In this document: positions 1-21,008 of the stretch, one piece after another | Layout: every line of letters begins with the position of its first letter | Numbering within the stretch: position 1 is the first letter of the stretch | From: a virus | Length of the DNA: 21,008 nucleotides | IMG/VR virus record: IMGVR_UViG_3300042400_000350 | Span: 1-21,008 of that record | Strand: one strand, 5' to 3' | Made by a program: the position numbers and the translations under genes | The notes under the pieces: generated by a model | The model's input: the letters and a program-made list of their open reading frames with translations, nothing else | Told to the model about the DNA's origin: nothing | The model's database searches: none

Positions 1-2
1 CT

Positions 3-590
3 GCTGCTACTGTAGTAAACGCAAACTTGAAAGGTGCAGATATTCCTAAGTATATTCTTCAAGAAGATTTACAATACATTTTCTTTGTATCTGAAGAAGA
101 AGCATTACTTAAAACCAACCATGACAAAGGACTTTGTGGTGCTGGTTGGTGGAAATATAAAGAATATACCGATTGCGAAGGTAATCCAAGGTATAAAACT
201 GAATTGTTAGTTGCTATGGATGTCCTTAATGCTGTTTCTAGCGATGCTGCAGATGATTTAACTGTTCCTGATGTTGAAGCAGTTCTTTCTATTTCAGTAC
301 AACCAGTAAATCGTTCAATTGCGGATGGGGCTAACACTACATTCCCTGTTACTGCTGCGGTTACTGGCGGTGGCGCTGTTACATATCAATGGCAAAAAGC
401 AGTTGCTGGTTCTAATAAGTATACAAACTTGACAAATACAGGTATCTATACTGGTACTACTACAGCAACTTTAACGCTTACTGCTGCAACCGCAGCTAAT
501 AATGGCGATAGATATCGAGTATTGTTAGGTTCTACTGTACAAGGCGCAGCAGCCATAACTTCTACTCCTGGTGTATTAACTATCACATAA
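3..590 (+). CDS. Ig-like domain virion protein, C-terminal part (5' truncated)
   Basis: The reading frame is open to the left window edge, so the true start lies outside; the TTG at 27 is only an internal codon. The visible 195 residues have two parts. The first ~90 are an acidic domain resembling structural proteins of T4-like phages. From about residue 100 there is a Thr/Ala/Gly-rich beta domain with the YQWQK core (Trp of the Ig fold), an 'ATLTLT' strand and a closing 'GVLTIT' strand, typical of Ig-like domains decorating phage capsids, tails and fibres, where they may bind carbohydrate or cell surface. It ends just before a GC-rich hairpin, so it probably closes a structural operon. The virion location is inferred; the exact structure (neck, tail, fibre) is not identifiable. 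Confidence 0.7.
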   Translation, partial: AATVVNANLKGADIPKYILQEDLQYIFFVSEEEALLKTNHDKGLCGAGWWKYKEYTDCEGNPRYKTELLVAMDVLNAVSSDAADDLTVPDVEAVLSISVQPVNRSIADGANTTFPVTAAVTGGGAVTYQWQKAVAGSNKYTNLTNTGIYTGTTTATLTLTAATAANNGDRYRVLLGSTVQGAAAITSTPGVLTIT

Positions 591-599
591 ATGGATATA

Positions 600-625
600 G
601 GGGGAGTGAAATACCTCCCCATTTT
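600..625 (+). terminator. Probable intrinsic terminator after the virion gene
   Basis: A 6-bp GC-rich stem GGGGAG/CTCCCC (601-606 with 615-620) has an 8-nt loop and is followed by ATTTTAT. This is the most GC-rich hairpin in an AT-rich region and follows a stop codon. The U-tract is short. The next gene begins at 626 with no visible Shine-Dalgarno, so the hairpin may also influence its translation. Confidence 0.55.
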
Positions 626-1003
626 ATGATTGATAAATTGACCAACGAAAACTTTTTGTTATATTGTATGAAACATTACGATAATCCTCAATGTCAAACT
701 TTAAGCGAGTTTGAAGAGGATTTAAATAGAATAATGTATTTGCAAAAATTATTAGTTAGATATACTGATAATTCAGAACTGAGAGAACGATTAATTTTAA
801 ATCATTTAATCGTTCTCTTTAATTTGTTTGGCGATGCAACTATAAATATTATATTCTTTAAGATTGAACCAAGATTATGGAACATCTTAATAACATTTTT
901 GATATATCTAAACCGAATGCCAGATGAATTACCTCATTACGGTATTATCACATCCGATTATACATTAGATGATTATATCATACCACATTTAAGGAAAATT
1001 TAA
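626..1003 (+). CDS. Conserved T4-like phage protein of unknown function (125 aa)
   Basis: A 125-aa mostly helical protein. The core 'LKERLILNH.IVL.N.FG'-like segment (here around residues 50-70, RERLILNHLIVLFNLFG) and the C-terminal 'NRMP' turn match, from memory, a small protein widespread in marine T4-like phages near head/tail genes. No catalytic motif is visible and the hydrophobic segments look amphipathic rather than transmembrane. Its stop overlaps the start of the next gene (TAATG), so the two are translationally coupled. No Shine-Dalgarno precedes the ATG, which follows the terminator hairpin directly. Function unknown. Confidence 0.75.
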   Translation: MIDKLTNENFLLYCMKHYDNPQCQTLSEFEEDLNRIMYLQKLLVRYTDNSELRERLILNHLIVLFNLFGDATINIIFFKIEPRLWNILITFLIYLNRMPDELPHYGIITSDYTLDDYIIPHLRKI

Positions 1004-1557
1004 TGTCCCGTATAGTAGATAATTTAATAGCATTTAGAGTTCTAACAATGTTGGTTAAACCATTTCCAGAAACTGAATCATTTAAATTAGGTTTAATTGA
1101 TAAGAACGGAAAGAAATTGCGGGATCCAAAAACAGAAGAAGAAAAAGATTCATACGATTATTTAAACCGTCTGGTATTCAATATGAAAAAATTGATTAAT
1201 AAATTACCAGGTGGAGACAACAAAATTAAAAATCTAGTTGCTGCTTTATATTTAATAAAAGAACAAATAAGAACTAATAGCAACAAACTAGTTACAGAAG
1301 AAGAGTTAATTAAAACTGTTAATCTTAATATTATTCTTGCCGAAGAAACATTAATGGTAAGAAAGATTATGGAAGAAGGAGAGGGTGGTGGTGCATTAAC
1401 TGGTCAAGGTCAAACGACTAATAGCACAGAACCAACTAACAAAACAACAGGTCCAGTATCAACACAAGAACCAGTTATTAGAAAGAAAAAACCACCTATT
1501 GTTCGTAGACAATCATTAAAACAAATTGCCGTTGATTTGAATCAAAAAGCATTATGA
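1003..1557 (+). CDS. Conserved T4-like phage protein of unknown function (184 aa)
   Basis: The N-terminal ~120 residues are well structured: 'AFRVLTMLVKPF', 'LGLIDKNGK', then 'VFNMKKLINKLPGGDNK', a pattern I remember from proteins beside structural genes in marine T4-like phages. The last ~60 residues are low complexity (Gly, Thr, Gln, Pro) followed by a very basic stretch with RKKKPP and VRR, suggesting a disordered, nucleic-acid- or capsid-binding tail. It is coupled to both neighbours through TAATG and ATGA overlaps. A head-assembly role is a guess from context; no enzyme motif is seen. Confidence 0.75.
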   Translation: MSRIVDNLIAFRVLTMLVKPFPETESFKLGLIDKNGKKLRDPKTEEEKDSYDYLNRLVFNMKKLINKLPGGDNKIKNLVAALYLIKEQIRTNSNKLVTEEELIKTVNLNIILAEETLMVRKIMEEGEGGGALTGQGQTTNSTEPTNKTTGPVSTQEPVIRKKKPPIVRRQSLKQIAVDLNQKAL

Positions 1558-2147
1558 TATTCTTACTAAACTTTCTTCCAGATTGGATATTTTATGCTTC
1601 AGCGTTTGCAGGAGTTATAGGAACAACCATAGTTGTGGTTTTTAATGGTATCATACCATTACCATATAAATTAGGACTTCAGATTTTATCTGCATTCCTA
1701 TTAGTTGCTGGTACTTTCTTCATTGGTGGTATGTCTAATGAAGCAGAATGGCAATTAAAAGTTAAACAGATGGAAGCAGAAATTGCTAAGAAAGAATTAG
1801 AAGCAGAAAAGATTACTCACGAAGTAGTAACTAAATATGTTGATCGAGTTAAAATTGTTGAGGGAAAGACCCATGAAATTATTAAGAAAGTACCAATTTA
1901 TATTACCAAAGAATCTGATGATAAGTGTACTATTAATAATGGGTTTGTCAGCTTGCACAACAGTAGTGCCAGTCAAACAAAAGTTCCCAACTCCTCCAGA
2001 GATGTTAATGAAGGAGCCTCCAATGTTAAACTCTCTGAAGTAGCAATAACAGTTAGTAAAAATTACGGAACATACTATCAAGTAGTTGAACAATTAAAGT
2101 CACTACAGGAATGGATTAGAAAACAAAAGGATTTGAGTGATGATTAA
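1554..2147 (+). CDS. Rz-like i-spanin (inner-membrane spanin subunit)
   Basis: Predicted inner-membrane half of a spanin complex, which disrupts the outer membrane at the end of lysis in Gram-negative hosts. There are two hydrophobic helices, about residues 9-31 and 38-60, then a long charged heptad-like coiled coil (about 65-115). After it comes a 'VPIYITKESDDKCTINNGFVSLHN' type region (split here as VPIYITKESDDKCTINNGFV, then SLHN), characteristic of Rz-like proteins, with one Cys that could crosslink dimers. An alternate-frame lipoprotein gene is embedded inside it, the classic Rz/Rz1 arrangement. Typical Rz has a single N-terminal membrane anchor, so two helices are unusual. It starts at the ATGA overlap with the previous gene. 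Confidence 0.8.
   Translation: MIFLLNFLPDWIFYASAFAGVIGTTIVVVFNGIIPLPYKLGLQILSAFLLVAGTFFIGGMSNEAEWQLKVKQMEAEIAKKELEAEKITHEVVTKYVDRVKIVEGKTHEIIKKVPIYITKESDDKCTINNGFVSLHNSSASQTKVPNSSRDVNEGASNVKLSEVAITVSKNYGTYYQVVEQLKSLQEWIRKQKDLSDD
1873..2043 (+). CDS. Rz1-like o-spanin lipoprotein nested inside the Rz gene
   Basis: A 56-aa lipoprotein wholly inside the i-spanin gene in a different frame. I chose ATG 1873 because GAGGGA lies 7 nt upstream; an ATG at 1837 lacks such a site. The order is basic N-terminus, hydrophobic stretch 'ISVLLIMGLSAC' with lipobox LSAC, then a 29-residue mature chain rich in Pro (PTPP, EPP). Acylated at that Cys, it would sit in the inner leaflet of the outer membrane and pair with the C-terminus of Rz across the periplasm. 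Size and composition fit Rz1-type proteins. Easily missed by automatic annotation because of full nesting. Confidence 0.82.
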   Translation: MKLLRKYQFILPKNLMISVLLIMGLSACTTVVPVKQKFPTPPEMLMKEPPMLNSLK

Positions 2148-2541
2148 CGAACTGAACACAGAGGTTGCAGTTCTGCAATCAGTAGTTTATAAAATAGATT
2201 CAGCAGTAGCCGAAATAGCAAAATCATCTACCGAAGTCACCAGATTATTGGCAGTACACGATTCACGCATAGGTAGTTTAGAATCTGGTAGTAGGGATAC
2301 ATTAACAGATGTTCGGGACCTATACAAGAAAATGAATGAAAATACTAAAGAAATAGTAGAAAAACTAGAAGATATGGAGGAAAGAATAGAACTCAAATTA
2401 AAAGAGCATTCTGATAAATCCATTGCACAACATAAGTCTATATCAGACAGATTAACAGTTTTAGAGAATTGGAAATGGATGGTAATAGGTAGTGCGATAG
2501 CTTTAGGTTTTCTACTTAAACATTTAGAACTATTCAAATAA
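2140..2541 (+). CDS. XhlA-like coiled-coil protein with C-terminal membrane anchor
   Basis: 133 aa from ATG 2140, chosen over GTG 2137 because AAGGA lies 8 nt upstream. Residues 1-110 form a long amphipathic, charged helix with heptad spacing and a 'SDRLTVLENWKW' segment. A single hydrophobic helix follows (about 112-130, MVIGSAIALGFLLKHL), then a short tail. This is the layout of haemolysin XhlA-like and related phage proteins, often found with lysis genes. It overlaps the i-spanin stop by 8 nt, so a role in lysis or membrane association is plausible. No endolysin is visible in the window. Confidence 0.7.
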   Translation: MINELNTEVAVLQSVVYKIDSAVAEIAKSSTEVTRLLAVHDSRIGSLESGSRDTLTDVRDLYKKMNENTKEIVEKLEDMEERIELKLKEHSDKSIAQHKSISDRLTVLENWKWMVIGSAIALGFLLKHLELFK

Positions 2542-2621
2542 TAGTACCTATTTCATATGGTACATAGTCATTATACTAAAAAGTAAAGTAAAAGTAAAGG
2601 GAAAATAAAAAAATATTTTTA

Positions 2622-2650
2622 TTTACTAATCTGTAAAAATATATTATAAT
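2622..2650 (+). promoter_or_regulatory. Phage promoter 1 (TTTACT-N17-TATAAT), replication/nucleotide operon
   Basis: The -35 is TTTACT at 2622-2627 and the -10 is TATAAT at 2645-2650, with a 17-nt spacer. It lies 25 nt upstream of the primase ATG; AAAGGA in the leader supplies the ribosome site. The preceding 130 bp gap is very A/T rich and includes a weak GTACC/GGTAC hairpin (2544-2563) without a U-tract. Confidence 0.85.
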
Positions 2651-2675
2651 AGTGTTTTAAATTAAAGGATTTAAA

Positions 2676-3704
2676 ATGCTTTATATTGATATCACATACG
2701 CAAACCGTTTAGGTTCATATCTAAGAAACTTCAAACAAAAGTCCCAATATCTCTGGAACTATTCTTGTCCAGTTTGCGGAGACTCGTCTTCAAAAAAGAA
2801 TAAAGCAAGGGGTTATATCTATAGACAAAAGACAGGTTTATTTTGTAAATGTCATAAGTGCGGTTATTCAACTAATGTTGGTAATCTAATCAAGTATGTT
2901 GATTCTAACCTATATACGCAATATGTGACAGAAAGGTTTAAGAATAATGCCAAACCTAGAAATGATCATAGAAAACTTGAAGAAGTAATACCAGAGTTAA
3001 AAACTATTAAACTTGATTTACTAGAAGATGATGTTTTATCTAAACTAAAAAGAATCGATAAAATACCTGACACGCATTATGCAGCTAAATACCTAACCAA
3101 AAGATGTATACCGAAAGAACTTTGGCATTTGTTTTATTATACACCAAAGTTCTTTAAGTATGTTAATGATAATATCAAGCATCAATTTCCTAAGTTAGAA
3201 CAAGACCATCCTAGATTGATCATACCTTTCTTCAATGCGTTTGGTAAATGTTTTGCGCTTCAAGGTAGGGCTTTTGGTAAAGAAATACCAAAATATTATA
3301 CTATAAAGATTGATGATACAGAAGAAAAGATATTTGGTCTAGAACGAGTTGATTATGGTAAAAGAATTTTGATTACTGAAGGACCAATTGATTCATTGTT
3401 ATTACCTAATGCGTTAGCGGTATCAGGTTCTAGTTTTGATACACCTACTATCAAACAAATATTAACAAATGCTACTATTATTTCAGATAATGAACCTAGA
3501 CATCCTGAGATAGTTAAAATTATTGGTAAAAATATTGACAAGGGGTATTCAGTGTGTCTAATGCCAGAAACATTTAAACATAAAGATATAAATGATGCGA
3601 TAATAGCTGGTAAGAATATAGAAGAAATTGTTAATATAATTAATAATAACACATTTACGGGTATGGAAGCAAAACTAAGATTTGCTACTTGGAAAAAAGT
3701 ATGA
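2676..3704 (+). CDS. T4 gp61-like DNA primase
   Basis: Synthesises RNA primers for lagging-strand replication together with the phage helicase (not in this window). 342 aa, the size I recall for T4 gp61. An N-terminal zinc-ribbon has CPVCG at 31-35 and a second cluster C57/C59/H60/C62 (CKCHKCGY). The TOPRIM catalytic domain has 'ILITEGPIDS' with Glu235 and Asp239, then acidic 'SDNE' at 270-273 and 'KDINDA' at 303-308. First gene of a long operon; its TGA overlaps the next ATG. Clear assignment. Confidence 0.9.
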   Translation: MLYIDITYANRLGSYLRNFKQKSQYLWNYSCPVCGDSSSKKNKARGYIYRQKTGLFCKCHKCGYSTNVGNLIKYVDSNLYTQYVTERFKNNAKPRNDHRKLEEVIPELKTIKLDLLEDDVLSKLKRIDKIPDTHYAAKYLTKRCIPKELWHLFYYTPKFFKYVNDNIKHQFPKLEQDHPRLIIPFFNAFGKCFALQGRAFGKEIPKYYTIKIDDTEEKIFGLERVDYGKRILITEGPIDSLLLPNALAVSGSSFDTPTIKQILTNATIISDNEPRHPEIVKIIGKNIDKGYSVCLMPETFKHKDINDAIIAGKNIEEIVNIINNNTFTGMEAKLRFATWKKV

Positions 3705-3868
3705 TCATGACGATATTGATAATTGTTTTACTTTCAGTTATAATAATCTATTCAATACCAATAATTATTGCTACAACTGTTATGTGTATTCGCATAATAA
3801 TATTGGTAGGTAGTTGGATAGTTGCCTTAGGATTTATATACTACATATTTACATATTTTATAAAATGA
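3701..3868 (+). CDS. Small two-helix membrane protein (55 aa)
   Basis: A short ORF begins at an ATGA overlap with the primase stop, with GGAAAA ~6 nt upstream. The 55-aa product is almost entirely Ile/Leu/Val/Tyr-rich, with two predicted membrane helices and a short turn containing Cys-Ile-Arg. It exactly fills the gap between primase and thyX and ends where the thyX Shine-Dalgarno (GAGGA) begins. Coupling and gap-filling support a real gene; function unknown. Confidence 0.6.
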   Translation: MIMTILIIVLLSVIIIYSIPIIIATTVMCIRIIILVGSWIVALGFIYYIFTYFIK

Positions 3869-3877
3869 GGAAAAAGA

Positions 3878-4540
3878 ATGGCAAAATTGATTAGTTATAC
3901 ACAACCATCATCTGAATTATATGATAATGGTATTGATTCACCAGAAGAACTTATAGCATTTTGTGCTAGAGTATCAAACCCAGCAAATCAATTTAATACT
4001 GAGACATCTACTAGATTAGTTAAATATTTGATTAAACATAAGCATTGGAGTCCACTTGATATGGTGGATATAACAGTTGAGTTTGACCCAACTAGGGATA
4101 TTGGTAGACAAATACTAAGGCATCAAAGTTTTAAATTTCAAGAGTTCAGTCAACGGTATTCTAATGTTGAAGACTTAGGAGATATGTTTGTATTATCTGA
4201 ATGTAGATTACAAGATACAGCCAATAGACAGAATTCGTTAGAAACTGATGATAGTGATTTAGAAGAATGGTGGAAAGAAGCACAAGAAAGTTGTATTGAT
4301 ATTACTTCTACTATATACAAACAAGCAATAGAGAAAGGTATTGCTAAAGAAGTTGCTAGAAAGGTATTACCAGAAGGATTAACAAAAACAAGAATGCATA
4401 TGAAAGGTTCTATACGTTCTTGGATTCATTACCTTGAAGTTAGACTCGATGTATCTACTCAAAAGGAACATAGAGAAGTTGCTTCAATGTTATCAGAAGT
4501 TATTGCTAAAGTCTTTCCAATTGAAAAATATACAAATTAA
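3878..4540 (+). CDS. thyX: Flavin-dependent thymidylate synthase ThyX
   Basis: Makes dTMP from dUMP using methylene-tetrahydrofolate and FAD/NADPH. 220 aa. The ThyX signature is at residues 81-94 (RHQSFKFQEFSQRY), a form of RHRxxSxxxxSxRY. An N-terminal 'HKHWSPLD' segment and a C-terminal 'SWIHYLEVR...QKEHRE' region match the family's dUMP/FAD-binding elements. Good GAGGA ribosome site at 3866-3870. It sits between primase and the ribonucleotide reductase genes, forming a dNTP-supply cluster. Confidence 0.93.
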   Translation: MAKLISYTQPSSELYDNGIDSPEELIAFCARVSNPANQFNTETSTRLVKYLIKHKHWSPLDMVDITVEFDPTRDIGRQILRHQSFKFQEFSQRYSNVEDLGDMFVLSECRLQDTANRQNSLETDDSDLEEWWKEAQESCIDITSTIYKQAIEKGIAKEVARKVLPEGLTKTRMHMKGSIRSWIHYLEVRLDVSTQKEHREVASMLSEVIAKVFPIEKYTN

Positions 4541-4549
4541 GGATTAATT

Positions 4550-5542
4550 ATGTCGATAAGACTGTTAGAACCAAAAACAACATACACAGTAGATTATCCA
4601 ACCGCAATAGAATTTGCAAAACAACAAGCAGAAATATTCTGGTTACCAGATGAAATTGAAGTAGAAAAAGATTTGCATGATCTAAAAACAAACTTCACTG
4701 AAGCAGAATACCATGGTGTTATATCTACATTAAAGTTGTTTACCATATATGAATTATCGGTAGGTAATGATTACTGGCAGAATTATGTTGGCAAGATATT
4801 CCAAAGACCAGATATCCAAAGAATGGCTACAACATTTGCTTTTATGGAAATAGGTGTTCATGCTCCATTTTATAATAAAATTAATGAGATTCTAGGTTTG
4901 GATACTGACGAATTCTATACTGATTATCTAAATGATGATGTGTTAAAGAATAGAATGGCTTGGATAGGTAAAAGAACTGAAAAGCAAGATTCTGTATATA
5001 ATATTCTTAAGTCAATTGGTATTTTCTCAATGATTGAAGGTGCTATATTATACAGTTCATTTGCTTTTCTTAAACACTTCAATAATGTTGGTAAAAATAA
5101 ACTTATAAACATAAATTCAGGGATTAACTTTTCTGCAATAGATGAAACATTACATAGTCAAGCAGGTGCCTGGTTATTTAGGACTCTATTGAAAGAAGCA
5201 ATTGATGCCAATGTTATATCAGAAGAAGCATTATTAGAATTAAGAACTGAACTTGAAGAAACTACAAAAGTTATTTTAGAGCATGAAACGGTTATTATAG
5301 ATAAGATATTCGAAAGGGGACATATTAAGGGTATTACTGATAACCAATTAAAAAACTTTGTAGAATCAAGACTTGATACATGTCTTAAGAATCTAGGTTA
5401 TAAAATGATATTTAAACCATCATATAATCCTATAGCAGATTGGTTCTATAGAGATTTAGAGTCAAGCACATTGCATGACTTCTTTTCGTCAACAGGCAAC
5501 GATTATAATAGAGCATGGTCAGAGAGCAAATTCAAATGGTAA
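4550..5542 (+). CDS. nrdB: Class I ribonucleotide reductase small (radical) subunit
   Basis: Beta subunit that holds the metal/radical cofactor for NDP reduction with NrdA. 330 aa with the ferritin-like helical core. Likely metal ligands are Glu68 (YELSVGND), His104, Glu163 (SMIEGA), Glu199 and His202 (DETLH); Tyr108 lies four residues after His104, where the radical tyrosine sits. The first helix-C ligand motif reads E100-I-G-V-H104, one residue longer than the usual E-x-x-H. The C-terminus is acidic/aromatic, as needed for docking to NrdA. AAGGA precedes the ATG. Identity is strong; the subclass and the metal are not settled by sequence alone. Confidence 0.9.
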   Translation: MSIRLLEPKTTYTVDYPTAIEFAKQQAEIFWLPDEIEVEKDLHDLKTNFTEAEYHGVISTLKLFTIYELSVGNDYWQNYVGKIFQRPDIQRMATTFAFMEIGVHAPFYNKINEILGLDTDEFYTDYLNDDVLKNRMAWIGKRTEKQDSVYNILKSIGIFSMIEGAILYSSFAFLKHFNNVGKNKLININSGINFSAIDETLHSQAGAWLFRTLLKEAIDANVISEEALLELRTELEETTKVILEHETVIIDKIFERGHIKGITDNQLKNFVESRLDTCLKNLGYKMIFKPSYNPIADWFYRDLESSTLHDFFSSTGNDYNRAWSESKFKW

Positions 5543-5685
5543 ACGAAGAACAAGTAAGATATTTAAGAATGGAACTAGCAAAGGCAACTGATCCTAAAAG
5601 AAGACAAGAATTGAAGGAACAATTGGATAGGTTAGATGAAGGTCTAGGCGAAATTAGTGAGAAACAAACTTTATTGGTGGAGTGA
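5536..5685 (+). CDS. Small charged helical ORF between nrdB and nrdA (49 aa)
   Basis: ATG 5536 lies inside the last codons of nrdB and the TGA at 5683-5685 overlaps the nrdA ATG, so the ORF bridges the two genes exactly. The 49-aa product is highly charged (KRRQELKEQLDRLDEG) and predicted helical. No Shine-Dalgarno is obvious, so translation would depend on reinitiation after nrdB. It could be a small RNR-associated protein or simply a coupling ORF. I recognise no family. Confidence 0.5.
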   Translation: MVNEEQVRYLRMELAKATDPKRRQELKEQLDRLDEGLGEISEKQTLLVE

Positions 5686-7391
5686 TGGTCAAATTTAAAA
5701 GTATATACGATGAACTAGGAGAAGAACGTAGGCAACTCCAGTCCGAAGGTAAATTACCTGAATGGGTAACTACACCTGCCTATCAAATGTTAAAAGAGAA
5801 TTATCTCTCAAAAGATCATCCAGATTTAAAATCGGTTTATACTCGTGTAGCATCCCATGCGGCAAGATATACTTCAAATCAAGTATTGTGGGAAAATAAG
5901 TTCTTTAATCTATTATGGAATGGTTACCTTGCAGCATCTACACCTGTATTATCTAATATGGGTACTGGAATTGGTTGTCCTGTAAGTTGTTCAGGAGGTT
6001 ACATAGAAGATTCAGTATATTCATTTTATGGTGCTCAACAAGAAGCAGCAGTTTTATCAAAGAATGGTTTTGGTACATCTGGATATTTAGGAGCAATTAG
6101 ACCTAGAGGTGCTAAAATTGCTGGTATTAAGGGTGCAGCATCTGGAGTATTACCAGTATTTAAAGACTTTGTACAAATGTCGAGAGATATTAGTCAAGGT
6201 AGTCAACGACGTGGAGCTTGGGCAGGATATATTGAGATAGACCATAAAGATTTCTACGAGTTAGTTACCTATATCAATAAGAATCCAGACGATGCTAATA
6301 TAGGTTGGAATATAACAGATGACTTTATTGCTAGATTAGAAGCAGGCGATAAAGATGCTGTTGAAAGATACCAAAAAGCATTAAAGTTAAAGATGGTTAC
6401 AGGTAAGGGGTATTTTAATTTTATTGATAAGATTAATAAACAAAATCCTCAAATGTATAAGGATAGAAACCTTACTGTAAAAGCAAGTAACCTCTGTACG
6501 GAAATTGCTCTATTTTCAGATGAACAACATACATTTAGTTGTGTATTATCTTCAATGAATGCTAGTCTATATGACGAGTGGAAAGATACTGATGCAGTAT
6601 TTGATGCTACAGTGTTTCTTGATTGTGTAAACCAAGACTTGATAGAAATTGGCAGAAATGTTCCAGGAATGGAAAAGGTAGTACGATTTGCCGAGAAGAG
6701 TAGAGCATTAGGTTTGGGTTTATTAGGATTTCATACTTATTTACAAGACCATATGATTGCATTTGAATCAATGGAAGCATACTTTAAGAACGGCGAAATA
6801 TTCCAACATCTTGATTCAGAATCTAAAAGAGCTTCAGAATGGATGGCTCAAGAGTTTGGTACTCCCTTATGGTGTAAAGGTCATGGAGTTAGAAATACTC
6901 ATAGAATTGCTATTGCCCCAAACCTATCTTCTGCTTTGATATGTGGTTCTGTTAGTCAAGGTATTGAACCAATCTATAAGAATGCTTATGTACAAAATAC
7001 TGCAGCAGGTAAAATGGAAAGGGTTAATCCTTCTCTATTAAAAGTAATGAAAGAAAAGGATGTATATTCAACTGAAACCATTAAAGATATTATTAGTAAT
7101 AATGGTTCTGTTCAACACGTTGATTGGTTAAATGATGATGAGAAAGCGGTATTTAAAACTGCCTTTGAAATTGACCAAAAACAAATCATTCGTTTAGCAT
7201 CGGGTAGACAGAGATATATAGACCAAGCACAAAGTATTAATCTATTCTTTAGTGCTGATGAAAATGAAGAATATATAAGTGAAGTACATAAAATGGCGTT
7301 CCTTGATCCATATATAAAGAGTCTATATTATATACGGAGTGAATCAGGGGTGAATGTAAGTAAGGGTGAATGTTTAAGTTGTCATGGTTGA
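5685..7391 (+). CDS. nrdA: Class I ribonucleotide reductase large (catalytic) subunit
   Basis: Alpha subunit that reduces ribonucleoside diphosphates. ATG 5685 is preferred to GTG 5682 because it makes the ATGA overlap with the 49-aa ORF. 568 aa, short for NrdA because the N-terminal ATP-cone is absent, so dATP overall-activity inhibition is probably lost. Key residues are all present: Cys102 (CPVSCSGG), Asn269-Cys271-Glu273 (NLCTE), Cys286 (FSCVLSSMN), the radical-relay Tyr548-Tyr549, and the C-terminal Cys563/Cys566 pair (CLSC) that is rereduced by thioredoxin/glutaredoxin. Functional enzyme expected. Confidence 0.93.
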   Translation: MVKFKSIYDELGEERRQLQSEGKLPEWVTTPAYQMLKENYLSKDHPDLKSVYTRVASHAARYTSNQVLWENKFFNLLWNGYLAASTPVLSNMGTGIGCPVSCSGGYIEDSVYSFYGAQQEAAVLSKNGFGTSGYLGAIRPRGAKIAGIKGAASGVLPVFKDFVQMSRDISQGSQRRGAWAGYIEIDHKDFYELVTYINKNPDDANIGWNITDDFIARLEAGDKDAVERYQKALKLKMVTGKGYFNFIDKINKQNPQMYKDRNLTVKASNLCTEIALFSDEQHTFSCVLSSMNASLYDEWKDTDAVFDATVFLDCVNQDLIEIGRNVPGMEKVVRFAEKSRALGLGLLGFHTYLQDHMIAFESMEAYFKNGEIFQHLDSESKRASEWMAQEFGTPLWCKGHGVRNTHRIAIAPNLSSALICGSVSQGIEPIYKNAYVQNTAAGKMERVNPSLLKVMKEKDVYSTETIKDIISNNGSVQHVDWLNDDEKAVFKTAFEIDQKQIIRLASGRQRYIDQAQSINLFFSADENEEYISEVHKMAFLDPYIKSLYYIRSESGVNVSKGECLSCHG

Positions 7392-7397
7392 GGAATT

Positions 7398-7637
7398 ATG
7401 AAAAGAATAGTACATATTAACCAGCATGTTATTAAAAAGAATGCAAAAACAGGCGAAAGAAATCCTGTCATTACTTGTAAGACATATAAAGATAATATAT
7501 ACGGATATGAAGCAGACTTTACTAATGGAAAGGTCATATACAGTCCAGACAAACCATTATCTTGTGGTGCTAAAGTATGGATAGAAACAACAGATCCTGT
7601 TCAGGTATTAACTGATTCAGGTTGGCAAACTTTATAG
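7398..7637 (+). CDS. Conserved phage protein of unknown function (79 aa)
   Basis: A small beta-rich protein starting MKRIVHINQHVIKKN, with 'NPVITCK', 'YGYEADF', 'VIYSPDKPLSCGAKVWIET'. I remember this pattern as a widespread short phage protein often found next to nucleotide-metabolism genes, function unknown. GAGG lies just upstream of ATG. It follows nrdA by 6 nt and precedes the nuclease by 8 nt, so it is in the same operon. Confidence 0.75.
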   Translation: MKRIVHINQHVIKKNAKTGERNPVITCKTYKDNIYGYEADFTNGKVIYSPDKPLSCGAKVWIETTDPVQVLTDSGWQTL

Positions 7638-7645
7638 GAAAATAG

Positions 7646-8089
7646 ATGAAATTATTAGGATTAGTTATTATGTTGTTTTCGTTGAATGTATATTCAGCAA
7701 AAGCAGTTAAAGAAGAAGTGATTTATGATTGGAAACCAATTAAAGTTATTGATGGTGATACAATTAAGTTTGAAGCTGATTGGGTTCCAAAACCTATTAA
7801 ACCTGAAATATCTGTTCGTGTATTAGGTATAGATACTCCAGAAAAGAAACCAAGAAATAAATGTGATGAAGAAGACGCACTTGCTCAAAAAGCATCCGCA
7901 TTTACAAAAGAAGCAGTAGCAAAAGCCAAGTTAGTTCAAGTTAAACTTGACGCTTGGGATAAGTATGGTGGAAGAGTTCTAGGTTATGTTATCATTGATG
8001 GTAAGAATCTAGGAGATGAATTAATAGCAAATGGATTAGCAAGACCTTATCACGGTGAAGCAAAATCCTCATGGTGTAAGGAAAAGTAA
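7646..8089 (+). CDS. Secreted thermonuclease-like (SNase family) nuclease
   Basis: Staphylococcal-nuclease fold, cleaving DNA or RNA with Ca2+. Residues 1-20 are a signal peptide (MKLLGLVIMLFSLNVYSAKA, A-K-A cleavage), so the product is sent to the periplasm. The family motifs are intact: 'VIDGDT' (Asp36, Asp38), 'RVLGIDTPE' (Arg58, Asp63, Glu66), 'GGRVLGYV' (Arg110), then 'LIANGLARPY'. 147 aa, the usual size of a single domain. AGGA precedes the ATG. Possible roles are degrading incoming competitor DNA in the periplasm or host nucleic acid on lysis; the role is inferred. Confidence 0.85.
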   Translation: MKLLGLVIMLFSLNVYSAKAVKEEVIYDWKPIKVIDGDTIKFEADWVPKPIKPEISVRVLGIDTPEKKPRNKCDEEDALAQKASAFTKEAVAKAKLVQVKLDAWDKYGGRVLGYVIIDGKNLGDELIANGLARPYHGEAKSSWCKEK

Positions 8090-8091
8090 AT

Positions 8092-8235
8092 ATGTCAACG
8101 ACGAAAACATTTGAATGTCAAAATTGCGATACGGTTGGTAAAATTATAGTGAAAAATGAAGATATATCTGTATCGGAAATAGTTTATTGTCCTGTATGTG
8201 CGGCAGATATCTATACGGACGAAGACGACGAATAA
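8092..8235 (+). CDS. Zinc-ribbon mini-protein (47 aa)
   Basis: 47 aa with two CxxC knuckles, Cys9/Cys12 and Cys33/Cys36, and an acidic tail (DEDDE), i.e. a single zinc ribbon. GGAAAAG precedes the ATG and the stop is immediately followed by the next gene's ATG (TAAATG). Such small ribbons are common in phages and may bind nucleic acid or RNA polymerase; no specific function can be assigned. Confidence 0.7.
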   Translation: MSTTKTFECQNCDTVGKIIVKNEDISVSEIVYCPVCAADIYTDEDDE

Positions 8236-8655
8236 ATGTGGAAATACAAGGAAGTTGAAGTTGATACTCTACCTGATTGTATTGGATTTGTCTATAAGAT
8301 TACCAATACCATTTCGGGTAGAGCATACATTGGTAAGAAATTAAAACATTTTACTAAAACATCTTTAAAGACTGTAACATTAAAGTCTGGAATTAAAAAG
8401 AAGAAAAAGGTCAAAACATTAGTTGAATCAGACTGGAAAACATATTGGTCTAGTTCTATTGAACTTCAAAATGATGTAAAAGAGTTAGGCGAAGAAAACT
8501 TCATTCGTGAGGTACTCTTTTATTGTCAATCAAAAGGAACACTTTCTTATATAGAAGCAAGAGAACAGTTTTCCAATAGAGTTTTGGAACAACCAGAACT
8601 TTGGTACAATGGGATAATTCAAGTAAAAATTCACCGTTCTCACGTAAAATTATAA
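8236..8655 (+). CDS. GIY-YIG family nuclease (phage type)
   Basis: 139 aa. The GIY-YIG core is GFVY (17-20) ... YIGKK (31-35), followed by a Lys-rich insert, 'SDWKTYWSSS', 'NFIREVLFYC' and a glutamate-bearing helix 'YIEAREQFSNRVLEQPELWYNG'. This matches a family of stand-alone GIY-YIG proteins common in T4-like phages. It could be a homing endonuclease or a resident DNA-processing nuclease. It is last in the operon, ending 9 bp before the next promoter. Nuclease activity is likely; its target is unknown. Confidence 0.78.
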   Translation: MWKYKEVEVDTLPDCIGFVYKITNTISGRAYIGKKLKHFTKTSLKTVTLKSGIKKKKKVKTLVESDWKTYWSSSIELQNDVKELGEENFIREVLFYCQSKGTLSYIEAREQFSNRVLEQPELWYNGIIQVKIHRSHVKL

Positions 8656-8664
8656 AAATAAACC

Positions 8665-8693
8665 TTTACTTTTTAAATTAGATGTTTTATAAT
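8665..8693 (+). promoter_or_regulatory. Phage promoter 2 (TTTACT-N17-TATAAT)
   Basis: TTTACT 8665-8670 and TATAAT 8688-8693, spacer 17. The 31-nt leader to ATG 8725 carries GATAAAGTGAG as ribosome-site region, a leader type shared with the promoters at 13378 and 19124. Confidence 0.85.
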
Positions 8694-8724
8694 AAGTCTT
8701 TAATTGATAAAGTGAGTATATATT

Positions 8725-9018
8725 ATGAGTAACAAAGAATTAACTTCAAAACAAATTAACATCGTTATTGAAGCTCAACATCAAATGATTGACTTTCCTA
8801 AGAAAGCAGTCGTCAACTCCGAGTCGTTTTTCGTTAAAGAAATCATTAAACAACAAGATTATGATTTAGCAATGGATTACTGGTCTTGGGTATGCGCTTT
8901 GCCTAACTCAAAGTGGTCAGAACTGTTTAATGATCCAACTATTCAAGTTAATCAAAAGTTATTAAAAGCAATTGATTCTACTGTTAAGATGCCTTCTTGG
9001 GGTTATGCAAATACATAA
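8725..9018 (+). CDS. Unknown phage protein (97 aa)
   Basis: 97 aa with its own promoter, probably early or middle expressed. Soluble, helical, with several Trp (DYWSWVCALPNSKWSELF). No recognised motif. Its stop codon lies inside the 75-bp promoter/leader repeat of the next gene. Candidates include a host-takeover protein, but nothing in the sequence proves this. Confidence 0.7.
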   Translation: MSNKELTSKQINIVIEAQHQMIDFPKKAVVNSESFFVKEIIKQQDYDLAMDYWSWVCALPNSKWSELFNDPTIQVNQKLLKAIDSTVKMPSWGYANT

Positions 9019-9089
9019 AATAAACCTTTACTTTTTAATTTAGATGCTTTATAATAACTTATAATTTGAAATTGAGAGAATATATTATG
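9015..9089 (+). repeat. 75-bp exact direct repeat, copy 1 (promoter plus leader)
   Basis: This segment from ATAAAATAAACC through the ATG at 9087 is identical, base for base as I read it, to 12141-12215. It contains the whole promoter, transcription start region, leader and start codon. The bases immediately before it differ. Confidence 0.9.
9027..9055 (+). promoter_or_regulatory. Phage promoter 3 (TTTACT-N17-TATAAT)
   Basis: TTTACT 9027-9032, TATAAT 9050-9055, spacer 17; 31 nt to ATG 9087, with AATTGAGAGA in the leader. It drives 9087, 9513 and the ligase gene. Confidence 0.85.
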
Positions 9090-9503
9090 GCTTACATGAA
9101 CCAAGAAAAGAAAGCGATTATCAGTGCTAAGATGAAACCAATCTTAAAAAAGTACAAAGTAAAAGCAACTCTATCAGTAGTTAATCATTCTACTATCAAT
9201 CTAAACGTTAAATCAAGTGCGTTTGACCTTGTTGGAATCTACAACAAATATCTTAAAGAACAAACTGCTTTTAAATATCCAAACGAAACTTATACAAACC
9301 GCGAATATTTTAAATTAACCCATGGTTGGGTTGATGATTACTATGGTGGGGTTGAACTTGCTTTCTTTAAAGAAGCATTTGCTGCCTTACAAAGTGCAGG
9401 TTATTATAACAACTCTGATGCCCAAATTGATTATTTTGATACTGCTTATTACTTCTATATCAATGTTGGTCAATGGGACAAACCTTATCAACAAACTGTT
9501 TGA
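9087..9503 (+). CDS. Unknown phage protein (138 aa)
   Basis: ATG 9087 is used, not the in-frame TTG at 9066, because the latter lies in the conserved leader shared with another gene. 138 aa, mixed alpha/beta, rich in Tyr and Lys; sections 'MKPILKKYKVKATLSVVNHSTINLNV' (residues 14 onward, shown in pieces: MKPILKKYK, ATLSVVNHS, INLNV) and 'DYFDTAYYFYINVG' resemble a family of small phage/bacterial proteins of unknown function. No catalytic motif. First gene of the ligase transcription unit. Confidence 0.72.
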   Translation: MAYMNQEKKAIISAKMKPILKKYKVKATLSVVNHSTINLNVKSSAFDLVGIYNKYLKEQTAFKYPNETYTNREYFKLTHGWVDDYYGGVELAFFKEAFAALQSAGYYNNSDAQIDYFDTAYYFYINVGQWDKPYQQTV

Positions 9504-9512
9504 GGATATACT

Positions 9513-9707
9513 ATGTTTAAATATGGTGTTTTTAGTTATGGTGGAGCAATTGGTAATTGTGGTACTGGTGTTATTATGGTAAAGTCTTTTGATAAGAAAG
9601 AGGATGCTAAGAAATGCGCTAAAGGATATAATGCTGTTCTAACTCCTGGCGAAAAGAAATATTATGGTATGAAATATGCTGTTAGAATTTTTAGAGTGGT
9701 GGAATAA
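9513..9707 (+). CDS. Small unknown phage protein (64 aa)
   Basis: 64 aa with GAGGA upstream of ATG. The 'FDKKEDAKKCAKGYNAVLTPGEKKYYGMKYAVRIF' pattern (in pieces: DKKEDAKKCAKGYNA, LTPGEKKYYGMKY) suggests a compact alpha/beta domain. Its TAA overlaps the ligase ATG (TAATG), so it is coupled to ligase. No function recognised. Confidence 0.68.
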   Translation: MFKYGVFSYGGAIGNCGTGVIMVKSFDKKEDAKKCAKGYNAVLTPGEKKYYGMKYAVRIFRVVE

Positions 9708-11047
9708 TGATATTATCCATACTACAAGAACTTGAAGCAAATCCATCAAGAAATTTCAAAATAGAATTGTTAACCAAACACAAAGATAATGAACTTCTAA
9801 AAGAAGTTTGTCGGTTAGCCAATGACCCAATGACCCAGTTCTATCAAAGAAAGATTCCAAAGTATGAACCAAATACTTTTCTTCTGAGTGATAATAATCT
9901 AGATTGGGCTATTCAAGAATTGGTTGAACAATTAGCTAGTCGTAAAATTACTGGTAACAATGCTATTACACATTTAGAGTTTATTCTTGAAAATGTAACA
10001 GCAAATAATGCCAAGGTCATTGAACGTATCATCCAGAAAGACTTGAAGTGTGGTGTTAATACTTCAACAATTAATAAAGTCTGGCCAAATCTAATACCTG
10101 AGTTTCCTTGTATGTTATGTTCTCCTTTCGAGCAGAAATTAGTCGATAAGATTGTATTCCCAGCTATCGTCCAGGCAAAAATGGATGGTATGCGCTTTGC
10201 CGCTATTGTTAAATTTGATAGGGATTTAAAAGGTACAGTTGAATTCCGTTCTAGGAATGGTAAAGAGATTTCATTACTAGGCAGTCTGGAAGAAGAATTC
10301 ATTGAATTGGCTTATGGCAAAGACCTTGTGTTTGATGGTGAACTTCTGGTATATGATACAGTTGAAACAGATTCAAACGGCAAGATATGCGACCGCCAAA
10401 CTGGTAATGGTATTCTTAACAAAGCAGTAAAAGGAACTATATCAAAAGAAGAAGCAGATAGAGTATTTGCTACTCTTTGGGATCAAATTCCATATGAAGA
10501 TTTTATTGCTGGTAAATGTGACCAACCTTACAGTTATAGATTTAGGCAATTAAAAAATCTTATTTATAAATTAAGTAAATTTAAATTAAGGAAACTTGAT
10601 TTAGTAGAAACTTTTGAGGTAGATTCTTTAGAACAAACTCAAAGAATATTCCAAAACTATCTTGATGACGGTGATGAAGGTATCATTCTTAAAGATCCAA
10701 ACTCATTATGGGAAAACAAAAGATCCAAAGGACAAATCAAGTTTAAAGCAATTAATGATACTTCACTACAAGTCATTAGCGTTATAGGTGGAACTGGTAA
10801 ATATGTTGATATGATTGGTTCACTTTATTGTGAATCAGCCGATGGCATAATAAAAGTATATATTGGATCAGGGTTTTCAGATGAACAAAGAAATATGCCC
10901 CCATCAGAATATTATGGTAAAATTGTATCTATCAAATACAATGCTAAAATACAGGCAAAAACTGGAGAGTGGTCTTTATTTTTGCCTGTATTTGAATATG
11001 TAAGAACTGATCAGGATTTAGCGGACTCTTTTGATAGAATTCTTTAA
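9707..11047 (+). CDS. ATP-dependent DNA ligase, T4 gp30-like
   Basis: Seals nicks in duplex DNA during replication and repair. 446 aa. An N-terminal helical domain precedes motif I AKMDG (adenylated Lys158), motif III 'FDGELLVY' (209-216), motif IV 'DEGIILKDP' (323-331), motif V 'IKFKA' (344-348), then an OB-fold. The last 45 codons (402-446) have a diverged second copy at 12012-12149, and the final 30 nt overlap the antisense homing-endonuclease gene. The present C-terminus was therefore probably acquired with that gene. All catalytic motifs are intact, so activity is expected. Confidence 0.92.
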   Translation: MILSILQELEANPSRNFKIELLTKHKDNELLKEVCRLANDPMTQFYQRKIPKYEPNTFLLSDNNLDWAIQELVEQLASRKITGNNAITHLEFILENVTANNAKVIERIIQKDLKCGVNTSTINKVWPNLIPEFPCMLCSPFEQKLVDKIVFPAIVQAKMDGMRFAAIVKFDRDLKGTVEFRSRNGKEISLLGSLEEEFIELAYGKDLVFDGELLVYDTVETDSNGKICDRQTGNGILNKAVKGTISKEEADRVFATLWDQIPYEDFIAGKCDQPYSYRFRQLKNLIYKLSKFKLRKLDLVETFEVDSLEQTQRIFQNYLDDGDEGIILKDPNSLWENKRSKGQIKFKAINDTSLQVISVIGGTGKYVDMIGSLYCESADGIIKVYIGSGFSDEQRNMPPSEYYGKIVSIKYNAKIQAKTGEWSLFLPVFEYVRTDQDLADSFDRIL

Positions 11048-11866
11048 TTCTATCATTTCTAAACCAAAGTTTTTATTACCATATTTATCTGGAAGTCTGC
11101 CTTTTATAAATCCTATTGGAACAATATCTTCTATGGAAACATAAATTTCAATTTCGTAATTATGATATCTTAATTTTCCTTTAGGTCCGGATCCTATACT
11201 TGTTTTACCTTTTGTAGATTTACTTATATTTTCACAATGTTGTTTTGTTCTGAGTGGTTTGGATTTACCTTTATTACCAATAGAAAGTTTTTCTTTTTGT
11301 TCTTTAGTAGTCCTACCACTAGACCAAGCAGGGTTGTAAGTTAAAAATTCTAATCGTTCTTCTTGCGATAAAAAGTATATTTTAATTATATGTTTATAAT
11401 TTACCCAAAATCTACCTTTATTGCCAGTTGGATATTTTATGTTAGGTATATTTAATGTTAAACACATTTGATTTATGATATCATTGACTAAGGCATTTGC
11501 TCCAGCATTTCCAGGCAATTTAGATGGTTTGAATAAACTTTTACCATATGCTCCTGGATTAGAACGATTTAACATTTTATTATTTTTACATGCTTTAGTT
11601 TTTATTAGAAAAGTATTTTCCCATTCTCGGCAACTTTCTATGTTATCAAATATCTTTGTTATTTTAATAATATCAGGTTCGCCATGAGTTTTTCTAAATT
11701 CTTTTACATATTTGGAACTTGTAAAGTATGATTTCCATAATTTTGAAGGGTGGCATTTTTTACTATAACTTGATCCATAATAAGATATGCCAAATGCTTT
11801 CCATTTAATATAATATGTATATGGGGTTCTTCCTTCTAATGAAGTATAAATAGTTGTGCTGGTCAT
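11018..11866 (-). CDS. GIY-YIG-like homing endonuclease inserted at the ligase 3' end
   Basis: The only minus-strand gene in the window. 282 aa. The N-terminal domain has a GIY-YIG-like pattern: YYI (18-20) ... YYGS (29-32), then 'KCHPSKLWKSYFTSSKYV', a variant seen in many phage endonucleases, with Glu81/Glu83 in 'CREWENTF' as likely catalytic acid. The C-terminal part has a NUMOD3-like Gly/Lys-rich DNA-binding repeat (SIGNKGKSKPL, STKGKTSIGSGPKGK). A strong AGGAG precedes its ATG. Its last ~9 codons are antisense to the ligase C-terminus. A TATAAATA late-type box and a hairpin lie upstream. It probably cleaves ligase genes lacking the insert and spreads by repair. Confidence 0.82.
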   Translation of the reverse strand: MTSTTIYTSLEGRTPYTYYIKWKAFGISYYGSSYSKKCHPSKLWKSYFTSSKYVKEFRKTHGEPDIIKITKIFDNIESCREWENTFLIKTKACKNNKMLNRSNPGAYGKSLFKPSKLPGNAGANALVNDIINQMCLTLNIPNIKYPTGNKGRFWVNYKHIIKIYFLSQEERLEFLTYNPAWSSGRTTKEQKEKLSIGNKGKSKPLRTKQHCENISKSTKGKTSIGSGPKGKLRYHNYEIEIYVSIEDIVPIGFIKGRLPDKYGNKNFGLEMIELKNSIKRVR

Positions 11867-11899
11867 TATAGACTCCTGTTTATTGTAAGAATGATTAGA

Positions 11900-11937
11900 G
11901 CCAATAGATGTTGACGCATCGTGATTGGCATTTTTTT
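11900..11937 (+). terminator. Intrinsic terminator (plus strand) between the homing gene and the ligase relic
   Basis: GCCAAT (11900-11905) pairs with ATTGGC (11924-11929). An inner GATG/CATC stem is topped by TTGACG, and TTTTTTT follows at 11931-11937. It would stop ligase-operon transcripts that run antisense through the homing gene. The same hairpin lies in the minus-strand leader of the homing gene, where no U-tract follows. Confidence 0.75.
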
Positions 11938-11942
11938 ATTGC

Positions 11943-11971
11943 TTGACATATAACATTATTAGTTATATGAT
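11943..11971 (+). promoter_or_regulatory. Canonical sigma-70 promoter inside the insertion scar
   Basis: TTGACA 11943-11948 and TATGAT 11966-11971, with a 17-nt spacer. It differs from the phage's own TTTACT type and sits just after the terminator. It would transcribe the ligase relic and the downstream nuclease gene. Activity is inferred from the match only. Confidence 0.55.
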
Positions 11972-11972
11972 G

Positions 11973-11980
11973 TATTTATA
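11973..11980 (-). promoter_or_regulatory. Possible T4-type late promoter box for the homing gene
   Basis: On the minus strand this reads TATAAATA, the T4 late-promoter consensus, ~107 nt upstream of the homing-endonuclease ATG. Late expression with a structured leader is known for T4 homing genes. The motif is short and AT-only, so chance occurrence is a real possibility in this DNA. Confidence 0.35.
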
Positions 11981-12008
11981 TAAATTGAAAATTCACTATA
12001 GAATTTCT

Positions 12009-12149
12009 AATTATTATGGCAAAATCATATCTGTAAAGTATAATGCTAGAATTAAAAATACAAATGGTGAAGAGTCATTATTCCTTCCTGTTTTCCTTGA
12101 AGTAAGAAACGATAAAGAAGTTGCTGATACATCAAAAAAGATAAAATAA
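12009..12149 (+). pseudogene. Displaced remnant of the ligase C-terminus
   Basis: Codons from 12012 to the TAA at 12147-12149 align without gaps to the last 45 codons plus stop of the ligase (10910-11047), with 26 of 45 residues identical by my count, including YYGKI, KYNA and SLFLPVF. No ligase core precedes it and it has no good start of its own. This is the original 3' end of the ligase gene, cut off by insertion of the homing-endonuclease module, which brought a replacement tail. Confidence 0.85.
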
Positions 12150-12215
12150 ACCTTTACTTTTTAATTTAGATGCTTTATAATAACTTATAATTTGAAATTG
12201 AGAGAATATATTATG
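12141..12215 (+). repeat. 75-bp exact direct repeat, copy 2 (promoter plus leader)
   Basis: Identical to 9015-9089. It begins in the last codons of the ligase relic and ends with the ATG of the putative nuclease gene. Such a perfect match, when the other promoters have diverged, points to recent duplication or gene conversion, and could permit deletion of the ~3.1 kb between copies. Confidence 0.9.
12153..12181 (+). promoter_or_regulatory. Phage promoter 4 (TTTACT-N17-TATAAT)
   Basis: TTTACT 12153-12158, TATAAT 12176-12181, spacer 17, 31 nt to ATG 12213. It lies inside repeat copy 2. Confidence 0.85.
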
Positions 12216-12884
12216 AAAGAATGTTCTAATTGTAACACAATAAAATCGTTAAAAGAATTTTCTATAGACGTAAGGGTTAAAAGTGGTTATGCTTATTCCT
12301 GTAAAGAATGCGTGAGCGAAAAAAGAGCAATCACTTATGAAATAAGAGCGAATTTATACAACAAAAGAACTAAAGAACAAGCATTTCTACAAGATTTTAT
12401 ATTCATATATAACCCTAAATTTTTTTCTGAAGAATCACAAATCGAGGCTCTTATAGATCCTTTAGAATATAATATACCATATTTGTTTGAAAAAACTATG
12501 AATATGTTATCTGGATTTACTAAAACTGATAAGATAAATGATGTAAATGATGCTTTTAAAGATGGGATCTTTATGGAATGGAAAACTGGTGGTGTTAGTC
12601 CAATGGGTTCTGCTAGGATACCAGGAGTTCAAAGTAAAAAGAGTGGTAAGTTTAAAGAGGCTCCAATAGTTGCAGCACTTTATAATACAATTTCGGATAA
12701 AATAGATTTCTTCTTTATCCCAAAAGAAAAAATTATAGAATTGGTAACAATTTCGGATGGTTCTATTATGGGTACATATTCAATTAATTCTGGATACAAA
12801 CCTAAGTTGCGAGACTATTATGTAGAAACAATAGAAGAAATATTAGAATTAATCAAACAAAAAACTTTAATCCTGGAGAATTGA
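12213..12884 (+). CDS. Zinc-ribbon protein with a possible PD-(D/E)XK nuclease domain
   Basis: ATG 12213 is used; the in-frame TTG at 12192 lies in the shared leader. 223 aa. The N-terminus carries C4xxC7 ... C30xxC33, the ribbon often found ahead of phage HNH and related nucleases (ECSNCNTIKSLKEFS...CKEC). The C-terminal domain has Asp117, then 'FMEWKTGG' with Glu122-x-Lys124, then a strand 'KIDFFFIPKEKI', consistent with a restriction-endonuclease-like PD-(D/E)XK core. This fold call is inference from a short motif. Its position beside the ligase insertion scar and behind a duplicated promoter suggests a mobile or recently acquired gene. Confidence 0.6.
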   Translation: MKECSNCNTIKSLKEFSIDVRVKSGYAYSCKECVSEKRAITYEIRANLYNKRTKEQAFLQDFIFIYNPKFFSEESQIEALIDPLEYNIPYLFEKTMNMLSGFTKTDKINDVNDAFKDGIFMEWKTGGVSPMGSARIPGVQSKKSGKFKEAPIVAALYNTISDKIDFFFIPKEKIIELVTISDGSIMGTYSINSGYKPKLRDYYVETIEEILELIKQKTLILEN

Positions 12885-12885
12885 T

Positions 12886-13374
12886 ATGCCAAATTGGTGC
12901 GATAACTATGCTACATTTAAGAACGAAGACATAACTAAGATTGATGCTCTTGAGGCAGTTCTTTTACCAGATGAAGGTTCTGAAGAACTATTTAATACAA
13001 TTAGACCTATACCATTAGAGGAAGAAGACAATTGGTATAATTGGAACCTCGAAAACTGGGGTACTAAATGGGAGGCTAGAATACACGATTATTACCGAGA
13101 TGAAAATGAAATTAACGTTTCATTTGAAACTGCTTGGTGTCCTCCTATTGCATTATATGAATGGATGATTAAAAATGATTGGGAAGTCAATGCATATTAT
13201 CATGAACCTGGACAAGGTTTTGCTGGTAACTTTTGTAAAGAAGACGATTATTATGAATATGATTTAACCGATAGAGGAACTTGGGAAGATATTGATGATG
13301 ATATAAAAGAGTTTGCGAACTTTGAATCTGATTATGAGTGGCTTATGGAACAAACTGAAGAGGATGAAAAATAA
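12886..13374 (+). CDS. Api92-like ferredoxin-fold phage protein (162 aa)
   Basis: 162 aa, very acidic and Trp/Tyr-rich. It opens MPNWCDNYATF and has 'WNLENWGTKWEA', 'VSFETAWCPPIALYEWM' and 'YYHEPGQGFAGNF'. This series matches the DUF1281/Api92-like family found in phages and plasmids (YubB-like), which has a ferredoxin-like fold and unknown function. It begins 1 nt after the previous stop, with TGGAG upstream, so it shares promoter 4. Family recognition is from memory but the motif order is distinctive. Confidence 0.78.
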   Translation: MPNWCDNYATFKNEDITKIDALEAVLLPDEGSEELFNTIRPIPLEEEDNWYNWNLENWGTKWEARIHDYYRDENEINVSFETAWCPPIALYEWMIKNDWEVNAYYHEPGQGFAGNFCKEDDYYEYDLTDRGTWEDIDDDIKEFANFESDYEWLMEQTEEDEK

Positions 13375-13377
13375 ACC

Positions 13378-13406
13378 TTTACTTTTTAAATTAAATACTT
13401 TATAAT
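13378..13406 (+). promoter_or_regulatory. Phage promoter 5 (TTTACT-N17-TATAAT)
   Basis: TTTACT 13378-13383, TATAAT 13401-13406, spacer 17; 33 nt to ATG 13440, leader with GATAAATGAGAA. Confidence 0.85.
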
Positions 13407-13439
13407 GAGTCTTACTTTTTGATAAATGAGAACTATATA

Positions 13440-13763
13440 ATGAAAAACGAAATTGAAAACTACTTGAATTTTATCTCTACTAATTTTAACAACTGGTATA
13501 GCAATACCGATATGAGTAAAGAATTGGCAGAAGAACGAATGAAAGACTTCAAAGAAACTTTGAGTTTTGAAGAAGGTAGTGCTTATATTAAAGTTATGAC
13601 CAAAACTTCTGTCCATACTTTTATCGTTAAAAAAGATGGACCTAAATTTAAAAAGGGTGATATTTTAAAGGCAGCAAGTTGGAAAGCTCCTGCTAAGAAT
13701 TTTGCTCGTGGTAATATTTTCCAAGCTGATTCTTACAAAAACATTCAATGGTGTGGGGCATGA
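13440..13763 (+). CDS. Conserved unknown phage protein (107 aa)
   Basis: ATG 13440 is used because the upstream in-frame TTG lies in the leader near the transcription start. 107 aa: a helical N-terminal half and a basic C-terminal half with 'FKKGDILKAASWKAPAKNFARGNIFQ' (in pieces: KKGDILKAASWKAPAK, NFARGNIFQ) and a final 'IQWCGA'. This C-terminal pattern recurs, as I recall, in small proteins of many phages and some bacteria; function unknown. It overlaps the next ORF by ATGA. Confidence 0.72.
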   Translation: MKNEIENYLNFISTNFNNWYSNTDMSKELAEERMKDFKETLSFEEGSAYIKVMTKTSVHTFIVKKDGPKFKKGDILKAASWKAPAKNFARGNIFQADSYKNIQWCGA

Positions 13764-13864
13764 AAAATCCAGTAGCAAAGTCATTAAGAACTCCAAGGTT
13801 CAAGATGCAAATAGTCAAATCAAAAAAATTATATAATCGTAAAAAGAGGATAGATGATGTTTGA
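13760..13864 (+). CDS. Tiny basic conserved phage protein (34 aa)
   Basis: 34 aa from the ATGA overlap at 13760, filling the gap before the next gene. The product begins MKNPVAKSLRTPRFKMQ and is strongly basic (KSKKLYNRKKR). A short 'NPVAK.LR.P.F...VV..KK.Y.RK' protein of this kind is, from memory, widespread in tailed phages and is usually missed because of its size. It may bind nucleic acid. It overlaps the start of the following gene. Confidence 0.65.
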   Translation: MKNPVAKSLRTPRFKMQIVKSKKLYNRKKRIDDV

Positions 13865-14123
13865 AGTTGATGATATTGAAAATAAGGAGATGGCACAAAA
13901 CTTGTTAGAGTTAGGTAAAGTTTCCATCACATATAGTAAAAAGGGTATTGAAAAATCTATAATATGTACACTGAATAAAAACTTGATACCTGCCGATAGA
14001 ATTAAAATAAATTTTGAAGAGAAAAAAGAAATGTACGACCAATCAATTCAAGTTGTTTGGGATACTGAAAAACAGAAGTGGCGTTCTTTTACTTGGGATT
14101 CAGTTATTGAGATATCCATATGA
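13857..14123 (+). CDS. SH3-like beta-barrel phage protein (DUF2693-like)
   Basis: 88 aa. ATG 13857 is favoured over 13854 because AGAGGA (13845-13850) is then 6 nt away. The series 'GKVSITYSKKGIEKSIICTLN', shown in pieces (KVSITYSKKG, SIICTLN), followed by 'LIPADR' and 'IQVVWDTEKQKWRSFTWDSV', matches small phage proteins with an SH3-like barrel (DUF2693 type) resembling WYL ligand-binding modules. Function unknown. Coupled to the next gene by ATGA. Confidence 0.7.
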   Translation: MFEVDDIENKEMAQNLLELGKVSITYSKKGIEKSIICTLNKNLIPADRIKINFEEKKEMYDQSIQVVWDTEKQKWRSFTWDSVIEISI

Positions 14124-14290
14124 AAGAAATGGGTGTATTATTATTGGCACTCTTATTGGTTCTTTTTATTCCAATTGCCGTTATAGATTCTGTTAATGTT
14201 TTATTTCCAAGTGCTATGATTGATTTGACCTTCAAAACTTGGTTATCCACTTTTGTACTTGTTTTAATATTTGCCCCTAAAGGAAACTGA
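14120..14290 (+). CDS. Small two-helix membrane protein (56 aa)
   Basis: Starts at ATGA overlap with the preceding gene and its TGA overlaps the dsbA-like ATG. 56 aa with two hydrophobic helices (about residues 5-22 and 40-52) separated by 'DSVNVLFPSAMIDLTFKT'. Position and coupling support a real gene. Function unknown; a membrane-altering early protein is one possibility. Confidence 0.62.
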   Translation: MKEMGVLLLALLLVLFIPIAVIDSVNVLFPSAMIDLTFKTWLSTFVLVLIFAPKGN

Positions 14291-14544
14291 TGATTTCTAC
14301 ACCAACTGATCGTAAAAAAGTAAAAGATGCTATTTCTGAAATTTCAGACTCAATGACTAGAATTGAAGCTGAACGTGAACTAATTAAGGATATTGTTAAT
14401 GATATATCTGAAAATCATGAGATACCTAAGAAGTTTGTAAAGGCATTAGCAACTGTTTATCATAAACAATCTTATTCTACTGTTGAAGCAGAACAAGAAG
14501 AATTTACATTACTTTACGAAACTTTATTCGAACTTCAAAAATAA
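14290..14544 (+). CDS. dsbA: DsbA-like double-stranded DNA-binding protein
   Basis: 84 aa, close to T4 DsbA (89 aa as I recall), which binds late-promoter regions and enhances late transcription. Matching features are a helical N-terminus, 'AERELIKDIVNDI', 'KKFVKALATVYHKQSY' and 'EAEQEEFTLLYETLF', paralleling T4's RLLALYHK...EAETEEVVELYDTVF. It lies near the RNase H gene, as in T4. Not related to the bacterial thiol oxidoreductase of the same name. Starts within the overlap of the upstream stop. Confidence 0.8.
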   Translation: MISTPTDRKKVKDAISEISDSMTRIEAERELIKDIVNDISENHEIPKKFVKALATVYHKQSYSTVEAEQEEFTLLYETLFELQK

Positions 14545-14545
14545 C

Positions 14546-14574
14546 TTTACTTAATTTGTTATTCGTAGTATAAT
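14546..14574 (+). promoter_or_regulatory. Phage promoter 6 (TTTACT-N17-TATAAT)
   Basis: TTTACT 14546-14551, TATAAT 14569-14574, spacer 17. The 28-nt leader contains TTTGAAATTGAGGAAT, similar to the leaders of promoters 3 and 4 but shorter. Confidence 0.83.
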
Positions 14575-14602
14575 TAAACATAATTTGAAATTGAGGAATA
14601 CC

Positions 14603-15742
14603 ATGTCTGTTAAGAGTAAGAAAGTTGAGAAAAATGTTGATTATATTGCGAGTAAGAAAAACGCAGCAGAAAAACGTAGGGAAAAATTAAATTCCCTTGC
14701 TGCTATATTTAAAGATTCAAAAGAACCTGAAACTGATCCATTTGATTATAAACTCTCGTTAATCAGAGTGTTTAATTGGTATAATATATCAGTTGATTTA
14801 AAAACTGTAAGGAGTTATGTCAATGACTATCTTATCAGTACAGAAAGAAAAAAGTTAATACCAACAATGAACCAAGTATCTGATTTTGATATCAGGTCTT
14901 TAGGTTTTTTATGCCGTCTAAAAATGCGAGGTCAATATCTTGAGGAATTACATGAACTATCTATCGAGGAGAATTTGGGTAAGTTACTTGCTAGCGTCGA
15001 TACAACTCCAAAACAAGTACAAGTGGTTAAAAAAGTAAAACCAGATAATACATATGAACTGTCGGTTGAATACTCAGAAGCATTTGAGGAAGCAATTGAC
15101 AATTTTGTTAAGAATAAAAAGACAGACTTTAATGCGTTAGATTATCTAAAGGCAAAAGAAATACCTGCTACAGTTTCTAAAAAGATTGGACAATATTATG
15201 CTTCTGTATTAGCAGAATTAAAAGAAGCACAAACTGATGTTGATTTAAAAGAAGGGTATTCTAATTTTACATCTGCCCAATTGAGAAAGTTTATAACATT
15301 GGTTGAGTCTATGGTTACTGCTTGTAATCAACAAATTCAATCAGTAAAGGTTGTTAAACCTAGAACTACGAAACCAGTAACACCTATTAAATTGGTATCA
15401 AATTTGAAGTATATGAAAGAATTTGTTGAGTTGAGTTTGAAATCTATTCAACCTACATCTATTATAACTAAGTCTGAATTATGGACTTATAACACAAAAT
15501 ACAAAAAGTTAGCAATATACAAAGCTGAAAAAGGTAACAAGTTGACTATAAAAGGTACATCAATTTTGGGTTATGATGTTTCATTATCTAAACAAGTTAC
15601 AATTAGAAAACCAGATGTATTTTTTAAGAATACACCAATTGCCAAAATGGCATTATTGAATGGAATGAAAGAAGTGAAAACAAAACTAAGTGATGTTAAT
15701 AACAGAATTAATGAAGATACTATTTTATTGGGAGCTTGGTAA
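14603..15742 (+). CDS. Conserved T4-like phage protein of unknown function (379 aa)
   Basis: ATG 14603 follows GAGGAA; the in-frame TTG at 14585 is in the leader. 379 aa, Lys-rich. The N-terminal 'DPFDYKLSLIRVFNWYNI', 'YLISTERKK' and 'DIRSLGFLCRLKMRGQYLE' series matches, from memory, a protein shared by marine T4-like phages near DNA-metabolism genes. A helical middle is followed by a C-terminal beta-rich segment from about residue 285 (KLAIYKAEKGNKLTIKGTSI). No catalytic motif is apparent. Its stop overlaps the RNase H start (TAATG), suggesting a related function in DNA replication or processing. Confidence 0.75.
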   Translation: MSVKSKKVEKNVDYIASKKNAAEKRREKLNSLAAIFKDSKEPETDPFDYKLSLIRVFNWYNISVDLKTVRSYVNDYLISTERKKLIPTMNQVSDFDIRSLGFLCRLKMRGQYLEELHELSIEENLGKLLASVDTTPKQVQVVKKVKPDNTYELSVEYSEAFEEAIDNFVKNKKTDFNALDYLKAKEIPATVSKKIGQYYASVLAELKEAQTDVDLKEGYSNFTSAQLRKFITLVESMVTACNQQIQSVKVVKPRTTKPVTPIKLVSNLKYMKEFVELSLKSIQPTSIITKSELWTYNTKYKKLAIYKAEKGNKLTIKGTSILGYDVSLSKQVTIRKPDVFFKNTPIAKMALLNGMKEVKTKLSDVNNRINEDTILLGAW

Positions 15743-16638
15743 TGATATTACTAGATTACAATCAAGTATGTTTATCGGCAATATTACCATTCTCAAAAGA
15801 CTTAAAGAAATCTGAAGATGAAGTACGAAATCTAGTTAGACATATTATATTATCAAATATTCTTACCTATAAGAAAAAGTATGGTAGTGAATATGGTAAC
15901 GTTATTATATGTTGTGATGGTAGAGAGTACTGGAGAAAAGAAGTATTCCCCTATTACAAAGGTTCAAGGAAAAAGAGTAGAGATAATTCAGACTTAAACT
16001 GGAAACTAATATTTGATGTGTTATCAGAAATGCGTCAGGATTTAATAGATTACTTTCCATATAAAGTGATCAATATCAATAGAGCTGAAGCAGATGATAT
16101 CATTGCTATATTGGCAGAATGGAGTCAAAACAATGAATTGATTCAAGAAGGAATGTTTGAAGAACCACAAAAGATAATGATAATTTCTAGTGATGGGGAT
16201 TTTCTTCAGCTTCAGAAATATAATAATGTATCTCAATGGTCACCTAATACCAAAAAGTTACTTAAGATGAGCCATAGAGACCTCCATGAAAAATATATTA
16301 CACATATTGTAAAAGGAGATTCAGGCGACGGTATTCCCAACATTATGACTAAAGATGAAGTATTAGTAACAGAAGGAATTCGTCAAAATACTGTATCAGC
16401 AAAACGATTAGCTGAATTTATTGAAGTAGGAAAGTCTGCTTGTAAAACCGATGATGAGATTAGAAACTGGGATAGAAATGAAAGGTTAATTTCTTTTGAA
16501 TGTATACCATCTGATATACAAGAAGAAATTGTTACTACATATAATGCAACCACACCCAAACGTGACTCAATGAAACTGATGAATTATTTGATGAAACACA
16601 GGTGCAATTTATTACTATCAGAATTAGGTAACTTTTAA
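15742..16638 (+). CDS. T4 RNase H-like 5'-3' exonuclease (FEN family)
   Basis: Removes RNA primers and flaps on the lagging strand. GGGAG at 15730-15734 places the start at 15742 rather than 15736. 298 aa, close to T4 Rnh. Acidic metal-binding motifs are present in order: 'LLDYNQ' near the N-terminus, 'CCDGREYWRKEVFPYYKGSR', 'NRAEADDIIAILAE', 'MIISSDGDFLQLQKY' with 'QWSP', and 'KGDSGDGIPN'. These line up closely with T4 Rnh. Works with primase and ligase encoded nearby. Confidence 0.9.
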   Translation: MILLDYNQVCLSAILPFSKDLKKSEDEVRNLVRHIILSNILTYKKKYGSEYGNVIICCDGREYWRKEVFPYYKGSRKKSRDNSDLNWKLIFDVLSEMRQDLIDYFPYKVININRAEADDIIAILAEWSQNNELIQEGMFEEPQKIMIISSDGDFLQLQKYNNVSQWSPNTKKLLKMSHRDLHEKYITHIVKGDSGDGIPNIMTKDEVLVTEGIRQNTVSAKRLAEFIEVGKSACKTDDEIRNWDRNERLISFECIPSDIQEEIVTTYNATTPKRDSMKLMNYLMKHRCNLLLSELGNF

Positions 16639-17090
16639 TGACAAAATTTGTAACAGAAATGTTAGATGAGATTAACAACGACCCATCTAAAATTGTGAAC
16701 TATAAAGAAAGCAATGCTTTAAAATTGGTATTTGAGTATGCCTTTAATCCAGCAAATAAGTTTGTATTACCCGATGGTGTTCCACCTTATAAAGAAGATG
16801 CAGCACCATTAGGTATGAGTCCTGCTAATTTATTAATGGAACTCAAAAGATTCTATGTATTTTGTAGAGCAGATTTAAATGATGTAAGAAGAGAAACTTT
16901 GTTTGTTCAGTTGCTAGAAAATACTCACCCATCAGAAGCAAAGGTATTGTTAGCAATTAAAGATCAAACATTACATAAAATGTATAAGAAAATTACTCAT
17001 AAATTGGTATATGAGGCAGGTTTGGTTACAGTAGCACCAGAGGTTAAGCAATCAAAAAAGTCAAAAGCATTGGTTGGAGCCGACCTTTAG
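16638..17090 (+). CDS. Conserved T4-like phage protein (DUF6433-like, 150 aa)
   Basis: 150 aa. The features 'LKLVFEYAFNPANKFVLP', 'GVPPYKEDAAPLGMSP', 'LKRFYVFCRADL' and 'HPSEAKVLLAIKDQ' match a conserved protein next to RNase H in many marine T4-like phages, which I associate with DUF6433. Function unknown; the location beside rnh and dsbA is the region where T4 carries gp33 and gp59, but I see no clear similarity to either. TAATG overlap with RNase H. Confidence 0.78.
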   Translation: MTKFVTEMLDEINNDPSKIVNYKESNALKLVFEYAFNPANKFVLPDGVPPYKEDAAPLGMSPANLLMELKRFYVFCRADLNDVRRETLFVQLLENTHPSEAKVLLAIKDQTLHKMYKKITHKLVYEAGLVTVAPEVKQSKKSKALVGADL

Positions 17091-17129
17091 TTCCAATCAA
17101 AAAAGAATTAAGTTTTTTTAAAAAAGTGC

Positions 17130-17158
17130 TTTACTTTACCAAAAAAATACTTTATAAT
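17130..17158 (+). promoter_or_regulatory. Phage promoter 7 (TTTACT-N17-TATAAT)
   Basis: TTTACT 17130-17135, TATAAT 17153-17158, spacer 17. The -10 merges with an ATG at 17157, which therefore cannot start the next gene from this promoter. Transcription from here should include groES and the structured RNA, since no promoter of this type precedes the tRNA-like element. Confidence 0.85.
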
Positions 17159-17186
17159 GAGTTATAGTTTTGAAAAAGTGATGAAA

Positions 17187-17711
17187 ATGAAAAAAGTTAT
17201 AAAAGCAGTAAATTTCGCAGCATTGGCTCACAAAGACCAAAAGAGGAAGGATATTGAACAAACTCCTTATATCAATCACCCTCTTAAAGTTGCTGATATA
17301 TTGATTGATAATGGAATTGAAGATGAAGATACTATTGTTGCGGCAATTCTTCACGATGTTATTGAAGACACTGATTTTTGCTATGATGATATAGTTTGTG
17401 ACTTTAGTAAAGAAATTGCTGATTTAGTATTAGAAGTAAGTGACGATAAAAGTCTTCCAAAAGATGAACGAAAAAGGCTTCAAATTGAACATGCTCCTTT
17501 TCTCAGTGATAAAGCAAAGTTGATTAAGATTGCTGATAAGATTGCTAATTTAGAAGATATATTGTTCAGTGCTCCAGTAGGTTGGACTAAAGAAAGAAGA
17601 ATCAAATATTTTGAATGGGCAAATGAAGTTGTAAAAGGTGCAAAAGGCATTAATAAAATGCTTGATGATGATTTTGATAAAATATATAGTTTTAAGTTGA
17701 AGAGGTTTTAA
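17187..17711 (+). CDS. HD-domain (p)ppGpp hydrolase-like protein (MESH1/SpoT type)
   Basis: ATG 17187 gives the typical family start (MKKVIKAVNFAALAHKDQKRK shown in part: MKKVIKAVNFAALAHK); ATG 17157 overlaps the -10 box. 174 aa, the size of single-domain small alarmone hydrolases. HD-family residues are present: His15, 'YINHP' (His31), 'ILHDVIEDT' (His56, Asp57, Glu60, Asp61) and 'KIADKIANLEDI' with the metal-binding Asp. Likely hydrolyses (p)ppGpp or a related nucleotide, which could blunt the host stringent response during infection. Substrate is inferred from family; no synthetase domain is present. Coupled to groES by TAATG. Confidence 0.85.
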   Translation: MKKVIKAVNFAALAHKDQKRKDIEQTPYINHPLKVADILIDNGIEDEDTIVAAILHDVIEDTDFCYDDIVCDFSKEIADLVLEVSDDKSLPKDERKRLQIEHAPFLSDKAKLIKIADKIANLEDILFSAPVGWTKERRIKYFEWANEVVKGAKGINKMLDDDFDKIYSFKLKRF

Positions 17712-17980
17712 TGAGTTTTAAACCGATAAGAAAGAATGTTTTAATAGCACAGATTAAAAGAAAGACAACCACTGAATCAGGTATTATTATTGAGGGTGTA
17801 AAAAGTATAGCTGATACTGAAACGGCAAGAGTGTTAGGTATTGGAGATGAAGTAACAATGGTTCAGGTAGGCGATGAATTATTGGTAGATTGGAAAACTG
17901 TTGGGATTATTACCATTGATGGCGAGCAAAGATGTGTAATAAGCGAAGACAATATTATTGCAGTTATAGATAGATCATAA
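17711..17980 (+). CDS. GroES-like co-chaperonin (T4 gp31 role)
   Basis: 89 aa, the size of a GroES subunit. It starts 'FKPIRKNVLIAQI' and has the mobile-loop region 'KTTTESGIIIEG', then 'ARVLGIGDEV...QVGDELLVDWK' and ends 'CVISEDNIIAVI', the GroES beta-barrel order. It would cap host GroEL, as T4 gp31 does for major capsid protein folding. Last protein gene before the tRNA-like element; ends 10 nt upstream of it. Confidence 0.87.
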   Translation: MSFKPIRKNVLIAQIKRKTTTESGIIIEGVKSIADTETARVLGIGDEVTMVQVGDELLVDWKTVGIITIDGEQRCVISEDNIIAVIDRS

Positions 17981-17990
17981 GCAAAAATTT

Positions 17991-18065
17991 TCTCTTGTAG
18001 CTCAGTTGGTTAGAGTAGTCGGACGGTATACACCGAGGTCGCAGGTTCGAATCCTGCCAAGATAA
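17991..18065 (+). tRNA. tRNA-like element with abnormal anticodon arm
   Basis: Acceptor TCTCTTG (17991-17997) pairs with CAAGATA (18058-18064) with one C/T mismatch. The D-arm is GCTC/GAGT with loop AGTTGGTTA. A perfect T-arm GCAGG/CCTGC carries the loop TTCGAAT (18041-18057). The anticodon arm fails to form 5 bp plus a 7-nt loop: the best stem TCGG/CCGA leaves a 10-nt loop ACGGTATACA (or 8 nt with an A/A pair), with no properly placed U33. No CCA is encoded. It may be a divergent tRNA, a decayed tRNA, or a tRNA-like domain of the large RNA that follows. Isotype cannot be assigned. Confidence 0.55.
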
Positions 18066-18607
18066 ATCTTCAATGCCGAAAGAAGTAGAACCTTAAAGAA
18101 GTTCAAGACGGCACTTTTAAGAATATATTGAGCTGCGGAGCATGACCGCAAGGGCAAGGTAAAATGTGTCGAATCGCAGTGTTAATGCGAATCAGTATAT
18201 TCTTAAAAGTATTTAATAAAACACATTAATCGAGTTTATATAAATTCGCTTACTCGTTAAGAATAGAGGCGACTAAAACTATTCTATAGTGTGTTTTATT
18301 AAAAGTATTTGGGTTGATTGTATCAATTAACCTATGCACACTCTAAGGTCACAGATGGACGATGTTGTGCTAAAATGCTTTTATTGATTGGTTGTGAAGT
18401 TTTTAACCAAAAGTAAACACCACAGTATGGCTTGGGACTGGTAAAATGGTGGGGTAAGAGTCCTTAAATAAGTCAGAAATTTTAAAAAACATATTTGACG
18501 GTTATTCTAGTGCAACTCAACGGCATGGGGGTAATCGGTAGTGCTGACACACTGCGAAAAGTTTATTTGTCAGGATAAACGGATATTAAGTATGTTTTTT
18601 AAAGTTT
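18066..18607 (+). ncRNA. Large multi-domain structured non-coding RNA region
   Basis: No ORF of note is found in ~580 nt between groES/tRNA-like element and 18647. Structure seen by eye: hairpin TGCCG/CGGCA (18074-18113); domain A closed by a perfect 15-bp stem (18113-18127 with 18196-18210) enclosing two hairpins; domain B closed by 14 perfect pairs plus 3 (18212-18228 with 18287-18303) enclosing CGAGT/ACTCG and GAATAG/CTATTC; a 9-bp hairpin (18312-18332); hairpins at 18336-18370 and 18388-18410; a possible H-type pseudoknot (18418-18463); domain E closed by ~20 pairs (18477-18496 with 18588-18607) around hairpins 18538-18555 and 18561-18580. Size, complexity and tRNA-like neighbour recall GOLLD/ROOL-type phage RNAs; identity unproven. 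Confidence 0.72.
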
Positions 18608-18646
18608 TAATAATAAGCGACCAATTTTTATAATACGAGGTAAAAT

Positions 18647-18808
18647 ATGTTTGAAAAAGAGAGATTGTTATTAGAAAGAGAACAGTTATTGGATCAACTT
18701 GAATCATTAAAATTTAATAATGAAATGTGTAATAGAGAATATGTAAGAGAAACAAAACAGTTAGAAATGCACATAAAAGAAACAGAACATGAATTAACAT
18801 TATTTTGA
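18647..18808 (+). CDS. Small coiled-coil protein (53 aa)
   Basis: 53 aa with GAGG 8 nt upstream of ATG. Almost wholly charged helix with Leu heptads (FEKERLLLEREQLLDQLES), so a coiled coil is likely. Glu-rich and soluble, with one Cys. First of three tiny genes after the structured RNA. Unknown function; cotranscribed with the RNA or read from a weak promoter. Confidence 0.6.
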   Translation: MFEKERLLLEREQLLDQLESLKFNNEMCNREYVRETKQLEMHIKETEHELTLF

Positions 18809-18816
18809 GGTAACAT

Positions 18817-18990
18817 ATGCAACATATACAATTTATAACAGTAGCACTTGGGTTATGTGGTTTGATTGGGGTATCTGTTTATACAGTAAACCATGAAGAT
18901 ACAGTTAAAATGGAAATTGCCGCAAAGTCTGGATTAATACAATGTCGTGAAGAATCATTTGTATTATGGAAGAAAGAGTGTAACAAATAA
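18817..18990 (+). CDS. Small single-span membrane protein (57 aa)
   Basis: 57 aa, GAGG upstream. Residues 5-23 are a membrane helix (QFITVALGLCGLIGVSVYT), followed by a short external domain with two Cys ('AAKSGLIQCREESFVLWKKEC') that could form a disulfide. This 'AA.SG..QC......W...C' tail resembles small phage membrane proteins I have seen elsewhere. Function unknown. Confidence 0.62.
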   Translation: MQHIQFITVALGLCGLIGVSVYTVNHEDTVKMEIAAKSGLIQCREESFVLWKKECNK

Positions 18991-19000
18991 GAGAAATAAT

Positions 19001-19120
19001 ATGGCAGGAAAAGGTAGTAAACCAAGACCATTCTCAGATAGAAAAAAGTTTGATGAAAACTGGGATATGATATTTGGCAAGAAGAAAGAACCAGAAAAAG
19101 AACCAAATGATAAAAAATAA
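19001..19120 (+). CDS. Tiny conserved phage protein, GKGSKPRP type (39 aa)
   Basis: 39 aa starting MAGKGSKPRPFSDRKKFDEN, then WDMIFGKK. The 'GKGSKPRP....R..Y..NWD.IFGKK' pattern is, from memory, a widely distributed mini-protein of tailed phages, which strongly supports a real gene despite its length. GAGAAA precedes the ATG. The stop lies 3 bp before the next promoter. Function unknown. Confidence 0.72.
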   Translation: MAGKGSKPRPFSDRKKFDENWDMIFGKKKEPEKEPNDKK

Positions 19121-19123
19121 TAC

Positions 19124-19152
19124 TTTACTTTTATTATTACATATATTATAAT
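19124..19152 (+). promoter_or_regulatory. Phage promoter 8 (TTTACT-N17-TATAAT)
   Basis: TTTACT 19124-19129, TATAAT 19147-19152, spacer 17; 32-nt leader with TTTGATAAAGTGAG before ATG 19185, nearly the same as the leader of promoter 2. Confidence 0.85.
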
Positions 19153-19184
19153 AAGTCTTAATTTTGATAAAGTGAGTTTATATT

Positions 19185-19436
19185 ATGAAAACAATAACAA
19201 TTGAATTAGAAGATTATAAATGGTTGGCTATTTTAGCTCCAGATTCTAAATTGAATAAAAAAGATTTATGTCAATTGTTAAAAATCACTGAAGGAGGATT
19301 AAGAGATAGAATAAAATCTGGTACTTTCCCTAAAAATACACATACCAGAGATATTGGTAAACATAAAAATACTCTTCAATGGACTGCTCAAGTAGTTCGT
19401 GAAGCAATCAAACCATTTATTAATCAACCAAAATAG
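19185..19436 (+). CDS. Small helix-turn-helix protein (83 aa)
   Basis: 83 aa. Residues ~22-60 (LNKKDLCQLLKITEGGLRDR then IKSGTFPKN) look like an AlpA/MerR-type winged HTH: 'kkdLcqlLkiteggLrdRIksGtFPkn', with the loop 'RDIGKHKNTLQWTAQVV' completing a wing. Such proteins are DNA-binding regulators or excision factors. With its own strong promoter it is a candidate early transcription regulator. DNA binding is inferred from the motif. Confidence 0.7.
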   Translation: MKTITIELEDYKWLAILAPDSKLNKKDLCQLLKITEGGLRDRIKSGTFPKNTHTRDIGKHKNTLQWTAQVVREAIKPFINQPK

Positions 19437-19444
19437 GATAAAAT

Positions 19445-19627
19445 ATGGCGTTAGCACCAAAAGCAAGTAGACCTAGAAATACTCCACTTTTAACTCGTAA
19501 TGGTAGAGTTAGGATTAAACCTCTAAGTGTAGCAAAGTTGACTGAAATGGCTGAAAAGTCTACCAGTAAAAGAGTAAAGGGAAAGGTTGTTAAACGATTG
19601 TTGGCTTTGGCAAAAAGAAGTAAATAA
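19445..19627 (+). CDS. Small basic conserved phage protein (60 aa)
   Basis: 60 aa, highly basic: 'MALAPKASRPRNTPLLTRNG', 'RVRIKPLSVAKLTEMAEKS', then 'KRVKGKVVKRLLALAKRSK'. The 'LTRNGRVRI.PLS..QL..L...S...' order matches small proteins of other T4-like phages, as I recall. It might bind nucleic acid. Follows the HTH gene by 8 nt in the same operon. Confidence 0.7.
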   Translation: MALAPKASRPRNTPLLTRNGRVRIKPLSVAKLTEMAEKSTSKRVKGKVVKRLLALAKRSK

Positions 19628-19628
19628 T

Positions 19629-19778
19629 ATGAGTATGGATTCTTGGAAGAAAGATAAACAAATCAAGAAGGCTAAGAAATCCGCAATCAAATCTTTAACC
19701 AAAGAAGGTTCTAGTTTACGATTGGCAAAAATATTAGTTGACAAAGCATACAAACGGATTAAGGATGAAAACAATTAG
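19629..19778 (+). CDS. Small lysine-rich protein (49 aa)
   Basis: 49 aa, Lys-rich, predicted helical (MSMDSWKKDKQIKKAKKSAI start). The ATG lies 1 nt after the previous stop and the gene overlaps the next start by 14 nt, consistent with coupling. No Shine-Dalgarno stands out. Alternative internal starts are possible. Function unknown. Confidence 0.55.
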   Translation: MSMDSWKKDKQIKKAKKSAIKSLTKEGSSLRLAKILVDKAYKRIKDENN

Positions 19779-19941
19779 AGCAAAGCAGTTATTTAAAAAT
19801 GATGTGATAATTGAAAAAGATAATCGATTCCGAGTAGTAAAGATAGACCATAATGTTAAAGGCGATGTTGAAGTTTGGTTAGGTAGAAACGGACAACAAG
19901 CAAAATATTTTAACCCAAATGAGATAGTGATTATAGAATGA
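19765..19941 (+). CDS. Small beta-rich phage protein (58 aa)
   Basis: 58 aa from ATG 19765; an upstream in-frame TTG at 19738 is less likely. 'MKTIRAKQLFKNDVIIEKDN', 'RFRVVKIDHNVKGDVEVWLG', ending 'YFNPNEIVIIE', suggests an SH3/KOW-like small barrel ('vGDvi...g..rVv.v'), a common type among phage mini-proteins. Its TGA overlaps the phosphoesterase ATG (ATGA). Function unknown. Confidence 0.65.
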   Translation: MKTIRAKQLFKNDVIIEKDNRFRVVKIDHNVKGDVEVWLGRNGQQAKYFNPNEIVIIE

Positions 19942-21008
19942 AAATATCATATGCATCAGATTTACACATCGAAGCAGGAAATGTTACTCTTACCAATAAT
20001 GATAATTCTGATGTGTTAGTATTAGCTGGCGATATTTGTGTTAGCAGTAATCTAAAATTAACTGAAGATGATTGGGCTAGTGAAATCCAAAGTGAAAGAA
20101 TACATAATTTCTTTCGTCAATGCAGTAAAGAATTCAAGCATATAGTTTATGTTGTTGGCAACCACGAACATTATAACGGTAGATTTGAAGAAACAGTATC
20201 AAACTTAAAGAAGCATTTATTCTATATTAAAAACTTACACATATTAGATAATACTGTTGTTCAAATAGAAGATGTTTTGTTTGTGGGTGCCACTATGTGG
20301 ACTAGCATTAAGAATAACTGTTCTTTTGCTAAGAATAGTGTTCAAAGGATGATGAATGACTTTAGAATAATACATGTTGGGGATCGTAGATTTACAGCTG
20401 ATGATGCTGTTAAAGAATTCCACGAAACATATAGGTTTATAGACCTTATAACGAATCTTCATAAGTATAAAAAGATTGTAGTTGTTACTCATCATACACC
20501 TTCTTTCAAAAGTGTATCACCACAGTTTGAAATGGATTTTCCTATGAACTATGGTTATCATAGTGATTGCGAATATTTAATGAAGAAAAACGTTATTGCT
20601 TGGATATTTGGACATACTCATGCTAGACATTCATATTATATTGGCAACACATTAGTAACCAATAATGCCAGAGGATATACTAGGTTTGAGGATTGCGCTA
20701 AGACGTTCGAATTAAAAACGATTGATACAAATGATATGCCTAGTAGTAAAGATTTAAAAGAAGACCAATATTGGTTATTTCACCCTAAAGGAGATTTAAT
20801 GAAACATCCGTTTGACCAAGTGAAAAATTTTATGATTGCTGGTGACCATAATATTGATGGTTCAAGTGAGTCGCAAATAGATTTATATGCTGAATTAGTA
20901 AGAGAAGAAAGTAAAGAATTTTGGGACGGTATTGCCAATAAGAATGACTTAGAAACTCTTGATGGTATTGCTGATACTATTTGGGTATTAGTTGGTTATG
21001 CTCATAGT
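19938..21008 (+). CDS. Metallophosphoesterase fused to a MazG-like NTP pyrophosphohydrolase domain (3' truncated)
   Basis: The frame is open from ATG 19938 to the window edge (357 codons). Residues 1-~260 are a calcineurin-like phosphoesterase: 'SDLHIE' (Asp8, His10), 'AGDI' (Asp32), 'GNHEHY' (74-79), 'THHTPS' (184-189), 'GHTH' (225-228). Then a linker with 'YWLFHPKGD' and, from Met288, 'HPFDQVKNFMIAGDHN' and an all-alpha MazG-like domain with Glu323-Glu324..Glu327 and Glu339..Asp342 ('LDGIADTIWVLVGYA'), the nucleotide-pyrophosphohydrolase signature. AAAGGAG (20787-20793) lies 5 nt before the in-frame ATG 20799, so the MazG part is probably also made alone. Substrates are unknown; the end is outside the window. 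Confidence 0.83.
   Translation, partial: MKISYASDLHIEAGNVTLTNNDNSDVLVLAGDICVSSNLKLTEDDWASEIQSERIHNFFRQCSKEFKHIVYVVGNHEHYNGRFEETVSNLKKHLFYIKNLHILDNTVVQIEDVLFVGATMWTSIKNNCSFAKNSVQRMMNDFRIIHVGDRRFTADDAVKEFHETYRFIDLITNLHKYKKIVVVTHHTPSFKSVSPQFEMDFPMNYGYHSDCEYLMKKNVIAWIFGHTHARHSYYIGNTLVTNNARGYTRFEDCAKTFELKTIDTNDMPSSKDLKEDQYWLFHPKGDLMKHPFDQVKNFMIAGDHNIDGSSESQIDLYAELVREESKEFWDGIANKNDLETLDGIADTIWVLVGYAHS

Follow-up and report, generated by a model that had tools for sequence, protein, structure and literature searches.

A hybrid DNA ligase gene in an uncultured virus, probably formed by homing of an antisense endonuclease module

The ligase locus and its insert

The DNA analysed here (the window) is a fragment of 21,008 bases from an uncultured virus, IMG/VR record IMGVR_UViG_3300042400_000350. 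By our own reading, the host of the insert is an uncultured T4-like phage, the ligase gene and an RNase H-like gene being ordered as in T4-like phages; the ligase is at most about 41% identical to those of named phages. The features are listed in window coordinates with their evidence in brackets (HEG, homing endonuclease gene; the clade and the diagnostic columns are explained in the next section).

9707-11047, plus strand: ATP-dependent DNA ligase, hybrid gene (PF01068, PF14743, phrog_114)
10750-10909, plus strand: presumed co-conversion tract of clade type, ligase codons ~349-401 (identity step relative to L025, alignment)
10910-11047, plus strand: ligase 3' end of apparently foreign origin, codons 402-446 and stop (clade state in 2/13, outgroup state in 10/13 diagnostic columns)
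11018-11866, minus strand: GIY-YIG-like HEG, 282 aa (ORF, relatives, weak domain matches)
11840-12011, no strand assigned: control cassette, spanning the first nine codons of the HEG through to the right module end (85% to L017:2355-2525; in 36 contigs)
11845-11852, plus strand: TATAAATA, T4-late-promoter-like motif inside the HEG start (conserved in most members)
11873-11877, minus strand: AGGAG, likely HEG ribosome binding site (sequence; the start codon is 6 nt away)
11900-11937, plus strand: hairpin followed by a T-run, terminator-like (inner stem covaries, 0/500 shuffles as good)
11943-11971, plus strand: promoter-like (sigma70-like) TTGACA-17-TATGAT (11/12 consensus matches; conserved in the family)
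11973-11980, minus strand: TATAAATA, late-promoter-like, upstream of the HEG (motif comparison across the family)
12012-12149, plus strand: relic, codons 402-446 and stop of the native ligase, apparently displaced (ligase match, columns, tree)

The ligase is complete in one ORF of 446 aa (profile matches: PF01068, E=2.5e-20; phrog_114, E=1.4e-125), and the predicted fold of the hybrid protein has a mean pLDDT of 83. Its residues 402-446 and the translation of 12012-12146 are identical at 26 of 45 positions without gaps; both this match and the coordinates given in the earlier note proved exact to the base. When the relic was shuffled 20,000 times, its identities to the ligase tail averaged 3.0 and reached 13 at most. 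The actual pair gives a tblastn E=4e-15, and the relic alone is matched by the ligase family phrog_114 (E=5.7e-9). Purifying selection acts on the foreign tail (pN/pS 0.05). An assembly artefact is excluded, since L003 and L004, which are separate contigs, have the same junctions, and L025 has the left junction and module part.

Between the ligase tail and the stranded segment, the minus-strand gene of homing type noticed earlier is indeed present. It overlaps the ligase stop by 30 nt and ends inside the foreign tail. The description of this gene as GIY-YIG-like gains some support from its relatives, which match the homing endonuclease family phrog_314, and from an annotated homing endonuclease to which it is 43% identical across 100 aa; its own domain matches are weak (SegE_GIY-YIG, E=0.014, which is below the curated cut-off; GIY-YIG, 0.73). 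A low-confidence model has the order strand-strand-helix-helix-strand-helix at 14-89; a fold search with this model was discarded, considering that a pLDDT of 39 is too poor and the PDB matches were meaningless. The HEG has been kept open under some constraint (pN/pS 0.33), weaker than that on the foreign tail. Directly behind the YYG motif, the HEGs of the window and L025 have Ser in place of the Arg of related HEGs; this replacement may alter the activity of the enzyme.

A group I intron was rejected, in agreement with the earlier note: an Rfam search of 9500-12600 returned no match and the ligase ORF is uninterrupted. A split gene of the Aeh1 nrdA type, in which both parts are needed, was rejected as well, as the ligase is whole in one ORF and the relic is deleted in L025.

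The window contains other elements near this locus. An intergenic repeat of about 75 bp, which bears a promoter, is found at 8655-8767, 9009-9089, 12135-12215, 13368-13445 and 19105-19188 (copies 77-97.5% identical); the copy that follows the relic is almost the same as that at 9009-9089. A second GIY-YIG gene, of SegE type (Pfam E=7.6e-30), occupies 8236-8655; its PHROG 447 label, "NAD synthetase", is probably a mislabel. The ORF at 12192-12884, beside the relic, has an endonuclease VII/HNH-like N-terminus (phrog_1035, E=3.7e-10) and is possibly another mobile nuclease.

The native end of the ligase

A scan of IMG/VR yielded 27 ligase loci. The insert is present at the ligase site in the window, L003, L004 and L025; it is absent at this site from the 13 insert-free clade ligases (distinct sequences among L005-L021, near-duplicates counted once). 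Each of the 13 carries a single copy of the C-terminal tail, so that no uninserted relative in this set has both copies. The relic is 67-91% identical to these tails, and the present tail 49-63%.

Diagnostic columns are those in which the clade state is fixed and mostly missing from outgroups. Window residues 349-400 have the clade state in 14 of 16 such columns; residues 401-446 have it in 2 of 13 and an outgroup state in 10 of 13, whereas in the relic 11 of these 13 columns show the clade state. The switch in clade state before and after codon 401 (Fisher p=1.5e-4) is located at codons ~401-406, which agrees with the entry of the module near codon 401 suggested in the earlier note. The relic starts at the same position; therefore, no native sequence was lost between the start of the tail and the start of the relic.

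In a tree of the last 46 residues, the clade and the relic form one branch (99/98), in which the relic is the sister of the insert-free L008 (88/97), and the present tail lies outside the clade; the proposal that the native end had been displaced is thus supported. However, the tree is short, and two forced alternatives are not strongly rejected on its 46 columns (AU p=0.21 and 0.07), so we consider the diagnostic columns to be the better evidence. The DNA 3' of the relic also matches L008 (12010-12183, 83%). Taken as sequence comparisons, these data support the view that the present ligase end is foreign and the relic is the native end. The expectation that the present tail would group with donors held in part: the outgroup states in the columns agree with it, but searches of IMG/VR and GenBank phages for the tail donor returned more distant ligases only.

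We also considered a foreign origin of the whole OB domain (349-446), suggested by the near-identity of the window and L025 from 10750. A 98-aa tree placed this domain next to L008, and the idea was dropped, as the diagnostic columns limit the foreign part to 402-446.

Among the carriers, L003 is 99% identical to the window. In L004 the tail, nuclease and relic are 100% identical to those of the window despite a mosaic ligase 5' part (about 53-93%), which indicates a recent transfer. L025 has 98% identity in the tail and 95% in the nuclease, and its ligase identity to the window jumps at 10753 from 0.81-0.87 to 0.96-0.99. The comparison supports a later movement of the ~50 codons upstream of the junction (from ~349) with the insert among the window, L004 and L025, as in co-conversion. 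An internal deletion in the L025 relic leaves CTAATTA and the last codons, TTGATAAAATTAAATAG; the relic thus appears to be dispensable.

Two local peculiarities of the ligase should be mentioned. Residues 349-356 (10751-10774) read INDTSLQV instead of the clade ELDCDLKV in all three insert carriers, and the following residues are clade-like. Codons 47-105 (window 9845-10021) exist as several strongly different alleles among otherwise similar ligases; this block lies directly beside the L017 insertion site described below and may go back to co-conversion during earlier homing.

The control cassette and related insertions

The window and L017, which has a different nuclease, have 172 bp in common at 85% identity, including nine nuclease codons, the hairpin, the T-run, the promoter TTGACA-17-TATAAT and TATAAATA on both strands. 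The homing gene thus has putative signals of its own, as had been noted. Pattern scans found the ~170-bp cassette in 36 viral contigs, joined to many different antisense nuclease genes. The HEGs of this family are antisense to the upstream gene, and in most of them the stop codon overlaps the 3' end of that gene by 1-32 nt. In the inner stem of the hairpin 14 cells are changed on both sides and 99.2% of cells are paired; a simple terminator scan misses this hairpin owing to its internal loop. The search for the cassette gave only weak partial matches in GenBank phages, and it was absent from the bacterial and archaeal genomes searched. The cassette-headed ORFs in L109:5776-6618 and L115:508-1302 (cassette orientation) contain at their start an HNH-like HHICPKAKD motif rather than GIY-YIG, and the nuclease type behind the same cassette thus seems to be interchangeable.

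L017 presents a mirror image of the window. The stranded segment, at 1478-1615, comprises the native ligase codons 1-46; after it come the nuclease, the cassette and, at 2524-3846, a ligase whose foreign start lies right of the promoter. A screen for duplicated gene ends across modules of the cassette family added L114. The gene affected there is a clamp-loader gene of gp62 type (phrog_225, E = 5.5e-42), which has a foreign start on the right of the module and has its native start stranded on the left. Compared with the nearest insert-free kin, the L114 relic reaches 97% identity and the foreign start only 76-81%. The foreign N-terminus is 92% identical to the outgroup L137, and the remaining gene only 55%; at the sequence level, this makes the donor lineage visible for L114. 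In both L017 and L114 the last nuclease codons are antisense relic sequence, as expected from an illegitimate join on that side. L113 and L118 have a shorter duplication of a C-terminal end (12 codons, E = 0.018), with the tail of a relative closer to the relic, and probably represent a further C-terminal exchange. Hybrid genes, displaced native ends and a shared cassette are thus observed together, and they recur in other phages.

A different arrangement is found in L013:4299-6598, where a sense-strand HEG stands directly after the ligase and its C-terminus is the fused old ligase end, NDKEIADSSIKIK; the last six codons of the L013 ligase are unlike those of its kin.

We lean toward regarding these elements as a mobile cassette family, in which a fixed bidirectional control element (the covarying terminator hairpin, the promoter, the late-promoter motifs and the initial codons of the HEG) is paired with interchangeable nucleases and would repeatedly carry the start or end of an essential replication gene, so that the invasion is repaired in the same step.

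Proposed mechanism, alternatives and known systems

We believe, with a probability of roughly 0.78, that a free-standing antisense HEG module, equipped with a terminator-promoter cassette, entered the ligase gene at codon ~401 together with a foreign ligase end. As to the cleavage sites, the repair path, the order of steps, immunity and the function of the cassette, we infer the following. The nuclease would cut the native ligase near codon 401, and the left DNA end would pair with a donor ligase carrying the module directly downstream. Repair would copy the end of the donor gene along with the nuclease gene and the cassette, and the right side of the copy would be joined to the break without homology or by microhomology. 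Provided that the donor DNA right of the module was unrelated, this right join would be non-homologous and would therefore leave the native codons 402-446 as the relic. A candidate microhomology at the right junction, ATTATTATGGC, comes from the comparison with the family member L064, which is not the true donor. Homology on the left only would give the C-terminal exchange of the window, and homology on the right only the N-terminal exchanges of L017 and L114. The foreign end would keep the essential ligase functional and, we propose, confer immunity by splitting the cleavage site; the cassette would stop the upstream transcript and restart transcription for the genes beyond. Intronless homing with one-sided homology is most likely the best explanation, and it accounts for the clean borders of the relic, the side of the illegitimate join and the recurrence in conserved replication genes. 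The overall history outlined in the earlier note (a module came in with a substitute C-terminus, and the native end was put out) is supported, and was even understated, considering the family and the mirror cases.

The most serious competitor, though an improbable one, is a tail duplication that came first: coinfecting phages would recombine to give the foreign and native ligase ends in tandem, and the HEG would land between them later. T4-like phages recombine freely, the window ligase is mosaic elsewhere, and this course would likewise place a nuclease between a foreign end and a relic. However, an insert-free tandem is absent from every clade ligase locus, no more than a few bases separate the start of the relic from the module end, the HEG ends within the foreign tail, and the same arrangement with the cassette recurs at the ligase start (L017) and in gp62 (L114).

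It is very improbable that the present tail is native but evolved fast (e.g., in escape from the nuclease) and that the relic was acquired from an L008-like relative. The absence of the donor from the searched collections and the 46-residue tree, which does not strongly reject a clade with both copies (AU p=0.21), would be consistent with this scenario; but the outgroup states in 10/13 columns would need many convergent reversals next to 52 preceding residues that are clade-like, the present tail is strongly conserved, native downstream DNA follows the relic, and in L114 the foreign end is 92% identical to a real outgroup. An equally slight chance is left to the HEG as an inert passenger of ordinary homologous recombination, as its weak domain match and altered Arg position might suggest, considering that it is open under some constraint, that the cassette accompanies many different nucleases at many sites, that gene ends are swapped on both module sides, and that ordinary recombination leaves no displaced relic.

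If the homing model proposed above is correct, a selfish nuclease can enter an essential coding sequence without an intron or intein by supplying a working replacement end, which possibly explains the mosaic ends of phage replication genes. Relics would then be records of individual homing events, and the shared cassette a handle for finding and counting such elements. The one-sided model is directly testable.

The free-standing Seg and Mob homing endonucleases of T4-like phages are known from intronless homing, with intergenic, intron and gene-splitting insertions, the latter exemplified by nrdA/mobE, gene 60/mobA and gene 43/seg (PMC2988022). The module in the window is like them in nuclease type, genomic setting, co-conversion of flanks and regulatory signals of its own; an exchanged gene end that leaves a stranded relic is unlike anything in that review (PMC2988022). 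Phage homing genes also mark the borders of exchanged segments and recombine among themselves; the part of that source drawn on here concerns nuclease domains and adjacent segments that are exchanged, and not hybrid host genes whose end has been displaced (PMC10448857). Our literature searches, with most subscription journals outside their scope, found no phage precedent for a gene-end swap with a relic.

Otherwise, we found such end-swapping entry into essential genes described only in fungal mitochondria, namely in the mobile-ORF ("mORF") hybrids of atp6 in Allomyces and of atp6, atp9, cox2 and nad3 in Glomus (PMC3630166). There, too, an endonuclease lies near the 3' end, a foreign C-terminus is joined in phase and the native C-terminus is found beyond the endonuclease, with the native copy clustering with kin and the foreign copy elsewhere (PMC3630166). 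The fungal endonuclease is part of the host-gene transcript and often in phase (PMC3630166), whereas the phage HEG is antisense and has its own cassette; the phage family also includes N-terminal exchanges, beyond the C-terminal hybrids of the fungal type. Since its HEG is on the minus strand, we regard the phage insert as resembling a fungal mORF hybrid in its working and do not class it as a member. The likeness links phages to the hybrid genes of fungal mitochondria.

What the first reader, a model, noticed from the sequence alone, without database searches (positions are those of the whole stretch)
17991..18607. Large, elaborately folded non-coding RNA downstream of groES, preceded by a tRNA-like element
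About 600 nt lack coding potential but hold three unusually long, perfect or near-perfect closing stems (15, ~17 and ~20 bp) around branched cores, plus several hairpins and a possible pseudoknot. Such perfect long-range pairing does not arise by chance in protein-coding phage DNA that otherwise has almost no gaps. Phages carry giant ornate RNAs (GOLLD, ROOL) near tRNAs, and this could be a divergent member or a new class.
Basis: partly seen in the sequence, partly recalled or inferred. Interest (0 to 1): 0.92.

Follow-up and report, generated by a model that had tools for sequence, protein, structure and literature searches.

The report
Array of small RNAs among phage tRNAs
What looked like one giant non-coding RNA beside a tRNA in a phage genome is a row of about six separate small folded RNAs that environmental phages shuffle like cassettes within their tRNA gene clusters; they match no catalogued RNA family that was searched, and their job is not known.

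Summary
In detail: 17990-18607 is non-coding, starts with a tRNA-like element and folds strongly (z -5.4; 0 of 20 shuffles as good). One large ornate RNA it is not. In related IMG/VR contigs the same pieces occur singly, in other orders, among tRNA genes. The modules are pseudoknot H0, long-stem RNAs E1, E2, E3, E4, and pseudoknot E3b. The four long-stem modules keep pairs through changes on both sides; H0 support is moderate. Rfam 15 recognises only the tRNA. E3b belongs to a wider family whose loop-to-tail pseudoknot passed a test on sequences found by a motif that did not require it; remote members sit in tRNA clusters of other phages. Closest precedent: T4 rnaC and rnaD, stable RNAs in the T4 tRNA cluster, without detectable sequence likeness. 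Best reading: a co-transcribed array of tRNA-sized stable RNAs. Processing and stability are inferred; a role in trans as decoy or mimic is a weaker inference, and cis processing or ribozyme activity is the main rival. New families of a known kind.

The parts
17990..18066 (+). tRNA-like element with D arm and T arm; anticodon arm abnormal (either a loop of more than 7 nt or a 4-bp mini hairpin CGGT-ATAC-ACCG)
   Evidence: ARAGORN tRNA-???; Rfam tRNA 42.4 bits; fold; found only in the window and its twin contig among the loci searched
18067..18113 (+). H0, small pseudoknot: CTTC/GAAG helix, TGCCG/CGGCA helix, hairpin between
   Evidence: 12-row alignment; first helix 51 of 60 cells paired, 77 of 5000 shuffles as high; second helix nearly invariant, no test
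18113..18210 (+). E1, cloverleaf: 19-bp stem and three arms (18134-18150, 18152-18170, 18174-18190)
   Evidence: z -5.8; 6 pairs with changes on both sides in 5 sequences
18212..18303 (+). E2, 17-bp stem around two hairpins (18231-18256, 18261-18284) whose loops could kiss (TCGCTT/AGGCGA, by eye); inner structure unresolved
   Evidence: z -3.9; 3 of 34 pairs with double changes, one in the 17-bp stem and two at its outer flank
18305..18378 (+). E3, short stem (18305-18310/18373-18378) with two hairpins
   Evidence: z -2.2; 24 pairs kept in 8 sequences, 1 with double changes
18383..18475 (+). E3b, pseudoknot RNA: CACC 18418-18421 with GGTG 18448-18451, TAAGAGT loop 18455-18461, loop GGCTT 18429-18433 with tail AAGTC 18470-18474
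18483..18601 (+). E4, 16-bp stem around three arms
   Evidence: z -6.0; 3 of 45 pairs with double changes in 5 sequences
18609..18627 (+). Probable relic of the 3' end of module X11 (AATAAGCGACCAATTT)
   Evidence: by eye against L058:1841-1899

Best explanation
17990-18607 is part of a phage tRNA cluster made of separately inherited small structured RNAs, not one large RNA. Shown by comparison: the modules are non-coding, their pairing is kept by selection, they lie among tRNA genes on the same strand, and they are gained, lost and reordered as units between phages. Inferred: they are transcribed with the tRNAs, cut free by tRNA-processing enzymes and by cutting of the long AU-rich duplexes, and accumulate as stable RNAs, as T4 rnaC and rnaD do. 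Inferred further and weaker (about 0.3): they act in trans as mimics or decoys that occupy a host enzyme or an anti-phage factor that handles tRNA or antitoxin RNA. Some have tRNA outlines: E1 is a cloverleaf, X6 of relatives is a cloverleaf with an ordinary T arm, and tRNA X3 lacks its anticodon loop in four distinct sequences.
For: Modules occur singly and in different orders among tRNAs. All 13 contigs other than the window's twin that hold E2 carry ARAGORN tRNAs. Pairing kept: E1 97.5% of cells, 6 double-change pairs, 0 of 500 shuffles; E3, E4, E2. E3b/X1 pseudoknot: 0 of 5000 permutations, 5 of 5040 after collapsing to 7 loop types; new sequences 2 of 5040, controls in open frames 1923 of 2000. 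Conserved G-U pairs in E4 in 5 of 5 sequences favour RNA of the + strand, the tRNA strand. tRNA outlines. Precedent: T4 rnaC and rnaD annotated as small stable RNAs next to tRNA-Arg. Phage RNA decoys exist: pseudo-ToxI (PMC3475682, passages).
Against: No expression data. The E1-E4 alignments hold only 4 to 8 distinct, closely related sequences, and for E1 the number of further pair types is no higher than in shuffles (251 of 500). H0 evidence is moderate. T4 rnaC and rnaD show no sequence likeness to the modules, and T4 rnaD itself does not fold better than shuffles (z -0.8). No target of any decoy was identified. Several X3 forms could simply be decaying tRNAs.
Confidence: 0.5

Rival explanations
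1. Cis-acting processing modules: the long stems and pseudoknots are cutting or protecting signals, or small self-cleaving ribozymes, that divide the polycistronic tRNA transcript; the modules have no function of their own once cut.
For: Modules sit tightly between tRNAs; several E3b copies end within about 10 nt of a tRNA start (L072, L077). H0 follows directly on tRNA X3 in several loci, much as theta ribozymes lie at tRNA ends in other phages (PMC10879173, passages). Conserved A-rich joining stretches in E3b would suit a catalytic core.
Against: No match to any Rfam ribozyme. Folding is more elaborate and more varied than a spacer signal needs; different modules serve the same position in different phages.
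Confidence: 0.3
2. Selfish or neutral cassettes: inverted-repeat DNA elements that spread through tRNA clusters by recombination at shared AT-rich borders, helped by homing endonucleases, without benefit to the phage.
For: Shared letters at module borders, a second partial E1-like copy in L062 and L063, a homing-endonuclease-like ORF inside the L003 array (family label recalled), and presence in records without the window's RNase H (7 of 14, fragments).
Against: Pairs are kept through G-U as well as Watson-Crick changes and loops are conserved, which points to selection on RNA; the pseudoknot family E3b/X1 has no long inverted repeat.
Confidence: 0.13
3. One large ornate RNA of the GOLLD or ROOL kind, or a distant member, spanning 17991-18607.
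For: Position near a tRNA in a phage, as reported for GOLLD and ROOL (PMC12286853, passages); strong folding of the whole stretch.
Against: No Rfam match to either at E up to 10; the parts are inherited separately and reordered.
Confidence: 0.04

Closest known systems
Phage T4 rnaC and rnaD (species 1 and species 2 RNA)
   Same: Small stable RNAs of 139 and 119 nt in the tRNA cluster of a T4-like phage, next to a tRNA, with a GIY-YIG homing endonuclease gene in the cluster; rnaC has a tRNA-like T arm (read) and folds strongly (z -4.6)
   Different: No module profile and not the E3b motif matches the T4 region at E up to 1; here there are more modules, and they are reordered between phages
GOLLD and ROOL RNAs
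   Same: Phage-encoded structured RNAs near tRNA islands, function unknown (PMC12286853, passages)
   Different: Many GOLLD exceed 800 nt as one molecule; here separate modules of about 45-125 nt; no Rfam match
Theta ribozymes (HDV-like, tRNA-associated)
   Same: Small pseudoknotted RNA next to phage tRNAs (PMC10879173, passages); H0 sits directly behind tRNA X3 in several loci
   Different: H0 as drawn has A, not the catalytic C, first after the last hairpin, and no hairpin inside the first loop (the second feature recalled)
Type III antitoxin RNA and phage pseudo-ToxI
   Same: Phage pseudoknot RNA that can act as a decoy against a host defence toxin (PMC3475682, passages); E3b copies can be in tandem
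   Different: Repeats of 36 nt there, about 75-100 nt here; no toxin partner known; sequence relation not tested

Membership tests
GOLLD / ROOL | Match to the Rfam covariance models | tested here: not met
   No match at the gathering cut-off in the window, none at E up to 10 in 17900-18700
GOLLD / ROOL | One long RNA with a conserved overall architecture | tested here: not met
   Modules occur singly and reordered in relatives
tRNA (17990-18066) | Match to the Rfam tRNA model | tested here: met
   42.4 bits, cut-off 29
tRNA (17990-18066) | Ordinary 7-nt anticodon loop with a readable anticodon | tested here: not met
   ARAGORN: type undetermined, 4-base anticodon; alternative mini hairpin in the fold
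tRNA (E1, X6) | Match to the Rfam tRNA model | tested here: not met
   No tRNA match over E1 in the window or over X6 in L003, L054, although both fold as cloverleaves
T4 rnaC/rnaD-like stable RNAs | Position in the tRNA cluster of a T4-like phage, about 100-140 nt, structured | tested here: met
   Window position and module sizes; T4 record; RNase H profile
T4 rnaC/rnaD-like stable RNAs | Sequence homology to rnaC or rnaD | tested here: not met
   Ten module profiles against the T4 region, none at E up to 1
T4 rnaC/rnaD-like stable RNAs | Accumulates as a stable RNA | not testable with these tools
   No expression data
Theta (HDV-like) ribozyme, for H0 | Cleavage site within 5 nt of a tRNA | tested here: inconclusive
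   H0 begins at the tRNA-like end in several loci, 7 nt or so behind it in others; no cleavage known
Theta (HDV-like) ribozyme, for H0 | Catalytic C at the first position of junction J4/2 | tested here: inconclusive
   A in the rows as I drew the hairpin; the preceding paired base is C in most, so the register is open
tmRNA, group I/II introns, riboswitches | Match to Rfam models; ARAGORN tmRNA | tested here: not met
Type III toxin-antitoxin RNA | Short pseudoknot repeats bound by a partner toxin | not tested
   No toxin gene was searched for; Rfam gave no such match in the window

The most novel reading that the evidence does not exclude
E3b/X1 is a new, widespread class of phage RNA with a T-loop-like hairpin and a loop-to-tail pseudoknot that works in its own right, either as a new self-cleaving ribozyme that matures tRNA arrays or as a mimic that blocks tRNA-targeting anti-phage enzymes, and phage tRNA clusters are trading posts for a whole set of such RNAs.
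Probability: 0.2. Interest if true: 0.9.

Novelty: new variant of a known kind. Interest (0 to 1): 0.6.

Why it matters
It shows that some phage tRNA clusters are modular collections of tRNAs plus many uncatalogued structured RNAs that appear in unlike phage backgrounds. It gives alignable families (E1, E2, E3, E3b/X1, E4, H0, X6, X11) that can be made, probed and deleted, and it bears on the open question of what the extra stable RNAs of T4 (rnaC, rnaD) do.

Tried and rejected
Rejected readings: one giant RNA; GOLLD/ROOL; tmRNA; introns; theta ribozyme for H0 not excluded but not supported.

Searches that led nowhere: BLAST against 50,697 phage records of E2, E3b, X11, E1 and E4 gave only short chance-level pieces, none covering 80% of the query; three E3b/X1 relatives gave no match at E up to 1; the whole stretch matched 1850 records, none over 80% of it, and the 20 listed rows are tRNA matches. 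X10, E3 and H0 were not searched there alone. Exact-pattern scans of 84,980 species genomes gave 0 for E2 and 0 for E3b. A terminator-like site was found once (17072, outside the array; 0.9 expected) and 15 promoter-like sites in 16600-19200 against 13.0 expected. ON615601, fetched as the closest RNase H relative, shows no annotated tRNA in the 10 kb shown.

Dropped rows: L061 (E1 pattern, no tRNA; judged chance), L060 (H0 pattern, doubtful); 9 of 24 new matches of the loose E3b motif, L064, L067, L068, L074, L076, L081, L084, L086, L087, which have no tRNA and lie in stop-free frames of 217-708 aa, while the 15 kept lie in frames of 0-135 aa. The 9 were used as controls.

Weak points of the tests: the automatic choice of inner stems failed for the window, L055 and L059 rows, so loops were delimited by hand. 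There the L055 and the second L003 rows find their best helix in another register; they were counted. In one search five type-1 rows score higher with an alternative helix GGGAC/GTCCC than with GGCAT/ATGTC, so their pseudoknot is ambiguous. RNAalifold missed the E3b inner stem and pseudoknot, since MAFFT misaligns them, and in H0 it shows only the second helix, without covariation. H0 strands were registered by hand.

Literature: searches of open-access PubMed Central showed no description of these modules in their listings; two of them returned nothing. Passages were read in PMC10879173, PMC2864571, PMC12286853 and PMC3475682; no paper was read whole.

Full report
Setting. The window is a fragment of a T4-like phage: its RNase H (Pfam 5_3_exonuc_N and T4 RNase H C-terminal domain) is at best 37.6-41.9% identical to phage proteins in the 20 rows listed, mostly of cyanophages, Methylophilales and Sinorhizobium phages. 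17990-18607 lies between a groES-like gene and a small gene at 18647. No ORF of at least 60 aa overlaps it.

Observation. The stretch folds far better than shuffles. The signal sits in four long-stem units, E1, E2, E3 and E4; H0, E3b and the tRNA-like element are unremarkable as nested folds. Rfam 15 sees only the tRNA.

Relatives. The groES protein found two contigs: one identical to the window over the 1300 bases compared, and L003, 89% identical in groES. In L003 the stretch after groES is about 1.6 kb and holds X1, two E3b copies, tRNA-Pro, tRNA-Thr, the degenerate tRNA X3, a homing-endonuclease-like ORF on the other strand, an H0 relative, two further long-stem elements (X5, X6), E2 and tRNA-Gly. 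This breaks the idea of a single RNA. A pattern for the E2 core gave 14 stretches on 14 IMG/VR contigs, one of them the window's twin; each of the 13 others has at least one ARAGORN tRNA. Mapping the modules shows free reassortment: H0-E1-E3-X6-E2-tRNA in L054, E1-E2-E3-E4 in L050 and L051, and E1 with X11 but no E2, E3 or E4 hit in L062 and L063. The window's RNase H was found in 7 of 14 such records. The other 7 may be fragments that miss it, but together with the different ORFs of L050 and L051 this suggests that cassettes cross between phage backgrounds.

Covariation. E1, 5 distinct sequences and a structure that I drew: 97.5% of cells paired, 6 pairs with changes on both sides, 0 of 500 shuffles as high; 32.5-44.4% of cells paired when partners are slid; further pair types not above shuffles (251 of 500). 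The sequences are few and related, so the shuffle counts are not probabilities. E3: 24 pairs, none broken in 8 sequences, 1 with double changes. E4: 3 of 45 pairs with double changes in 5 sequences; four pairs fall in a gap of L052, which has another short hairpin there by eye, and one pair is broken in L051. E2: 3 of 34 pairs with double changes in 4 sequences, one in the 17-bp stem and two at its outer flank, one of which is unpaired in the window; the inner part is nearly invariant and its fold is open. H0: first helix 51 of 60 cells, 77 of 5000 shuffles as high, with a mismatch in several rows; second helix nearly invariant, hence uninformative.

E3b/X1. Sixteen rows of E3b and four of X1 share one architecture: an A-rich lead, CACY paired with GGTG around a variable inner stem, a TAARAGT loop on a 3-bp stem, then a tail that can pair back to the inner loop. 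With hand-set loops, loop-tail pairing over 11 distinct combinations sums to 63 against 48.5 when tails are permuted (0 of 5000 as high); collapsed to 7 loop types, 42 against 32 (5 of 5040). A looser motif, which asks for neither the inner stem nor the T-stem complementarity nor the tail, gave 35 stretches: 11 known, 15 new with tRNAs, 9 new without. The 15 reduce to 7 distinct sequences: the 3-bp T stem is complete in 7 of 7, G-U allowed, and the pseudoknot score is 117 against 91.3 (2 of 5040). The 9 without tRNAs, all in open frames of 217-708 aa, are the control: 0 of 9 complete T stems, 89 against 97 (1923 of 2000). All 22 distinct tRNA-cluster sequences together: 321 against 256.8, 0 of 2000. 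In five type-1 sequences a competing helix scores higher. Three of the 7 new sequences are close to known members; L072 (152-kb contig), L073 (107 kb), L077/L083 and L080 (98 kb) are remote, at best E 1e-4 to the E3b profile. The likeness of TAARAGT to a tRNA T-loop and to an RNase P motif is recalled, not tested.

tRNA resemblance. E1 as drawn is a cloverleaf with three 5-bp arms and 7-nt loops, one arm with a bulge; minimum-energy folding gives the middle arm 4 bp. X6 folds as a cloverleaf with a long extra arm and an ordinary T arm; the T-arm stem changes on both sides in L054. X3 aligns with a tRNA whose arm with anticodon AAA is present in L045, L052, L055 and L056, but lacks nine bases there in four distinct sequences. 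X11 ends in GACGACCA or AGCGACCA, with a helix from a loop to that end. The arrays thus hold a graded set from tRNAs to tRNA-shaped RNAs to pseudoknots. That they descend from tRNAs is inference; decay of tRNAs is possible for X3.

Mechanism. Shown: separate units, selection on pairing, the tRNA strand, tRNA neighbourhood, presence in different phages. Inferred: co-transcription, release by tRNA-processing enzymes and duplex cutting, stability. The T4 record is the closest precedent: rnaC and rnaD, labelled 'small, stable RNA', next to tRNA-Arg, with a GIY-YIG homing endonuclease in the cluster. T4 rnaC folds strongly (z -4.6), rnaD does not (-0.8); the 271-base stretch with both has matches in 762 of 50,697 phage records, 650 over at least 80% of it; Rfam gives no above-threshold family for either. 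None of ten module profiles matches the T4 region, so the relation is one of kind and place, not of sequence. A decoy role would fit compact folds, many variants and rapid turnover, and has a phage precedent in pseudo-ToxI (PMC3475682, passages), but nothing here names a target. Cis processing, including a new ribozyme, remains the main rival.

Novelty. The modules match no Rfam 15 family at its cut-off in any locus scanned, no phage record by BLAST beyond chance pieces for the modules tried, and no species genome by two exact patterns. Extra structured RNAs in phage tRNA clusters are a known kind; these families and the modular array are new as far as these searches reach.

Noticed in passing
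L050:7532-7790 and L050:2634-2778 (- strand): The phage contig that carries E1-E2-E3-E4 also has Rfam matches to permuted tmRNA (71.8 bits) and Polynucleobacter-1 RNA (61.7 bits), which hints at a Polynucleobacter-like host.
   Followed up: no
L003:5789-5850 and relatives (X3): A tRNA that lacks nine bases of the anticodon arm in four distinct sequences but keeps D and T arms.
   Followed up: partly
L003:6545-6646, L047:8698-8800, L059:5066-5228, L056:9499-9592: Further structured modules (X5, X7, X8 and X9, X10) in related tRNA clusters, not in the window.
   Followed up: partly
L003:5835-6380 (- strand): A homing-endonuclease-like ORF (GIY-YIG label recalled) sits inside the L003 RNA array, as segB does in the T4 tRNA cluster.
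   Followed up: no
window:9707-12149: A ligase-like ORF (label recalled) ends at 11047; after a GIY-YIG-like ORF on the other strand (11018-11866) a second stretch at 11925-12149 encodes another ligase-like C-terminal end, like that of L003, as if an insertion had brought its own end.
   Followed up: no
L051:6980-8350: An integrase-like ORF (label recalled) lies near tRNA-Thr and the E1-E4 cassette.
   Followed up: no
L062:1591-1632 and L063:8366-8407: A partial second E1-like copy beside the full E1.
   Followed up: no
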